Source of the DNA: Demequina soli
Lineage (GTDB): Bacteria; Actinomycetota; Actinomycetes; Actinomycetales; Demequinaceae
DNA length: 64,000 nt
Assembly (NCBI RefSeq): GCF_000971195.1
Contig: NZ_BBLZ01000002.1
Coordinates: 62,001 to 126,000, forward strand
Direction of reading: 5' to 3'
Part shown: positions 1-64,000 of the stretch, one piece after another
How the letters are laid out: each line of letters begins with the position of its first letter
Position numbering within the stretch: the first letter of the stretch is position 1
Program-made: the position numbers and the translations under genes
The notes under the pieces: model-generated
What the model was told of the DNA's origin: nothing
Databases searched by the model: none
Seen by the model: only the letters and a program-made list of their open reading frames with translations

Positions 1-342
1 GCCGAAGTACGCGGTGAGCAGGCCGGACGCGTCCGCCATCACCACCTCGAGCGGGTGCTGGCCCTCGCCGAGCTGGACGCCCTCGGGCGCGCTCGGCGCC
101 ACGCGCCAGAAGCCGGACTCGACGGACCACACCTGGCCCACCTCGCCGTCGGGCCCCATCAGCGTGATGGTCGACGTGTAGGTGAGGTACGGGCCGCCGT
201 CGTGGTCGAAGACGACGCGCTGGCGGAAGTCCGCGGCGTCGATGCCGGGGTAGTCCACGACGCCGTGGCCCTCCCACGTGCCCACCACCCACGCGAGGGG
301 GTAGACCTCGGGCGCGAGATCGGACGGGATGACGAACGTCAC
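1..342 (-). CDS. nitrobindin-like beta-barrel heme protein (partial, C-terminus outside window)
   Basis: The first 114 codons are visible; the rest lies beyond position 1. The translation contains a leucine/tryptophan segment followed by GTWEGHG and DYPGI, the N-terminal signature of nitrobindin/THAP4-type FABP-like barrels, which bind b-type heme and isomerise peroxynitrite in characterised members. The GTG start at 342 overlaps the TGA of the preceding 36-codon gene by 4 bp, so translation is probably coupled. The distal heme-ligand His of the family would lie in the missing part, so heme binding cannot be checked here. Confidence 0.75.
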   Translation of the reverse strand, partial: MTFVIPSDLAPEVYPLAWVVGTWEGHGVVDYPGIDAADFRQRVVFDHDGGPYLTYTSTITLMGPDGEVGQVWSVESGFWRVAPSAPEGVQLGEGQHPLEVVMADASGLLTAYFG

Positions 343-449
343 CGCTTGGGGCCCTTCACCAGGCGGAAGCCGACGACGCCGGCGACCCAGGCGGTCGCGC
401 CGAACGCGGCCACGGCGAGCACGGTGAACGTCACCTCGAGAGCAGTCAT
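339..449 (-). CDS. 36-residue single-span membrane peptide
   Basis: A short frame with an ATG start at 449 encodes 36 residues: a three-residue N-terminus plus Glu, a hydrophobic span of about 22 residues (VTFTVLAVAAFGATAWVAGV), then a basic tail ending in KGPKR. Its stop overlaps the GTG of the nitrobindin-like gene. The overlap, the positive-inside tail and the clean hydrophobic stretch support a real gene. I do not recognise a family. It could anchor or modulate the downstream protein, but that is speculation. A GGACGATGCG site lies about 50 bp upstream at 501-510. Confidence 0.6.
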   Translation of the reverse strand: MTALEVTFTVLAVAAFGATAWVAGVVGFRLVKGPKR

Positions 450-515
450 GCGCCGAGTGTATGCCGGGACCCAGGTCCCGTTCCACGCCCCGGCGGTGGG
501 GGACGATGCGCCGGC

Positions 516-872
516 TCAGTACACGAGGGCGGTCGCGTCGGGCGCGGTCGCCTCGGCGACGAAGGCGGCGGCGCCCGCGATGCGGGCACCGGGCAGCAGG
601 TCCGCCTCGGTGACCTCGCGCCGTGCGGCGCACTGCGCGCACACGGTGAGCGTGCCTCCCGCGAGGATGGCGTCGCGCAGCTGGGACAGCGGCGGGGAGT
701 GGGGGATCTCGACCTCGTCGGTGCCCGGCAGCGCGTGCAGGGTCGCGTCGCCGGTGAGCCACACGCTCACGTCGAGGCCGGACGCGAGGCCCGTGGCCGC
801 GACGGTGAAGGCCTGCATGAGCGTCTCGACGCGCTCCGTGCCGCACGTCACCTTGACGACGAGGCTCGCCAC
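516..872 (-). CDS. DsrE/DsrF-like sulfur-relay family protein
   Basis: 118 residues from a GTG at 872, two bases after the DUF4395 stop. The fold-defining start (ASLVVKVTCGTERVETLMQAF) and the later stretch ending GGTLTVCAQCAARREV match small DsrE/TusD-like proteins, which carry persulfides on cysteines. Cysteines in CAQC are the likely active residues. It ends an apparent operon with a membrane thioredoxin and DUF4395, a combination that suggests thiol or sulfane-sulfur handling. No proper ribosome site is seen, consistent with translational coupling. Exact substrate is unknown. Confidence 0.65.
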   Translation of the reverse strand: MASLVVKVTCGTERVETLMQAFTVAATGLASGLDVSVWLTGDATLHALPGTDEVEIPHSPPLSQLRDAILAGGTLTVCAQCAARREVTEADLLPGARIAGAAAFVAEATAPDATALVY

Positions 873-873
873 G

Positions 874-1314
874 TCAGCCGGCCGTGCGCGTGGTGGTGCG
901 CTTGACGAGCAGGTAGATCTCGCAGCCGAGGCACAGGTCGAACACGCCGTTGAGGAACGACGCGAAGGTGACGAAGCCCGTGAAGACGTAGAAGCCGGCG
1001 TCGAACGAGGCGAGGCCCGAGGCGACCGCGAGGATCGCGAAGCCCAGGCCCATCTGCTGCGCGAAGCGCGGCGGGCGGAAGGACTCGGTCTCCTTGGGCG
1101 GGTCGAGGCGCGGGCGCACCAGCTTCTTGAACACCCACGACTGCACGGTGGCCTGCGGGCCGACGATCGCGCCGGGGATGAAGAGGAGCAGCAGGACGGC
1201 CATGATCGCGACGCCGCCGGCGTTCGCGCCGACGAGCAGCGCCGCGATCGAGAACGCAAGCTGGAAGAACGCGCCGAAGCGGGGGCCGCGCGGGTCGATC
1301 TGGATGTCCTTCAT
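874..1314 (-). CDS. DUF4395 family integral membrane protein
   Basis: 146 residues, ATG at 1314 with GGGAGG about 7 bases upstream. The sequence begins MKDIQIDPRGPRFGAFFQLA, typical of DUF4395, and has about four hydrophobic spans in two hairpins separated by a basic loop (KKLVRPRLDPP). Conserved cysteines sit at the end (LCLGCEIYLLVKR). DUF4395 proteins are commonly encoded with thioredoxin- or rhodanese-type genes, as here; a role in membrane thiol redox is inferred from that company and not demonstrated. Confidence 0.8.
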   Translation of the reverse strand: MKDIQIDPRGPRFGAFFQLAFSIAALLVGANAGGVAIMAVLLLLFIPGAIVGPQATVQSWVFKKLVRPRLDPPKETESFRPPRFAQQMGLGFAILAVASGLASFDAGFYVFTGFVTFASFLNGVFDLCLGCEIYLLVKRTTTRTAG

Positions 1315-1346
1315 GATGCTCCCTCCCTGGTAGCCGGAGTCTACGG

Positions 1347-1781
1347 CTAGATCGTGTAGTCGGTGCCGGTCCGCGGCACGGCGGCCAGGGCCTCGCGGGC
1401 CTGCTGCTCCGACGGCGCGCCGGAGATGCGCGACACCACGACGCCGTCGCCGTCGAGGAGCAGGATCGTGGGGGTGCGCATGATGTCGAGCTCGCGCGCC
1501 AGGTCGAGCCGCTCGGCGGCGTCGATCTCGATGTGGGCGACGCGGGGGTCCTCGTCGGCGATGCGGCCGAGCAGCTGCGCGGTGGGCGGGCACTTCGCGC
1601 ACATGGGCGTGGAGAACTGGACGAACGTGGCGTCGAACCCCCGCTTGGCGCCGAGCGTCGCCGACGACAGCGCGCCGGCGCGCTCGACCTCGCGCGCGAC
1701 GCCCTGGCGGCCGCGCCACCACAGCGCGGCGGCGGAGCCGATCGCGAGGATCGCGACGACGATGATGATGCGGAGCAGCAC
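1347..1781 (-). CDS. membrane-anchored thioredoxin-fold protein
   Basis: 144 residues starting at a GTG with GGAGG five bases upstream. An N-terminal hydrophobic helix (residues 2-22) is followed by a basic WWRGRQG and a thioredoxin domain. The redox motif is CAKC in the context STPMCAKCPPTAQLL, and the cis-proline loop is MRTPTILLLDGDG. This places a dithiol oxidoreductase on the outer face of the membrane. It is the second gene of a minus-strand cluster with DUF4395 and DsrE-like genes and may deliver reducing equivalents to them. Confidence 0.85.
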   Translation of the reverse strand: MLLRIIIVVAILAIGSAAALWWRGRQGVAREVERAGALSSATLGAKRGFDATFVQFSTPMCAKCPPTAQLLGRIADEDPRVAHIEIDAAERLDLARELDIMRTPTILLLDGDGVVVSRISGAPSEQQAREALAAVPRTGTDYTI

Positions 1782-1799
1782 GGGGACCTCCGGTAAGCC

Positions 1800-2534
1800 T
1801 CAGCCGACGAGCAGGCGGCCGCCGATGTAGACGAGCGCGCCCGCAGCCAGAACGGGCGCGATGGCCGACGACATTCCCGCCATCCATCCCTTCTGCCGCG
1901 GCTCGCGGCGCGCGAGCTCCTGCAGCAGGGTGATGATGACCGCGCACAGGAGGCCCACGCCGGCTCCCGCGTACCAGGGCAGCTCGGGGAACAGCGCGCC
2001 CGTGCCCGCGCCCGTCGCGGTGCCCAGCAGGAGCGCGAGCCCGGTGTTGAGCTGCGGGTTGCGCGTGATGACGGACACGACCGCGGACACGGCGAGCGCG
2101 ACCCCGCCGGTCACCACCAGGTCCTCGGCGCCGTGCGTGCGTGCCGCGGCGACCCAGGCGGTCCCGGAGGCGACCACGATGATGCCGCCCGTGGTGGCGG
2201 CGACGGAGGTGACGGCGCGACCGCGCGTGCTCGGCCAGAACACCTCGGACACGAGCGCGGCCACCACCATGAGGGCGACGGCGACGACCATGTGCCGCAG
2301 GTGGGGCGCGCTGCGTCCGAGGAGGACCGCGACGAGGGCGAGCGCGCCGCCGACGCTGAGGATCACGGAGGCGGTGCGCCGGCGCGAGGCGCGCAGCAGC
2401 ACGGGCCAGCCGAGGGCGAGCCCGACGATGAGCGCGAGCACCACGACGGCGAGGTAGCGGGGGCCCAGGAAGCCGCCGACGGCGACGAGGGCCGCGGCGG
2501 CGGCGCCGATGGTCGCCCTGGTCGTGGGAAGCAT
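1800..2534 (-). CDS. multi-pass membrane protein of unknown function
   Basis: 244 residues, ATG at 2534. Nearly the whole sequence is hydrophobic, with about seven to eight spans broken by short Arg-rich loops (RASRRRT, ELARREPRQKGW). No transporter or enzyme motif is recognised. It is the first gene of the minus-strand cluster and diverges from glnR with a 56-bp gap, so the two promoters must be close or overlapping. Family unknown to me. Confidence 0.7.
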   Translation of the reverse strand: MLPTTRATIGAAAAALVAVGGFLGPRYLAVVVLALIVGLALGWPVLLRASRRRTASVILSVGGALALVAVLLGRSAPHLRHMVVAVALMVVAALVSEVFWPSTRGRAVTSVAATTGGIIVVASGTAWVAAARTHGAEDLVVTGGVALAVSAVVSVITRNPQLNTGLALLLGTATGAGTGALFPELPWYAGAGVGLLCAVIITLLQELARREPRQKGWMAGMSSAIAPVLAAGALVYIGGRLLVG

Positions 2535-2590
2535 GGGCGTTAGTGTCTCAGACCTGGCACCGCTAGAGTGAAGCGCGATCGGAGGTGGCG

Positions 2591-3295
2591 ATGGCAGACC
2601 TGCTCGTGCTCACGCCGTCGGGTGACGGCGCGGCCGACGTCCTTCCTGCGCTCGCGCTCCTGTCCCACCGTACCCGCGTCGTCGCTCCTGAGCCCTCCGC
2701 GATGCTCGACGCCATGGACGCGGACGTGCTCGTCGTGGATGCCCGCACGGACCTGGTCGAGGCGCGCAACAACTGCAACCTCATCCAGGTCACCGGCGTC
2801 GCCGTGCCGCTGCTGCTGGTGCTGCGCGAGGGTGGCATGTCCATCGTCAACGCGGACTGGGGCGCGGCGGACGTGGTGCTCGCCGAGGCGTCGCCCGCGG
2901 AGGTGGAGGCGCGTATCCGGCTGCTCATCGGCCGCGCGAACGCCGCGGACCCTCTGGACCGCGTCGCCGAGTTCTCCTCGGGCGACCTCACGGTCGACGT
3001 GGGCGGGTACACCGCACGCCTCAAGGGTGTGCCGCTCGACCTCACCTACAAGGAGTTCGAGCTCCTCAAGTACCTCATGCAGCACCCCGGCCGCGTGTAC
3101 ACCCGCGACCAGCTGCTGCAGGAGGTGTGGGGCTTCGACTACTACGGCGGCACGCGCACCGTCGACGTCCACGTGCGCCGCCTGCGCGCCAAGCTGGGGG
3201 CCGAGCATGAGCAGCTCATCGGCACGGTGCGCAACGTCGGATACCGCTTCGATCCACCCCAGCCGCAGCGCGCGGGCGTCCAGGAGACCGTGTAA
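2591..3295 (+). CDS. glnR: GlnR-type orphan response regulator
   Basis: 234 residues. I chose ATG 2591 because GGAGG at 2581-2585 is five bases upstream; a GTG two codons earlier overlaps that site. The N-terminal half is an atypical receiver ([42 protein letters not shown]) that closely follows actinobacterial GlnR. The C-terminal half is an OmpR/PhoB winged helix ([45 protein letters not shown]). GlnR controls nitrogen assimilation genes and acts without a cognate kinase. No kinase gene is adjacent, as expected. Confidence 0.92.
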
Positions 3296-3347
3296 CGCTC
3301 CCCGATAGGATGGTCGGCATCCCCCGCCGCCGACCGCCTGGAGCGTC

Positions 3348-4697
3348 ATGACACGGAATTCCGCCACCCGACTTTTCTCGCGGCTGACGCCGTCGACCGA
3401 GCGGACGCTCGTCGACGTGCTGCGCACCGAGAGGGCCGGCGGGATCCTGCTGCTCGTCGGCACGGCGGCCGCGCTCATCTTCGCGAACACCCCGCTGCGC
3501 GGGTTCTACGAGCGGCTCAGCGAGTTGACGCTCGGCCCGCACGCGCTCCACCTCGACCTCAGCGTCGCGGACTGGGCCAAGGACGGGCTGCTCGCGGTCT
3601 TCTTCTTCGTGATCGGGCTCGAGCTCAAGCGCGAGATCGTCGCCGGTGAGCTGCGCAGGCCCGCGACCGCCGTGGTGCCCATCGTCGCCGCGATCGGCGG
3701 CATGGTGATGCCGGCGCTCCTGTACCTGGGCGTCAACACCGTCTTCGCCGGGGGATCCACGGACGGGTGGGCCGTGCCGACCGCCACGGACATCGCGTTC
3801 GCGATCGCGGTCCTCGCGGTGGTGGGGCGGTGGTTGCCCAACGCGCTGCGCGCGTTCCTGCTCACCCTCGCGGTGGTGGACGACCTGCTCGCGATCATCA
3901 TCATCGCCGTCTTCTTCTCGAGCGACCTCCACTTCCAGTGGCTGGCCGCGTCGCTCGTGTGCATCGTCGTGTTCGGCCTCCTGCTGCGCAAGGGCTGGGG
4001 TCACCCCGCCGTGCTGTTCCCGCTCGCGTTCGTGGCCTGGGCGACGATGCACGCGTCCGGCGTCCACGCGACCATCGCCGGCGTCGCGCTCGGCCTCATG
4101 GTGCCCGCGGTCGCCCGCAAGGGCGAGCGGACGTCGCTGGCCGAGCACTGGGAGCACGTGTGGCGCCCGGTCTCGGCCGCCGTCGCCGTGCCCGTGTTCG
4201 CGTTCTTCGCGGCCGGCGTGACGATCGACGCCGCCGCGATCTCGACCGTCGCGCACGACCCGGTGGCGCACGGCGTCATCGCCGGCCTCGTGATCGGCAA
4301 GCCGCTCGGGATCGTGCTCGCGACGTGGCTGGTCGCGACCTTCACGAGGGCGAAGCTCGACCGTGGCCTGTCGTGGCTCGACGTCACCGGCATGGGGATG
4401 CTCGCCGGCATCGGCTTCACGGTGTCGCTGCTCATCGGCGAGCTCGCGTTCACCTCCGACCCGGACCGCGTCGAGGCGGTCAAGCTGGCCGTGCTCTTCG
4501 CGTCGGTGCTCTCGGCCGTGCTCGGCGCGACGATGCTGTTCTTCCGCGACCGCTTCTACCGGCGGCTCTACGAGCGCAGGTCCACGCCGGTGCCGCTGCC
4601 GTCGAACCGGATGGCCAAGCCCGAGGACCTCGGCCGGAGCGTCGGGGTGGACCCCGCCGAGGTCGGCATCGAGGGCGCCGGCCCGCAGCCCGAATAG
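3348..4697 (+). CDS. nhaA: NhaA Na+/H+ antiporter
   Basis: 449 residues, ATG at 3348. It has the diagnostic NhaA pattern: RTERAGGILLLVGTAAALI at the start, FFFVIGLELKREIVAGELR, the ATDIAFA segment and paired ion-binding aspartates D178-D179 in LAVVDDLLAIII. About twelve membrane spans can be traced. The C-terminal tail of about 50 residues (RRSTPVPLPSNRMAKPEDLG onward) is hydrophilic and longer than in E. coli NhaA (388 residues). Electrogenic exchange of Na+ for 2 H+ in pH and sodium homeostasis is the family role. It stands alone between glnR and nth. Confidence 0.95.
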   Translation: MTRNSATRLFSRLTPSTERTLVDVLRTERAGGILLLVGTAAALIFANTPLRGFYERLSELTLGPHALHLDLSVADWAKDGLLAVFFFVIGLELKREIVAGELRRPATAVVPIVAAIGGMVMPALLYLGVNTVFAGGSTDGWAVPTATDIAFAIAVLAVVGRWLPNALRAFLLTLAVVDDLLAIIIIAVFFSSDLHFQWLAASLVCIVVFGLLLRKGWGHPAVLFPLAFVAWATMHASGVHATIAGVALGLMVPAVARKGERTSLAEHWEHVWRPVSAAVAVPVFAFFAAGVTIDAAAISTVAHDPVAHGVIAGLVIGKPLGIVLATWLVATFTRAKLDRGLSWLDVTGMGMLAGIGFTVSLLIGELAFTSDPDRVEAVKLAVLFASVLSAVLGATMLFFRDRFYRRLYERRSTPVPLPSNRMAKPEDLGRSVGVDPAEVGIEGAGPQPE

Positions 4698-4723
4698 AGA
4701 GGTGGCCGGCGGCGCCGCGGGCC

Positions 4724-5428
4724 TCAGCCGTCCGCGCGCACCCGTGCGCCCGGCGCGGACGGGCACAGCGCCGCGATCTCGCAATGGGCGCAGTCGGGCT
4801 TGCGCGCCATGCACCGGCGCCGCCCGTGGAAGATCACCCGATGCGACCACAGGGTCCACTCGCGCCGCTCGATGAGCGCCATGAGGTCCCGCTCGACCAC
4901 CACCGGGTCCTCGTTGACGGTGAGCCCGAGCCGCCGCGCGAGCCGGCCCATGTGCGTGTCGACCGTGATGCCCGGGATGTCGAACGCGTTGCCGAGCACC
5001 ACGTTCGCGGTCTTGCGGCCCACCCCCCTCAGCGTCACCAGGTCGCGCTGGCGTCCGGGCACCTCGCCCTCGAAGCGCTCGACCAGGTCGCGCGACAGCC
5101 CCAGCAGCGACTCGGCCTTGGCGCGGTAGAAGCCGGTGGGACGGATCAGCGCCTCGAGCTCGTCGCGGTCGGCGGCCGCCATCGTGCCGGCGTCCGGGTA
5201 GCGCGCGAACAGCGCGGGGGTGACCTGGTTGACGCGCACGTCGGTGCACTGGGCGCTCAGCACCGTCGCGACGAGCAGCTCGAAGGGGTTGCGGTGGTCC
5301 AGCTCGCAGTGCGCGTCCGGGTACACCTCGGCGAGCGCGCGGTTGACGGCGCGGGCCCGTCGCACGAGCGCGACCGGCGGCGTCGCCTGGGTCGACGAGG
5401 CGACGGTGAGCGGGGTGCGTGCGGCCAT
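4724..5428 (-). CDS. nth: endonuclease III
   Basis: 234 residues, ATG at 5428. A bifunctional DNA glycosylase/AP lyase for oxidised pyrimidines. Visible features are the helix-hairpin-helix [13 protein letters not shown] carrying the catalytic Lys, [15 protein letters not shown] with the catalytic Asp, and the 4Fe-4S cluster cysteines in [11 protein letters not shown] with a fourth Cys six residues later. The first 25 residues are a poorly ordered extension. It is convergent with nhaA and divergent from the RsiG-like/crp pair, matching nth-crp synteny in other Actinobacteria. Confidence 0.95.
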
Positions 5429-5525
5429 GGGCTCACCCTAGCGAGCCCTCAAGCGCCGCCGCCCCGAGGCCGATACAAGCGGTGAGATGGGCGCGCGGGG
5501 CGCGTCCGCGACAGGGGAGGTGCGG

Positions 5526-5930
5526 GTGTCCACAGCCATCGCGGCCGATGTCGTCGCCGACCTTCGTCAGCGACGTCGCGATATGCGTCGGGAGCTGGCG
5601 CGCGTGCGCTGGTGGCGACGCCTCGTGCATGCCCGGCGCGACCTCGCGGTCGCGTTCCTCGCGCAGCCGGGGGAGGACGTGGCGGCGGGGCTCGACCTGT
5701 CGTGGGAGGCGCTCGCGGCGGGCGCGCCCACGTCCACCGAGCTGGCGCGCGCGGTGTGGCCCGACACGGCCGCGCTCGGGGTCGGCGGGCTCGAGGAGCT
5801 GGAGGCGCTCGACGCGCGGCTCGCCGAGTACGAGGCCCGGGTGGCCGCGACCCTTGATAATGTGACGGCCCAGATGGTGCGCGCCCTCACGGACGCGCAT
5901 CGTGCGGAGACGGCGACCAAGGAGGGCTGA
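5526..5930 (+). CDS. RsiG-like small helical protein
   Basis: 134 residues from GTG 5526, preceded by GGAGG at 5516-5520; an earlier in-frame start lacks a ribosome site. Almost all helix: an Arg-rich N-terminal helix (RQRRRDMRRELARVRWWRRLVHARRDL) shows the R-x3-H-x3-D spacing resembling the R-x3-Q-x3-D part of the c-di-GMP-binding RsiG helix, but the expected upstream Glu and Ser are not present. It ends one base before the crp start, with the crp ribosome site inside its last codons, so the two are co-transcribed. RsiG assignment is tentative; a generic coiled coil is the alternative. Confidence 0.55.
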   Translation: MSTAIAADVVADLRQRRRDMRRELARVRWWRRLVHARRDLAVAFLAQPGEDVAAGLDLSWEALAAGAPTSTELARAVWPDTAALGVGGLEELEALDARLAEYEARVAATLDNVTAQMVRALTDAHRAETATKEG

Positions 5931-5931
5931 C

Positions 5932-6624
5932 ATGGCCGAGGCGGCCCGCGAGGAGCAGCTGCTGCGGTCGTCGCCGCTGTTCGGCGGCATGGACGCCGCG
6001 ACCGCCCGGTCGCTGATCTCCCAGATGCGGCGCCGCGAGCTGGTGCGCGGCGAGAACATCTTCGTGGAGGGCGACGACGGCCACGCGCTGTACGTCGTCG
6101 TCAAGGGCAAGGTCAAGCTGGCCCGCACGGCGCGCGACGGCCGTGAGAACCTCCTGGCCCTGGTGGGCGTCGGCGACATGCTCGGCGAGCTGTCGGTGTT
6201 CGACCCGGGCCCGCGCCTGTCGCGCGCCCACACGGTCGAGGACACCGTGGTCTACGAGCTGCCCAAGCAGGTGCTCGACATCTGGCTCGACGACCACCTC
6301 GAGATGTCGCGCCACATGCTGCGCGCGCTCGCGCAGCGCATCCGCCGCCAGTCCAACACGATGGCGGACCTGGTCTTCTCGGATGTGCCTGGCCGCGTCG
6401 CCAAGGCGATCCTCGACCTGGGGCACCGGTTCGGCCGCATGGAGCGCGGGCACGTGACGGTGCGTCACGGCCTCACGCAGGAGGAGCTCGCGCAGCTGGT
6501 GGGCGCCTCGCGTGAGACGGTCAACAAGGCGCTCGCCGACTTCGCGTCGCGCGGCTGGATCGACGTCCACATCGGCGCCGTCGAGGTCTACGAGCCCGAG
6601 CGGCTGCGCGCCCGCTCCCGCTGA
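5932..6624 (+). CDS. crp: Crp/GlxR-type cyclic-nucleotide-responsive regulator
   Basis: 230 residues, ATG 5932 with AAGGAGGG about 5 bases upstream. An N-terminal cyclic nucleotide-binding beta-roll (residues ~15-120) contains GELSVFDPGPRLSRAHT, the phosphate-binding cassette. A long dimer helix and a C-terminal winged helix follow (LTQEELAQLVGASRETVNKA). In Corynebacterium and Mycobacterium the homologues (GlxR, Crp) are global cAMP-dependent regulators of carbon metabolism and also lie next to nth. The gene ends 67 bp from the convergent ridA-type gene, with an inverted GGACGATGCG pair between. Confidence 0.93.
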   Translation: MAEAAREEQLLRSSPLFGGMDAATARSLISQMRRRELVRGENIFVEGDDGHALYVVVKGKVKLARTARDGRENLLALVGVGDMLGELSVFDPGPRLSRAHTVEDTVVYELPKQVLDIWLDDHLEMSRHMLRALAQRIRRQSNTMADLVFSDVPGRVAKAILDLGHRFGRMERGHVTVRHGLTQEELAQLVGASRETVNKALADFASRGWIDVHIGAVEVYEPERLRARSR

Positions 6625-6649
6625 CCCCGCCGCCAGGCGGCCGGGGAGG

Positions 6650-6685
6650 GGACGATGCGCGACCCGGGTGAGGCACGCATCGTCC
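6650..6685. repeat. inverted pair of GGACGATGCG sites between convergent genes
   Basis: GGACGATGCG at 6650-6659 and its complement at 6676-6685 form a perfect 10-bp stem with a 16-base loop in the 66-bp gap between crp and the ridA-type gene. It could serve as a bidirectional terminator here, but no T-run follows on either strand. The same 10-mer recurs across the window, so termination is not its general purpose. Confidence 0.85.
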
Positions 6686-6690
6686 GCCTG

Positions 6691-7164
6691 TCAGAGGACG
6701 CGCAGCGCGACGGTGATCTCCACCTCGACGGGAGCGCCGAGCGGCAGCGCGGCGACGCCGACGGCGGAGCGGGCGTGCCGCCCGGCCTCGCCGAAGACCT
6801 CCACCATGAGGCTGGAGGCGCCGTTGAGGACCGCGGGCTGGGCCGTGAAGCCGGGCGCCGACGCGACGAAGCCCGTCACCTTGACGACCGACTCGACGTT
6901 GTCGAGGCCGCCGGCGGCCTGCGCGACCGCGGCGAGCGCGTTGAGGGCGCACTGGCGCGCGCACTCCGTGGCACGCTCGGGCGTGACGTCGCCCGCGCGC
7001 TGGCCGACGAGGCCCACGGCGAGCAGGTCGCCGTCGGCCAGGGGCAGCTGGCCCGACGTGTGGACGAGGTCGCCGTGACGGCGGGCGGGCACGTACGTCC
7101 CGACGGGCGTCGCGACCTCCGGGAGCGTGAGCCCGAGCGCCGCGAGACGCTGGGTCGCGGACAC
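6691..7164 (-). CDS. RidA/YjgF/UK114 family protein
   Basis: 157 residues from GTG 7164, placed four bases after the DUF4177 stop. The sequence shows YVPARRHGDLVHTSGQLPLADG, an internal region with GGLDNVESVVKVTGFVASA, and the C-terminal RSAVGVAALPLGAPVEVEI with the conserved Arg. RidA enzymes deaminate reactive enamine/imine intermediates. This longer type with the VGLVG insertion is like the mycobacterial homologue found near crp. Co-transcribed with the DUF4177 gene. Confidence 0.9.
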   Translation of the reverse strand: MSATQRLAALGLTLPEVATPVGTYVPARRHGDLVHTSGQLPLADGDLLAVGLVGQRAGDVTPERATECARQCALNALAAVAQAAGGLDNVESVVKVTGFVASAPGFTAQPAVLNGASSLMVEVFGEAGRHARSAVGVAALPLGAPVEVEITVALRVL

Positions 7165-7166
7165 GG

Positions 7167-7325
7167 CTACTTCTCCCCGGTGGGGCGCTTGAGGTAGGCG
7201 ACGAGGCCGCCGGTGGGGCCGGTCACGACCTGCACGAGCTCCCAGCCGTCCTCCCCCCACTGGTCGAGGATCTGCTTGGTCACGTGGTCGATGAGCGGCA
7301 CGGTGGCGTATTCCCAAGTGGTCAT
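7167..7325 (-). CDS. DUF4177 small protein
   Basis: 52 residues, ATG at 7325: starts MTTWEYATVPLIDH and contains WGEDGWELVQVV, the pattern of the DUF4177 family of small soluble proteins. It lies directly upstream of the ridA-type gene with a four-base gap, the same arrangement as in Mycobacterium near ponA2. It diverges from ponA2 across a 69-bp gap. Function unknown. Confidence 0.85.
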   Translation of the reverse strand: MTTWEYATVPLIDHVTKQILDQWGEDGWELVQVVTGPTGGLVAYLKRPTGEK

Positions 7326-7394
7326 GGTGCCGAGCCTAGCCGCGCCCGGCCGGGCCGGGAGGGGCTCTCAGGAGCCTCCCTTACCATTGGCTCC

Positions 7395-9965
7395 ATGCCT
7401 CGGTCCTCCAAGCGCCCCCGCACGAAGGTGACGTTCGTCCAGCTGCTCACCGCGCTGTCGATGTTCGTCGCCCTGTCGATCATGGGCGGATTCCTGGTCG
7501 CCGGCCTCGCCCTTCCTGCGGTGACGGTCGCCGGGTCGACCACCTCCGGCACCGCCAAGCTGTTCGACGAGCTCCCGAAGGAGCTCGCCGACGTGACGCT
7601 GCCGCAGCAGTCGAACATCTACGACCGCACCGGCAAGAACCTCCTCGCGACCTTCTACTCGCAGAACCGCGTCGTGGTGCCGCTCCAGGACATCTCGCCG
7701 TGGCTGCAGGAGGCCGTGGTCTCGATCGAGGACAAGCGCTTCTGGCTGCACCACGGCGTCGACGGCGAGGGCCTGCTCCGCGCCGCGTACGTCAACCTCA
7801 GCTCGTCGTCGTCGCCCGGCGCCTCGACCCTCACGCAGCAGCTCGTGAAGAACACGCTGCTCCAGAAGGCGATCGCGAGCGGTGACGAGGAGGAGCAGAA
7901 GGCCGCGACCGAGGTCTCCCTGGCGCGCAAGATCCGCGAGTGGCGCCTCGCGCTCGCGCTCGAGGAGAACCTCGACAAGGAGTACGGCGTCGACTGCTCC
8001 GCGGAGGACCCGAAGGTGGACTGCGGCAAGGAGCAGATCCTCGAGCAGTACCTCAACATCGCGCAGTTCGGCGCGAACACCTACGGCGCGGAGGCCGCGT
8101 CGCAGCTGTACTTCTCCAAGTCGGCCAAGGACCTCAACGCGGTCGAGGCGGCGACCATCGCGGGCGTCACGCAGAACCCCACCAAGTGGGACCCGATCCG
8201 CAACCCCGAGAACGCCAAGGCGCGTCGCGACACCGTGCTGTACCAGATGTACCTCCAGGGCCACATCACGGCCGAGGAGTACGACGAGTACAGCTCGATC
8301 CCCGTCGAGGACACCCTCAAGGTCTCCAACCCGAAGTTCTCGTGCGTGGCCGCCAAGGACGCGCCGTTCTTCTGCGACTACGTCACGAAGATCATCAAGT
8401 CCGACGAGGTGTTCAACCAGGACGGCAAGGGCCTCACCGGCGCCGACCTGCTGTACCGAGGCGGCCTCGACGTCGTGACGACGCTCGACCTGACCAAGCA
8501 GAAGGCCGCGAACGCCGCCCTGCAGGCGGCGCTGCCGGCCACCGACCCGAGCGGCTGGGCGATGGCGCTCGTGTCGCTCGACCCGTCGACGGGCCAGATC
8601 CTGGCGATGTCCCAGACCAAGACGTTCGACCCCTCCGCGGAGGAGGACGGCTCGACGGCCATCAACTACTCGGTGGACCGCAAGTGGGGCGGCTCGCGTG
8701 GCTTCTCTCCCGGATCGACGTTCAAGCCGGTCATCCTCACGGAGTGGCTCAAGTCCGGCCACTCGCTCATGGAGAACATCTCCGGCGCCGAGACCAAGTA
8801 CGACCCGTACTCGTGGAAGGCGCGCTGCGTCGACGGCCCCGTCACGCTCGACTGGTGGCAGCCGGGCAACGTCGAGAACGCGTACACGTACAACCAGACG
8901 GTGCTCCACGCGACGGCGAACTCGGTCAACACCGCGTTCGTGCACATGACCAACCAGCTCGACCTGTGCGACATCCGCGACACCGCCGCCGAGCTCGGCT
9001 TCCACCGTGCCGACGGCCAGGACTTCGAGATCAACCCGACCATCGCGCTGGGCACCCAGAACGCCTCGCCGCTCACCATGGCGCAGGTCGCCCAGGTGTT
9101 CGCGAACGAGGGCGTGCGCTGCGATCCGATCGCGATCCTGTCGGTGACGGACTCGGAGGGCAACAAGCTCGACGTCCCGCCGCAGAACTGCAAGCGCGTG
9201 ATCGACAAGGAGATCGCCGACGGCGTCGCCTACGCGATGCAGGACGTCATCAAGGAGGGCTCCGGCACGGTCGCGCAGCTCGCGGACGGCAGGCCCGCGG
9301 CCGGCAAGACCGGTACGGCCAACCTCAACATGCACCTGTGGTTCATGGGCTACACCCCGAACCTCGTCGCGACCGTGTGGCTGGGCAACCCCAACCACGA
9401 CGAGGAGGGCACCAACATCTGGCTCAACGGCCAGTACTACCCGGTGCTGTACGGCTCCTCGCTCGCCGCACCCACGTGGAAGGCGTACATGGACGTCGCG
9501 CTGCAGGGCATGCCCGTCGAGCAGTTCCCGGCGGTGTCCAACGACGTCCTCTACGGCAAGCCCGTCCCGGTGCCGTCGATCATCGGCATGACCGCCGACC
9601 AGGCGAGCACCACCCTGTCGTCGGCCGGGTTCCGCCTGGCAGCGACGCCGAGCGAGCAGTACTCGACGGACGCCGCGCCGGGCACGATCATCGCCCAGTC
9701 GCCGAGCGCGTACTGGAAGTCCCTGCCGGGCGCGACCGTCAACTACACGGTCGCGACCGACAAGCAGCCCTCCTGGTACACCAAGTGGCCCAAGGGTTGG
9801 GACCCGAACGTCGCCCCTGACGGCTACACCGGGGAGTGGCCGCCGGCATGGTTCGCGACCAACCCCCCGGCCGGCTGGAGCGCGGGCTCGGACACGAGCG
9901 CGACCCCGACCCCCGACAACTCCGGCAAGGGCAACGGCAAGAACAGCAACGGCAAGGGCAACTGA
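7395..9965 (+). CDS. class A penicillin-binding protein (PonA2-like) with PASTA-like tail
   Basis: 856 residues from ATG 7395. A cytoplasmic basic tail and one membrane span (~residues 17-45) precede a glycosyltransferase domain (VVSIEDKRFWLHHGVDGEG, GASTLTQQLVKNTLL) and a transpeptidase domain (SPGSTFKPVI with the catalytic Ser, SVNTAF, and the KTGTAN box). A PASTA-like region (VPSIIGMTADQASTTLSSAG) and a Gly/Asn/Lys-rich end follow. It polymerises and crosslinks peptidoglycan. TACCAT at 7383-7388 is spaced as a -10 box for a leaderless transcript beginning at the ATG; no ribosome site is visible. The four-base-spaced phosphoesterase gene probably shares its mRNA. Confidence 0.93.
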   Translation: MPRSSKRPRTKVTFVQLLTALSMFVALSIMGGFLVAGLALPAVTVAGSTTSGTAKLFDELPKELADVTLPQQSNIYDRTGKNLLATFYSQNRVVVPLQDISPWLQEAVVSIEDKRFWLHHGVDGEGLLRAAYVNLSSSSSPGASTLTQQLVKNTLLQKAIASGDEEEQKAATEVSLARKIREWRLALALEENLDKEYGVDCSAEDPKVDCGKEQILEQYLNIAQFGANTYGAEAASQLYFSKSAKDLNAVEAATIAGVTQNPTKWDPIRNPENAKARRDTVLYQMYLQGHITAEEYDEYSSIPVEDTLKVSNPKFSCVAAKDAPFFCDYVTKIIKSDEVFNQDGKGLTGADLLYRGGLDVVTTLDLTKQKAANAALQAALPATDPSGWAMALVSLDPSTGQILAMSQTKTFDPSAEEDGSTAINYSVDRKWGGSRGFSPGSTFKPVILTEWLKSGHSLMENISGAETKYDPYSWKARCVDGPVTLDWWQPGNVENAYTYNQTVLHATANSVNTAFVHMTNQLDLCDIRDTAAELGFHRADGQDFEINPTIALGTQNASPLTMAQVAQVFANEGVRCDPIAILSVTDSEGNKLDVPPQNCKRVIDKEIADGVAYAMQDVIKEGSGTVAQLADGRPAAGKTGTANLNMHLWFMGYTPNLVATVWLGNPNHDEEGTNIWLNGQYYPVLYGSSLAAPTWKAYMDVALQGMPVEQFPAVSNDVLYGKPVPVPSIIGMTADQASTTLSSAGFRLAATPSEQYSTDAAPGTIIAQSPSAYWKSLPGATVNYTVATDKQPSWYTKWPKGWDPNVAPDGYTGEWPPAWFATNPPAGWSAGSDTSATPTPDNSGKGNGKNSNGKGN

Positions 9966-9967
9966 CG

Positions 9968-10867
9968 ATGCGCCGCGTCGTCATCGGCCTCGCCGCCACC
10001 GCCGCCGCGGGCCTCGCCTGGGGCCTCGTCGAGGCGCACGCGTTCACGCTGCGCCGCCACGAGGTGCCGGTGCTGCCTGCGGGGAGCCGCCCGGTGCGGA
10101 TCCTGCACCTGTCGGACCTTCACCTCACGCCGCGACAGCGGGACAAGGTCGCGTGGGTCCGCTCGCTCGCGGACGAGCAGGTCGACGCCGTCATCACGAC
10201 GGGCGACAACCTCGCCCACCCGGACGCGGTCCCGACCGTGCTGGAGGCGCTCGGGCCGCTGCTGTCCAAGCCGGGCGCGTTCGTGTTCGGCTCGAACGAC
10301 TACCACGGCCCGCTGCCCAAGAACCCGCTCGACTACTTCGGCGGCCCCTCCCGGCTGCGCCCGAAGCAGGCGGCGCTGCCCACCGAGGACCTGCGCGACG
10401 GCCTCGTCGCGGGAGGCTGGGTGGACCTCAACAACGCACGCGGGGTGATCGAGGCCGCGGGTGCCGTGCTCGACCTCGTGGGCGTCGACGACCCGCACAT
10501 CCGCCGCGACGCCATGCCCGCCGCCGCCGAGCGGGTCGAGGGGGCCGCGCTGCGCATCGGCGTCGCGCACGCCCCGTACACGCGCGTGCTCGACGAGATG
10601 GCCGTCGACGGCGCGGAGCTCATCCTCGCCGGCCACACCCACGGCGGCCAGGTGTGCGTGCCGTTCTACGGCGCGCTGGTCACCAACTGCGACCTCGACA
10701 CGAGCCGCGCGAGCGGCCTGCACGGCTGGCCGGGCGTGCGCCCCGACTCCGGCGGCTCCGGCGCCTACGTGCATGTGTCCGCGGGCCTCGGCACGTCGCC
10801 GTACGCGCCGTACCGCTTCGCGTGCCGCCCCGAGGCGACGATCCTCACCCTGGTGCCGCGAGCCTGA
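9968..10867 (+). CDS. membrane-anchored metallophosphoesterase
   Basis: 299 residues, ATG 9968, two bases after the ponA2 stop. A short N-terminal hydrophobic helix is followed by calcineurin-type metal-binding motifs: LHLSDLHLTPRQ, TTGDNLAH, FGSNDY (in place of GNHE) and GHTHGGQ. The same gene follows ponA2 in Mycobacterium, suggesting a cell-envelope role; the natural substrate is not known. The start codon lies inside an ACGATGCG octamer (9965-9972). Confidence 0.9.
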   Translation: MRRVVIGLAATAAAGLAWGLVEAHAFTLRRHEVPVLPAGSRPVRILHLSDLHLTPRQRDKVAWVRSLADEQVDAVITTGDNLAHPDAVPTVLEALGPLLSKPGAFVFGSNDYHGPLPKNPLDYFGGPSRLRPKQAALPTEDLRDGLVAGGWVDLNNARGVIEAAGAVLDLVGVDDPHIRRDAMPAAAERVEGAALRIGVAHAPYTRVLDEMAVDGAELILAGHTHGGQVCVPFYGALVTNCDLDTSRASGLHGWPGVRPDSGGSGAYVHVSAGLGTSPYAPYRFACRPEATILTLVPRA

Positions 10868-10923
10868 GCGGAGCCGATTTCGTGAATCGGGCATCGGTCC
10901 GATACTCTTGTCAGGCTCAAGAC

Positions 10924-10997
10924 CGGGGTGTGGCGCAGCTTGGTAGCGCGCCTCGTTCGGGACGAGGAGGCCGCAGGTTCAAATCCTGTCACCCCGA
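10924..10997 (+). tRNA. tRNA-Pro(CGG)
   Basis: A complete cloverleaf: acceptor CGGGGTG/CACCCCG, D-arm GCGC/GCGC, anticodon stem CCTCG/CGAGG around loop TTCGGGA (anticodon CGG), T-arm with GTTCAAAT. 74 nt; the 3' CCA is not encoded. A strong hairpin terminator follows nine bases later. Confidence 0.95.
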
Positions 10998-11005
10998 CGG
11001 TTGAG

Positions 11006-11039
11006 AGAAGGGCCGGATCCGCACGGATCCGGCCCTTCT
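11006..11039 (+). terminator. terminator after tRNA-Pro
   Basis: A perfect 16-bp stem (AGAAGGGCCGGATCCG and its complement) closed by a two-base loop, starting nine bases downstream of tRNA-Pro and ending in TTCT. No long T-run, as is common in high-GC genomes. Confidence 0.85.
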
Positions 11040-11068
11040 GCATTCCACGGGGACGATGCGGTGCGCGG

Positions 11069-11536
11069 CTACCCGCAGTCGATCACCGACGCGTCCCACT
11101 CGACGCGCGGGACCCCGTCCACGAGCGTGAAGTGGCCGCGCTCGTGGATCTTCACGTCGCCGTAGAAGTCCTTGAAGGTGCCGGTGTGGACGAACGTCTG
11201 TCCCGGCGTCAGCAGGTACATGACGTCCTCCGTGAGCCGCCCCGTGACGTCCTCCATCGCGGGCGAGACGTAGTCGGTCGCATAGGTGACGACCGCCAGG
11301 TAGTGATAGGTCCACGAGCCGTCCGCGCGGGGGCGGAACGTCTCGTGGAACGTCTTCACGGTGTAGGTGGTCACATTGGGCTCGGTGGAGCACGCGTCGT
11401 CCTCGTAGTACTCGCTGAAGACGTAGCCGTGCTGGACCTCGGTGCCGTTGCCCGCGGCGGCGGGTGCCGCCCATGCGAGCGCGAGGCCGAGAGCGGCCGC
11501 GAGGCCGACCGCGAGACGTGTCCGGACAGTGTGCAT
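11069..11536 (-). CDS. secreted protein of unknown function
   Basis: 155 residues, ATG at 11536 with GGGAGG upstream. A clear Sec signal peptide (basic MHTVRTR, hydrophobic core, cleavage after APAAA near residue 28) precedes a mature domain of about 125 residues with two cysteines (DDACSTE near the start, VIDCG at the end) that could form a disulfide. The mature part reads as alternating short beta strands (TTYTVKTFHETFRPRADGSW, YHYLAVVTYATDY). I do not recognise a family. Confidence 0.75.
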   Translation of the reverse strand: MHTVRTRLAVGLAAALGLALAWAAPAAAGNGTEVQHGYVFSEYYEDDACSTEPNVTTYTVKTFHETFRPRADGSWTYHYLAVVTYATDYVSPAMEDVTGRLTEDVMYLLTPGQTFVHTGTFKDFYGDVKIHERGHFTLVDGVPRVEWDASVIDCG

Positions 11537-11864
11537 GGTGCCTCCCTCTCGTCGGCGTGGCGCCGATGCGCGACGCCCCTCCGAGCGTGGGTCGGCCCGG
11601 TATGCCCGCGGTATGCAGGGTCCGCGTCGGACGCGCCTCCGCGTCTCCGCGCGCCCGCGGCGGCACCATGTGCCCTTGTATAAGGCCAAGTGTCGCGCCT
11701 AATAGGCAAGTGACCAGGAAGAACGTTGTGATCGACGCGTCAACTTACCGGGTTGTCAGCCTGTTGCAACAAGCCCTCCCAGGCATATGGTGAGCGAAGC
11801 GCCACCTCAACGTCGAGGGCCGCGCCGAGGGTAAGGACGCCCTCACCAGGGAAGGGGTATCGAC
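11537..11864. promoter_or_regulatory. divergent regulatory region upstream of sugar ABC operon
   Basis: 328 bp without a gene, separating the secreted-protein gene from the xylose-type transporter. The part from about 11675 to 11800 is noticeably AT-richer than its surroundings. It contains TGTTGCAACA at 11762-11771, a perfect palindrome of the kind bound by LacI-type sugar repressors, and CAAC/GTTG arms at 11741-11755. An operator role is inferred; no repressor gene is adjacent. Confidence 0.4.
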
Positions 11865-12971
11865 GTGAAGAAATCCTCTCTGATCGCGGCCGGGTCGCTG
11901 TTCGCAGCCTCGGTCCTCGTGCTCGCCGGGTGTTCGTCCGGCGGCAGCAGCAACGGGAGCAGCAGCGGCTCGAGCGCCGCTCCGAGCACCAGCAGCACCG
12001 GGGCGATGGCTCAAGGCACCGCCTGCGTCATCCTGCCCGACGCCGCATCGTCCCCCCGCTGGGAGAACGGCGACCGTCCCGCCTTGCAGAAGGCGATCAC
12101 CGACGCCGGGTTCGAGGCGAACATCCAGAACGCGCAGGGTGACACCGGCAAGTACGCGACCATCGCGGACCAGATGCTCACCGGCGGCTGCGGCGTGATG
12201 ATCCTCGTCGACTACAACGGCGCCGCCACCGCGGTCACGGCCAAGGCCGAGGCGCAGGGCATCCCCGTCATCGCGTACGACCGCCCGATCGCCAAGGCCG
12301 ACTACTACGTCTCCTTCGACAACGAGAAGGTGGGCGAGCTCGAGGGTCAGATGATCGTCGACGGGCTCAAGGCGGAGGGCAAGGACCCGGCCACGGCCAC
12401 GGTCGTCTACATGGGCGGCGACCCGGCCGACGGCAACGCCGCGATGTTCCACGACGGCGCCGTCAAGGTGATGTCCGCCGCGGGCATCAAGCCGGCCGCC
12501 GAGCCGCCGGGCGTCTGGGACGGCCAGAAGAGCGCGACCAACTTCGAGCAGGCGCTGACCAAGCTCGGAGGCAAGGTCGACGCCGTGTGGGTGGCCAACG
12601 ACACCAATGCCGCGGGCGTGATCACCGTCCTCGACAAGAACCACCTCACGGTGCCGGTGTCCGGTCAGGACGCCTCCGTCGCGGGCCTGCAGAACGTCCT
12701 GCTGGGCAAGCAGACGGGGACGGTCTACAAGCCCTACCAGCTCGAGGCCAGCGAGACCGCCAAGCTTGCGGTCGAGCTCCTCAAGGGCGAGACGCCGACC
12801 GCTCCGCAGACCCTGGACGGCGTGCCGTTCTTCCCGGAGACGCCGATCAGCATCGGCAACAACGACAGCATCCAGCAGGTCTTCGACGACGGCAACGCGT
12901 CGTACAACGAGGTCTGCACGGGTGACGTCAAGGCCAAGTGCGACGCGATCGGTCTCAAGCCCGCGTCCTGA
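11865..12971 (+). CDS. xylose-type sugar-binding lipoprotein of ABC importer
   Basis: 368 residues from GTG 11865 with a GGAAGGGG ribosome site. Lipoprotein signal peptide with lipobox VLAGC (Cys ~23), a Gly/Ser linker, then a type I periplasmic-binding fold resembling XylF (IPVIAYDRPIAKADYYVSFDNEKVG, VWVANDTNAAGVI, VSGQDASVAGLQNVLLGKQ). It captures a sugar, probably xylose or another pentose, outside the membrane. It heads an ABC operon with ATPase and permease downstream, but no sugar kinase or isomerase is nearby. A GGACGATGCG site lies in the coding region at 12044-12053. Confidence 0.88.
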   Translation: MKKSSLIAAGSLFAASVLVLAGCSSGGSSNGSSSGSSAAPSTSSTGAMAQGTACVILPDAASSPRWENGDRPALQKAITDAGFEANIQNAQGDTGKYATIADQMLTGGCGVMILVDYNGAATAVTAKAEAQGIPVIAYDRPIAKADYYVSFDNEKVGELEGQMIVDGLKAEGKDPATATVVYMGGDPADGNAAMFHDGAVKVMSAAGIKPAAEPPGVWDGQKSATNFEQALTKLGGKVDAVWVANDTNAAGVITVLDKNHLTVPVSGQDASVAGLQNVLLGKQTGTVYKPYQLEASETAKLAVELLKGETPTAPQTLDGVPFFPETPISIGNNDSIQQVFDDGNASYNEVCTGDVKAKCDAIGLKPAS

Positions 12972-12987
12972 CGGCTCCACGAGGGAG

Positions 12988-13017
12988 GGCCCCGCGTCCG
13001 CGCGACGCGGGGCCTTT
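12988..13017 (+). terminator. intra-operon hairpin (attenuator/stability element)
   Basis: An 11-bp stem GGCCCCGCGTC/GACGCGGGGCC with a five-base loop and TTT after it lies in the 90-bp gap between the binding-protein and ATPase genes. Such elements usually let the binding protein be made in excess over the membrane components. Confidence 0.75.
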
Positions 13018-13061
13018 CCCCTCGCCGCCCGTCGTCCACGCCACACGACCTGGAGGATCTG

Positions 13062-13814
13062 ATGACACATCCCATCGTCGAGCTCAAGGGGGTCACCAAG
13101 AGCTTCGGCCCGGTGAGCGTCCTCAAGGGGGTCGACCTCACCGCGGAGGTCGGGCGCGTCACCGCGCTCGTCGGCGACAACGGAGCCGGCAAGTCCACGC
13201 TCATCAAGGGCCTCGCGGGCGTCCAGCCCTACGATGGCGGCGAGGTGCTGTTCGACGGCGAGCCCGTCTCCCTGCACCACCCGCGCGAGGCGGCACGGCT
13301 CGGCATCGAGGTGGTCTACCAGGACCTCGCGCTGTGCGACAACCTCGACATCGTGCAGAACATGTTCCTCGGCCGCGAGGAGCTCATCGGTGGCACCTTC
13401 AACGAGGGACAGATGGAGGCGGAGGCGGCGCGCGCGCTCCAGACGCTCTCCGTCAAGACGGTGAAGTCGCTGCGCCAGAAGGTCGCCTCGCTGTCGGGGG
13501 GCCAGCGGCAGACCGTCGCCATCGCCCGCTCGGTGGTCAAGAAGGCCAGGGTCGTCATCCTCGACGAGCCCACCGCCGCGTTGGGCGTGGCCCAGACGGC
13601 CCAGGTGCTCGACCTGGTGCGGCGCCTCGCGGACAGCGGCGTGGCGGTGATCATCATCTCCCACAACCTGCAGGACGTCTTCGCCGTGGCGGACGACATC
13701 AGCGTCCTGTACCTCGGCACGATGACGGCGCGCGTGCAGGCCAAGGACACCACCCGCGACGACATCGTCGGCTACATCACGGGCACCAAGACGATGACGG
13801 AGGTCCAGGCGTGA
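13062..13814 (+). CDS. sugar ABC transporter ATPase
   Basis: 250 residues, ATG 13062. One ABC domain with Walker A GDNGAGKST, Q-loop VVYQDLALCDN, signature LSGGQRQ, Walker B VVILDEPTAALG and switch His in IIISHNLQDV. It is a single-domain (half-length) version of XylG, whose enteric form has two fused ATPase domains, so it presumably works as a homodimer. Its TGA overlaps the permease GTG by four bases. Confidence 0.92.
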   Translation: MTHPIVELKGVTKSFGPVSVLKGVDLTAEVGRVTALVGDNGAGKSTLIKGLAGVQPYDGGEVLFDGEPVSLHHPREAARLGIEVVYQDLALCDNLDIVQNMFLGREELIGGTFNEGQMEAEAARALQTLSVKTVKSLRQKVASLSGGQRQTVAIARSVVKKARVVILDEPTAALGVAQTAQVLDLVRRLADSGVAVIIISHNLQDVFAVADDISVLYLGTMTARVQAKDTTRDDIVGYITGTKTMTEVQA

Positions 13815-15088
13815 GCACCGAGATCGAGAGCGACGGGCCGGCCATCGAGGTCCCGGCCGACGCACCGAGCCTGCTGGGCAAGGGCACGGAGGGCGGCGTG
13901 GGCGAGGCGCTGTCCGCGTACTGGAGCCGCGTCCGCGGCGGCGACATGGGTCCGCTGCCCGCCGTGGGCGGCCTCGTGGTGCTGGTCGCGATCTTCGCGG
14001 TCGCCAACCCGCTGTTCCTCACGCAGCGCAACATCGCGAACCTGTTCACCCAGGCGGCGCCGCTGGTCACCCTGGCCATGGCCCTGGTGTTCGTGCTGCT
14101 CCTGGGCGAGATCGACCTGTCGGCCGGCGTGACCTTCGGCACGGCCATGGGCGTCTTCGTCAAGATCACGCAGCCGGGCGGCATGGCGTGGCCGCTCGCG
14201 CTGCTCATCTCGCTCGCGATCGGAGCGGCGATCGGCACCTTCATCGGGTTCTTCGTCGCACGGATAGGCGTGCCATCGTTCGTCGTCTCGCTCGGCCTGT
14301 TCCTGGGTCTGCAGGGCGTGATGCTCGTCATCATCGGCGCCGGCGGCACGTACATCCTCAACCCCGCGCCGATCCTCGCGATCGAGAACAACAACCTCCC
14401 GCCCCTCCTCGGATGGCTGATGCTGGTGGTCGCGCTCGCGGCCCTGCTGGTCGTCGCGCTCATCGACCGGCGCCGTCGCATCGCGTCGGGAGCGCCCAAC
14501 CCGCCGCTCAGCATCATGATAGCCAAGCTCGGCGTGATCGCCCTGCTCGGCGCCGCGGTGGTGTTCTACCTCAACCAGGACCGCGGCTCCGCCCTCCACC
14601 CGCTCCAGGGCGTTCCGATCGTGGTGCCGATCATCCTGCTCATCATCATGGTCGGCACGTACGTGCTCGACCGCACGCGCTACGGCCGCTACCTCTACGC
14701 CATCGGCGGCAACGCCGAGGCGGCCCGCCGCTCCGGCGTCAACGTCGCGCTCGTGAAGTGGACGGCGTTCATCACGTGCTCGGTGCTCGCCGTGGTCGCG
14801 GGCGTCTTCTACGTGTCGCAGGTGGGGTCGGCCGACGCCTCGACGGGCACCCAGATCGTGCTGTCCGGGGTCGCGGCGGCGGTCGTGGGCGGCGTCAGCC
14901 TGTTCGGCGGACGCGGCCGTCTCATGCATGCCGTGCTCGGCGGCACCGTCATCGCGGTCATCACCAACGGCATGGGCCTGCTGTCGTTCTCGGCGGGCGC
15001 CAACCTCGCCGTGACCGGCGGCGTGCTGGTGCTCGCGGCGACGGTGGACGCGCTCGCCCGCAAGCGCTCCGGCGCGACGGGCGTGTAG
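13811..15088 (+). CDS. sugar ABC transporter permease (XylH-like)
   Basis: 425 residues from GTG 13811. After a hydrophilic N-terminus of about 50 residues there are roughly ten membrane spans. The segments LAMALVFVLLLGEIDLSAG and GRYLYAIGGNAEAARRSGVN are conserved in the ribose/xylose permease family. It forms the membrane channel for the upstream binding protein and ATPase. The operon ends at an inverted pair of GGACGATGCG sites. Confidence 0.92.
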   Translation: MSTEIESDGPAIEVPADAPSLLGKGTEGGVGEALSAYWSRVRGGDMGPLPAVGGLVVLVAIFAVANPLFLTQRNIANLFTQAAPLVTLAMALVFVLLLGEIDLSAGVTFGTAMGVFVKITQPGGMAWPLALLISLAIGAAIGTFIGFFVARIGVPSFVVSLGLFLGLQGVMLVIIGAGGTYILNPAPILAIENNNLPPLLGWLMLVVALAALLVVALIDRRRRIASGAPNPPLSIMIAKLGVIALLGAAVVFYLNQDRGSALHPLQGVPIVVPIILLIIMVGTYVLDRTRYGRYLYAIGGNAEAARRSGVNVALVKWTAFITCSVLAVVAGVFYVSQVGSADASTGTQIVLSGVAAAVVGGVSLFGGRGRLMHAVLGGTVIAVITNGMGLLSFSAGANLAVTGGVLVLAATVDALARKRSGATGV

Positions 15089-15096
15089 CCGGCCCG

Positions 15097-15155
15097 CGCA
15101 TCGTCCCCCGCGCCCCGCGCGCCCGCACGGGCTAGCGTGAGCCAGGGACGATGCG
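15097..15155. repeat. divergent pair of GGACGATGCG sites
   Basis: Complement copy at 15097-15106 and direct copy at 15146-15155, separated by 39 bases, in the gap between the sugar permease and lctP. The second copy ends 15 bases before the lctP start, where a ribosome site would lie (GGGGGAGG follows it). Confidence 0.85.
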
Positions 15156-15170
15156 CGGGGGAGGCCACCC

Positions 15171-16736
15171 ATGGACACGTTGCTGGCGGCGCTGCCGATC
15201 GCGGTCGTGCTGGTGCTCATGATCGGGCTGAAGTGGTCGGCCATCTGGGCGGGCCTGTCGGCGGCGATCGTCGCGATCGTCATCGCGCTCACCACGTTCG
15301 GCTTCGGCACGGACGAGGGCTTCGGGCGGGTGCAGGGCGTCACGGGTGTGGTGGTGAGCGCCGCGTGGACCGCGCTCACGGTGATGCTCATCATCGGGCC
15401 CGCGCTCGGCATCCACCACCTCCAGCAGAGGACCGGCGCGACCGCGGCCATCGAGGCCGGGCTCGCGCGCATCACCCCCGATCCGCGGGTCGCGGCGCTG
15501 CTCATCGCCTGGTTCTTCACCCTGCTCATCGAGGGCGCGGCCGGCTTCGGCACGCCCGTCGCCCTGTCGGCGCCGTTCCTGGTGGCGGCGGGCTTCAAGC
15601 CAGGCACGGCGGTCGTGGCGGCGATGGCCGGCAACGTCGCGGCGGTGCCCTTCGGCGCGGTCGGCACGCCCACGCTCGCGCAGGCGGCGATCGTCGACCA
15701 CGACCCCGTCGACCTGTCGTGGGCCGTCTCGCCGTACATGGTGGTGACCGGCCTGGTGCTCGCGTTCACCGTCGCGCGGCTCGTGGGCACGCTCATCCCC
15801 ACCGCGGGGCCGCCGTGGCGGTGGATGGCGGTGGCGTACGCGGCGTTCTTCGCGCCCTACCTGCTCATCGCCCGCTTCGTGGGCCCCGAGCTGCCGTCGC
15901 TGATGGGGGCGATCATCGGGGCCGGCATCTTCATCGCGCTCGTGCGCGCCGTGGTGGTGAGGCGCGCCCGGGCGCACGCGATGACCGGCCCCGAGGAGGC
16001 CGCCGAGCGCGAGGTCGAGCACGCCGCGGCCGAGGTGGAGGCCACCGAGGCGCACCGCATGTCGCTGCTCGCGGCGACGGCGCCGTACGCGATCCTCGTG
16101 GTGCTGGTGCTGCTCACCCGCCTGGTGCCACCCATCAAGACAGGCTCCCAGTCGTGGGACGTCACCTGGAGCCTGTTCGACGGGGCCTTCGGCGACGGGA
16201 TCCAGCCGCTGTACCACCCGGGCCCGCTGCTGCTCGTGGCGTTCCTGGGCGGGGCGCTGTGGCAGCGCGCGACGCGCGCGGAGATCGGCGGCGCGTTCTC
16301 GGTCGCGACGCGTCAGGTGATCCCCGTGTTCGCGGCGCTCGTCGCGATGGTGACGGTGGCCTACACGATGTCCGAGTCCGGCATGACGACCCAGCTCGCC
16401 GTCGCCGCGGCCGGGGCGGGCGCCGCGTGGCCGCTGCTGTCGCCGTTCGTGGGGGCGCTCGGCACGTTCATGACGGGCTCCGCGACGTCCTCCAACATCC
16501 TGTTCACGGACTTCCAGGACCTCACCGCGAACCAGGCGGGGCTGTCGGCGCTGCCGCTGATCGGGGCGCAGAACGCCGGCGCCGCGATCGGCAACATGAT
16601 CTGCCCGCACAACATCATCGCGGCGGCCGCGACCGTGGGCATGGCCGGCCGCGAGGGGGAGCTGCTCAAGGGCACGCTGCCGCCCGCGCTCATCACCCTG
16701 GCGATCACAGGGGCGATGGCGCTCCTGCTGGCCTGA
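15171..16736 (+). CDS. lctP: L-lactate permease family transporter
   Basis: 521 residues, ATG 15171 with GGGGGAGG upstream. A LctP/LldP-type permease with about twelve to fourteen spans; conserved stretches include LLIEGAAGFGTPVAL, FGAVGTPTLAQAAI and NAGAAIGNMICPHNIIAAAATVG near the end. It imports lactate or glycolate with protons. A charged central loop (RRARAHAMTGPEEAAEREVE) is probably cytoplasmic. No lactate dehydrogenase gene is adjacent. Confidence 0.92.
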   Translation: MDTLLAALPIAVVLVLMIGLKWSAIWAGLSAAIVAIVIALTTFGFGTDEGFGRVQGVTGVVVSAAWTALTVMLIIGPALGIHHLQQRTGATAAIEAGLARITPDPRVAALLIAWFFTLLIEGAAGFGTPVALSAPFLVAAGFKPGTAVVAAMAGNVAAVPFGAVGTPTLAQAAIVDHDPVDLSWAVSPYMVVTGLVLAFTVARLVGTLIPTAGPPWRWMAVAYAAFFAPYLLIARFVGPELPSLMGAIIGAGIFIALVRAVVVRRARAHAMTGPEEAAEREVEHAAAEVEATEAHRMSLLAATAPYAILVVLVLLTRLVPPIKTGSQSWDVTWSLFDGAFGDGIQPLYHPGPLLLVAFLGGALWQRATRAEIGGAFSVATRQVIPVFAALVAMVTVAYTMSESGMTTQLAVAAAGAGAAWPLLSPFVGALGTFMTGSATSSNILFTDFQDLTANQAGLSALPLIGAQNAGAAIGNMICPHNIIAAAATVGMAGREGELLKGTLPPALITLAITGAMALLLA

Positions 16737-16741
16737 CCTCA

Positions 16742-16852
16742 GCGATTCCCAATGACAGATGTGACCACTGTGAATGGTGTGGCGGGTGAGACGGACGCGC
16801 TACCCGCGCCGCCCCACTCGTCACATCTGCCACAAGTGTCATTGGGAATCGT
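16742..16852. repeat. imperfect long inverted repeat between convergent genes
   Basis: GATTCCCAATGACA near 16744 is repeated in perfect inverted form near 16838-16851, and the arms continue with related stretches (GATGTGAC/GTCACATC, a G-rich tract/C-rich tract) offset by a nine-base gap. The element fills almost the whole 124-bp space between lctP and asd and is AT-richer at its ends than its surroundings. It may be a bidirectional terminator or a small mobile (MITE/REP-like) insertion; no second copy is in the window. Confidence 0.7.
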
Positions 16853-16860
16853 CCGTGCGG

Positions 16861-19308
<2,448 letters not shown>

Positions 19309-19322
19309 CTAGGGTGGGTCGG

Positions 19323-20831
19323 GTGAGCGACGACGCACCCGTGATCCGCACCCGAGCCGGCGCCGTGCGAGGCGCCTGGCGCGAGCATCGGTCGGCCGAC
19401 GGCGGCCTCAGCCGGGCCGCGATCTTCCTCGGCATCCCGTACGCCGAGCCGCCCGTCGGGGAGCGTCGCTTCCTCGCGCCCGAGCCGCGTGCGGCGTGGG
19501 ACGGCGTGCGGCCGGCCGTGCTCCACGGCGCGACCCCGCAGCGGCGCTCGCCGTTCGCGGACGCGTTCATCCCCGAGCCCTCCATCCCGGGCGACGATCT
19601 CCTCACGCTCGACGTGGGCACGCCCGATCCGGGCGCCGGCGCGGGGCTGCCCGTGCTCGTCTACCTCCACGGCGGCGGCTTCGTCGCCGGCTCGCACGCG
19701 AGCCCCTGGTACGGCGGCCAGGCGTTCCACCGCGACGGCGTGGTGACGGTCGCGCCGTCCTACCGGCTCGGCTTCGACGGCTTCGGCTGGATCGACGGCG
19801 CGCCAGCCAACCGCGCCGTGCTCGACTGGCTCGCCGCGCTCGCGTGGGTGCGCGACAACATCCGCGAGTTCGGCGGCGACCCCGCCCGGGTGACGATCGC
19901 GGGTCAGTCCGCGGGCGGCGCGGCCGTGATGCGCCTGCTCACGCTCCCGGCCGCGCAGGGCCTCTTCCACGGCGCGATCGCGCTGTCGCCCGCGGACTCG
20001 CCCGTGCGCCTCGACGCGGCGCGGGAGCGCTCGCGGGCGAGCGCCGCCCGGCTCGGCATCACGCCCGACCTGACGGGCTGGCGGTCGCTCCCGGAGGCGC
20101 GGGTGCTCGAGGCGCAGGCGGCGATGGCGGAGCAGCCCGACGACCCGCTGCCCACGCTCGTCGACGACGCGGGGCTCGTGCTGTCCCCGGTCATCGACGG
20201 CGAGCTGGTCCCGACCACCGTCGCGGACGGCATCCGCGCGGGCGTCGGCGCCGACGTCCCGCTGCTCATCGGCGCCACCGCGCACGAGTTCGACCTCGCG
20301 GTGGGCGACGCCGCGCCGCGGCTCGCCGGCCTCGACCCGCGGGCGGTCCTCGCGCACATGCGCATCGAGGGCGCGGCCGCCGACGGGCTCGTCGAGCGCG
20401 CGCCCGCCGCGGACGCGGTCGCCGTGGTCGGTCACGCCGTCACGGACATCACATTCCGCCGCCACGTCGCCCGGTGGGCCGGGCTGCGCGTCGGCTCCGC
20501 GACGACGGCGCCCACCTGGGCCTACGACTTCCGGTGGCCGATGCCGGGGCCGGGACTCGCGGTGCACTGCCTCGACCTGCCCTTCGGCTTCGACATCCTG
20601 AGAGACCCCGCCGCGGTCCGGCGGGTCGGTGCGGACGCGCCCCAGGCGCTCGCGGACGCGGTCCACCGCGACTGGCTGGCGCTGATCCGCGACGGCCGCG
20701 TCGACGCCCCCACGCACGACGAGGCGCGCGCGACCATCGTCTACGGCGAGCCCGTGCGGGACGTGCGACCGGGCTACGCGGGCGAGGAGGACTTCGCGAT
20801 CGCGACCGAGATGTCCGAAATGCAGGATTGA
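19323..20831 (+). CDS. type B carboxylesterase
   Basis: 502 residues from GTG 19323. Cholinesterase/PnbA-like fold: oxyanion hole YLHGGGFVAGS, nucleophile Ser in IAGQSAGGAAVM, acidic residue in GATAHEFDLAV, and catalytic His in AVHCLDLPFGFD. Cytoplasmic, with no signal peptide. It hydrolyses esters of unknown physiological identity. The gene diverges from lysC and is separated from the downstream ABC transporter by 107 bp. Confidence 0.9.
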   Translation: MSDDAPVIRTRAGAVRGAWREHRSADGGLSRAAIFLGIPYAEPPVGERRFLAPEPRAAWDGVRPAVLHGATPQRRSPFADAFIPEPSIPGDDLLTLDVGTPDPGAGAGLPVLVYLHGGGFVAGSHASPWYGGQAFHRDGVVTVAPSYRLGFDGFGWIDGAPANRAVLDWLAALAWVRDNIREFGGDPARVTIAGQSAGGAAVMRLLTLPAAQGLFHGAIALSPADSPVRLDAARERSRASAARLGITPDLTGWRSLPEARVLEAQAAMAEQPDDPLPTLVDDAGLVLSPVIDGELVPTTVADGIRAGVGADVPLLIGATAHEFDLAVGDAAPRLAGLDPRAVLAHMRIEGAAADGLVERAPAADAVAVVGHAVTDITFRRHVARWAGLRVGSATTAPTWAYDFRWPMPGPGLAVHCLDLPFGFDILRDPAAVRRVGADAPQALADAVHRDWLALIRDGRVDAPTHDEARATIVYGEPVRDVRPGYAGEEDFAIATEMSEMQD

Positions 20832-20938
20832 TCAGGGAGGATATCCGGGGTGTCCCTGATGGCCGCGCCCGTGCGGGTGTGCGAGGGTGGGGGCACGATG
20901 CGCGGCATGGGGGCCGCGCCGAGGGGATCGGGGGGTCC

Positions 20939-21874
20939 ATGACGGCGACAGCCACGGACGTGACCACGGCGGCGGTGTCCGCGCGGGGCGTGTCCCGGGC
21001 GTTCGGATCGGTGCAGGCGGTGGCCGACGCGACGCTCGAGGTGCAGCCCGGCACGGTCACGGCGCTGATCGGGCCCAACGGGTGCGGCAAGACCACGCTC
21101 ATGCTCATGCTGGCGGGGCTGCTGCGGCCCGACGCCGGGGAGATCCGCATCGCGGGCATCGACCCGCGGACGGACTCGGCCGCCGTGCGCACCGCGATCG
21201 GGTGGATGCCGGACCAGCTGGGCTCGTGGGACAACCTCACGTGCCTCCAGACGCTCACGCTCATGGGACGCGGCTACCGGCTCGCCAAGCACGAGGCGCG
21301 GGAGCGCGGCGCGGGGCTGCTCGAGATGGTGCACCTGTCCGAGTTCGCCGACCGGCCCACCCGCGTCCTGTCGCGGGGCCAGAAGCAGCGCCTGTCCCTC
21401 GCGCGGGCGCTCATGAACGATCCCGACGTGCTGCTGCTCGACGAGCCCGCCAACGGGCTCGATCCGCGCTCGCGCGTCGAGCTGCGCACGCTGGTGCGCG
21501 AGCTCGCCGCGGACGGCAAGGCCGTGCTGGTGTCGAGCCACGTGCTCGCCGAGCTCGACGAGATGGTCGACGAGGCCGTCTTCATGTCCAAGGGCCGCAC
21601 GCTCGGCGACGAGATCGCCGACAAGGTCGCGGACGCGCGCCGCCGCTACCGGGTGGTCGCGCTGAACGATGCGGCGCTCAAGGCCGCGCTCACCGACGCC
21701 GGCGTGCCGTTCGACGAGGAGACCGTCGGCGCCGTCATCCGCGTGGGCGACGAGGACGAGGCCTTCCACGCGCTCGCGTGGCTCATGGGCCAGGGCGTGC
21801 GCGTGCACCGGTTCGGCCCGGCGGGCAGCGCGCTCGAGCAGACCTACATGGCGATGGAGGAGGAGCGGCGATGA
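20939..21874 (+). CDS. ABC transporter ATPase (ABC-2 exporter type)
   Basis: 311 residues, ATG 20939. Walker A GPNGCGKTT, Q-loop GWMPDQLGSWDNLT, signature LSRGQKQRLSLARAL, Walker B VLLLDEPANGLDP, switch LVSSHVLAELDE. The last ~90 residues form the extra C-terminal domain common in multidrug/lipid exporter ATPases of the CcmA group. Its stop overlaps the permease ATG by four bases. Confidence 0.93.
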   Translation: MTATATDVTTAAVSARGVSRAFGSVQAVADATLEVQPGTVTALIGPNGCGKTTLMLMLAGLLRPDAGEIRIAGIDPRTDSAAVRTAIGWMPDQLGSWDNLTCLQTLTLMGRGYRLAKHEARERGAGLLEMVHLSEFADRPTRVLSRGQKQRLSLARALMNDPDVLLLDEPANGLDPRSRVELRTLVRELAADGKAVLVSSHVLAELDEMVDEAVFMSKGRTLGDEIADKVADARRRYRVVALNDAALKAALTDAGVPFDEETVGAVIRVGDEDEAFHALAWLMGQGVRVHRFGPAGSALEQTYMAMEEERR

Positions 21875-23100
21875 CCCTCGTGGACCAGAACCCGGCCCCC
21901 GCGGACGCGCCCGAGCCGGCGCCCGCATCGTCCGCCGTCCCGCGCGCGAAGGGCAACCCGTGGCTGCCGACGCCGCGCGGCGTGTGGCTCGTCACGGGCA
22001 TCGAGCTGCGCCGGCGGCGGCCGTCCACCAAGGGGTGGATCTTCTACGGTCTGCTGCTCGCGCTCATCATCGCGGTCGGCGTCCTGCTCGCGGTCGTGAG
22101 CGGCGAGGACATGACGTCCACGCCCATGGAGATGGTGCTCGTGCTCGTGCTGGGTGCGGGCATGCTCATCGCGCCGTCGCTCGCGGCGACTTCCGTCAAC
22201 GGCGACTCGTCCGAGGGCGTGCTCGCGCCGCTGCAGATGACCCGGCTCACGGCGGGCGACCTCGCGATCGGCAAGCTGCTCGCCTCGTGGCTGATCGCGG
22301 TCGTGGTGCTGCTCACCATGACGCCGTTCCTGGTCTACGCCTTCGCGCGCTCGGGATGGCACTGGGGCGAGCTGGTCACCGTGATCGGGGTGATCCTGCT
22401 CGTGGTGCTCACCTCGACCGCGATCGGTCTCGCGTGGTCCTCGCTCGCGGCGCGCGCGGTCGCCTCCGTGTCGCTCGCGCACCTCACGACGGGCGCGCTC
22501 CTGCTCGGGACGCTGCTCGTGTTCATCTTCACCCAGCCGCTCGTGTCCGAGACCGTCACCGACACCTCGCGCAGCGTCGACTACGAGGCGCTCACGGACG
22601 AGCAGCGGGTGGCCTACGAGAACTGGGACTGGTCCGAGGTGGACCCGGCCACCCTGCCGTGCGTCGAGGGGCAGTCCGACTGGTCGTACGGGGTGCCGCA
22701 CACCGAGCGCACGGCGTGGCTGCTGCTCGCCAACCCGGTCGTGCTCATCGGCGAGTCGTCGCCGATCATCAGCTACGACACGTGGGAGCAGGACGGCCGC
22801 GCCGCCCCCGGCATGTTCGCGCAGATGCACAGCTGGGTCAGCGACATGCGGATCGGGCCTTCGGAGGCCGACCTCGCGGGCCAGCGCTACGACGAGTGCG
22901 CGATGCTCGTCGCGGACGCCAACGGCCAGGCTTACGACGACGGCTGGCAGGAGCAGCAGTCGACCGCGTCCGTCTACCCGCGCGCCCCGTGGATCGGGCT
23001 CGGCGTGGAGGCCGTCCTGCTCGTCGGCTCGGTGTGGATCGTGATCGCCCGCCTGCGGGTGCCCTACAAGAAGCTCCGTCAGGGCACGCGCGTGGCGTGA
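21871..23100 (+). CDS. ABC-2 type membrane permease
   Basis: 409 residues, ATG 21871. A Pro/Ala-rich cytoplasmic N-terminus (carrying a GGACGATGCG site at 21924-21933 in the DNA) is followed by six membrane spans; a large soluble loop of about 160 residues (from VTDTSRSVDYEALTDEQRV to STASVYPRAPW), with two or more cysteines, sits between spans five and six and should face outside. Such a loop between the last spans is unusual for plain ABC-2 permeases. Cargo unknown. Confidence 0.85.
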   Translation: MTLVDQNPAPADAPEPAPASSAVPRAKGNPWLPTPRGVWLVTGIELRRRRPSTKGWIFYGLLLALIIAVGVLLAVVSGEDMTSTPMEMVLVLVLGAGMLIAPSLAATSVNGDSSEGVLAPLQMTRLTAGDLAIGKLLASWLIAVVVLLTMTPFLVYAFARSGWHWGELVTVIGVILLVVLTSTAIGLAWSSLAARAVASVSLAHLTTGALLLGTLLVFIFTQPLVSETVTDTSRSVDYEALTDEQRVAYENWDWSEVDPATLPCVEGQSDWSYGVPHTERTAWLLLANPVVLIGESSPIISYDTWEQDGRAAPGMFAQMHSWVSDMRIGPSEADLAGQRYDECAMLVADANGQAYDDGWQEQQSTASVYPRAPWIGLGVEAVLLVGSVWIVIARLRVPYKKLRQGTRVA

Positions 23101-23194
23101 CGCATCACCCCAGGTGCGTGGTGGGGAAGCGCGGCGGATCGGTCCCCGCGGGCCGTGCGTGTGTGGAGCAGCGCAGCGAGTCGAGAGCCGCCAG

Positions 23195-23791
23195 CTAGCT
23201 GACCTTGCGGCGTCCCTCGAACGCGCGGCCGAGGGTGACCTCGTCGGCGTACTCGAGGTCGCCGCCGACCGGCAGGCCCGAGGCCAGGCGCGACACGGTC
23301 ACGCCCATGGGCCCGAGCATGCGCGCGAGGTAGGTCGCGGTGGCCTCGCCCTCGATGTTGGGATCGGTCGCGATGATGACCTCCTCGATCCTCCCGTCGC
23401 CGAGGCGGGAGAGGAGCTCGCGGATCCGCAGGTCGTCGGGGCCGACGCCGTTCATCGGGTCGATCGCGCCGCCGAGCACGTGATAGCGGCCGCGGAACTC
23501 GCGCGTGCGCTCGATGACCACCACGTCCTTGGGCTCCTCGACCACGCACAGGACGTCCTCGGCGCGCCGTGGGTCGAGGCAGATGCGGCACTGCTCGGCC
23601 TCCGCGACGTTGCCGCACGTGGTGCAGAAGCGCACCTTCTCCTTGACCGTGATGATCGCGTCGGCAAGGCGGCGCACGTCGGCCGGGTCCGTCGAGAGGA
23701 TGTGGAACGCGATGCGCTGGGCGCTCTTGGGGCCGATGCCCGGGAGGTGGCCGAGCTCGTCGATGAGGTCCTGAACCGCGCCGTCGTACAT
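23195..23791 (-). CDS. recR: recombination protein RecR
   Basis: 198 residues, ATG 23791. HhH start [21 protein letters not shown], Cys4 zinc finger CTTCGN...CRIC (residues ~57-72), then a Toprim domain ([28 protein letters not shown]). With RecF/RecO it loads RecA at single-strand gaps. It lies 161 bp downstream of dnaX, without the ybaB/ebfC gene that normally intervenes. Confidence 0.97.
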
Positions 23792-23952
23792 GGGGACCAG
23801 CGTAGGCGCACCCGCCGACGGTGCCGGTCAGCGCGAGGTCGCGGCTCGCCTCGGCTCGAACCGCCGTACAGATCGACGCGCCCACGCGCGTTCCAGGTGC
23901 GCCGCTGTGCGAGCGGCCATCTGTGCGCCGGTTGGGGACGCGCGGCGGCCGG

Positions 23953-25884
23953 TCAGTCCTCGATGACGGTGCCGCCGAGCTCGCGCGCGAGGATCTCCGC
24001 GGCGCTGAGCCCGGCGTCGTCCGGACGCGCGTCGTCCTCCGAGATCTCCTCCTCGAAGTACGGCGGCTCGTCGTCCGGCGGCGGCACGTCCCACGGCGGG
24101 GCCGGCTCGTTCGCGGGGACGGGCGCGGCGGCCGGGGCGGGCGCCTGGCGGGTGGGAGCCGGCGCCGGGGCGGGGCTCGCGACGGGCGCGGGGGACGATG
24201 CGGGGCGAGCGGCGGGCGCGGCGGGCGCCGCCGCACGAGGGGCCGGAGCGGCGGCTGGTCCCGCCACGGCGGTGATGCGCAGCTGCATCCCGAGGGTCTC
24301 GCGGATCGCGAGCTGGAGGTTCTCGGCGTGCTTGCCGCCGTCGAGCATCGCGATGAGGTTGGGGTTGGACACCGCGAGCGACAGCGTGCCGTCCTGCACC
24401 GACGACACCTGGGCGTTCTGGCTCACGAGGGTCCAGGTGACGCGCCAGCGCTCGAGCGTGCCGAGCACCTCGGGCCAGCGGCGGCGGACGAGCTCGGTGT
24501 CGGCGGCCGTGCCGCCCGCGGACGCGGCAGGCGCTGCGGGTGCGGGCTCGGCAGCCGGCGCGGGAGCCGGAGCGGCAGTGGGGGCAACGGCCGGTGCGGG
24601 TGCCGGGGTGGCGACGGGAGCCGGCTCGGGGTTCCGCTCGGGCGCGGGGTTCGGCGTCGGGGCGGCGCTCTCGGTGCGTGCGGCGGGTGCAGTTGCAGCG
24701 GGTGCGGGCGCCGCGGGCGCGGGTGCAGCGGGCGCGACCGGCGCCGCGACCACGGGCACGCCGGGCGCCGCCGCGACCGCTCCCGGGTCCGAGGCGAGCA
24801 GGCGGGCGCACAGCAGCTCGAGGTGCAGGCGCGGCGAGGTCGCGCCCACCATGCGGGTGAGCGCGTCGTTGACGAGGTCCGCCGCGGCGGACGCGCGCGC
24901 GAGGCCCAGGCGGCGGGCCTGGTCGCGCATCGTGGCGAGCTGATCCTCGGGCAGCGATCCGAGCGCCCGCGCCCCACCGTCCCCGGCGGCGCACAGCACG
25001 ATGAGGTCGCGCAGCCGCTCGAGCAGGTCCTCGACGAAGCGCCGCGGCTCGTGCCCGGTGGACATCACGCGCTCGACCACGTCGAACAGCGATGCGCCGT
25101 CGGCGGCGGCGATCGCGTCGACCGCGTCGTCCAGCAGCGTCGCGTCGGTGAACCCCAGCAGCGCGATCGCGCGGTCGTAGGTGACGCCCGAGTCGTCCGA
25201 GCCCGCCATGAGCTGGTCGAGCACCGAGAGGGTGTCGCGCACCGAGCCGCCGCCCGCGCGGATGACAAGCGGCAGCACGCCGCCGGCGACGGTCACGCCC
25301 TCGGCCTCGCACAGCTGCTCGAGGTAGCCCTGCAGCACCGGCGGCGGCACCAAGCGGAACGGGTAGTGGTGGGTGCGCGAGCGGATGGTGCCGATGACCT
25401 TGTCCGGCTCGGTGGTCGCGAAGATGAACCGCACGTGCGGCGGCGGCTCCTCGACCAGCTTGAGCAGCGCGTTGAAGCCCTGGGTGGTGACCATGTGGGC
25501 CTCGTCCAGGATGAAGATCTTGTAGCGGTCGCGCGCCGGCGCGAACGCCGCCCGCTCGCGCAGCTCACGCGCATCGTCGACGCCGTTGTGCGAGGCCGCG
25601 TCGATCTCGACCACGTCGACCGAGCCGGCGCCGCCGCGCGCGAGCTCGAGGCACGAGTCGCACGTGCCGCACGGGGTGTCGGTGGGGCCCTGTGCGCAGT
25701 TGAGGCAGCGGGCGAGGATGCGCGCCGAGGTGGTCTTGCCGCACCCGCGCGGTCCCGAGAACAGGTACGCGTGGTTGACGCGGTCGGCGCGCAGCGCCTG
25801 CATGAGGGGCGTGGTGACGTGCTCCTGCCCGACGACGTCCGCGAAGGTGTCGGGACGGTAGCGGCGGTACAGGGCGGTGGTCAC
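23953..25884 (-). CDS. dnaX: DNA polymerase III gamma/tau subunit
   Basis: 643 residues from GTG 25884 (starts VTTALYRRYRPDTFADVVGQ). Clamp-loader AAA+ ATPase with P-loop SGPRGCGKTT, zinc cysteines in CLNCAQGPTDTPCGTC, Walker B ILDEAHMVT and an SRC-like IRSRTHHYPF. After ~370 residues the tau part is an Ala/Pro-rich linker of ~70 residues, a folded domain (WPEVLGTLERWRVTWTLVSQ), a second Ala/Pro linker and an acidic tail. The linker contains a GGACGATGCG site (24193-24202), read as Ala-Ser-Ser. Confidence 0.96.
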   Translation of the reverse strand: MTTALYRRYRPDTFADVVGQEHVTTPLMQALRADRVNHAYLFSGPRGCGKTTSARILARCLNCAQGPTDTPCGTCDSCLELARGGAGSVDVVEIDAASHNGVDDARELRERAAFAPARDRYKIFILDEAHMVTTQGFNALLKLVEEPPPHVRFIFATTEPDKVIGTIRSRTHHYPFRLVPPPVLQGYLEQLCEAEGVTVAGGVLPLVIRAGGGSVRDTLSVLDQLMAGSDDSGVTYDRAIALLGFTDATLLDDAVDAIAAADGASLFDVVERVMSTGHEPRRFVEDLLERLRDLIVLCAAGDGGARALGSLPEDQLATMRDQARRLGLARASAAADLVNDALTRMVGATSPRLHLELLCARLLASDPGAVAAAPGVPVVAAPVAPAAPAPAAPAPAATAPAARTESAAPTPNPAPERNPEPAPVATPAPAPAVAPTAAPAPAPAAEPAPAAPAASAGGTAADTELVRRRWPEVLGTLERWRVTWTLVSQNAQVSSVQDGTLSLAVSNPNLIAMLDGGKHAENLQLAIRETLGMQLRITAVAGPAAAPAPRAAAPAAPAARPASSPAPVASPAPAPAPTRQAPAPAAAPVPANEPAPPWDVPPPDDEPPYFEEEISEDDARPDDAGLSAAEILARELGGTVIED

Positions 25885-25949
25885 GGGTACGACTCTAGTG
25901 GGGCCCTCCGACGGCGTGAACGGCCTTGTCCACAGGCGCGTCGGGGCGT

Positions 25950-26046
25950 GAGAGGACCCCCCACGCACCCGACAGAGCCCGCTTACCCTTGCTTCGTTCC
26001 CGACCTGGGGGAGTTGGGCGAGGTATCGCCACGTGGGGGGTCGCCG
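25950..26046 (-). ncRNA. ffs: signal recognition particle RNA (small bacterial type)
   Basis: On the minus strand the conserved apical motif reads CCAGGTCGGGAACGAAGCA followed by AGGG, the SRP54-binding hairpin with its GNRA-like loop. The ends GACCCCCCACG and CGTGGGGGGTC pair to close one long rod of about 97 nt. It lies just upstream of dnaX on the same strand. Ends are estimated from pairing and may be off by a few bases. Confidence 0.9.
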
Positions 26047-26178
26047 ACCAGTCTAGCGGCCGCCGCGGACAGGTCCGTGCGGCCGTGGGCCTACCGGAGG
26101 GACGATGCGCGGGCCCGCCGGGTGGCACGCGATGGCGTTTCGACGTCGGGCCTCAAGCCGTGTACCATTGCCGCGCCT

Positions 26179-26266
26179 GGAGGATTCGCCTAGTGGCCTA
26201 TGGCGCACGCTTGGAAAGCGTGTTGGGTGCAAGCCCTCGGGGGTTCGAATCCCCCATCCTCCGCCA
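26179..26266 (+). tRNA. tRNA-Ser(GGA)
   Basis: Acceptor GGAGGAT/ATCCTCC, anticodon arm CACGC-TTGGAAA-GCGTG (anticodon GGA), a long class II variable arm, T-loop GTTCGAAT, and an encoded CCA end. 88 nt including CCA. Divergent from the SRP RNA gene; a GGACGATGCG site lies between them at 26100-26109. Confidence 0.96.
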
Positions 26267-26287
26267 GTTGTCCTGACCCATGACGGG

Positions 26288-26962
26288 ATGGTGCCTGTGA
26301 CCGAGCGAGCGAACGGACGCCCCGACGCCCGTCGCGCGCAGGTGCGCCGCCACCGTCGCGAGCGCCAGATCATCGTGTTCGGCGTGCTCGTCATCGCGCT
26401 CGCCTTCTCCGCGCTGTTCGCCGCGGCCGTCTACAAGGGCGACGTCGAGGGACCGTTCTCCCAGGCATTCGTGACCCCCGCCGGCTCGTACGACGCGAGC
26501 GTCACGCTCGTGTGCCCGCCGCACGGCAGCACCCCGATGAAGGCCAAGAACGTCGCGGTGCGCGTGCTCAACGGCACCGACACGAACGGGCTGGCCGGCA
26601 CGGTGGCCGGCGACCTCAAGAACCGCAACTACAAGGTCGTCAGCACCGCGAACTGGGGCAGGACCTACGACGGCTTCGTGCGCCTGTACTTCGGCACGGA
26701 CGGCATCCGCCAGGCCTACACCGTCGCGCGCAACTTCGACGGCGACGTCGTGATGACGTACGACAACCGTGAGGGATCGCTCGTCGACGTGGTGCTCGGC
26801 TCGAAGTACGCGGACGGCGGCGGGCTGCGCTCGACGCTCGCCCCGGAGCTGGACATGGACCTCCAGCTCTCGGCCAACGCGGAGTGCCTGCCGGCGACGC
26901 TCGTCACCCCCGAGCCCGGGCCGCGGACGCTGCCCGAGAACCCGCTCGACAAGAAGAAGTAG
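26288..26962 (+). CDS. single-span membrane protein with LytR_C domain
   Basis: 224 residues from ATG 26288; GTG starts one and three codons later are equally possible because no ribosome site is visible. Basic cytoplasmic N-terminus, one span (residues ~33-53), then an extracytoplasmic LytR/CpsA/Psr C-terminal type domain (VAVRVLNGTDTNGLAGTVAG, a VVSTANWGR segment, VRLYFGTDGIRQAYTVA). This domain occurs in cell-wall assembly proteins, alone or after an LCP catalytic domain; here it is alone. The gene starts 21 bp after tRNA-Ser. Confidence 0.8.
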   Translation: MVPVTERANGRPDARRAQVRRHRRERQIIVFGVLVIALAFSALFAAAVYKGDVEGPFSQAFVTPAGSYDASVTLVCPPHGSTPMKAKNVAVRVLNGTDTNGLAGTVAGDLKNRNYKVVSTANWGRTYDGFVRLYFGTDGIRQAYTVARNFDGDVVMTYDNREGSLVDVVLGSKYADGGGLRSTLAPELDMDLQLSANAECLPATLVTPEPGPRTLPENPLDKKK

Positions 26963-26976
26963 GCCGGGCGGGTTCC

Positions 26977-28581
26977 TCAGGCCGCCGCCGGCGCTGTCCC
27001 GCGCGCGCCCATGCGGCGCATCGTCCGCGCGCCCGCGATCCCGGCCGCCCCGAGCGCCGCGACCGCTCCCACCGCGAGCAGGACCCGGCCGAGCCCGTCC
27101 GGTCCCGCCTGGGACGCGCCCGTCGCGAGGGTGTCCGTGCCGTCCGCGAGGGTGGCGGCGCCGTCCTCGAGGCGCGCCGTGCCGTCGACGAGCCGCGTCG
27201 CGCCGCCCGCCAGCTGGTCTGTGCCGTCCGCGAGCTCCGTCGCGCCGGCCGCCAGCAGCCCGGTGCCATCCGTGAGGCTCGCGCCGCCCCGGGCGAGCTC
27301 GCCCGCGCCGTCCGTCAGGGTCGAGGCGCCCGAGTCGAGGCGTTCCACGCCTCCGCCGAGCGTCGCGATTCCGGTCGCGATGGTGCCGCCCGTGGCGTCG
27401 AGCGTGCCCAGCCCGTCCGCGAGGTTCCCGGCGCCACCCGCGAGCCGGTCGAGCCCCGCGGCGAGGGCGTCCGCGCCCTCCGCGACGTGGGTCGCGCCCG
27501 CGGACGCCGCCGCGGTGCCGTCCGCAATGGTCTCGAGGCCGGTGGCGAGCCCGGTCGCGCCGTCGCGGAGGGCGTTCGCGTCCGTCGCGAGGGACGATGC
27601 GGCCGACGCCTGGGCGCCGGCCCCACCGGCGAGCGTGGTCGCGCCGGCGTCGGCCCGCGCCGCGGAGGTCGAGGCGGCTCCGACGGCCTCGGAGGCGGCG
27701 GTCGCGTCGGCGGCGACCGCCGCGGCGGCCTTCTCGAGGGTCTCGAGGACGGCGGGGTCCACGGTGCCGGTCGCGCGTGCCGCCGCGATCGCCGCGGTGA
27801 GGGCGGAGATCGACCCGTCCTCGGTGAGCGGCGCGTCGGCGGCGGTGGCGGCGTCGGCGAGGAGCCGGTCGGTGGCCGCCGCGTCGGAGGCGACGATCGC
27901 GGCGTCCGACGCCAGTCTGGCCGTGCTGTCGCTCAGCCCGGTGGCGGCCCGTGCGCCGGTTTCGGTCGCGGTCGCGAGCGCGGACGCCGCGGTGGACGCG
28001 TCCGCGGTGCTGGTCGCGAGCGGCGCGAGCCCCTCGGCGAGCGTCGCCCCACCCGACGCGAGGGTCCGCGCCGACCCGGCGGCCGTGGCCGCGGCGTCGT
28101 CGAGCCGTGCGGCGCCGTGCGCGGCGCGCGTGATGCCGCCGAGGTAGGCGTGCGCGCCGTCGGCGAGCGCATCGTAGCCGCCGGTGAGCGTCCCCACGCC
28201 CGCGAGGTACTCGTCGACGCCCGCGGTGAACCGGGTCACGCCGTCGACGTATGCCGCCGCCCCGTCGTCGACCTGGGTGGCGCCGTCCGCGACGCGCGCC
28301 GCGCCGTCGTCCACCCGCGTGGTGCCGTCCGCGAGCTCGAGCGCGCCGGCGCTCAGCTGCGCGGTGCCGTCCGCGACCTGCGAGGCGCCGTCGGCGACTC
28401 GGCCGGCGCCGTCGGCGACGATCCCGTTGACGGTGACGATCCCGAGGGGGACAGCGACGAGCGCCGCCGCGAGCACCACGGAGGCGATGCGAGCGCCGCG
28501 GTCGGTCCGGCGTCCCGTCCCGTCCCCGGCGCGCGTCCGGGCGCGCGGGCGATGCTGCAGGGGGGTGGTCACGCCGGTCAT
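26977..28581 (-). CDS. YhgE/Pip-like heptad-repeat envelope protein
   Basis: 534 residues, ATG 28581 with GAGGAGG upstream. A basic N-terminus and one span (~31-55) lead into over 400 residues of almost unbroken heptads of the form G-A/T-x-x-V/L-x-D (for example GAARVADGATQVDDGAA), as in the helical shaft of YhgE/Pip proteins, then one C-terminal span (LGRVLLAVGAVAALGAAGI). YhgE proteins normally carry about five C-terminal spans; here just one is seen, so this may be a rod bridging two membrane points. The middle third has more Ala/Ser heptads. In Firmicutes Pip is a phage receptor and YhgE/EsaA belong to type VII secretion; neither role is shown here. Confidence 0.7.
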   Translation of the reverse strand: MTGVTTPLQHRPRARTRAGDGTGRRTDRGARIASVVLAAALVAVPLGIVTVNGIVADGAGRVADGASQVADGTAQLSAGALELADGTTRVDDGAARVADGATQVDDGAAAYVDGVTRFTAGVDEYLAGVGTLTGGYDALADGAHAYLGGITRAAHGAARLDDAAATAAGSARTLASGGATLAEGLAPLATSTADASTAASALATATETGARAATGLSDSTARLASDAAIVASDAAATDRLLADAATAADAPLTEDGSISALTAAIAAARATGTVDPAVLETLEKAAAAVAADATAASEAVGAASTSAARADAGATTLAGGAGAQASAASSLATDANALRDGATGLATGLETIADGTAAASAGATHVAEGADALAAGLDRLAGGAGNLADGLGTLDATGGTIATGIATLGGGVERLDSGASTLTDGAGELARGGASLTDGTGLLAAGATELADGTDQLAGGATRLVDGTARLEDGAATLADGTDTLATGASQAGPDGLGRVLLAVGAVAALGAAGIAGARTMRRMGARGTAPAAA

Positions 28582-28802
28582 GGTCCTCCTCGGTCCCGGC
28601 GACGCTGCCGGGGGTGGAAGTCGGGGCCCGAGGGCCTCGCGGGGCGCCATCCTCACGGCTTCCCGGGCGCCACTGTACGCCTGTTCTTTACCCAACCGTG
28701 ACCAAGTTGCGGTGTGGCGTTGCCCACAGCCTTGCGCGGGCCGACGGGTGCACGGGCCCGCGACCGTTGACCCGTCACCATCCGGCGGGCGAGGATGCGG
28801 GC

Positions 28803-29372
28803 ATGAGCCTCCCGAGCCTGCGCATCGCGGTCATCGTCGGCAGCACGCGGCCCCGCCGGCGCGGCGAATCCGTCGCGGCATGGGTCCACGGACGGGCGCA
28901 GGGGCGCGACGCCGCCTACGGCATCGTCGACCTGCGCGATCATCCGCTCCCGCTGCTCGACGAGCCGGCCGCCGCGAGCACCGGCGTCTACGAGCACGCG
29001 CACACGCGCGCCTGGTCGGAGGTGATCGCGCCCTACGACGCGTTCGTGTTCGTCACTCCCGAGTACAACCACGGGCTGCCGGCCGCGCTCAAGAACGCGA
29101 TCGACTACCTGTGGTCCGAGTGGCAGGACAAGGCCGCGGCCATCGTCAGCTATGGCAACGGCGGCGGGCTGCGATCCGCGGAGCAGCTCCGCACCGTGCT
29201 CAGCTGCGTCGGCATCGCGCACGTGCGCGCGCAGACCACCCTCAACAACCGGGACGACTTCGACGGCTACGCCGTCACCCCGAACGCCCACCACGAGCAC
29301 GGGCTCGACGCGATGCTCGCCGACCTCGAGCGGTGGGCCGTCGCGATGCGGGAGGCGCGGGGCGCCCGCTAG
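28803..29372 (+). CDS. NAD(P)H-dependent FMN reductase
   Basis: 189 residues, ATG 28803. Flavodoxin-like fold: VIVGSTRPRRRGESVAAWV binds the FMN phosphate; YDAFVFVTPEYNHGLPAALKNAIDYL is the diagnostic second motif. Members reduce FMN, azo dyes or quinones. Its TAG shares CTAG with the stop of the convergent FUSC gene. Confidence 0.92.
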   Translation: MSLPSLRIAVIVGSTRPRRRGESVAAWVHGRAQGRDAAYGIVDLRDHPLPLLDEPAAASTGVYEHAHTRAWSEVIAPYDAFVFVTPEYNHGLPAALKNAIDYLWSEWQDKAAAIVSYGNGGGLRSAEQLRTVLSCVGIAHVRAQTTLNNRDDFDGYAVTPNAHHEHGLDAMLADLERWAVAMREARGAR

Positions 29373-30466
29373 CCCGGTGGTCGGGGCGCGGGCCGGTGGA
29401 GCAGCCCGGTGGCCGCTCCCAGCACCGCGCCGACGACCGTGTCCATCACGCGCTCCGTCACCACCGTCATCGTGGGATCGACGCCGCGTGCCGCGCCCGA
29501 CAGGATCAGCACGTTCGGGGTGATGCACACGAGCGCGAGCGCGTAGTGGCGCACCACCAGCATCTGCGCCCCGAACTGCAGCGCGCCCAGGATCGCGGCG
29601 AGCGCGAGCGGCGGCGGGGAGAACGCCGCGGCCACCGCGACGTAGAGCAGCGCGCCCGCGACGGTGCCGACGATGCGGTGCAGGCCTCGCTGCGCGGCGT
29701 GCCGGCGTCCCGGACGCGACCCGATCACCGCGAGGCCCGCGGACACCGTCCAGTAGGCGCGCGCCGGGTCGACCACCGCGAGGCTCACCCCGGTGCCGAC
29801 GATGGCGACGATGAGCGCACGGACGAGCAGCTCGGTCGAGACCGGGTCCCAGCGCGGCCCGCGCAGGAGCCGACGCCACGACGACGCCGGGCCCCGGCGG
29901 TTGAGGGGCCGCGCGAGCGAGGCGGCCGCGATCGCGCACGCGAGCGCGCTGCCTGCCGCGTACGCCGCGATCAGGGTGCCCGGGGGCGTGTGCCGCGCGC
30001 CGCCCTCGAGCACGCTGAGGTGCGAGGCCAGCCCGTAGGCGAGGACGGGGAACAGCGGTCCGGGAGGCCCGACCGAGAACGCGTGGGTGATCGCCGCGGC
30101 GCCCACCGCGACGGCGACGAGGCCCGCTGCGGACAGCAGCGGCCACGGCCCCGTCAGCGACCCGAGCGCCGTGCACAGCGTCAGCACCGTCGCGACGATC
30201 GGCAGGATCCGCACGCGGTCCAGCGGCCGGCGATCCGACGCGTACAGACACGCGAACGCGCCGCTCGACGCGATGAGCCCCACGCTCGCGTGGCCGGACG
30301 CCACCCCGATCGCGACCGGCAGCGCCATCGACAGTGCCGCCTGCAGCGCGAGCGGCCATCGTGGGCCCTCGACCGGTCGCACCTGCCCGAGGCTCACGAA
30401 GGCGCGTCGGGCGCCGCCCGCCCAGGCGCGCCCGACCGTCCGGGGTGCGTGCGCATCGTCCGTCAT
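29369..30466 (-). CDS. FUSC-type aromatic acid exporter-like membrane protein (copy 1)
   Basis: 365 residues, ATG 30466. Two sets of about five spans separated by a charged loop (LARPLNRRGPASSWRRLLRG); the second set has the motif PARAYWTVSAGLAVIGSRPG, then RGLHRIVGTVAGALLYVAVA, typical of FUSC/YccS/AaeB-type proteins. It is clearly paralogous to the protein at 46476-47573. Substrate unknown; family members export hydroxylated aromatic acids or related compounds. A GGACGATGCG site lies at its first codons (30452-30461). Confidence 0.82.
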   Translation of the reverse strand: MTDDAHAPRTVGRAWAGGARRAFVSLGQVRPVEGPRWPLALQAALSMALPVAIGVASGHASVGLIASSGAFACLYASDRRPLDRVRILPIVATVLTLCTALGSLTGPWPLLSAAGLVAVAVGAAAITHAFSVGPPGPLFPVLAYGLASHLSVLEGGARHTPPGTLIAAYAAGSALACAIAAASLARPLNRRGPASSWRRLLRGPRWDPVSTELLVRALIVAIVGTGVSLAVVDPARAYWTVSAGLAVIGSRPGRRHAAQRGLHRIVGTVAGALLYVAVAAAFSPPPLALAAILGALQFGAQMLVVRHYALALVCITPNVLILSGAARGVDPTMTVVTERVMDTVVGAVLGAATGLLHRPAPRPPG

Positions 30467-30548
30467 GGGGCCTCCGGGGTCGCTCCCAGCGTGCCACAGG
30501 CGGACGCGCGCGGGCGGCGGGCGACGCGTCGCCCGCCGCCGGGCCCAC

Positions 30549-31370
30549 CTACTTGGCGGCCGCCTCGATGAGGGCCACGACCTTGTCGGGTCGGCTGATC
30601 ATCGGCACGTGCGATGTCGGCACCTCGACGGTCGTCGCGTGCGCTCGCTTCGCCATCGCGCGCTCCGCGACCGGGGGGATGATCCGGTCGTACTTCGCGA
30701 CCATGTACCAGCTCGGGATCGTCTGCCACGCCGCCTGCGTGGCGGGCAGCCCGAGTGTGGCGAGCGCTGCCGGTCGCTGCGTGGCCGCCATCGTCCTGGC
30801 CGTCGCCTCCGGCACGTCCTGCGCGAACAGCCGCGGGAAGGTGGCGGGGTCGATGTAGGCGTCGGGATTCTCGGGGTTCGCGTCCGGGCCCGGCCGGAGG
30901 ACGAGGTTCGCCGGCAGGTCGTTGGACCCCCCGTCGAGGGCGCTGGCCCGCTGGACCGACTCGCCCGGCGCGAGAGCGAACGCCGCGATGTAGACCAGGG
31001 ACTTCACATCCGTGTCGGTCGCACCCGCCTGCGTGATGACCGCACCGCCGTACGAGTGGCCCACGAGCACGATGGGTCCGTCGATCGTGGTGAGGAACGA
31101 GGCGAGATACGCGCCGTCGTACTCCACGCCGCGCAGCGGGTTGGAGAACGCGATCACGGGGTACCCGTCCTTGGAGAGGCGCGTCTGCACGGCGGCCCAC
31201 CCGCTGGAGTCGGCGAAGGCGCCGTGGACGAGCACGATCGTGGGCTTCGGCGTCGCGCGATGCGCAGCGGCGTCGGTCGCGGAGGCCGGCCAGGCGGCGG
31301 CTCCGAGGGTGAGGGCGAGGACGGTGGCGAGCGCGGCGGTCAGGGCCGGCCGGCGGGGCTTGCGGAACAT
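30549..31370 (-). CDS. secreted alpha/beta hydrolase
   Basis: 273 residues, ATG 31370. Sec signal peptide ending near PASATDA, then an alpha/beta hydrolase fold: HGAFADSSGW, nucleophile Ser in LVGHSYGGAVI, Asp in VAKYDRIIPP, His in TSHVPMISRP. Similar to plant-esterase-like (salicylate/methyl ester) hydrolases common in Actinobacteria. Last gene of a three-hydrolase minus-strand run, 20 bp after the previous one. Confidence 0.88.
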   Translation of the reverse strand: MFRKPRRPALTAALATVLALTLGAAAWPASATDAAAHRATPKPTIVLVHGAFADSSGWAAVQTRLSKDGYPVIAFSNPLRGVEYDGAYLASFLTTIDGPIVLVGHSYGGAVITQAGATDTDVKSLVYIAAFALAPGESVQRASALDGGSNDLPANLVLRPGPDANPENPDAYIDPATFPRLFAQDVPEATARTMAATQRPAALATLGLPATQAAWQTIPSWYMVAKYDRIIPPVAERAMAKRAHATTVEVPTSHVPMISRPDKVVALIEAAAK

Positions 31371-31390
31371 CGGTGTCTCCTTGGTGAGGG

Positions 31391-32212
31391 TCAGGCCGCG
31401 GCGGGTTGCGCGGTTGCGTGCTCGAGCGCCCAGTCGAGCGCGAGGTCGGCCACGGCCTCCCACCCGGGGGCGGCGCAGGTCCAGTGGTCGCGGCCGGGAA
31501 GCTCCCGGTACTCGGTGAGCGCGGGTGAGCGGCGCCAGTGCCTGGCGTTGGAGCGGTTCACCGCGGGCGGCATGATGTGGTCCTTCTCGCCCGCGATGAA
31601 CAGCAGCGGCGCGCGGTCGACCGTGTAGTCGACGTACGTCTCCTGGTGCCCCGGCCGCCAGTTGGCGAGGAGGCCGTAGGCCCAGACCCAGTTGCCGGGA
31701 GCGGCGATGGCGTAGCGGTCCCACGCCGCGTCGGACTCCTCGCGGGACAGCGTGTTGGTGAAGGCGTAGTGGAACTGCTCCTTGGTGAAGCCCACGGCGC
31801 GGCGGAAGTTGGCCGGGTTCTTGAGCGCCGGGAACAGCGACCGTGCCTGCGACAGGGGCGTCACGCGCACACCCTCGGGCGGGGCCGAGTCGATCGCGAC
31901 CCCGGCCGCTCCGAGCCCGCGCGCGAGCAGCAGCTGGGTGAGCGCGCCGCCGAACGAGTGGCCCATGAGGATCGGCGGGCGCGGCAGCGCCTCGATGACC
32001 GTGGCGAGATGGTCGAGCGTGGCGGGCACCTCCGCCTCGGCGATGGGGGTGTCGTCGGCGCGCAGCGCCTCGACCTCTCCCTCGAACCCCGGGTAGGCGG
32101 GGGTGAGGACGGTGAGCCCGCGCGCCTCGAGGCGCGTGCGCCAGTGCTCCCAGCTGCGAGGGGTCATCCACAGCCCATGGATGAGGACGACGGTGTCGGG
32201 TGCGTCGGTCAT
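31391..32212 (-). CDS. alpha/beta hydrolase
   Basis: 273 residues, ATG 32212, without a signal peptide. Motifs: VLIHGLWMTPRSWEHW, nucleophile Ser in LMGHSFGGALTQ, Asp in IAGEKDHIMPP, His in PGRDHWTCAAP. The middle gene of the hydrolase run, separated by 12 bp from the upstream one. Substrate unknown. Confidence 0.88.
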   Translation of the reverse strand: MTDAPDTVVLIHGLWMTPRSWEHWRTRLEARGLTVLTPAYPGFEGEVEALRADDTPIAEAEVPATLDHLATVIEALPRPPILMGHSFGGALTQLLLARGLGAAGVAIDSAPPEGVRVTPLSQARSLFPALKNPANFRRAVGFTKEQFHYAFTNTLSREESDAAWDRYAIAAPGNWVWAYGLLANWRPGHQETYVDYTVDRAPLLFIAGEKDHIMPPAVNRSNARHWRRSPALTEYRELPGRDHWTCAAPGWEAVADLALDWALEHATAQPAAA

Positions 32213-32224
32213 GGCGGCGTCCTT

Positions 32225-33049
32225 TCAGGAGTCGATGAATGCGAGCAGGTCGGCGTGGAGGCGCTCGCGGTCGGTGTCGGGGAGGCCGTGCGCGCCGCCC
32301 TCGTACACGAGCAGCGTCGCGTCAGGGACGAGCGCGGCGGACAGGCGGCCCGAGATGTCGATCGGCACGATCTGGTCGTCGTCGCCGTGGATCACGAGGG
32401 TCGGCACGTCGATCGCGGCGAGGTCGGGTCGGAAGTCGGTCGCCGAGAACGCCGCGATGCACTCGTACGCGTTGCGGGTGCCCGACGCGAGACCTTGGAG
32501 CCAGAACGCGTCGCGCGTGCCCTGGGGCACCTCGCCGGAGCGGTTGTGCCCGTAGAAGGGCCCGTCCGCGAGGTCGCGGTAGAGCTGGGACCTGTTGGCG
32601 GCCTCGCCGGCGCGGAGCCCGTCGAACACGTCGATCGGGAGGCCGCCCGGGTTGTCGTCGGTGCGCAGCATGAGCGGCGGCACGGCCGACACGAGCACCA
32701 CCTTGGCCACGCGCGCCGAGCCGTGCCGCCCCACGTAGTGCGCGATCTCGCCCCCACCGGTGGAGTGCCCGACCAGCGTGAGGTCGGTGAGGTCGAGGTG
32801 CTCGATGAGGCACTTGAGGTCGTCGGCGTACGTGTCCATCTCGTTGCCGTCCCACGTCTGCGTCGACCGGCCGTGGCCGCGCCGGTCGTGCGCGATCGCG
32901 CGGTGGCCGTGGGTCGCGAGGAACAGCGCGGTCGCCTCCCACGCGTCGGAGCTCAGCGGCCAGCCATGGCTGAGCAGGACCGAGCTGCCGCCGGCGCCCC
33001 AGTCCTTGTAGAAGATCTGCGCCCCGTCCTCGGTGGTGACGTACGGCAT
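32225..33049 (-). CDS. non-heme haloperoxidase-like alpha/beta hydrolase
   Basis: 274 residues, ATG 33049 with GAGGG upstream. Starts [20 protein letters not shown], the signature of cofactor-free haloperoxidases/perhydrolases. Catalytic triad Ser in [15 protein letters not shown], Asp in [11 protein letters not shown], His in EGGAHGLPD. These enzymes make peracids in vitro and are usually esterases in vivo. First gene of the hydrolase run; a GGACGATGCG site lies 12 bp upstream of its start (33061-33070). Confidence 0.92.
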
Positions 33050-33159
33050 GGCCCCTCCCTCGCATCGTCCGGTGCCGTCAGGCTGCGCCGGGACGAGGAG
33101 GATGCGCACCACGCGTCGCGCGTAGTCCGTCGGGGGACGATGCGCGGGCGGCTACGCGC

Positions 33160-35874
33160 TCACGCGCGGGGCAGGTGCTCGCCGAGCTGGCGGCGCGACG
33201 TGACGCCGAGCTTCCGGAACACCTTGCGGAGGTGGTAGTCGACCGTGTTCGCGCTGATGAACAGCGCGGCGCCGATGTCGGCGTTCGTCGCCCCGCCGGC
33301 GGCCATCCGCGCGATGCGGGCCTCCTGCGCGCTGAGGGGGCCCGCGTCCGGGGGTGGGATGTCCCCGCCGGACGGGGCGCCCAGCGCGGCGAGCTCGCGG
33401 CGCGCCCGCTCCGCGAAGGCGGTGGCGCCGACGGCGACCAGGTCGGCCAGCGCCTGGGTCAGCTGGGCGCGGGCATCGGCGCGCCGCCGCACCCGGCGCA
33501 GCCACTCGCCGTACAGCAGCCGGCCCCTCGCCCTCTCGCCCCGGTACCCGTCCGCGCTCAGCAGCGCGATCGAGGAGAGGTACGAGGCCTCGGCATGCGC
33601 GTCGTCCGCGAGCAGCGCCTCAGCACGGAGCGCCATGGCTCGGGTCCAGTCACCGGGCGCGGCGCGGGCCACGCGCGCGAGCCACGCGGCGGCCGCCCGG
33701 GCCCGGTCCTGGTCGCCGCTGCGGACCGCCGCCTCGACGAGCTCGGGCACGTGGTGGTGGCTGGCCTGCAGGTAGGGGTCGTCGACGAGCGCGGCGAGCC
33801 GCACGGTGGCGCGTGCGTAGTCGCCCCGCGCGATCTCCCTGATCGCGCGCGCCCCCGCGGCCATGCGGGCGACGCCCCCGAAGCTCGCGGCGCGCATGCC
33901 GTCCTCGAGCGCGGCCGCCTCGTCGTCCGGCAGGCCCTGCCAGATCGCGAGCGCGGCGTTGACGGTGAGCTCGTCGCCGTAGCCGAGCGACCGTCTCAGC
34001 TCGACGGACCGGCCCATGTAGTCCGCGGCGAGGCGCGGGTTGTTCCGAGACAGCTCGAGCGCGCTCAGCACCCAGTACAGGCCGTCGACGCTGCGCAGGT
34101 CGCCGCGCGCACGGCAGGCACGAGCGATACGCCGCAGCAGGATCGCGGCAGCCTCGAAGTCGCACAGCCCGACCGAGGGGACCACCGCGTAGAAGGCGAA
34201 GGCGGCGATCTCGTCGTCCGCCATCGCGTCGAGCCGGGCCAGCATCGCGCGCATCAGGGGCGCGGCGGTCTCGTAGTCGTCGAGCGCGAGCGACGCCGCC
34301 GCCTCGAGCGCGCTCGCCACCGGGCCGGGCAGCGCCACGGCCGCCTCGTTGAGCCGTCCCGCGAGAGTGCGGAGCGGCCATCCCGCCGCCCCGTGCTCGG
34401 TGCTGAGCGCCGAGTTGAGCGCCTGCAGCAGCGCCGCCTGCTCGAGCGCGGGCTCGACGGGGCGGAAGTGGTCTGCGGCGGCGACGAAGGTCGCGACGAC
34501 CGTGTGCATCCGGGGCACGTCCGTGAGGTACGCGATGCAGGCGGCCTCCGCCATGCGCATCGTGCCGCGATCCCGGGGTGCGAGGGCGTTCGGGTCGACC
34601 TGCGCGAGGAGCTGACGTGCGAGCGTGGCGGCACCTCCGCCGACCGCCGCCTCCGCCGCGCGGACGAGGCGGCGGGAGCGGCCGGGCGCCGAGGTCGACA
34701 GGTCCGCGGCGCGCGCGAGGAGGTGGGCGCGGGACTCGAGGCCGCCGCGCGCGCCGGCGAGGTCAGCGACGTGCTCGAGCTCCGCCGCCACGGCCTCGTC
34801 AGGGCCTCCGCTCGCGGCCGCCGCATGCCACGCGGCCACCTCCGGGCGGCCGCGTGCCACGGCCTCGGCGCGCAGCGCGGCGTGCGCGGCCCGACGGTCG
34901 GCATCGGTCGCGCTCGCGTACACCGCCGACCGCACCAGCGGATGGCGGAACCGCACCGACTCGCGGACCTCGACGAGCCGCTCGTGCTCGGCAGGGGCGG
35001 ACGCGTCCGGCGGGAGGTCGAGCGTCGCCGCCGCCCCGCGGATCGCCGAGGCGTCGCCCGTCGACTCGGCCGCGGCGACCACGAGCCACCGGCGCGTCGG
35101 CTCCGGCAGGAGGCCGGCGGCGCGCGAGTAGTGGCCCTCGAGCCGCTCGCCGACGGGCATCGGCGCGTGCGCCAGGGCCGCCGCCGTCAGCTCCTCCGCG
35201 CTCCATCGCGTCCCGAGGTCGGTGAGCGCGAGCGGGTTTCCGCCCGTCGTGGCGACGATGCCCGCGATCACCCCGGGGTCGATCTCGGCGTCGACGCCGG
35301 CGCGCAGCAGGGCGGCGGCAGCGTCCGGATCGAGGCCCGCGAGGGGGATCTCGCGGATGCCCGCCAACGCTCGCATCGTGGACTCCTCCGGCCGCGCCGC
35401 GAACACCATCCCGACGCGCTCCGCCGACAGCCTGCGGGCCACGAAGCCGAGCACCTCGAGCGACTCGCGGTCGAGGCGGTGAGCGTCGTCGATCACGCAC
35501 ACGGTGGGCTCCTCGTCGCCGGCGAGAGCGAGCAGCGAGAGCATGCCGAGACCGACGAGGGCGCGCTCCGGCGCGGGTCCGTCCGCGAGCCCGGCGGCGA
35601 TCAGGAGGGCGCGGGCCTGCCCCGCCGCGAGCCCGTCGATCAGGTGGGCGAGCGGGCGGCCCAGGCGCTGAAGCCCCGAGTAGGGAAGCGCGCTCTCGAC
35701 CGCGAAGCCGGGTGCGTGCAGCACCCTCAGCCCGGTGCTCCGCGCGAGCGCAGACTCGAGGAGGGTGGTCTTGCCGATCCCCGGGTCGCCGTGGATCACG
35801 AGCGCGGATGCGTCCGCGTTGCGGGTGCCCGCGAGGAGCGCGTGGAGGCTCTCGAGCTCGTCCTCGCGCCCCAC
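33160..35874 (-). CDS. large ATP-binding LuxR-family regulator (LAL type)
   Basis: 904 residues from GTG 35874 (FVGRE context; an in-frame stop a short way upstream leaves no alternative). N-terminal AAA/STAND ATPase: Walker A VIHGDPGIGKTTLLES, Walker B TVCVIDDAHRLD; a long TPR-like helical middle; C-terminal LuxR helix-turn-helix (LSAQEARIARMAAGGATNADIG, ISANTVDYHLRKVFRKLGV). Such proteins integrate a ligand and ATP to activate nearby genes. It lies directly upstream of the three hydrolase genes on the same strand, which are its probable targets. Confidence 0.92.
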   Translation of the reverse strand: MGREDELESLHALLAGTRNADASALVIHGDPGIGKTTLLESALARSTGLRVLHAPGFAVESALPYSGLQRLGRPLAHLIDGLAAGQARALLIAAGLADGPAPERALVGLGMLSLLALAGDEEPTVCVIDDAHRLDRESLEVLGFVARRLSAERVGMVFAARPEESTMRALAGIREIPLAGLDPDAAAALLRAGVDAEIDPGVIAGIVATTGGNPLALTDLGTRWSAEELTAAALAHAPMPVGERLEGHYSRAAGLLPEPTRRWLVVAAAESTGDASAIRGAAATLDLPPDASAPAEHERLVEVRESVRFRHPLVRSAVYASATDADRRAAHAALRAEAVARGRPEVAAWHAAAASGGPDEAVAAELEHVADLAGARGGLESRAHLLARAADLSTSAPGRSRRLVRAAEAAVGGGAATLARQLLAQVDPNALAPRDRGTMRMAEAACIAYLTDVPRMHTVVATFVAAADHFRPVEPALEQAALLQALNSALSTEHGAAGWPLRTLAGRLNEAAVALPGPVASALEAAASLALDDYETAAPLMRAMLARLDAMADDEIAAFAFYAVVPSVGLCDFEAAAILLRRIARACRARGDLRSVDGLYWVLSALELSRNNPRLAADYMGRSVELRRSLGYGDELTVNAALAIWQGLPDDEAAALEDGMRAASFGGVARMAAGARAIREIARGDYARATVRLAALVDDPYLQASHHHVPELVEAAVRSGDQDRARAAAAWLARVARAAPGDWTRAMALRAEALLADDAHAEASYLSSIALLSADGYRGERARGRLLYGEWLRRVRRRADARAQLTQALADLVAVGATAFAERARRELAALGAPSGGDIPPPDAGPLSAQEARIARMAAGGATNADIGAALFISANTVDYHLRKVFRKLGVTSRRQLGEHLPRA

Positions 35875-35946
35875 GAACCCCTCGGATGCGTCGATGCGCT
35901 CACGCTAGCCGAATCGGACGAATCGGAATAGTGCCTGGTGCGGGGT

Positions 35947-36387
35947 CTACTCCGGGCCGAGCGGCTCGGCGAGCGCGACCACGAGGCCCTCCGGTCCGCG
36001 CAGGTAGCAGAGGCGATAGGCGTCCTCGTAGCGCACGACGTCCCGCACGAGCGTGGCGCCGTGCGCCTCGGCGGCGGCCACCGCCGCGTCGATGTCGTCG
36101 ACGGTGAGCATGATGTTGCCCCATCCGAGCGCGTTCACCGCGGCAGGGTCGCGCGCGGGCGGCGCGGGGGAGTCCCACCGCGTGAGCTCGAGCCGGCCGT
36201 GGCCGTCCGGGGTCACCATCATCGCGATCTCGGTGCGCGTGCCGTCGAGCCCGGTCACCCGGTCGACCCACGCGCCGTGGATCTCTGCGCGACCCTCGAG
36301 GCTCATGCCGAGCGCCGCGAAGAAGCCGATCGCGGCGTCGAGGTCCTCCACCGCGGCGGTGGTGTGATCGAGCCGGATGATCGCCAT
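35947..36387 (-). CDS. VOC-superfamily (glyoxalase-like) protein
   Basis: 146 residues, ATG 36387. Two beta-alpha-beta3 modules: IRLDHTTAAVEDLDAAIGFF and NIMLTVDDIDAAVAAAEAHG, with metal-ligand candidates His8 and Glu in AEIHGAWVD/GRLELTRW. Vicinal oxygen chelate enzymes include glyoxalases, dioxygenases and resistance proteins; substrate not predictable. Pairs with the adjacent DUF2200 gene three bases downstream of that gene's stop. Confidence 0.88.
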   Translation of the reverse strand: MAIIRLDHTTAAVEDLDAAIGFFAALGMSLEGRAEIHGAWVDRVTGLDGTRTEIAMMVTPDGHGRLELTRWDSPAPPARDPAAVNALGWGNIMLTVDDIDAAVAAAEAHGATLVRDVVRYEDAYRLCYLRGPEGLVVALAEPLGPE

Positions 36388-36390
36388 GGC

Positions 36391-36750
36391 TCAGGCGGCG
36401 GGCTCGCGGAGGATCGAGGTCATCTTCTTGCCTCGCGCGACCTCGTCGACCAGCTTGTCCATCCACCGGATCTGCTGCATGAGCGGGTCCTCGATCTCCT
36501 CGACCCGCATGCCGCAGATGACGCCCGTGATGAGGTCGGTGTGCGGGTTCATGGCGGGGGCCTGCGCGAAGAACTCCTCGAGCGTGCGCTCGTCCTCGAG
36601 CGTCAGGGCCAGGCCCGCCTCGTCGTAGCCGGTGAGCCACGTCAGCACGGTGTGCAGCTCCTCGACGGAGTGGCCCTTGCGCTCGACCTTCTTCACGTAC
36701 TCGGGGTAGATGCGCGCGAAGGGGAAGGCGAAGATGCGGTGGCCGGCCAT
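36391..36750 (-). CDS. DUF2200 family protein
   Basis: 119 residues, ATG 36750. Starts MAGHRIFAFPFARIYPEYVK and includes ITGVICGMRVEEIEDPLMQ, the pattern of DUF2200 (small, mostly helical, cytoplasmic). No biochemical role known to me. Likely transcribed with the upstream two-component genes or the VOC gene: the intergenic gaps are 9 and 3 bp. Confidence 0.88.
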   Translation of the reverse strand: MAGHRIFAFPFARIYPEYVKKVERKGHSVEELHTVLTWLTGYDEAGLALTLEDERTLEEFFAQAPAMNPHTDLITGVICGMRVEEIEDPLMQQIRWMDKLVDEVARGKKMTSILREPAA

Positions 36751-36759
36751 GGGGTCAGC

Positions 36760-38301
36760 CTAGGCGGTGACCTCCGAGTCGGGCAGGGGGAGCCACACCG
36801 CGACGCGCCACTCTCCGTCCCTCGCGCCGATGTCGGCGCTCCCGCCCAGCTCGTCGGCACGCAGTCGCATCGACGCGACCCCGACGCCGGCGCCCGCGCG
36901 CCGGTCGTCGCGCGCCGGCGCCGCGTGCTCGAGAGCATTGACCACCTCGATCGCGATGCCGCCGTTCTCGGGAGCGGTCAGCCGCGCTCGCGGCCGCGAG
37001 CCCGGCGCGTGGCGCTCCGCGTTGGTGAGGGCCTCGGCGACGATGCGGTACACGGCGGCCTCGAGCGCGGGCGACACGGCGGGCAGCGGGTCGGGTGCCT
37101 CGAGGCTCGCGCCCACCCGATCCGCGCGCCGCGCGAGCGCGCCGCGCAGGCCGTCCTCGTCGAGCTCGACGGGGCGCAGCCCGTCGACCACCCGCCGCAG
37201 CTCCCCGACCGCGACCCGCAGGTCGGCGCGCACCACGTCGAGCTGGGCGAGCAGCCCCTCGCCCGCGTCGTCGCCGTGGCGGTCCGCGAGCACGAGGTTC
37301 CGCGCGGCGTCCGCCCGATACGTCGCGCCCGTGAGCAGTGGCCCCAGGCCGTCGTGAAGGTCGCGGTGGAGGGACGCGCGCTCGCGCTCGCGGGCGTCGA
37401 CGGTGGCGGCCCGCGCCGCGCGAAGATCTTCGGCGAGCGCCGCCTCCCTGACCAGCTGTGCGAGCGGGAGGGACACGAGCTCGAGCGCCGTTCGGTCCGG
37501 GGAACCCAGGCGCCGCTCGCCGGGGCGCAGCGTGACGCGGAGGGTCAGCCCGTCGGCATCGTCCAGCGGGAGGTCGGCGGTGACCCCTCCGGGGACCACG
37601 TGTCCCGCGACACGGCCGGCGGCGTCGAGCACCGCGAGGCCGGGCAGGCGCAGCGATCCGGTGATCTCGGCGAGCGCCCCGGCGAGCGCGCGGCCTCCGT
37701 CGCGGTCGAGGCTGCGGCCGAGGCTGCGAGCCATCCCGGCCGGGTCGACGCGCGCGCCGTAGACGGCGCGGCCGACGGTGCGCCGCATGAGCGTGAGCAG
37801 GGGATGGAAGAGCAGCGCGACGCCGACGGCGGCGCCGGTCTGGACCAGCCTGTCGGCACGGTCGGGCACCGCGAGGGAGGCGACCGCGACCGTCGCGGCG
37901 TAGAGCGCGACGGAGACGACGACGGCGGCGACGTAGAGCATCGCCGTCGAGTAGTCGAGCACGATGAGCACCGCGGCCGCGACGTTGAGCAGCGAGCCCG
38001 CCGAGGCGAGCAGCACCGCGTGTGCCGGCACCACGTCCGCAGGCGCGAGGAACGCCGGGAGCGACGTGAGGATCCCGACCACCTGCATCGCGGCCACGAT
38101 CAACGACGCCCGGCGCCCGCCCCGCCACGCCGGGACCAGCAAGGCGAGGGTGGTCGCCACGAGGGCGACGACCACCACCGCGGCCACGACCGCGGTGCGG
38201 ATCGACCCGTCGCGAGGATCGGCCCCGATGTCGAGCGCGGGAGGCAGCAGCGCGAGGCTCGTGCCGGCGGCGATGCACAGGCCGATGCGCCGCGCGATCA
38301 T
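36760..38301 (-). CDS. NarL-type sensor histidine kinase
   Basis: 513 residues, ATG 38301, overlapping the response regulator stop by four bases. The N-terminal sensor module has about six to seven spans; the first ~115 residues are strongly similar to the free-standing protein at 39123-39527. A linker domain, then HisKA_3 dimerisation with phospho-His in ASLHRDLHDGLGPLL, and a HATPase with EALTNAERHA. The G1 box is the VVN form instead of DxGxG, a variant seen in this kinase class. Confidence 0.9.
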   Translation of the reverse strand: MIARRIGLCIAAGTSLALLPPALDIGADPRDGSIRTAVVAAVVVVALVATTLALLVPAWRGGRRASLIVAAMQVVGILTSLPAFLAPADVVPAHAVLLASAGSLLNVAAAVLIVLDYSTAMLYVAAVVVSVALYAATVAVASLAVPDRADRLVQTGAAVGVALLFHPLLTLMRRTVGRAVYGARVDPAGMARSLGRSLDRDGGRALAGALAEITGSLRLPGLAVLDAAGRVAGHVVPGGVTADLPLDDADGLTLRVTLRPGERRLGSPDRTALELVSLPLAQLVREAALAEDLRAARAATVDARERERASLHRDLHDGLGPLLTGATYRADAARNLVLADRHGDDAGEGLLAQLDVVRADLRVAVGELRRVVDGLRPVELDEDGLRGALARRADRVGASLEAPDPLPAVSPALEAAVYRIVAEALTNAERHAPGSRPRARLTAPENGGIAIEVVNALEHAAPARDDRRAGAGVGVASMRLRADELGGSADIGARDGEWRVAVWLPLPDSEVTA

Positions 38302-38942
38302 GCGCCGAGCCCGCCGTCGCGCGCGAGCACGATCGCCTCGGCGCGGGTGGCGACGCCGGTCTTGGCGAAGATCGCGGAGACGTGGTTGCCCACGGTCTTC
38401 GCCGCGATGCCGAGGCGGTCGGCGATCGCGTGGTTCGCGAGGCCGCGCGCGATGAGGTCGAGCACCTCGTGCTCACGCGAGGTCAGGTGCGGGAAGGCCT
38501 GCGCGGGCTGTGGCGTCGAGGCCCGTCCGAGCACGCGCGCGGCGACCTGGGGCGAGAGGATCGCGGCACCCGCCGCGACGGCACGCACGGCCCGCTCGAT
38601 CTCCTCGGGCTCGGCGCCCTTGAGCAGGTAGCCCCGCGCGCCCGCCGCAAGCGCCTCGGCGATGAGCGCGTCCTCGTCGAACATCGTGAGCACCAGCACG
38701 CCGGCCGAGGGGACGTCGGCGGTGATGCGTCGCGCCGCGCCCACGCCGTCGAGGACGGGCATGCGCAGGTCGAGGATCACCACGTCGGGCCGGGTGAGCA
38801 GCGCCTCGCGCACGGCTCCGGCGCCGTCGGCGGCCTCCGCGACCACCTCGATCCCTGGCAGCGTGCGGAGCAGCGCGGCGAGCCCGCCGCGGACCACCGG
38901 GTGGTCGTCGGCGATGAGGACCCGGATCGGGGACTCCGTCAT
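38298..38942 (-). CDS. NarL/FixJ response regulator
   Basis: 214 residues, ATG 38942; an in-frame start 11 codons upstream is possible. Receiver with acidic pair DDHPVV, phospho-Asp in VVILDLRMPVLDG and Lys in YLLKGAEP; LuxR HTH (LTSREHEVLDLIARGLANHA, KTVGNHVSAIFAKTGV). First gene of the kinase pair. Its 180-bp upstream region faces the divergent sensor-like membrane gene and holds a GGACGATGCG copy at 39095. Confidence 0.93.
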   Translation of the reverse strand: MTESPIRVLIADDHPVVRGGLAALLRTLPGIEVVAEAADGAGAVREALLTRPDVVILDLRMPVLDGVGAARRITADVPSAGVLVLTMFDEDALIAEALAAGARGYLLKGAEPEEIERAVRAVAAGAAILSPQVAARVLGRASTPQPAQAFPHLTSREHEVLDLIARGLANHAIADRLGIAAKTVGNHVSAIFAKTGVATRAEAIVLARDGGLGA

Positions 38943-39122
38943 GGCGCCATTGTGCGCCGCGCGCGTCGCGCCCACCTAGGGGCGTGCCCCTAGAGATGCC
39001 AGGCAGATTCCCGCGCGGGCGGTGCGAGACGGGGCTCGGCGCCCATGCCGTGCCCCGCCCGGGAGGGCCAGCGTGGACGTCGTCGGGTCCCCGACGCATC
39101 GTCCCCGAGGAGAGGAACCGCC

Positions 39123-39527
39123 ATGTCCACCGAGGCCATCCGCCCCATCGCCCGCCCCACGCCGCTGCGTGCGGGCCTGGCGCTCGCCGCCGTCCTGCTG
39201 GTCGTCGGCGCGATCCCTGCGCTCGACGTCGGGCTCGACGGGTCCGCATGGGATCCCGTCGTGATCGCCTTCGCCGTGCTGGCGGCCGGGATGACGCTTG
39301 CCACGCTCGTCCTGGTGCCGCTCGCGTGGCACGGCAGGCGCGGCCCGGCGATCGCCGTCATCGTGATCCAGGTCGTCTCGATCCTCCCGGCGCTGCCTGC
39401 GTTCCTGCTCCCGGCGGACGAGGCGGGCCCGACTCACGTGGCCGCCGCGGCGATCGGGATCGCGCTCAGCCTGGCCGCGTGCGCGCTCGTCGCGACCGGC
39501 ATGCGCCGGCGCGGCGACACCGCCTGA
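39123..39527 (+). CDS. four-span membrane protein, paralogue of adjacent kinase sensor module
   Basis: 134 residues, ATG 39123 with GAGGAGAGG upstream. Four spans. From residue ~27 on it aligns without large gaps to the first spans of the divergent kinase (36760-38301): PALDVG vs PALDIG, VLVPLAWHGRRGPAIAVIV vs LLVPAWRGGRRASLIVAAM, and VVSILPALPAFLLPADEAGP vs VVGILTSLPAFLAPADVVPA. It has no signalling domain. It could be a decoy, partner or sensor co-factor of the kinase, or an evolutionary duplicate of the module. Confidence 0.75.
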   Translation: MSTEAIRPIARPTPLRAGLALAAVLLVVGAIPALDVGLDGSAWDPVVIAFAVLAAGMTLATLVLVPLAWHGRRGPAIAVIVIQVVSILPALPAFLLPADEAGPTHVAAAAIGIALSLAACALVATGMRRRGDTA

Positions 39528-39551
39528 GAAGCCGGACGGCCGGCGCCGCGC

Positions 39552-40616
39552 CTATCGCGCGGTGTCGGCCGTGAGCGCCCCCACGTTGCGCTGGAACAGG
39601 ATGATCCACGTGAACACCAGCACGCCCGCGACCAGCTCCACCGCGGTGAGCGAGTAGTACCCGACCGCGAACAGCACCGACATCGCGACGATCACGGCGA
39701 TGAACGCCCAGCCGACCGGCAGGAACGCGCGCGAGATCCCCGGCACCCACGCGCGCAGCCGGAAGGTGAGGACCCCGAACGCCACGGCCATGCCGCTCGC
39801 GACGGCCGTGTGGATCCAGAAGTGCGTGTCCACGTGGAACACGCCGACGAGCCCGAGGAACACGCCGACGATGATGAGCGACAGCCGCACCCTGCCGCGC
39901 CCATGCGCGGATGCGGAGGGCACCTGCCGCGTCGCGACCCGCGCGAGGATGGTCACGATCAGCCCCGCGATGATGAGCGTGAGGTTGAACGCGAGCGACG
40001 AGATGTCGTGGGAGATGCCGAGAGTGCTGAGGTTCTGCATCCACCAGTCCGGATCGCTCGCGGTGAGCGTCGACGCGAGGATCCCTTCGACCAGGAACAC
40101 CGCGAGCACCACCGCGAGGATCTCCGGGTTCATGTGCGCGGCCGAGAGGAACGCGACGTACGCGGACACGGCGGCCGCCGCGCCGCTGAGCGCGAGCACG
40201 GGGAGCCAGAACACGGTCGCGCCGATGAACCCTCCCGACAGCACCACCGCGACGAGCGTCCAGCTGAGCAGCGCGATCAGGCCGTGCGCGAGGGACAGCG
40301 CCACCACGTCGATTACGTCGAGCGGCCCTTGGAGGCGCGGTCGGCCCTGGAGGTGGCGCACGTAGCGCCCGGCCGCGAACGCGAGCGCGGCGGCCACGGC
40401 CGAGGCGATGGCGGCGTACTGTCCCACCGAGCCCGGGCCCGCGATCGGCGCCGCCGCCAGGCGGAACACGGGCAGGGCGACCAGCGCGGCGGTGCCGAAG
40501 GCGAGCGCGCCGAGCCCGGTCGCGGTGAGCTCGAGCCACGTGTTCGCGCGCTCGCCCAGCGACAGGCGGGCGGTCGTGGCGCCGCCCGTGCGGTCGTCCG
40601 GCGTGGCGTCGGTCAT
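39552..40616 (-). CDS. multi-pass membrane protein of unknown function
   Basis: 354 residues, ATG 40616 with GAGGGAG upstream. About nine to ten spans, with a His-containing segment in the middle (DPDWWMQNLSTLGISHDISS) and another near FHVDTHFWIHTAVASGM. The WWMQNLSTLG and HTHFW-like segments recall DUF998-type membrane proteins, but that is only a resemblance. Located between two two-component systems; convergent with the sensor-like gene. Confidence 0.7.
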   Translation of the reverse strand: MTDATPDDRTGGATTARLSLGERANTWLELTATGLGALAFGTAALVALPVFRLAAAPIAGPGSVGQYAAIASAVAAALAFAAGRYVRHLQGRPRLQGPLDVIDVVALSLAHGLIALLSWTLVAVVLSGGFIGATVFWLPVLALSGAAAAVSAYVAFLSAAHMNPEILAVVLAVFLVEGILASTLTASDPDWWMQNLSTLGISHDISSLAFNLTLIIAGLIVTILARVATRQVPSASAHGRGRVRLSLIIVGVFLGLVGVFHVDTHFWIHTAVASGMAVAFGVLTFRLRAWVPGISRAFLPVGWAFIAVIVAMSVLFAVGYYSLTAVELVAGVLVFTWIILFQRNVGALTADTAR

Positions 40617-40677
40617 CGTGCGCTCCCTCGGTCGTCGCTTCGGAGCGTACCGGCGGCCCCCGACCACGCGCGCGGGT

Positions 40678-40713
40678 GGACGATGCGGTGCGCCCCGGCG
40701 CGTCGCATCGTCC
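40678..40713. repeat. GGACGATGCG hairpin between membrane gene and response regulator
   Basis: GGACGATGCG (40678-40687) and its complement (40704-40713) form a 10-bp stem with a 16-base spacer that itself contains TGCGC/GCGCG. It ends three bases before the response regulator stop (40716) and lies 62 bp upstream of the membrane-gene start, both on the minus strand, so it could terminate the regulator transcript. Confidence 0.85.
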
Positions 40714-40715
40714 CC

Positions 40716-41357
40716 TCAGGCGGTGGTGGCCTCGAGGTAGGCGAGGATCGCGCGGACGCGGCGGTTGCCGTCGGGCGACTCGGCGAGGTCGAGCTTCATG
40801 AAGATCGAGCCGGTGTGCGTCTCGACCGTGCGCTCGGACAGGTAGAGGCGCCGCGCGATGGCGCCGTTGGACCAGCCCTCCGCCATGAGCGCGAGGATCT
40901 CGACCTCGCGCGGGGTGAGCGCCCCGAGCACCGATCCTCCGCGTGCTGCCCCGAGCAGGCGCGACACCACGTCGGGGTCGAGCGCGGTGCCGCCCGCCGC
41001 GACCCGCTCGAGCGCGGTGAGGAACTGGTCGACGTCGAGCACGCGGTCCTTGAGCAGGTAGCCGATGGCCCCGCCCGTCGCGAGCTCGACCGTGCGCCGC
41101 GTCTCGATGTGCTGCGACAGCAGCATCACGGGGGTGGGGGGATCCCACGCGCGGATCTCGAGCGCCGCCTCGATGCCCTCGTCGTCGGACGGCATGCGCA
41201 CATCGAGCACCACGACGTCGGGACGATGTGCGCGCACCTGGGCGACCGCGGCCGCGGCGGTCGCGGCGCGCCCCACCACCTCGTGGCCCGCGCTCGCGAG
41301 CAGCGCCGCGAGCCCCTCGCGGAACAGCGCCGAGTCCTCCCCGATCACGACCCGCAC
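40716..41357 (-). CDS. NarL/FixJ response regulator
   Basis: 213 residues from GTG 41357, overlapping the kinase stop by 13 bases. Receiver with EDSALFREGLAALL, phospho-Asp in VVVLDVRMPSDDEG and Lys in YLLKDRVLDVD; LuxR HTH (LTPREVEILALMAEGWSNGAIA, RTVETHTGSIFMKLDL). Partner of the kinase encoded immediately upstream. Target genes unknown. Confidence 0.93.
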   Translation of the reverse strand: MRVVIGEDSALFREGLAALLASAGHEVVGRAATAAAAVAQVRAHRPDVVVLDVRMPSDDEGIEAALEIRAWDPPTPVMLLSQHIETRRTVELATGGAIGYLLKDRVLDVDQFLTALERVAAGGTALDPDVVSRLLGAARGGSVLGALTPREVEILALMAEGWSNGAIARRLYLSERTVETHTGSIFMKLDLAESPDGNRRVRAILAYLEATTA

Positions 41358-43222
41358 GGCAGGCGCGCCTCCACGCGCGTGCCCGCGCCGGCGGGCGAGG
41401 TGACGGTGAGGGTGCCGCCGAGCGCGGCGACCCGGTCGGAGATCCCGGTGAGGCCGCCGGTGGGGCGCAGGCCGGCGCCGCCGCGGCCGTCGTCGGCGAC
41501 CACCACGTGGAGGTCCTCCTCGGCGCGATGGACCGCGACCCGCACGCGCGTGGCCTCCGCGTGCTTGAGGGCGTTGGTGACGGCCTCGGACACCACGAAG
41601 TACGCGGTGGTGGACGTCGCGTCGGGCACGTCGGGGGCGTGGATCTCGAGCTCGATGGTGTCGGGCGCGAGCCGCACGAGCATCGCGAGCGCCGCGCCGA
41701 GCCCGTCGTCGAGTGCGCTCGGCCGCACGCCGTGCGCGAGGCGGCGCAGCTCCGCCACCGCGGTGCCGAGCTCCGCGACGGCCTCGTCGATCGCGTCGGC
41801 CGTCGCCGCATCGGCCCCCGCCCCGCGCTGGAGCACGCGCAGGCGCATGCCCAGCGCGACCAGGCGCTGCTGCGCGCCGTCGTGCAGGTCCCGCTCGAGG
41901 CGCCTGCGCTCCTCGATGCCGGCCCGCGCGAGGCGCTCGCGGGAGGCCTCGACCTCGGAGCGCGCGCTCGCGAGCTCGGCGTTGGCGCGGGCTGCCTCGA
42001 CGAAGGGCGCGGCGGCGGCCGCGACGTCCGGGCCGGGACGCTTCACCCGTGCGTCGGAGGCGACGAGCGCGCCCACCACCTCGCCGCGGCTGCGGACGGG
42101 CGCCGTGAGGGCGGTGGGGACGATGCGCGTGCCGTCGAGCGTGAACAACGTCCCGTCGGCGTGGCCCGCGACCGCGACGCGCAGGCCGGGGTCGCGCAGC
42201 GCGACGCGGAGGACGTCCTCGACGGACTCGGGGCGGTCCTGGCCGGCCTCGACGCGCGCCGCGAGCTGCTGGAGGGCCGCGAGCGTGCGGCCGCGCTCGG
42301 GGTAGACGGCGCGGTCGACCAGCCGGCGCAGGCCTCGGTAGGCGAGCGCCGCGGCGAGGGTGAGCCCGACGGTCGTGGCGATCGCGGCGGTGGGCGACCA
42401 CGCGATGAGCGCCGCGCCCACCACCGCGCACGCGACCGAGAGGATCCCGAGCACCGCGAGGCTCAGCACGCCCGCGGTCATGGTCGCGACGACGGCCCGA
42501 TCGATGTCGAGGATGTTGGGCCGCAGCATCGCGATCGTCACGCCGGCCGGGATCGCGAGGTACATCACCAGCAGCCCGAGCACCACGAGGTCGGGGCCGC
42601 CGAGCACGAGGTAGCTCGCCCAGCACAGCATGAGCGTGAGCGGCAGCGACGAGCCGGTGAGGAACACCCAGCGCAGGCGCAGGCGGTCGCGCTCGTCCGC
42701 GCGGCGGTACCGGTGGATGGGGGCGGCGACGCTCGCGATGAGCAGGCCCATGAACGGCAGCAGGACCACCCAGAGCGCGGCATCGACCGTGGCTGCGGCG
42801 CCCGGGACGGCCCACGCGAACGCGACCAGCAGGTTCCCCGCCACCACGGTGCCGCCGAGCCACCAGCCCACACCGGCCCACCGGCGCGACTCGGGGTGCC
42901 CCTCGGGCACCGCGAGCAGCAGCCACGCGAACGGAACGTAGAGGAGCATCCACGCGCCGCCGAACGGTCCGGGGCTGCGGTCGCTCGGCGCGAACGCGAG
43001 CTGCTGGCCCAGGCCCGCGAGGGCGAGCAGCAGGCCGGTCGCGTTGCCCGGCGTGCGGCGGGCGACGAGCGTGCCCAGCGTCAGCGGAAGGAGGCAGAGC
43101 AGCGCGGCGGCCGCGACCTCGACCCAGGGCTTGTCGCCCACGATGCCGTACGCGACCGCGACCCCCGTCGCGAGCGCGGTCCCACCCCAGATCGCGGCGA
43201 GCGCCGCCGAGGCCCCCCTCAT
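41345..43222 (-). CDS. sensor histidine kinase with multi-span N-terminus
   Basis: 625 residues from ATG 43222 (a GTG two codons earlier is possible). About nine to ten spans (to residue ~320), a PYPERGRTLAALQQL linker, a GAF-like domain (~330-400), coiled coil, then HisKA_3 with phospho-His in RRLERDLHDGAQQRLVALG and a complete HATPase (EAVTNALKHAEAT, VVADDGRGGAG, LTGISDRVAALGG). The spans resemble those of the widespread actinobacterial LiaS/NarX-like kinases. A GGACGATGCG site lies in the GAF-like part at 42118. Confidence 0.92.
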   Translation of the reverse strand: MRGASAALAAIWGGTALATGVAVAYGIVGDKPWVEVAAAALLCLLPLTLGTLVARRTPGNATGLLLALAGLGQQLAFAPSDRSPGPFGGAWMLLYVPFAWLLLAVPEGHPESRRWAGVGWWLGGTVVAGNLLVAFAWAVPGAAATVDAALWVVLLPFMGLLIASVAAPIHRYRRADERDRLRLRWVFLTGSSLPLTLMLCWASYLVLGGPDLVVLGLLVMYLAIPAGVTIAMLRPNILDIDRAVVATMTAGVLSLAVLGILSVACAVVGAALIAWSPTAAIATTVGLTLAAALAYRGLRRLVDRAVYPERGRTLAALQQLAARVEAGQDRPESVEDVLRVALRDPGLRVAVAGHADGTLFTLDGTRIVPTALTAPVRSRGEVVGALVASDARVKRPGPDVAAAAAPFVEAARANAELASARSEVEASRERLARAGIEERRRLERDLHDGAQQRLVALGMRLRVLQRGAGADAATADAIDEAVAELGTAVAELRRLAHGVRPSALDDGLGAALAMLVRLAPDTIELEIHAPDVPDATSTTAYFVVSEAVTNALKHAEATRVRVAVHRAEEDLHVVVADDGRGGAGLRPTGGLTGISDRVAALGGTLTVTSPAGAGTRVEARLPCGS

Positions 43223-43346
43223 GCGCACACCATAGGCGGGTTCCTGCCTGGGGGGATACGCCTCACGCCACTCGCGCGGGATTCGTGCGCGCATCGTGCG
43301 CCTCCTTCACGTCGAGCCTCCACGGTGCCCGCCTCTGCGGCCTCTG

Positions 43347-43370
43347 CGCCTCCGTGCCGGCACGGAGGCG
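43347..43370. repeat. 24-bp perfect palindrome
   Basis: CGCCTCCGTGCC followed by its exact complement GGCACGGAGGCG with no spacer, in the 254-bp divergent region between the kinase and the next membrane gene, 107 bp upstream of that gene. Could be an operator for a dimeric regulator or a cruciform-forming site. The rest of this gap shows no gene. Confidence 0.75.
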
Positions 43371-43476
43371 GAACCCGTGCCAGCGCCGATCCGTCGGCGC
43401 GCTCGTCCGGCGAGCGTGGGACCAGGCCCGATCCGCGGGCCGCGAGCCCGCCGAGGCGGGGGAAGGAAGTGCTCCC

Positions 43477-44196
43477 ATGGCTACCACCACGACCGCCGCG
43501 TCCGCGGCGCCGACGCCCACCCGCGTCGATCCCACCGTCGGCTTCCGGCGCATCGTCTCCGCCGCCGTCCTGCCCGTCGCTTTCGCGTGCCAGCTCGCGG
43601 CGAACGTCATCTACGCGATCGCGGTCGACGGCGGCATCGGGGACGGCGGGACCGGCGCGCAGACGCTCGAGTTCTACGCCGCGCACATCGACGCGCTCGT
43701 CGCTGCGACCGTACTCGCGATCGTCGGGGTGCTGCTCGCGATCCCCGGCATCCTCGCCGCGATGCGCGTCACGCGGCCCTCGAAGCCCCGGCTCTCGCTG
43801 TGGGCGGGCGCCCTGATGATCGCGGGCTACGCGTGCTACCTGGGGATCGTCTTCACCGACTTCCCCGAGGCGGCGCTCGCGCAGGCCGGTGTCGACGCGG
43901 GGGCCGCGCTCGACAACACCCCGGGCGGCGGCTTCGCGGCGGTGTTCTTCCTCATCTTCGTGGTCGGAAACCTCGTCGGCACGCTCCTGATGGGGCTCGC
44001 GGTGCTGCTGGGACGCGGGCTGCCTCGCTTCGCCGGCGTGCTCATCCTCGGCTGGCCGGTGGGGCACGTCACCAACCTGATCCTCGGCAACGAGTGGTTC
44101 GCCGTCGCGGGCGGCGCGCTCGAGGTGATCGGCCTCTTCGTGATCGCGCGGACCGTGATGCTGCTGTCGAACGAGGAATGGGTCGCGCGGGGGTGA
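43477..44196 (+). CDS. six-span membrane protein of unknown function
   Basis: 239 residues, ATG 43477 with GGAAGGAAG upstream. Six hydrophobic spans in three hairpins; the central loop EAALAQAGVDAGAALDNTPG is acidic/polar. Reminiscent of small DUF4386-like membrane proteins but not firmly assignable. Followed 115 bp later by an AraC regulator in the same direction. Confidence 0.7.
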   Translation: MATTTTAASAAPTPTRVDPTVGFRRIVSAAVLPVAFACQLAANVIYAIAVDGGIGDGGTGAQTLEFYAAHIDALVAATVLAIVGVLLAIPGILAAMRVTRPSKPRLSLWAGALMIAGYACYLGIVFTDFPEAALAQAGVDAGAALDNTPGGGFAAVFFLIFVVGNLVGTLLMGLAVLLGRGLPRFAGVLILGWPVGHVTNLILGNEWFAVAGGALEVIGLFVIARTVMLLSNEEWVARG

Positions 44197-44311
44197 GCCC
44201 GGACTTTGACGCCGTCGGTGTCGCCCCCGATGCTGGGGACGATGCCGACGGCGCCGTGCGAGAGCTGGCCGCCGCGCGTGCCCGTCGCCAAGACCCCGAT
44301 CGGATGTGGCC

Positions 44312-45193
44312 ATGGCGAACTTCCTCGCTCCCGCGCGCCGGCGTGACGGCCGGTTCCTCAGCGGCGCCGCGACGACGGTCGCGCGCCGCGACCTCGGACC
44401 GGTCCAGGTGCTGCGGGTCCACGCGCCGCGCGGCGCCGAACCGCCCGGTGCGGGCTATGCCGATCCGGGCGACTCGCTCGTGTGGGCCTTCACCGGCGCC
44501 GGCGCGATCGTCACCACTCGCGGCTCGGCCGAGGTCGAGTGCGACGGCGGCGAGCTGCTCGTCAACCACATGCAGCGCATCGACGGGTTCCGCATGACGC
44601 CCGACTACCGCGCGCTGTCCATCAGGATCCGCGCGGCGGACCTGCACCTCGCCGCGCGGGACGTCGACGTCCTCTCGGCGGCGCCCGTGCGCTCGCGATC
44701 GCTGCTGCCGCGGCTCATCGGGACCTGCGCGACGCAGCTCCTCGCGTCGACCGAGCCCGCCACGGCTGCCGAGGATGCGGCCGCGGCGCGCGCGATCCTG
44801 GACCTCGCCTCGGCCCACGTGGACGCCGTCGCCGGGCGTCGCACCCCGCCCGAGGTCCGCTCGCGCGAGCTCGTCGTGCGCGCGCGGTCCTTCATCGACC
44901 GCTACGCGTCGTTCCGATCCGTCGCTCCCCAGACGGTCGCCGACCACGTCGGCGTGCCCCTGCGGACGCTCCAGCGCGCGTTCGAGTCGGACGGCACCAC
45001 GGTGAGGCGCGCGATAGTGGACGCGCGCCTCGCCCACGCGAGGGCGCTCCTGGAACGGGAGCAGCGCCTGTCCGTCGAGGCTGTCGCCGAGCGCACGGGC
45101 TTCGGCTCCGCCTCCGTGCTCAGCAGGACGTTCGCGGCGGCGCACGGCATGCCGCCTGCCGAGTGGCGGGAGCGTGCGCGCCGCGCCCTGTGA
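44312..45193 (+). CDS. AraC-family transcription regulator
   Basis: 293 residues from ATG 44312 (GTG 44306 also possible; no ribosome site). An N-terminal cupin-like sensor region (DSLVWAFTGAGAIVTTRG, ECDGGELLVNHM) and a C-terminal double helix-turn-helix: TVADHVGVPLRTLQRAFESD and LSVEAVAERTGFGSASVLSR with FAAAHGMPPAEWR. It precedes the esterase gene by 124 bp in the same direction and may regulate it. Confidence 0.88.
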   Translation: MANFLAPARRRDGRFLSGAATTVARRDLGPVQVLRVHAPRGAEPPGAGYADPGDSLVWAFTGAGAIVTTRGSAEVECDGGELLVNHMQRIDGFRMTPDYRALSIRIRAADLHLAARDVDVLSAAPVRSRSLLPRLIGTCATQLLASTEPATAAEDAAAARAILDLASAHVDAVAGRRTPPEVRSRELVVRARSFIDRYASFRSVAPQTVADHVGVPLRTLQRAFESDGTTVRRAIVDARLAHARALLEREQRLSVEAVAERTGFGSASVLSRTFAAAHGMPPAEWRERARRAL

Positions 45194-45316
45194 CGATGCG
45201 CGACAGATGGCGTGACGGCTCGCGCCGTCCGGTGGCGCGACGTCCTGTCCCGTGATCGGCTGGGAGGCGGACGGGCGGGGAGGCCCGTCCTCCCACATCC
45301 GTCCAAAGGAGTCCCC

Positions 45317-46279
45317 ATGCCCGCCAACCCCCGCGGCTACGCGCTCGAGCCGGCCGCCCAGGCCTTCGTCGAGGCGACCGCCGAGCCGCCGTTCCTCTAC
45401 CAGCTGCCCCCGGCCGAGGGTCGCAACGCCGTTGACGGCGTCCAGGACGCCGAGATCTTCAAGCCCGCGATCGACGAGGAGTGGATCACCGTCGAGGGCG
45501 GCCCCACCGGCAGCGTCCGTGCCCGCATCGTCCGTCCGCAGGGCGCCGAGGGCGCGCTGCCCGTCATCGTCTACACGCACGGGGCGGGATGGGTCTTCGG
45601 CGACGCCCACACCCACGACCGCCTGGTGCGCGACCTCGCCGTCGGCGTGCACGCCGCCGTGGTGTTCCCCGAGTACGACCGTGCGCCCGAGCAGCAGTAC
45701 CCCACGCAGAACGAGCAGTCCTACGCGGTGGCCCGGTGGGCGGCGGAGCATGGCGCCGACAAGGGGCTCGACGGGTCGCGGATCGCGATCGCCGGCGACT
45801 CCGTGGGCGGGAACATGGCGATCGCGCTGAACCTCATGGGTCACGAGCGCGGCGACCTGGCATTCGCCGGGGTGGTGCTGTTCTACCCCGTCACCGATGC
45901 GGCGTTCGACACGCCCTCGTACCTCGAGTTCGCGGAGGGCTACTTCCTGTCGCGCGACGGCATGCTCTGGTTCTGGGACCAGTACACGACCGATGACGCC
46001 GCGCGCGCCCAGATCGCCGCATCGCCGCTGCGCGCGACCGAGGAGCAGGTGGCGTTCTTCCCGCCCACGCTCGTCATCACCGCGGAGGCGGACGTGCTGC
46101 GCGACGAGGGCGAGGCGTTCGCCGCCAAGCTGCGCCGCGCCGGCGTCGAGGTCACGGCGGTCCGCTACGGCGGCATCGTCCACGACTTCGTCATGGTCAA
46201 CAGCCTCCATGACACGCACGCCGCGAAGGCCGCCGTCGCCCAGGCGGTGGCCCATCTCAAGGCGGCGTTGGCTGCCTGA
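45317..46279 (+). CDS. HSL-type alpha/beta hydrolase (esterase) with HGAGW oxyanion motif
   Basis: 320 residues, ATG 45317 with AAAGGAG upstream. Hormone-sensitive-lipase fold: IVYTHGAGWVFGDAHTHDR, nucleophile Ser in AIAGDSVGGNMAIALNL, Asp in VITAEADVLRDEGEAF, His in GIVHDFVMVN. The usual HGGG oxyanion box is HGAG here. Cytoplasmic. A GGACGATGCG site is in-frame at 45524; another follows the stop at 46290. Confidence 0.9.
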   Translation: MPANPRGYALEPAAQAFVEATAEPPFLYQLPPAEGRNAVDGVQDAEIFKPAIDEEWITVEGGPTGSVRARIVRPQGAEGALPVIVYTHGAGWVFGDAHTHDRLVRDLAVGVHAAVVFPEYDRAPEQQYPTQNEQSYAVARWAAEHGADKGLDGSRIAIAGDSVGGNMAIALNLMGHERGDLAFAGVVLFYPVTDAAFDTPSYLEFAEGYFLSRDGMLWFWDQYTTDDAARAQIAASPLRATEEQVAFFPPTLVITAEADVLRDEGEAFAAKLRRAGVEVTAVRYGGIVHDFVMVNSLHDTHAAKAAVAQAVAHLKAALAA

Positions 46280-46312
46280 AGCCGGCCCCCGCATCGTCCC
46301 CCGGAAACGAGA

Positions 46313-46345
46313 GAAGCCCTCCCCGAGAGACTCGGGGAGGGCTTC
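46313..46345. terminator. bidirectional terminator between esterase and tRNA-Ser
   Basis: A perfect 15-bp stem (GAAGCCCTCCCCGAG and complement) with a three-base AGA loop. It lies 34 bp after the esterase stop on the plus strand and nine bases beyond the tRNA-Ser 3' end on the minus strand, so it can serve both. Confidence 0.85.
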
Positions 46346-46353
46346 CTCAACGG

Positions 46354-46441
46354 CGGTGACGGTGGGATTTGAACCCACGGTACGGGGTTACCGTACACAG
46401 CATTTCGAGTGCTGCACCTTCGGCCGCTCGGACACGTCACC
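46354..46441 (-). tRNA. tRNA-Ser(CGA)
   Basis: On the minus strand: acceptor GGTGACG/CGTCACC, anticodon arm CAGCA-CTCGAAA-TGCTG (anticodon CGA), a long class II variable arm with GTACGG/CCGTAC, and T-loop GTTCAAAT. 88 nt; 3' CCA not encoded. Confidence 0.95.
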
Positions 46442-46475
46442 GCGGAAGAGATTACGGGATGGACCCCGGAAAAAC

Positions 46476-47573
46476 CTAATCGGCCCTAGCCGGAGGGCCG
46501 TGGCGGGGGGTAAGGTCCGCCGGCGCGGGGGCGTGGAGCAGCGCCGTGGCCACGGCGATACCAGCACCGACGATCGTGTCGAGGATCCGCTCGCCGATGA
46601 CGTCGGGCGTCCCGAAGTCCCCGGTGGCGCTCGTGACGATGATGAGGGCCAGCGGCGTGACCGCCGCGACCGCGATCGCGTAGTGACGGGTGATCGCGAG
46701 CTCCGTCACGAACTGGAGCGCGCCGAGGATCGCCGCGAGCAGCCACGGGTTGGGCGGCAGCGTCCCGATGCCCATGTAGACGAGCGCTCCGACCACCGTG
46801 CCGACCGTGCGGTGCAGCCCGCGGGTGACGGCGACCCCCCGCCCGGGCATCACGCCCACGACCACGACTCCCGCCGCGACCGTCCAGTAGGCGCGCTCGG
46901 GATCCGTGTAGAGCGTGCTGATCGCGGTGGCGAGCGCCGCGACGATGACCGTCCGCGCGACCAGCTCGCGCGCGCCACGATCCCACTCCGGCGGCGCAAG
47001 CAGCACGCGCAGGGGGCGCGCGGCGACTTGCCAGTGGACCCGACGGATCAGCGGCGCGATGCTCGCGACCACGGCCCAGGCGCAGCCCACCGCCACCCAG
47101 CCGACCAGCGGCAGCGGCGCGGCGCCCTGCCCGGTCGCGTGCGCCGACATCCCGTACACGATCACGGGGAACAGCGGTCCGGGCGGTCCCAGGCGGTAGC
47201 CGTGCACCGCGACGCCTACCAGCGAGGCGACCAGCACCAGGCCGACGGCCGCCGCGCTGGGGTACGGCCCGAGCAGCGCGCCCGCGAGGGACGATGCGAC
47301 GAGGACCAGTCCCGCGATGGGGCGCAGGCGCAGGCGCTCGAGCCGCGGCAGCGCCGCGAAGTAGGGCACGGTGAACGCGCCGACGCACGCGAGCAGGCCC
47401 TCCTGCATGTGGTCGGTCGCCGCGCCGATGAGCAGCGGCACCATGAGGACCACCGTCGCCTGGAGGGCGATGGGCCAGCGGGGCGCCTTCGGCGGCAGCA
47501 CCGTGCCGAGGCTGAGCACCGCGCGGCGCATGCCGTCGACCCAGATGTCCTTGCGGCTCGGCTCCTCGGTCAC
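46476..47573 (-). CDS. FUSC-type aromatic acid exporter-like membrane protein (copy 2)
   Basis: 365 residues from GTG 47573, four bases after the tadA stop. Same length and layout as the protein at 29369-30466: PRWPIALQAT near the start, GPPGPLFPVIVYG mid-way, DPERAYWTVAAGVVVVGVMPG and RGLHRTVGTVVGALVYMGIG in the second half. Two transmembrane blocks flank a soluble loop with the basic segment RPLRVLLAPPEWDRGA. Likely co-transcribed with tadA. Substrate unknown. Confidence 0.82.
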   Translation of the reverse strand: MTEEPSRKDIWVDGMRRAVLSLGTVLPPKAPRWPIALQATVVLMVPLLIGAATDHMQEGLLACVGAFTVPYFAALPRLERLRLRPIAGLVLVASSLAGALLGPYPSAAAVGLVLVASLVGVAVHGYRLGPPGPLFPVIVYGMSAHATGQGAAPLPLVGWVAVGCAWAVVASIAPLIRRVHWQVAARPLRVLLAPPEWDRGARELVARTVIVAALATAISTLYTDPERAYWTVAAGVVVVGVMPGRGVAVTRGLHRTVGTVVGALVYMGIGTLPPNPWLLAAILGALQFVTELAITRHYAIAVAAVTPLALIIVTSATGDFGTPDVIGERILDTIVGAGIAVATALLHAPAPADLTPRHGPPARAD

Positions 47574-47577
47574 CCGG

Positions 47578-48033
47578 CTACCGCCTGGCCTCGAAGAACT
47601 CCGTGAGCACGCCGGCGCACTCGTCGGCGCGCACGCCCGCGACCACCTCGACCTTGGAGCCGATCCGCGCGTCGCGCACCACGTCCCACTGTGAGCCGGT
47701 TGCGCCGGCCTTCTCGTCCCACGCGCCCAGTACCAGCCGCGGGATCCGCGACTGGAGGATCGCGCCGGCGCACATGAGGCACGGCTCGAGCGTCACCACG
47801 AGGGTGCAGCCGTCGAGGCGCCACGTTCCCAGGGACGATGCGGCGGCCCGGATCGCGACGATCTCGGCGTGGCCGCTGGGGTCGCCGTCGACCTCGCGGA
47901 GGTTCCGGCCGACGCCGATCACCTCGCCCGCGGGGGACAGGACCACGGCCCCGACGGGGACGTCGCCCGCCTCGCCGGCCGCGCGGGCCTCGGCGAGCGC
48001 GGTGCCCATCGCCTCGTCCCAGGTGCCTCTCAC
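47578..48033 (-). CDS. tadA: tRNA-specific adenosine deaminase
   Basis: 151 residues from GTG 48033. Zinc deaminase motifs HAEIVAIR (His ligand and proton-shuttling Glu) and PCLMCAG (two Cys ligands). It converts A34 to inosine in tRNA-Arg(ACG). The gene is divergent from upp with a 62-bp gap that contains a GGACGATGCG copy at 48050; a second copy is in the coding region at 47833 (read as Ala-Ser-Ser). Confidence 0.95.
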
Positions 48034-48095
48034 GCGCCCAGGCTACCGGCGCATCGTCCCGGGAATCCGTGCGTGCGCCGCGATACCCTCTGAGC

Positions 48096-48737
48096 ATGCG
48101 CCTGCACGTTGCCGACCACCCGCTCATCCGTCACAAGGTCACCGTCCTGAGGGACAAGCGGACGCCGTCGCCGACGTTCCGCCTGCTGGTCGACGAGCTG
48201 GTGACGCTGCTGGCGTACGAGGCCACGCGCGACGTGCGCGTCGTGGAGTGCGAGGTCGAGACGCCGCTCGTCGCCGCGACGGGCACCAAGATCGCGGACC
48301 CGGCGCCCATCATCGTGCCGATCCTGCGCGCCGGCCTGGGCATGCTGGACGGGATGCAGCGGCTGATCCCGAGCGCCGAGGTCGGCTTCCTGGGCCTCAA
48401 GCGTGACGAGGAGACCCTCGAGGCGATCACCTACGCGAACCGCCTGCCCGAGGACCTCACGGGCCGCCAGGTGTTCCTCATCGACCCGATGCTCGCGACC
48501 GGCGGCTCGCTCGTCGCGGCCATCGACTACGTGCTCGAGCGCGGCGCCACCGACGTCACGTGCGTCTGCCTGCTCGCGGCGCCCGAGGGCATCGCGCACG
48601 TCCAGGAGAAGGTGGGCGAGCGCGCCGACGTCTCCGTGGTGGTCGCGCAGGTCGACGAGCGGCTCAACGAGAACGGCTACATCGTGCCCGGCCTCGGCGA
48701 CGCGGGCGACCGCCTGTACGGCATCGTCGACCTGTAG
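48096..48737 (+). CDS. upp: uracil phosphoribosyltransferase
   Basis: 213 residues, ATG 48096. Starts [24 protein letters not shown] loop [18 protein letters not shown] and C-terminal uracil-binding [16 protein letters not shown] are intact. It salvages uracil to UMP. GATACC at 48082-48087 is positioned as a -10 box for a leaderless mRNA starting at the ATG. Confidence 0.97.
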
Positions 48738-48762
48738 GGCCGCGCGGCGCGCGCCCCGCCTC

Positions 48763-49064
48763 CGACCGCGATCCACACAAGATCGGCACTTGGCATCGGT
48801 CTGGTCGGGGTTCGTGCCGGGAAGTGCATCGGGCGAACGTTCACATCGATGTGGGCGTGTGGAGCGGGGTCGGGCGCGAGCGCGCCCTGGCGTCCGGCCT
48901 GGCGTCGCGCCCCCGACCGTGATCCACACGCGGAATGCATTCCGCGACCCCGTCGTCCCGGTATGCGCCGGGAAGTGCATCGGGCGAACGTTCACATCGA
49001 GGTGGGCGTGTGGGGCAAGGTCGGGCACACGCGCGCCCAGGCGCCCGCCCGGAGGCGATGTCAG
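48763..49064 (+). repeat. 151-bp tandem repeat (two copies) upstream of nrdA
   Basis: Two head-to-tail units with period 151 (48763-48913 and 48914-49064). Matching segments include CGACCGYGATCCACAC at each unit start and the 41-base block beginning CCGGGAAGTGCATCGG at 48817 and 48968, nearly identical in both; the ends match less well. The first copy contains the palindrome CACATCGATGTG, broken by one base in the second. No plausible gene runs through. This takes up about half of the 653-bp gap between upp and nrdA. Confidence 0.85.
48929..48946. repeat. 18-bp perfect palindrome inside second tandem unit
   Basis: CGCGGAATG followed by its complement CATTCCGCG, present only in the second 151-bp unit. 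Possible protein-binding site or a later insertion into that unit. Confidence 0.75.
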
Positions 49065-49133
49065 ACCCCGGTGAGACCCTCGAAGGGTGGTCACGGAAGG
49101 CGGGTCGCAGAGTCTTCAACAGGCAGGGCGCAC

Positions 49134-49186
49134 TCGTCCACACGACACGCCGAGGTGTCCACAGGGTTTACACAGGGTTCTCCACA
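49134..49186 (+). promoter_or_regulatory. cluster of three DnaA-box-like sites upstream of nrdA
   Basis: TCGTCCACA (49134-49142), GTGTCCACA (49155-49163) and TTCTCCACA (49178-49186), each one mismatch from TTRTCCACA, all in the same orientation with start-to-start distances of 21 and 23 bases (two helical turns). DnaA boxes control nrdAB in E. coli; the same logic is inferred here. Confidence 0.6.
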
Positions 49187-49189
49187 GAA

Positions 49190-49237
49190 CCACTAGATGT
49201 AGGGGCAGTTTTCAGTTTTGGCCCCCATATCTAGTTG
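49190..49237 (+). promoter_or_regulatory. paired NrdR boxes
   Basis: Box 1 at 49190-49205 (core CTAGATGTAG) and box 2 at 49222-49237 (core CCATATCTAG) fit the NrdR consensus core CwAtATaTwG with two mismatches each. Start-to-start spacing is 32 bp, the standard three-turn arrangement. NrdR with dATP/ATP represses ribonucleotide reductase genes. Confidence 0.85.
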
Positions 49238-49263
49238 CACACGGGTGTAATTCAGGTTAGATT
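49235..49263 (+). promoter_or_regulatory. nrdAB promoter
   Basis: TTGCAC (-35, 49235-49240), 17-base spacer, TAGATT (-10, 49258-49263). NrdR box 2 overlaps the -35. The predicted leader to the nrdA start is about 120 bases. Confidence 0.75.
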
Positions 49264-49390
49264 CGTGGGGCGCCTCGACCTGACGACGCCGGCAGTTTTC
49301 CCCGGAACTCGCCGCCAGCGGGGCACGTAGTTTTTCACTGGTTCGGACCGCCCGACGGGCGTCGTCCGAGGCACCTTGGAGGGGAGAATC

Positions 49391-52321
49391 GTGACGATCA
49401 CCGAGAACACCGCGGCCGCCGAGACCGGAGGCACCGCCGCGCTGCCCGTCGTGGCCAGCGGCATCCATGTCACCAAGCGCGACGGGACCCGCGAGCCGTA
49501 CAACGCCGACCGCATCAACAAGGCGATCGAGCGCGCGGCCGACGGCCTGCCGGACCAGATCTCGATGACCACGCAGATCGCGACCGAGCTCGCGATCACC
49601 CTGTTCGACGGCATCACCACCGAGCAGCTCGACGAGGCCGCCATCGGCGTGGCCGTCCAGAACGTCAAGGATGACCCGCAGTTCGACGTGGTCGCCTCGC
49701 GCCTCCTGCGCAAGGTCATCTACAAGCGCGTCCTCGGCTCGTACGACACCGAGCTCGAGCTCGCGCTGCTGCACCAGGCGCGCTTCCCGGGCTACATCCG
49801 CGACGCCGTCGAGGAGGGCCTGCTCGACACGCGCCTCACCGACCTGTTCGACCTCGACGCGCTCGCCGCGGCGATCGACCACACTCGCGACGACCTGATG
49901 AAGTACATCGGCACCGTGACCATGCGCAACCGCTACATGATCACCGACCGCCACGGGAAGGCCCTCGAGGTCCCCCAGTACTTCTGGATGCGCGTGTCGA
50001 TGGGCCTCGCGCTCAACGAGGCCAACCCCACGGAGATGGCGCTCGAGTTCTACGACAAGATCTCGAAGCTCGACTACCTCCCGGCCGGCTCGACCCTCGT
50101 CAACGCGGGCACCTCCTACCCCCAGCTCTCCAACTGCTTCGTCATGCAGATGGAGGACGACATCGAGCACATCGCCAAGTCGGTGCGCGACGTCATGTGG
50201 CTGACCAAGGGCACCGGCGGCATCGGCCTGTCCGTGACCAAGCTGCGCTCCGAGGGCTCGCCCATCCGCTCGAACAACACCACGTCGACCGGTCCGATCC
50301 CCTTCATGCACACCATCGACTCGACGCTGCGCGCCGTGTCCCGCGGTGGCAAGAAGTTCGGTGCGCTGTGCTTCTACATGGAGAACTGGCACATGGACTT
50401 CGCGCAGTTCCTCGACCTGCGCCAGAACTCCGGTGACCCGTACCGCCGCACCCGCACCGCCAACACCGCCGTGTGGATCTCGGACGAGTTCATGAAGCGC
50501 GTCGCGGCCGACGCCGACTGGTACCTGTTCGACCCGGCCGAGACCCCCGACCTCGTCGAGCTCACGGGCTCCGCGTTCTCGGCGCGCTACGCCGAGTACG
50601 TCGCCGCGGCCGAGGCCGGCCGCATGCGCACCTTCAAGAAGATGAAGGCCCGCGAGCAGTACAAGTCGATCCTCGTGATGCTCCAGACCACCTCGCACCC
50701 GTGGCTGACCTGGAAGGACACGATCAACAACCGTGCCCTCAACACCAACACGGGCACGATCCACCTGTCGAACCTCTGCACCGAGATCTGCCTCCCGCAG
50801 GACCGCGAGAACATCGCCGTCTGCAACCTGGCCTCGGTCAACCTGCCGGCGCACCTCGTCGACGGCAAGATCGACTGGGACCGCATGAAGGACTCGGTGC
50901 GCCTCGCGGTGCGCCAGCTCGACAACCTCGTCGACATCACCCTGTCGTCGGTGCCCGAGTCGGAGCACGCCAACCGCGAGAACCGCGCGATCGGCCTCGG
51001 CGTCATGGGCTTCACGGACATCACCGAGCGCCTCGGCATGGCCTACGAGTCGGAGGAGTCGTACGACCTGATCGACGAGATCGTCGAGTTCGTGTCCTTC
51101 CACGCGATCGACGCCTCGGCCGACCTTGCCCGTGAGCGCGGCTCGTACTCCAACTTCGACGGCTCCGGCTGGTCGCAGGGCAAGGTGCCGTTCGACACCA
51201 TCGCCGAGACCGAGGCGGACCGCGGCGTCAAGATCGACGTCGACCGCACCACCCGTCAGGACTGGGACACGCTCCGCGAGAAGGTCGCGGGCGGCATCCG
51301 CAACGCGACCCTCATGGCCGTGGCCCCGACCGCGTCCATCGGCCTCGTCGCCGGCGTCACGCCCGGCTTCGACCCGCAGTTCTCGCAGATCTTCTCCCGC
51401 GCCACCTCGTCGGGCAAGTTCCTCGAGGTCAACCGCAACCTGGTGAAGGACCTCCAGGAGCTGGGCCTGTGGGAGGACGTCCGTGACCGCCTCCTCGAGG
51501 TGCAGGGCGACCTGTCCCAGATCGACGAGGTCCCGCAGCACCTCAAGGACGTCTACAAGACCTCCTTCCAGCTCTCGCCCTACGCCTTCATCGAGGTGGC
51601 GGCGCGCGCCCAGAAGTGGATCGACCAGGCCATCAGCCGCAACATCTACCTCGAGGACCGCGACGTCGAGAACATGATGGCGCTGTACGCGAAGGCGTGG
51701 GAGAAGGGCGTCAAGACGACGTACTACCTCCACATGAAGCCGCGTCACACCGCCGAGCAGTCGACGGTGCGCGTCAACAAGACCGAGAAGATCAACTCGA
51801 CCGGCAACGCCGCGGGCCGTCCCGCCGCCGGCGGGTCGTCCGGCCCGGCCCGCAAGGGCTTCGGCGCCCGCAAGGGCTTCGGCGCCTCGAAGGCCCCCGT
51901 GGCCGATGCGGTCGTCGAGACGGTCGAGGAGGCCCCGGCCGAGGTGGTCGAGGCCAAGCCTGTCACCCGCGGCTTCGCGGCCGTCAAGAAGGCCGAGCCG
52001 GCCGCGGTGACGACACCGATCGAGACGGTCGAGGCCGCCCCGGCCACCGGCGCGATCGCCGCCCCGGCGGAGATCTTCGCCTCGGTCGCGGCCCAGGCCT
52101 TCGCCGCCGCGCCCGCCCAGCAGCCCGAGGTCCCCCCGACCTCGCTCCCGGAGACCACCGACGCCCCTGCTTCCGCGGGCTTCGACCCCGCGGCGGTTGC
52201 GCCGCTCGGCGCCTCGCTGCTCAATGTGGTGGAGGGCATCGACGGGGACACGGAGATGGTCGGCGGCGTCGCCTGCCCCGTGGACCCCATGGAGCGGCTC
52301 CAGTGCGAGTCGTGCCAGTAA
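49391..52321 (+). CDS. nrdA: ribonucleoside-diphosphate reductase large subunit
   Basis: 976 residues from GTG 49391 with GGAGGGGAG upstream. N-terminal ATP-cone (VTKRDGTREPYNADRINKAI, residues ~27-115) for allosteric activity control; ten-stranded barrel with catalytic cysteines in SNCFVMQ and NLCTEICLP, and VCNLASVNL. After ~residue 800 an unusual Gly/Lys then Ala/Pro/Glu linker (with KGFGARKGFGASK) of about 150 residues leads to the C-terminal redox pair in LQCESCQ. Class I by its partner NrdB 29 bp downstream. Controlled by NrdR and probably DnaA sites. Confidence 0.95.
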   Translation: MTITENTAAAETGGTAALPVVASGIHVTKRDGTREPYNADRINKAIERAADGLPDQISMTTQIATELAITLFDGITTEQLDEAAIGVAVQNVKDDPQFDVVASRLLRKVIYKRVLGSYDTELELALLHQARFPGYIRDAVEEGLLDTRLTDLFDLDALAAAIDHTRDDLMKYIGTVTMRNRYMITDRHGKALEVPQYFWMRVSMGLALNEANPTEMALEFYDKISKLDYLPAGSTLVNAGTSYPQLSNCFVMQMEDDIEHIAKSVRDVMWLTKGTGGIGLSVTKLRSEGSPIRSNNTTSTGPIPFMHTIDSTLRAVSRGGKKFGALCFYMENWHMDFAQFLDLRQNSGDPYRRTRTANTAVWISDEFMKRVAADADWYLFDPAETPDLVELTGSAFSARYAEYVAAAEAGRMRTFKKMKAREQYKSILVMLQTTSHPWLTWKDTINNRALNTNTGTIHLSNLCTEICLPQDRENIAVCNLASVNLPAHLVDGKIDWDRMKDSVRLAVRQLDNLVDITLSSVPESEHANRENRAIGLGVMGFTDITERLGMAYESEESYDLIDEIVEFVSFHAIDASADLARERGSYSNFDGSGWSQGKVPFDTIAETEADRGVKIDVDRTTRQDWDTLREKVAGGIRNATLMAVAPTASIGLVAGVTPGFDPQFSQIFSRATSSGKFLEVNRNLVKDLQELGLWEDVRDRLLEVQGDLSQIDEVPQHLKDVYKTSFQLSPYAFIEVAARAQKWIDQAISRNIYLEDRDVENMMALYAKAWEKGVKTTYYLHMKPRHTAEQSTVRVNKTEKINSTGNAAGRPAAGGSSGPARKGFGARKGFGASKAPVADAVVETVEEAPAEVVEAKPVTRGFAAVKKAEPAAVTTPIETVEAAPATGAIAAPAEIFASVAAQAFAAAPAQQPEVPPTSLPETTDAPASAGFDPAAVAPLGASLLNVVEGIDGDTEMVGGVACPVDPMERLQCESCQ

Positions 52322-52350
52322 GCGCGTAAGGAAGAGGAGACTTCACAACG

Positions 52351-53340
52351 ATGGGCATTCTCGGAAGCGGCGTGCAGGACGGACTCCTGCTCAAGCCGAT
52401 CACGTACCCCTGGGCCTACGACCTGTACAACCAGGCCGTCGCCAACACCTGGTTCCCCAACGAGATCCAGCTCGGTGAGGACCTCGCGGACTTCAAGAAG
52501 ATGACCGACGAGGAGAAGCACGCCATCACGCACCTGATGTCGTACTTCAACCCCAACGAGCTGCTCGTCAACAAGGCGCTCGCGTTCGGCGTCTACCCCT
52601 ACATCAACGCCCCCGAGGGTCACCTCTACCTGGCGAAGCAGATGTGGGAGGAGGCCAACCACTGCATGTCCTTCGAGTACGTCCTCGAGACGTTCCCGAT
52701 CGACCGCGAGGCCGCCTACGAGTCGCACGTCACCGTGCCGTCGATGGCCGCCAAGGAGGCCTTCGAGGTCAAGTTCATCAAGCGGATGACGGAGGAGACC
52801 CTCGACATCACGACGACTGAGGGCAAGAAGGACTTCATCCGCAACCTCGTCGCGTACAACATCATCCTCGAGGGCATCTGGTTCTACTCGGGCTTCATGG
52901 TCGCGCTGTCGTTCCGCCAGCGGAACCTGCTGCGCAACTTCGGCTCGCTCATGGACTGGATCATCCGCGATGAGTCGCTGCACCTGCAGTTCGGCATCAA
53001 CCTCATCCTCACGGTGCTCGAGGAGAACGAGGACCTGCAGGACCCGGAGTTCGCCGAGGAGATCCGTCAGATGATCCTCGACGCCGTCGAGATGGAGGAG
53101 GCGTACAACCGCGACCTCCTGCCCAAGGGCATCCTCGGCCTCAACGCCGACTACGTGAACACGTACGTCAAGTACCTCGCGGACCGTCGTCTCGAGGAGC
53201 TCGGCTTCGACGCGCACTACAACGTGTCGAACCCCGCGAAGTGGATGGCGACGGCCAACGACACGCTCCAGCTGGTGAACTTCTTCGAGGCCACCAACAC
53301 GTCGTACGAGGTCAACGCACAGGCCACCAAGCTCCAGTAG
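52351..53340 (+). CDS. nrdB: ribonucleoside-diphosphate reductase small subunit, class Ic-like (Phe at radical site)
   Basis: 329 residues, ATG 52351. Diiron-type helical bundle with metal ligands E70 (in NPNELLVN), E101 and H104 (in EEANHCMSFEY), E174 (IILEGIWFY), E208 and H211 (RDESLH). The residue four after His104, where class Ia/Ib proteins have the radical Tyr, is Phe108 (codon 52672-52674), and ligand one is Glu instead of Asp. All spacings (31, 3, 4, 34, 3) equal those of Chlamydia trachomatis R2 (E89/E120/H123/F127/E193/E227/H230), which uses a Mn/Fe cofactor. Tyr110 lies two residues on. Confidence 0.95.
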   Translation: MGILGSGVQDGLLLKPITYPWAYDLYNQAVANTWFPNEIQLGEDLADFKKMTDEEKHAITHLMSYFNPNELLVNKALAFGVYPYINAPEGHLYLAKQMWEEANHCMSFEYVLETFPIDREAAYESHVTVPSMAAKEAFEVKFIKRMTEETLDITTTEGKKDFIRNLVAYNIILEGIWFYSGFMVALSFRQRNLLRNFGSLMDWIIRDESLHLQFGINLILTVLEENEDLQDPEFAEEIRQMILDAVEMEEAYNRDLLPKGILGLNADYVNTYVKYLADRRLEELGFDAHYNVSNPAKWMATANDTLQLVNFFEATNTSYEVNAQATKLQ

Positions 53341-53380
53341 ACACCTGTCCAGCAGCAGGTAGACTGGCAGCACACCTAGA

Positions 53381-53424
53381 CGAGACGCCCGGCGCAGAGC
53401 AATCGCTCTGCGCCGGGCGTCTCG
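53381..53424 (+). terminator. nrdAB terminator
   Basis: A perfect 20-bp stem (53381-53400 with 53405-53424; arm begins CGAGACGCCCGGC) around an AATC loop, 40 bp after the nrdB stop. No T-run follows. Confidence 0.9.
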
Positions 53425-53492
53425 CCGTGTGAGACCCCACCCCACCCCCTCGGCGCCGCATGGGCGCACCCGCACAGAACGAAGGTCACCAC

Positions 53493-54743
53493 GTGAGCGC
53501 CCCCGTCGACACCAAGCCGGTCATCGCTGCGAGCCCCGGGCTCGCGATGTCCCGCCGACAGAAGCTGCTGTACGTGCTGGTGCTCGGCGCGCTCGTGGCG
53601 CTGGGTCCGTTCACGGTGGACATGTACCTGCCGGCCTTCCCGACGGTGGCCGCCGACCTGCAGGCCTCGGACGCCGCGATCCAGCTGACGCTGACCGCGA
53701 CCACCATCGGCTTCGCGCTCGGTCAGCTCGTGGTCGGCCCGTTGAGCGACTCGCTCGGCCGCAAGCGCCCGCTCATCTTCGCGACGCTGCTTCACATCGC
53801 CGCGTCCGTAGCGGTCGTGTTCGCGCCCACCGTCGGCTGGGTCATGGCGGGCCGCGTGCTCCAGGGCATCGGCGCCGCGGGCGGCGCGGTCGTCGCGATG
53901 GCCATGGTCCGCGACCTCTTCGCCGGCCAGGCGCTCATCCGCATGCTCGCCCGCATGGCGCTCGTCAGCGGGCTCGCGCCCGTCATCGCGCCCGTGATCG
54001 GCTCGCAGCTGCTCAACGTCCTCGACTGGCGCGGGCTGTTCGTGGTGCTCGCGTGCTACGGCGTCGCCGTCGCGCTCACCGTGTCGGGCGTCATCCGCGA
54101 GACCATGCCGGTCGAGCGCCGCGGCCGCGCGTCGCTCAGCGCCACCCGTGCCCGGTACCGCCACCTGCTCGGCGACGCCTCGTTCGTCGGCATCGCGCTC
54201 GTCGGCGCCCTCACCTTCGCGGCGCTGTTCTCGTACCTGTCGGCCTCGTCGTTCCTGCTCCAGGACGTCTTCGGGCTCAGCCCCCAGACCTACGGCATCG
54301 TGTTCGGCACCAACTCGATCGGCATCGTGATCGCGAACCAGACCTCGGCGCGACTCATGCGGATCCTGCCGCCGCGGGCGGTCACCACCGCGGGCCTCAT
54401 CATCATGCTCACCGGCGCGCTGCTGCTGATCGTCGGCGACGCCATGGGCCTCGGGCTCGTCGGGGTGCTCATCCCTCTGTTCTTCGTGGTCGCGTCGATC
54501 GGCATCATCATGCCCACGGTCCAGATCACCGCTCTCGCCAACCACGGCGCCGAGGCCGGCACCGCCGCCTCGCTGCTGGGCGCGCTCAACTTCGGCATCG
54601 CGGGCCTCGTGTCGCCGCTGGTCGGCGCGATGGGCGTGTCCGTGGTCTCGATGGCGGTCGTGATGGTCGGCTGTCTCGTCGCCGCCAACGCGATCTTCTG
54701 GCTCGTGGTGCGCCCGCGCGTGCAGTCGACCGTCGTCGCCTGA
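53493..54743 (+). CDS. Bcr/CflA-type MFS drug exporter
   Basis: 416 residues from GTG 53493 (GAAGG upstream); an ATG 11 codons earlier lacks a ribosome site. Twelve spans; signature TVDMYLPAFPTVAADLQ in span 1, GQLVVGPLSDSLGRKRPL between spans 2 and 3, and GAAGGAVVAMAMVRDLFAG after span 4 are typical of the Bcr/CflA family of H+-coupled exporters. Single-gene unit. Confidence 0.92.
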   Translation: MSAPVDTKPVIAASPGLAMSRRQKLLYVLVLGALVALGPFTVDMYLPAFPTVAADLQASDAAIQLTLTATTIGFALGQLVVGPLSDSLGRKRPLIFATLLHIAASVAVVFAPTVGWVMAGRVLQGIGAAGGAVVAMAMVRDLFAGQALIRMLARMALVSGLAPVIAPVIGSQLLNVLDWRGLFVVLACYGVAVALTVSGVIRETMPVERRGRASLSATRARYRHLLGDASFVGIALVGALTFAALFSYLSASSFLLQDVFGLSPQTYGIVFGTNSIGIVIANQTSARLMRILPPRAVTTAGLIIMLTGALLLIVGDAMGLGLVGVLIPLFFVVASIGIIMPTVQITALANHGAEAGTAASLLGALNFGIAGLVSPLVGAMGVSVVSMAVVMVGCLVAANAIFWLVVRPRVQSTVVA

Positions 54744-54808
54744 GCGACACGCGACCCGGCGACGCGCGCCACGGCCCGGCGGCGCATCGTCCTCGATAGC
54801 GTGAGGAC

Positions 54809-55417
54809 ATGGCCACCCGCGCGCTGATCCTGCTGTACGACGACTTCGACCTCATCGACGCCGGCGGCCCCTACGAGGTGCTGCTCACCGCGAACCGGCT
54901 GCTCCAGCGCGAGGGCCTCGCGCCCGCGTTCGAGGTCACGCTCGCCACCCCGGGAGGCGCGGACGTGGCGGCGTTCGGCGGCATGACGCTCACGAGGCTC
55001 GTGGACTCCGACACGATCGCGGACACCGACCTCCTCATCGTGCCCGGCACCATCGACGTCGCCTGCGCGGTCGGGGACGTCGCGCTCGTCGCCACGATCG
55101 AACGCCTCGCCTCGGGTGCCGCCATGACCGCATCCGTCTGCACGGGTGCGTTCCTCCTCGCGCGCGCGGGGCTGCTCGACGGGGCCACCGCCACCACGCA
55201 CTGGGAGGACCTCACCGACCTCGCCCAGTGCGGCGAGGTGGGCGGCGTGGTCGGGGACGTCCGCTGGGTGGACGGCGGCGACGTCCTCACGAGCGGCGGC
55301 CTCACCTCGGGCATCCACCTCGCGCTGCACCTGGTCGCCCGTGTCGGGTCGCACGACCTGGCCGTGCGGACGGCGCGCCAGCTCGACCTGGACTGGAGCG
55401 CCGTCCCGGCACGCTGA
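54809..55417 (+). CDS. DJ-1/PfpI family protein
   Basis: 202 residues, ATG 54809. GATase-1-like fold with IDAGGPYEVLLTANRL at the start, nucleophile elbow Cys in ASVCTGAFLLARAGLLDG, and TTHWEDLTDLAQ after it, like isonitrile hydratase or the N-terminal domain of GlxA-type regulators, here without a DNA-binding domain. Enzymatic activity not assignable. A GGACGATGCG copy lies 17 bp upstream and another 10 bp downstream of the gene. Confidence 0.88.
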   Translation: MATRALILLYDDFDLIDAGGPYEVLLTANRLLQREGLAPAFEVTLATPGGADVAAFGGMTLTRLVDSDTIADTDLLIVPGTIDVACAVGDVALVATIERLASGAAMTASVCTGAFLLARAGLLDGATATTHWEDLTDLAQCGEVGGVVGDVRWVDGGDVLTSGGLTSGIHLALHLVARVGSHDLAVRTARQLDLDWSAVPAR

Positions 55418-55459
55418 GCTCGCACGGGACGATGCGCGGCCCTCGCCGCGCGTCCCGCG

Positions 55460-58400
55460 TCAGCCGCGCGGGGTGACGGTCGCGACGAGCGAGCTCAGCA
55501 GGTAACGGTCGCTCAGGCCCGAGTACACCTCGATGCGGTGGAGGCCCGCGCCGACCGTCTTGGTCTTGAACGGCTTCGCATCCGTGCCGAGCGAGTTCGC
55601 GAACGGCGAGCCGAACGCCGTCGAGTCTGCGGCGTTGCCGGAGTTCCCCCCGACCGCGCGGGACCCCGACCACCCCCACGGGTTGAGGGTGTCGCCGTCG
55701 ATCGCGACGCGGTTGTCGGGCTTGCCCCGGTCGCCCTCGAACGCGACCATCGCGAGATCCACGTCGGCCGAGCCCGCGGTCACGAACGGCACGCCCACGG
55801 TGGTGGCCCACATCCACTGGCTGCCGCCGAGCACCGCGACCGTCGCCTGCGGCAGCTCGGGCATCGAGTACACCACGGTGATCGCGAAGCCCGCGTAGTA
55901 GTTCGGGAGCAGGGCCGCGTAGTCGCGGGGGAGCGCGACGTCGGCGAGCGCGTAGCCGCCGTTGCCCGCGGCCCTCACCTGCGCGGTGATGTCCGCCGTC
56001 GCCTGGTAGTACAGGTCGCCGTCGCCCCAGCTGGAGGCGACACGCGTGGCCGTGATGTCCTCGTACGTGCCGCCGGGGACGCGCAGGCGTGCCCCCGTGA
56101 GGTCGTCGCGCGTCCACGTGTCGAACACGCCCTTGTCGGCCGACCACGTCAGGGTCGCCGAGACGACCGTCGCGCCCGCCGGCAGCAGGTCCGTCGACAG
56201 CACGGTCTCCGACGAGCTCGACGCGCCGCCCGCGAGGTTGAGCGGGCGCATCGTCTGCGTCTCGTTGTCGTAACGCGGGTTCGCGTCCGACCCGCGGAAG
56301 TCCATCACCTGCTGGCAGTCGCGCACCGCCAGGTCGCAGCCGAGCAGCGGCGCGCCCACGACGGTGGCGGCGACGTGCCCGGTCCACTGCGCGACGTGGT
56401 CGAGCGCGGGCGCGGAGTCGGACAGGCCCGTGCGGACCCGGTAGGACACCGAGTCGTCGCCGGACGATGCGCTGAACTCGGTCCACGCGTCGTCACCGAG
56501 GTCCTGCACGGAGGTGAGCGCCGCGAGGTCGAGCGTGACCGCGACGGACTCGCCGGAGCCCAGCGAGTCGAGGTGGCAGCCGGCCTCGGAGCGGTCCGCC
56601 GACAGCTCGCAGGTCCACGCGCCCACCTGGATCGTCGACGTGGCGGCGAAGGCGAGGTACGCGCCGACCTCGTCGGCACGGCTCGCGAAGGTGGCGCCCG
56701 CGCCGCCGCTCGGGGCGGCGAACGCCAGCCCCGCAGGGAGGACGATGCTCGCGGCCAGGTCGTCGGCCGCCGCGTCGCCGTCGTTGGCGAGGGTCATGGT
56801 CACCGAGGGGGACGTGCGCGCGATCGTCAGGTAGTCGAGGGGCGCCGCGCCGATCGACAGCGCGATCGTGCCCGTGCTGCCGCCGTTGTCGGTCCCGCCG
56901 TTGTCGGTCCCGCCGTTGTCGGTTCCGCCGTTGTCGGTCCCGCCGTTGTCGGTCCCACCGTTGTCGGTCCCACCGTTGTCGGTCCCGCCGTTGTCGGTTC
57001 CGCCGTTGTCGGTTCCGCCGTTGTCGGTTCCGCCGTTGTCGGTTCCGCCGTTGTCGGTTCCGCCGTTGTCGGTTCCGCCGTTGTCGGTCCCACCGGTGTC
57101 GGTCCCACCGGTGTCGGTCCCACCGGTGTCGGTCCCACCGGTGCCTCCGCCTGTGGAGCCGCCGTCGGTGCCTCCGCCTGTGGAGCCACCGTCGGTGCCT
57201 CCGCCCGTGGAGCCACCGTCGGTGCCTCCGCCCGTGGAGCCACCGCCGGTGCCGCCACCCGTGGAGCCACCGCCGGTGCCGCCACCCGTGGAACCGCCAC
57301 CAGTCGACCCGCCGGTCGACCCCGAGCCAGCCGTGGATCCATCGCCGCCGGTCGATCCGGTGCCGCCGGTCGATCCGGTGCCGGCGAGGGCACCCTGGAC
57401 GGCCGCCGGCGCGGTGCCGTTCACCGCCGCGCCGGAGGACCCGGTCGACGCGCCGTCGCCCGCCGACGTGTCGGCGGAAGGCGCGACCGAGGGCGCCACG
57501 GAAGGAGCGACGGAGGCGCCCGTCGACGGGGAGGGGCTCGCCGCATCGTCCCCGGACCCGGGCGTGGCGTCCTGGCCCGCCGGGGCCTCGATGCCGGTCG
57601 CGGACTCCGCGCCCGAGCCGCCGTGCGAGCCCTGGCCGATGATGCCGACCACGCTCGCGCCGGTCATGACGAGCGACACGACGCCGAGCGTCGCCGCGAC
57701 GGGCAGCGCGATCGCCGCGAGCCCGTTGGCCACCGCCGCGATGCCGCCCGCGATCGTCCCGCCGAGGCCGCCTCCGGCCGCGCCGCCGGCGCCCGCGGCA
57801 CCCCCGGCCGCTCCGGACGCCGCGACGGCACCCTCGCCGAGCGCGCCGCCGACCGGCAGCCCGCCCTCGAGCGCCTTGACGCCCAGGAGGCCGAGGAACA
57901 GGGGGGCGATGACGGCCCGCAGGCCGCGGTTGACGTCCTCGAGCTCGGCGACGAGCGCCGCGCACTTCTCGCACGAGCGGACGTGCTCGTCGACGCGCGT
58001 GTGCTCGCGCTTGCTCAACCCGCCGCGCACGTACGAGCCGAGCTGGGCGTTCGCCTCGAGGCAGTTGACGGTGTCGGCGGCGCTCAGGTGCTGCTGGAGG
58101 TACGCCTGGCGGAGGGCCTCGCGCGCGCGGTAGGCGAGCGCCGCGACGCCGTTGGCCGACAGGCCCAGCAGGGGCGCGATGTCCTTGGGGCTCTTCTTCT
58201 CGACCTCGGTGTACCAGAGCACGGCACGCCAGCGCTCGGGCAGCGAGCGGAAGGCGTCGGCGACCATCGACTGCTCGAACGTGTCGAGCGCGGGCTCGTC
58301 GGAGCCGCCCTGGTACCCGAGCGCCGACTCGTACGGCGACATGTCGTCGCGGGGCCGCGCGCGGTTCGCCTTCTCGATCACGTCGAGCCCGGTGCGGCGC

Positions 58401-58663
58401 ACGATGGTGAACAGGTAGGCGCGGAACGCGAGGTCGGGGCCGTCGCCCTGCTGCAGCGCGCGCAGGATGCGCGAGAAGGACTCGGAGACCACGTCCTCCG
58501 CGTCGGCGGCGCTGTTGGTGTACTGCTGCGCGACCTTGCGGGCGGCGTCCGAGTGGCGCTCGTAGAGCACGCCGAAGGCGGCCGGGTCGCCGGCGCGCAC
58601 ACCGGCGATCAGCTCAGGGTCGCTGGACGTCTCCGTCCAGAGCGACAACGCCTCCTGCGACAT
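55460..58663 (-). CDS. ECF sigma factor fused to anti-sigma zinc motif, membrane span, repeat stalk and surface domain
   Basis: 1067 residues from ATG 58663; a TTG nine codons earlier is possible. Residues ~15-190 are an ECF sigma factor (ARKVAQQYTNSAADAEDVVS in region 2; LPERWRAVLWYTEVEKKSPK in region 4). H227-x3-C231-x2-C234 (EHVRSCEKC) is the zinc motif of anti-sigma factors. One long hydrophobic span (~303-345) follows, then a Ser/Thr/Gly linker with GGS/TGGG repeats, 3 TDTGG and 14 TDNGG pentapeptides, and about 450 residues of beta-rich exported domain with cysteine pairs. Topology: sigma inside, stalk and domain outside. ECFs with membrane-spanning C-terminal extensions are known, but I do not know this architecture. 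Confidence 0.85.
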   Translation of the reverse strand: MSQEALSLWTETSSDPELIAGVRAGDPAAFGVLYERHSDAARKVAQQYTNSAADAEDVVSESFSRILRALQQGDGPDLAFRAYLFTIVRRTGLDVIEKANRARPRDDMSPYESALGYQGGSDEPALDTFEQSMVADAFRSLPERWRAVLWYTEVEKKSPKDIAPLLGLSANGVAALAYRAREALRQAYLQQHLSAADTVNCLEANAQLGSYVRGGLSKREHTRVDEHVRSCEKCAALVAELEDVNRGLRAVIAPLFLGLLGVKALEGGLPVGGALGEGAVAASGAAGGAAGAGGAAGGGLGGTIAGGIAAVANGLAAIALPVAATLGVVSLVMTGASVVGIIGQGSHGGSGAESATGIEAPAGQDATPGSGDDAASPSPSTGASVAPSVAPSVAPSADTSAGDGASTGSSGAAVNGTAPAAVQGALAGTGSTGGTGSTGGDGSTAGSGSTGGSTGGGSTGGGTGGGSTGGGTGGGSTGGGTDGGSTGGGTDGGSTGGGTDGGSTGGGTGGTDTGGTDTGGTDTGGTDNGGTDNGGTDNGGTDNGGTDNGGTDNGGTDNGGTDNGGTDNGGTDNGGTDNGGTDNGGTDNGGTDNGGSTGTIALSIGAAPLDYLTIARTSPSVTMTLANDGDAAADDLAASIVLPAGLAFAAPSGGAGATFASRADEVGAYLAFAATSTIQVGAWTCELSADRSEAGCHLDSLGSGESVAVTLDLAALTSVQDLGDDAWTEFSASSGDDSVSYRVRTGLSDSAPALDHVAQWTGHVAATVVGAPLLGCDLAVRDCQQVMDFRGSDANPRYDNETQTMRPLNLAGGASSSSETVLSTDLLPAGATVVSATLTWSADKGVFDTWTRDDLTGARLRVPGGTYEDITATRVASSWGDGDLYYQATADITAQVRAAGNGGYALADVALPRDYAALLPNYYAGFAITVVYSMPELPQATVAVLGGSQWMWATTVGVPFVTAGSADVDLAMVAFEGDRGKPDNRVAIDGDTLNPWGWSGSRAVGGNSGNAADSTAFGSPFANSLGTDAKPFKTKTVGAGLHRIEVYSGLSDRYLLSSLVATVTPRG
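56883..57145 (-). repeat. 15-bp tandem coding repeats (TDNGG/TDTGG stalk)
   Basis: Fourteen units of CGTTGTCGGTCCCGC type (TDNGG) and three with GTGTC (TDTGG), varying by C/T at one or two third positions, within the sigma-fusion gene. Unit number is likely to vary between strains through slippage. Reads on the opposite strand as a Val-Pro-Pro-Leu-Ser repeat, which is a shadow. Confidence 0.95.
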
Positions 58664-58825
58664 TCCGTGGTCACTCCCGTAGCCGGACAAGTAGGGGCAT
58701 TGTTCCTGGTGGGGAAGGAACGGGGCAAGGCGGATGAGGCCAACGTCACACCCTTCGGCGGGGTTCGTCCGAAAAATCTTCGCGGAACCGCGTCATAACG
58801 CCGTGCGCCCTCCCTCTCATGGGGC

Positions 58826-59599
58826 ATGACGAGCGAGGTGAACATCCCGGGCGCGGCCCCTGCGCTGCCGCTGCTGCGCCGGTGGGAGGCCGCGAGCCTC
58901 GGCACCGTGTGGCGCCGACCGGGCGACTGGTTCACCCCCGCCGCGGAGGCGCTCGCGGAGGCGCTCGAGGGCCGCCTCGACACCGCGCCCGCCGCCTACC
59001 GCCTGGGCGAGGCCCGCGCGCTCGCCGGCGTCGGCATCACCGAGGCCATCGACGACATGGCGGTGCTGTTCCGCGCCGCCGGCTTCGAGTCCGCCCCGAT
59101 CCGCTCGATCCGGGCCCTGTGCGAGGGGTGGACCGAGGGGGACGCGGCCAACCGCGTCGTCCCCGTGATGAGCGACCCCGAGTCGGGACTCGGCACCAAC
59201 GACTACCTCGTCGCCCGCCTGGGCGAGCTGTACGGCACGGCGGAGCGCGCGGGCAGCGTCGTCTCGTCGTCGCACGCGCTCGTGCTCGTCGACGTGGCCG
59301 CGGCGAACACCGACCCGTGGCACCGGATGGCGCGCAACGCCGCCATCGGCCAGTCGCTGCGCGACGCGTACGGCAAGGGGCACCCGATGGCGCGCCTGTC
59401 GGACGGCCTGTATGCGGTGCTCGTCGAGCGCGGCCCCGACATGGGTCGCGGCGTCGCCGAGCTCCGCGACCAGATCTCCCGACGCGCCGTGCAGATGCGC
59501 GTCGGCAACCTCATGCGGCAGCCGCCGCGGGTGTGGATCGAGTCCCTTCCGGACGGCCACGACTACGCGGTCGAGCTGGTCGATTCGCTTCACCGCTGA
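58826..59599 (+). CDS. degenerate GGDEF-like protein divergent from the sigma fusion
   Basis: 257 residues, ATG 58826. The C-terminal part follows the GGDEF fold pattern: HALVLVDVAAANTDPWHRMA at the metal-binding strand, NAAIGQSLRDAYGKGHPMARLSDGLYAVLVERG where RxGGDEFxVLL would be. The GGDEF box itself is LSDGLY, so diguanylate cyclase activity is not expected. The N-terminal half is helical. It may be a nucleotide-binding or protein-binding partner; possible links to the divergent sigma gene (162-bp shared upstream region) are inferred. Confidence 0.6.
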   Translation: MTSEVNIPGAAPALPLLRRWEAASLGTVWRRPGDWFTPAAEALAEALEGRLDTAPAAYRLGEARALAGVGITEAIDDMAVLFRAAGFESAPIRSIRALCEGWTEGDAANRVVPVMSDPESGLGTNDYLVARLGELYGTAERAGSVVSSSHALVLVDVAAANTDPWHRMARNAAIGQSLRDAYGKGHPMARLSDGLYAVLVERGPDMGRGVAELRDQISRRAVQMRVGNLMRQPPRVWIESLPDGHDYAVELVDSLHR

Positions 59600-59610
59600 G
59601 GGGGGAGGCG

Positions 59611-59647
59611 GGGGGTCGGCACCGAGCTGAGGGCGGTGCCGGCCCCC
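59611..59647 (+). terminator. terminator after GGDEF-like gene
   Basis: GGGGGTCGGCACCG pairs with CGGTGCCGGCCCCC (one G-T) around a nine-base loop, 11 bp downstream of the stop. Confidence 0.75.
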
Positions 59648-59728
59648 CGCGGTACTCCCCGGGGATCCGGCGGCGGATCCACGCCGATAACGCACGGCAA
59701 AAGTTCGTGATTCACCTATCATTAAGCC

Positions 59729-60340
59729 ATGCTTGAGAACCCCGTCCCGGACCTCCGTACCCGCCTCCTTGAGAGCGCTCTCAGCATCGTCGCGACGCAG
59801 GGCGCCAACGGGCTCACCGTGCGGGCCGTGGCGAAGGCGGCGGGCTGCTCGACGATGGGCGTGTACACGCACTTCAACGGCAAGTCGGGCCTCATCGACG
59901 CCGTCGTCGAGCAGGGCTTCGACGCGCTCGACCAGGAGCTCGCCGCCGCCTGGACGCTCGCGGGCGGGGGCCGCGACGGCCTCGTCGCCGTCGCCGAGGC
60001 GTACCGCGCCTGGGCGATGGGGCAGGCCACGCAGTTCCAGACGATGTTCATGCCCGGCATCGCCGGCTACGAGCCGTCCGACGCGACCCGCGAGCGCACG
60101 TGGGACACGTTCTACGCGCATCGTGCCCGCGTCGCCGCCGCGCTCGACAGCGCGGACGCGGACCCGGCCGTGTGGAACGAGTCGGCGATGCGCATGTGGT
60201 CCTGCGTGCACGGCCACGTCACGATCGAGCTGATGCGTCGCGCGTACGCGACGCCCGAGACGGCCGACTTCGAGCGGCTCGACCTGGCCGTGCCGCTCGA
60301 CGCCGAGATCGCGCGCGCGACGCTGCTCGCCTCCCGCTGA
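59729..60340 (+). CDS. TetR-family regulator
   Basis: 203 residues, ATG 59729. HTH in the first 55 residues (LTVRAVAKAAGCSTMGVYTHFNGKSGLIDA), then a helical ligand domain with a TetR_C pattern (AEAYRAWAMGQATQFQTMF). TATCAT is positioned about six bases before the ATG, compatible with a leaderless transcript. Convergent with hspR; no obvious target gene other than itself. Confidence 0.92.
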   Translation: MLENPVPDLRTRLLESALSIVATQGANGLTVRAVAKAAGCSTMGVYTHFNGKSGLIDAVVEQGFDALDQELAAAWTLAGGGRDGLVAVAEAYRAWAMGQATQFQTMFMPGIAGYEPSDATRERTWDTFYAHRARVAAALDSADADPAVWNESAMRMWSCVHGHVTIELMRRAYATPETADFERLDLAVPLDAEIARATLLASR

Positions 60341-60371
60341 CGGCGGCGAGGCCGGGCCCGCGGACGATGCG

Positions 60372-60785
60372 CTAGTCGCCGACGCCCGTCCACACCACGA
60401 CGGCGCGGCCCTCGTCGCGGCGCGCGCGACGGCCGCGCTCGACGATCACCACGTTGCCCGTCGGGCCGGTGGTGAAGATGCGCGAGCCGGTGTCCGCGCG
60501 CGGGCGCAGGCGCTCGACCTCGGTCTCGAGGCGGCGCACCTCGTGCGCGAGGTGGAGGATGCGCTTGATGCCGGCGAGATTGATGCCCTCCTCCTGGCTC
60601 ATGCGCTGGATCTCGCGCAGCGTGGCGACGTCGCGCAGCGAGTAGCGGCGGCCGCCGCCCGGGCGGCGGCGCGGCACCACGAGGCCGAGGCGGTCGTACT
60701 GGCGCAGCGTCTGGGCGTGCATGCCTGCGAGCTCCGCGGCCGCGGAGATGAGGAACACGGGCTCGTCGACGTCGGGCTGCTCCAC
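60372..60785 (-). CDS. hspR: heat-shock repressor HspR
   Basis: 137 residues from GTG 60785 with AAGGAGGTGGACC upstream. MerR-type HTH (LISAAAELAGMHAQTLRQYDRLGL, RRYSLRDVATLREIQRMSQE), coiled coil and a Gly/Arg-rich tail. HspR with DnaK represses the dnaK operon at HAIR sites. As in Streptomyces and Mycobacterium it closes the dnaK-grpE-dnaJ operon; the HAIR operator would lie beyond position 64000. Confidence 0.95.
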   Translation of the reverse strand: MEQPDVDEPVFLISAAAELAGMHAQTLRQYDRLGLVVPRRRPGGGRRYSLRDVATLREIQRMSQEEGINLAGIKRILHLAHEVRRLETEVERLRPRADTGSRIFTTGPTGNVVIVERGRRARRDEGRAVVVWTGVGD

Positions 60786-60840
60786 GGTCCACCTCCTTCG
60801 CGCCCACGCTAGCGGGCGTGCATCGTCCCTGTTGTGAGGC

Positions 60841-61794
60841 CTACCGCGAGGCGTCGCGGTACAGGTCGGCGCGCGGGTCGTCGCCGCCGAGGGTCTCGGA
60901 CAGCGCCTCGAGCGCCTTCTTCGCGTCGCGCGACAGCTTGTGCGGCACGGCCACCTCGACGGTCACCAGCAGGTCGCCGGTGCCCTTCTTCGAGGTGAGG
61001 CCCTTGCCCTTGACCCGCAGAGTCGTGCCGGATTGGGTGCCCGAGGGCACCTTGACCTTCACGCGTTCGCCCCCGAGGGTCGGCACCTCGACCTGTGCGC
61101 CGAGCGCGGCCTCGTCGAAGCGGACCGGCAGGCGCATGCGCAGGTTGAGCCCGTCCGTGGTGAAGACCGGATGCGGCTGCACGTGGATGGTGAGCATGAG
61201 GTCGCCCGCGGGGCCGCCGTTCGAGCCGGGGCGTCCCTTGCCGGGCACGCGGATGCGCTGGCCGTCCTTCACGCCGACGGGCAGGCGCGTCGAGATGCGG
61301 CCGCCGTCCATGCCCAGCGTGACGGTCGCGCCGGACGCGGCGTCGCGGAACGACACCTCGGTCGCGGCGGCGATGTCGCCGCCCTTCTGCGGGCCGCGGT
61401 TGAAGCCGCCGCCGCCGAAGAGCCCGCCGAGGATGTCCTCGAATCCGCCGCCGCCGGTCTGGAAGCGCACGTTGCCGCCGCCCCCGCCGAACATGCCGCC
61501 GAGCATGTCCTCGAAGTTGCCGGCCCCGCCGGGGCCGCCCGCCTGGAAGCGGGCGCCGCCGCCCATCGCGCGGATCTGGTCGTACTGGCGGCGGTCGTCC
61601 TCGCTGGAGAGGACGGCGTACGCCTCGCCCACGTCCTTGAACCGCTGCTCCGCCGACGCATCGTCGGGGTTGCGGTCCGGGTGCAGGTCGCGGGCGAGGC
61701 GGCGGTACGCCTTCTTGATGTCGTCCTGCGAGGCGTCCTTGGAGACGCCGAGCGCCTTGTAGAAGTCCTTGTTGAACCAGTCCTGGCTTGCCAT
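60841..61794 (-). CDS. dnaJ: DnaJ-type co-chaperone without zinc finger
   Basis: 317 residues, ATG 61794. J domain (residues ~8-75) with HPDRN in [15 protein letters not shown]; a Gly/Phe-rich stretch ([13 protein letters not shown]); and two CTD beta-barrels (SLGMDGG-like [33 protein letters not shown]). No CxxCxGxG repeats between them, so it is a type B J-protein (CbpA-like), standing in for DnaJ. 17 bp downstream of grpE, 55 bp upstream of hspR. Confidence 0.93.
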
Positions 61795-61810
61795 GACGCC
61801 TCCCTCCGTC

Positions 61811-62362
61811 CTACTCGGGCTGCGCGACGATGACGCGGGCCGGGCGCAGCACGCGCTCGCCGACCTTGTGGCCGGGCTGGGCGACGTGCTGGACGGTCGG
61901 CTCGGTCACCTCGGTGCTCGGCTGCGACATGAGCGCCTCGTGCAGCTGCGGGTCGAACACGTCGCCCGCGGCGCCGTAGGACGACCAGCCCAGGCCGGCG
62001 AGCGCCGCCTCGAGCTTCGCCGCGATGGCCGCGAAGGGGCCCTCGGCGAGGTCGCCGTGCTCGCGCGCGGCTGCGATGTCGTCGAGCGTGGGGATGAGCG
62101 CCTCGACGGCCTTGGCGGTCGCGTTGGTGCCGATCAGCTCGCGGTCGCGGTCGACACGCTTGCGATAGTTGACGTACTCGGCCTGGAGGCGCTGGAGGTC
62201 CGCGAGGTGCTCCGCGGCCTTGAGCTCGGCCTGGCCCAGCGCGTCATCGGCGCCGGCCTCGTCGGCCGCGAGGTCCGCCGCGCTCTCGTTCAGGATCCGC
62301 TCGGCCTGGGCCAGCGCATCGTCCTGCGGCTCGTCAGGGGTCTCGTTCTGGTTCTCGGTCAT
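61811..62362 (-). CDS. grpE: nucleotide exchange factor GrpE
   Basis: 183 residues, ATG 62362. Acidic N-terminus, long coiled coil ([19 protein letters not shown], the family signature) and a beta-domain ([31 protein letters not shown]). Releases ADP from DnaK. The first 40 residues, acidic, contain a GGACGATGCG site (62315). An 82-bp gap with a G/C hairpin separates it from dnaK. Confidence 0.96.
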
Positions 62363-62444
62363 GGCTGCCTTCCCGTGAAGCGCCGAGGGCGGGCGGCCGC
62401 GCGATCCTCGTGGATCCTGCGCCGCCGCCCGCCGTCGTGCCTCG

Positions 62445-64000
62445 TTACTTGGTGTCCTCGTCGTCGACGATCTCGGCGTCGACCACGTCGTCGTCCGACG
62501 CGGCCTGCTCCGAGGCGCCCTCGCCCGCGGCGGCCTCGGCCTGCTGCGACGCGTAGACGGCCTCGCCGATCTTCTGGGCCTTCTCGACCAGCACCTCGTG
62601 CTTGGCCTTGACCTCGTCGGTGTCGTCGCCCTCGAGGGCGGTCTTGACGTCGGCGATCGCGGACTTGACGTCCTCGGCCACCTCGGCGGGGACCTTGTCC
62701 TCGTTCTCGGACAGGATCTTCTCGGTCGAGTAGGCGAAGGTCTCGGCGTTGTTGCGGACCTCGGCGGCCTCGCGGCGCTTCTTGTCCTCCTCCGCGTGCT
62801 CCTCGGCGTCCTTGACCATGCGCTCGATGTCGTCCTTGGACAGGGCCGAGCCGCCGGACACGGTGATGGACTGCTCCTTGCCCGTGCCGCGGTCCTTCGC
62901 GTGGACGTGGACGATGCCGTTCGCGTCGATGTCGAAGGTGACCTCGATCTGCGGCACGCCGCGCGGGGCCGGCGCGATGCCCGAGAGCTCGAAGGTGCCG
63001 AGCAGCTTGTTGTCGCGCGCGAACTGACGCTCGCCCTGGTAGACCTGGATCAGCACGGAGGGCTGGTTGTCCTCGGCGGTGGAGAAGACCTCCGACGACT
63101 TGGTCGGGATCGCGGTGTTGCGCTCGATCAGGGTGGTCATGACACCGCCCTTGGTCTCGATGCCCAGGCTCAGCGGCGTGACGTCGATGAGCAGGACGTC
63201 CTTGCGCTCGCCGCGGATGACGCCCGCCTGCAGCGCGGCGCCCACGGCGACGACCTCGTCCGGGTTGACGCCCTTGTTGGGCTCCTTGCCGCCGGTGAGC
63301 TCGCGCACCACGTCGGCGACGGCCGGCATGCGGGTCGAGCCGCCGACGAGCAGCACGTGGTCGATGTCCGACAGCTTGATGCCGGCATCCTTGATCACCT
63401 GGTGGAACGGCGCCTTGGTGCGGTCGAGCAGGTCCGAGGTCATCTGCTGGAACTGCGCGCGGGTGAGCTTGGTGTCGAGGTGGACGGGGCCGTTCTCGCC
63501 GATCGAGAGGTACTGCAGCGAGATGGTGGTCTGCTGCGCGGAGCTCAGCTCCTTCTTGGCCTGCTCGGCGGCCTCGCGGAGGCGCTGGACGGCGGAGCGG
63601 TCCTTGGACAGGTCCACGCCCTCGGTGTTCTTGACCTCCTTGATGAGGTGGTCGACGATGCGCTGGTCCCAGTCGTCGCCGCCGAGGCGGTTGTCGCCCG
63701 CGGTGGCCTTGACCTGGATGGTCGAGAAGTCGTCGTCGTCCTTGCCGACCTCGAGGAGGGACACGTCGAACGTGCCGCCGCCGAGGTCGAAGACGAGGAT
63801 GTGCTCGTCCTCCTTGCCCTTGTCGAGGCCGTACGCGAGGGCCGCGGCGGTGGGCTCGTTGACGATGCGCAGGACGTTGAGGCCCGCGATCTCGCCGGCC
63901 TCCTTGGTCGACTGACGCTCGTGGTCGTTGAAGTAGGCCGGGACGGTGATGACCGCGTCGGTCACCTTCTCGCCCAGGTACTCCTCGGCGTCGCGCTTGA
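62445..64000 (-). CDS. dnaK: chaperone DnaK (N-terminus outside window)
   Basis: The visible ~518 residues start at ...[18 protein letters not shown] and run to the end ...[11 protein letters not shown]. ATPase lobes: [17 protein letters not shown] and [12 protein letters not shown], linker [19 protein letters not shown], substrate domain [19 protein letters not shown], and helical lid with an Ala/Asp-rich acidic tail. The central Hsp70 chaperone and the first gene of the dnaK-grpE-dnaJ-hspR operon. Confidence 0.97.

Follow-up and report, generated by a model that had tools for sequence, protein, structure and literature searches.

A predicted class Ic-type ribonucleotide reductase with tryptophan at the activation-relay column in Demequina soli

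Results

The nrdAB locus

The window, i.e. the entire 64,000-nucleotide stretch of Demequina soli DNA that was analysed, belongs to a 3.0 Mb genome in 16 contigs (99.28% complete) and contains nrdA followed by nrdB on the same strand (Table 1). The nrdB frame is open, starts with ATG and encodes 329 amino acids. The two genes form an operon with a gap of 29 bases, and each is preceded by a Shine-Dalgarno-like stretch. As the listed nrdA frame opens at a TTG (49376) that falls within this stretch, the GTG given in Table 1 is probably the start. The NrdA translation carries the active-site cysteines, a Tyr-Tyr pair and a C-terminal CESC, and the roles of the cysteines and of the Tyr-Tyr pair are presumed to be those of the E. 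coli enzyme. Profile search returned a single ATP-cone match (PF03477). A long Ala/Pro-rich linker connects the barrel to the C-terminal CESC, and the match of several relatives to the window NrdA ends ahead of it (near residue 836 in locus L045).

Table 1. Coordinates of features at and around nrdAB, in window positions
Feature	Position	Strand	Basis or remark
Two imperfect direct repeats upstream of nrdA	48751..49050		
NrdR-box-like palindrome CCACTAGATGTAGGGG	49190..49205		pattern match
Second NrdR-box-like site	49222..49237		32 bp from the first
nrdA, catalytic subunit	49391..52321	+	NF005101, 1480 bits (cut-off 988); one N-terminal ATP cone
Ala/Pro-rich linker of NrdA	51756..52300		
Shine-Dalgarno-like stretch GGAAGAGGAG ahead of nrdB	52330..52339		
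nrdB, class Ic-type radical-generating subunit (R2)	52351..53340	+	NCBIfam NF007186, 397 bits (cut-off 237); Pfam PF00268
Glu70 codon, first metal ligand (C. trachomatis E89; Asp in class Ia/Ib)	52558..52560	+	alignment
Phe108 codon TTC, radical-tyrosine column (C. trachomatis F127)	52672..52674	+	sequence and alignment
Tyr110 codon (C. trachomatis Y129), off the radical column	52678..52680	+	alignment
Trp203 codon, column of the chlamydial relay Tyr222	52957..52959	+	alignment
Tyr319 codon (C. trachomatis Y338), C-terminal radical-transfer tyrosine	53305..53307	+	alignment
Hairpin 3' of nrdB, 20-bp perfect stem, terminator-like, without T run	53381..53424	+	fold energy
1076-aa frame, sigma factor-like start	55460..58690	-	translation

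Two palindromes upstream of nrdA resemble the NrdR-box motif. Its core pattern, with at most one mismatch, occurs three times in the window versus 0.61 times expected, a count reached in 2 of 100 shuffles; two of these matches are the boxes upstream of nrdA and the third lies within nrdA. A looser pattern was applied to up to 700 bases upstream in all loci with the nrdA start in reach. At least one site was found in 85 of 93 loci, whereas shuffling of each stretch left on average 15 such loci and at most 22, and among the 55 loci above 60% G+C the count was 49 versus 3.2 in shuffles. The genome contains an nrdR gene, and expression of nrdAB is probably repressed by NrdR via the paired boxes. 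A search for RNA elements upstream, including the B12 riboswitch, gave none above threshold. Downstream of nrdB, the segment 53370-53445 folds with -54 kcal/mol (z -10.4).

Two further features of the neighbourhood should be noted. The direct repeats upstream of nrdA (96 and 28 nt, spacing 151) are 84-86% alike. On the opposite strand, the translation of a 1076-aa frame has an ECF sigma factor-like start, followed by a Cys-rich stretch of anti-sigma-like character, a membrane segment, a long GGTDNGG repeat and a domain of extracellular appearance; as a whole it resembles a membrane-tethered sigma factor.

Active-site residues of NrdB

By sequence, the closest solved structures are chlamydial R2 chains and the Saccharopolyspora R2 6y2n, the best match to NrdB having E = 3.1e-68. 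Residues were aligned over the matched stretch of PDB 1syy, which we take, like 4d8f, to be the R2 of Chlamydia trachomatis (Ct); NrdB is 36.1% identical to it over 310 columns. Every metal ligand has its counterpart (E70=E89, E101=E120, H104=H123, E174=E193, E208=E227 and H211=H230), and the offset from NrdB to Ct R2 is constant, 19 at every aligned residue. The other columns compared are W34=W51, F108=F127, Y110=Y129, F178=F197, W203=Y222, D207=D226 and Y319=Y338. The initial annotation had claimed the chlamydial spacing for the six ligands and F108, and this is exact; its reading of residue 108 as a TTC codon is likewise borne out, and the class Ic signature that it proposed, in which Phe occupies the radical column and the first ligand is Glu, is recovered in the alignment. 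Conversely, its description of the enzyme as radical-tyrosine-independent applies to the radical column, occupied by F108, and goes too far for radical transfer. Since Tyr319 and the Tyr-Tyr pair of the transfer path in NrdA are both kept, "without stable tyrosyl radical" is the better wording. All 164 distinct sequences of at least 65% identity retain the residue pattern, which together with the E-value places the match far beyond chance.

Class assignment and the ribonucleotide reductases of the genus

In class Ie ribonucleotide reductases (RNRs) the metal ligands are replaced; in NrdB they are all present. Class Ic is marked by a Phe/Glu pair, classes Ia and Ib by Tyr/Asp and class Id by Tyr/Glu, as laid out in PMC8463856. 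In the alignment, NrdB shows the class Ic features throughout, i.e. F108, E70, the five further ligands E101, H104, E174, E208 and H211, and Y319 with W34. With E70 and F108 it lacks the pair of class Ia/Ib, Asp as first ligand plus the radical Tyr, for which Asp-Tyr controls were aligned. The combination expected for class Id, Glu plus a Tyr in the radical column with an alpha subunit devoid of the ATP cone, is not seen either, given F108 and the ATP cone of NrdA. R2lox proteins are described as having Ala in place of the bulky Phe197 residue of Ct (PMC4118035). NrdB has F178 at this column as well as Y319, the conserved C-terminal Tyr that R2lox lacks, and R2lox models scored 35-82 bits on NrdB, all below their cut-offs of 194-346.

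A profile search of the 16 contigs gave one match each to PF02867, PF00268 and PF13597, corresponding to NrdA, NrdB and an anaerobic class III NrdD, so that no aerobic RNR other than NrdAB was found in the genome. As the assembly is fragmented and slightly incomplete, a second R2 hidden in a gap is possible though unlikely. Judged from sequence, NrdAB is in all likelihood a class Ic enzyme and the sole oxygen-dependent RNR found in this genome. Mn/Fe content of NrdB would follow from the class Ic assignment.

Across 25 Demequina genomes, including that of the window, 14 have a Glu-Phe R2 only, seven a Glu-Phe R2 plus a class Ib NrdF, and four NrdF only; residues were checked in all 32 R2 genes, and completeness is uneven (85% in G005). 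One of the 14 Glu-Phe-only genomes (G017) has a second large subunit too. In a second draw of Demequina genomes the protein was present in 19 and absent from four. Within the genus, class Ic and class Ib thus replace each other or coexist. The NrdF proteins serve the same job but are 21-24% identical to NrdB, carry the Asp-Tyr pair and have Leu at column 203. Species with Ic, Ib or both provide a natural comparison of Mn/Fe and class Ib chemistry in one background.

Covariation of first ligand and radical residue

Relatives for the pair count are a subset of all matches, part of which were fetched: 80 of 533 loci were kept for named genomes, 43 of 396 for the host phylum (match at E 1e-20), 51 of 297 for the order, 34 of 39 for the nearest relatives by Pfam, 65 of 244 for the class of a named Saccharibacteria genome and 52 of 379 for its phylum, together with 32 loci on viral contigs. 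A C-terminally cut copy of the window's own nrdB (L001) was omitted, and five viral loci with a match shorter than about 280 residues fall outside the count. One protein that is R2-like by Pfam (G030:C2, L154) failed BLAST against the window NrdB and is in no tree. The alignment comprises 300 R2 rows; over columns 34-319 they reduce to 243 distinct sequences, Ct R2 and 6y2n among them. At columns 70 and 108 these read Glu-Phe in 181 cases, Glu-Leu in three and Asp-Tyr in 59, with no mixtures. On the 80-row tree the pair changed at least three times, both columns switching together. Unmixed pairs and joint changes indicate that the first-ligand and radical positions change in step, which is the expectation for class Ic.

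In three R2s of the window's phylum (L158-L160), Leu occupies the radical column and the first ligand is Glu. A distinct Asp-Tyr R2 of 31-34% identity occurs in other genomes of the Saccharibacteria class (L243-L255). This Asp-Tyr group is nested in a branch (96/97) that also contains chlamydial-type Glu-Phe and Glu-Leu sequences, a placement for which the program warned of long branches; a return to a tyrosyl-radical enzyme is possible in these genomes.

Tryptophan at the relay column

In Ct R2, the Mn(IV)/Fe(IV) intermediate is reduced by an electron passing over Tyr222 together with Trp51, the former being described as conserved among R2c proteins (PMC4118035). Tyr222 is a common, non-defining feature of class Ic, and its column holds Trp203 in NrdB and Trp in 164 of 164 distinct R2s of at least 65% identity, so that the chlamydial activation path is in this respect not reproduced as such. 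No sequence in the set lies between 45% and 65% identity to the window NrdB. The 16 other Glu-Phe R2s with Tyr at this column include Ct R2 and 6y2n, and one more has Phe (L313). Trp also occurs here in 25 distinct Asp-Tyr R2s of other actinobacteria and is hence not unique to class Ic.

Close relatives in Saccharibacteria and on viral contigs

Saccharibacteria are epibionts of actinobacteria. R2s 69-87% identical to that of the window are encoded in 51 of 244 genomes from the class of a named Saccharibacteria genome, and R2s of at least 64% identity in 19 of 379 genomes of its phylum (the Saccharibacteria loci with a close R2 being L163-L192, L222-L242, L089, L094, L105, L111 and L112). The close R2 is the sole one in four of the five named Saccharibacteria genomes searched. 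In the 43 Saccharibacteria loci that reach nrdA, this gene adjoins nrdB, with about 60-64% identity (68% in one case), and NrdR-like sites lie upstream of nrdA in those looked at. Contamination of the genome bins was considered and rejected for many of them: the gene resides on contigs of 1,081,308, 1,038,683 and 1,013,781 bases, and apart from L094 (58%) and L280 (59%), local G+C in the 43 loci ranges from 41 to 53%. L280, from genome G467 and with the NrdA of 68% identity, may be misbinned.

Among uncultured viruses, 32 contigs (IMG/VR, L314-L345) encode an NrdB of 66-81% identity with the Glu-Phe-Trp pattern. The twelve marker residues are complete in 27 of the 32; four cut sequences agree as far as they extend and one covers the last site only. 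Seven of ten flanking proteins match PHROG families (integrase, endolysin twice, exonuclease, thymidylate synthase, polynucleotide kinase and one family without function, E 6e-4), and three match none. Frames resembling nrdA are found in L335, L340 and L341, and a short match to the NrdA C-terminus in L325 and L328. The named phage collection was rejected as a carrier, with no match of at least 60% identity among 3159 records with an R2-like match; the plasmid records likewise gave none at this level among 1324.

Three trees disagree on the direction of transfer. In the 80-row NrdB tree, the actinobacteria (22 rows, 81/98) fall inside Saccharibacteria, and a topology holding Saccharibacteria together was not rejected (p-AU 0.476). 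The NrdA tree, built by a quick method, separates the two groups into sister clades (99 and 99). This tree and the preceding one carry very long outgroup branches, and for both the program issued a warning about meeting long branches. With viral rows added to NrdB, ordinary Saccharibacteria nest inside Actinobacteria (100/98); L338 groups with divergent Saccharibacteria-phylum sequences and the other 19 viral rows lie near the base of the clade. The sequences point to shared descent, i.e. an old sharing, between Actinobacteria and Saccharibacteria. From its occurrence in Actinobacteria, Saccharibacteria and viral contigs, the clade has moved between lineages; in its spread, an essential enzyme has crossed between groups that are only distantly related.

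Discussion

Cofactor and activation

We infer the metals, intermediates and electron path of NrdB by analogy with the chlamydial enzyme. Site 1 of the apo-protein would be filled by Mn(II) and site 2 by Fe(II), and reaction with O2 (or peroxide) would yield a Mn(IV)/Fe(IV) intermediate. One electron delivered via aromatic residues would convert this into Mn(IV)/Fe(III); in this clade, the activation relay may run over Trp203 rather than a tyrosine. The Mn(IV)/Fe(III) centre, and no tyrosyl radical, would then oxidise the active-site cysteine of NrdA through Trp34, Tyr319 and the Tyr-Tyr pair of NrdA.

A metal-centred initiator without tyrosyl radical could also contain two Mn, as in class Id, or two Fe. 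Phe108 fits these centres too, as the choice of metal is unreadable from the ligands, and Ct R2 was first isolated with di-iron according to PMC4118035. Still, the class Id enzymes described in PMC8463856 combine a Tyr/Glu pair with an alpha subunit devoid of the ATP cone, whereas NrdB has Phe/Glu and NrdA an ATP cone, and R2c is reported to be highly active only with the mixed-metal cofactor (PMC4118035). A homometallic centre is considered unlikely for NrdB.

The initial annotation had offered Tyr110, two residues past column 108, as the site of a stable radical. The residue is Tyr throughout the 164 distinct close relatives, but the alignment puts it at Ct Tyr129 and not at the radical column; 6y2n has Tyr there too, and in an Asp-Tyr group of 15 sequences this Tyr occurs alongside the radical-column Tyr. 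Helix geometry, moreover, would turn a residue two positions on away from E101, H104 and F108, and a Tyr110 radical appears very improbable. Loss of the radical tyrosine is also known from eukaryotic accessory R2s, and NrdB might analogously have degenerated, or serve as an accessory R2, and have lost the ability to build a cofactor. This is hardly credible for a protein with intact metal ligands, which is the sole R2 found in its genome, shares an operon with nrdA and is 88-98% identical among named Demequina loci.

Returning to the Mn/Fe enzyme, we tentatively suggest that the clade constitutes a second class Ic branch, in which Mn(IV)/Fe(IV) is reduced to Mn(IV)/Fe(III) via a Trp203-Trp34 relay instead of Tyr222-Trp51, and which, as a mobile RNR free of a tyrosine radical, has been passed among Actinobacteria, Saccharibacteria and phages; this combined proposal is plausible but less likely to be true than not. 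The Trp203 substitution offers a direct handle on how the Mn/Fe cofactor is activated.

Comparison with known systems

Tropheryma whipplei is an actinobacterium, and Demequina is a free-living genus with many cultured species. No paper on RNR in Demequina or Microbacteriaceae was found in the open-licence literature. Class Ic itself is already known, including in actinobacteria, and the surprise is moderate and smaller than the initial annotation held, because class Ic in an actinobacterium is in print (T. whipplei in the class Ic listing of the PMC4009431 table; 6y2n). Less expected are Trp203, the exchange of class Ic and Ib within Demequina, and a clade common to Actinobacteria, Saccharibacteria and uncultured phages. 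PMC4118035 describes class Ic R2s as occurring mainly in extremophiles and pathogens; the ecological range is wider than stated there, since in the genome of a free-living Demequina the sole aerobic RNR found is of class Ic type. Within alpha Group 3, many beta subunits reportedly have a redox-inert residue at the radical site, and class Ic-like betas accompany many NrdAz and NrdAq sequences (PMC9669993). As published, the Tropheryma enzyme is of class Ic and these enzymes are class Ic-like, which likens both to NrdAB.

The Saccharopolyspora erythraea R2 (6y2n; PMC7467353) is likewise actinobacterial, has the Glu/Phe pair and is 36% identical to the window NrdB. It differs in being 60.6% identical to Ct R2, in falling on the chlamydial side of the tree and in having Tyr at the 222 column. 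Ct R2c itself shares with NrdB all metal ligands, the radical-column Phe, the first-ligand Glu and the counterparts of Y129, W51, F197 and Y338, at 36% identity. Ct NrdA is described with three ATP cones (PMC9669993), versus one found in Demequina NrdA. At the column of Ct Tyr222 Demequina has Trp203, the one marked residue at which its NrdB departs from known class Ic.
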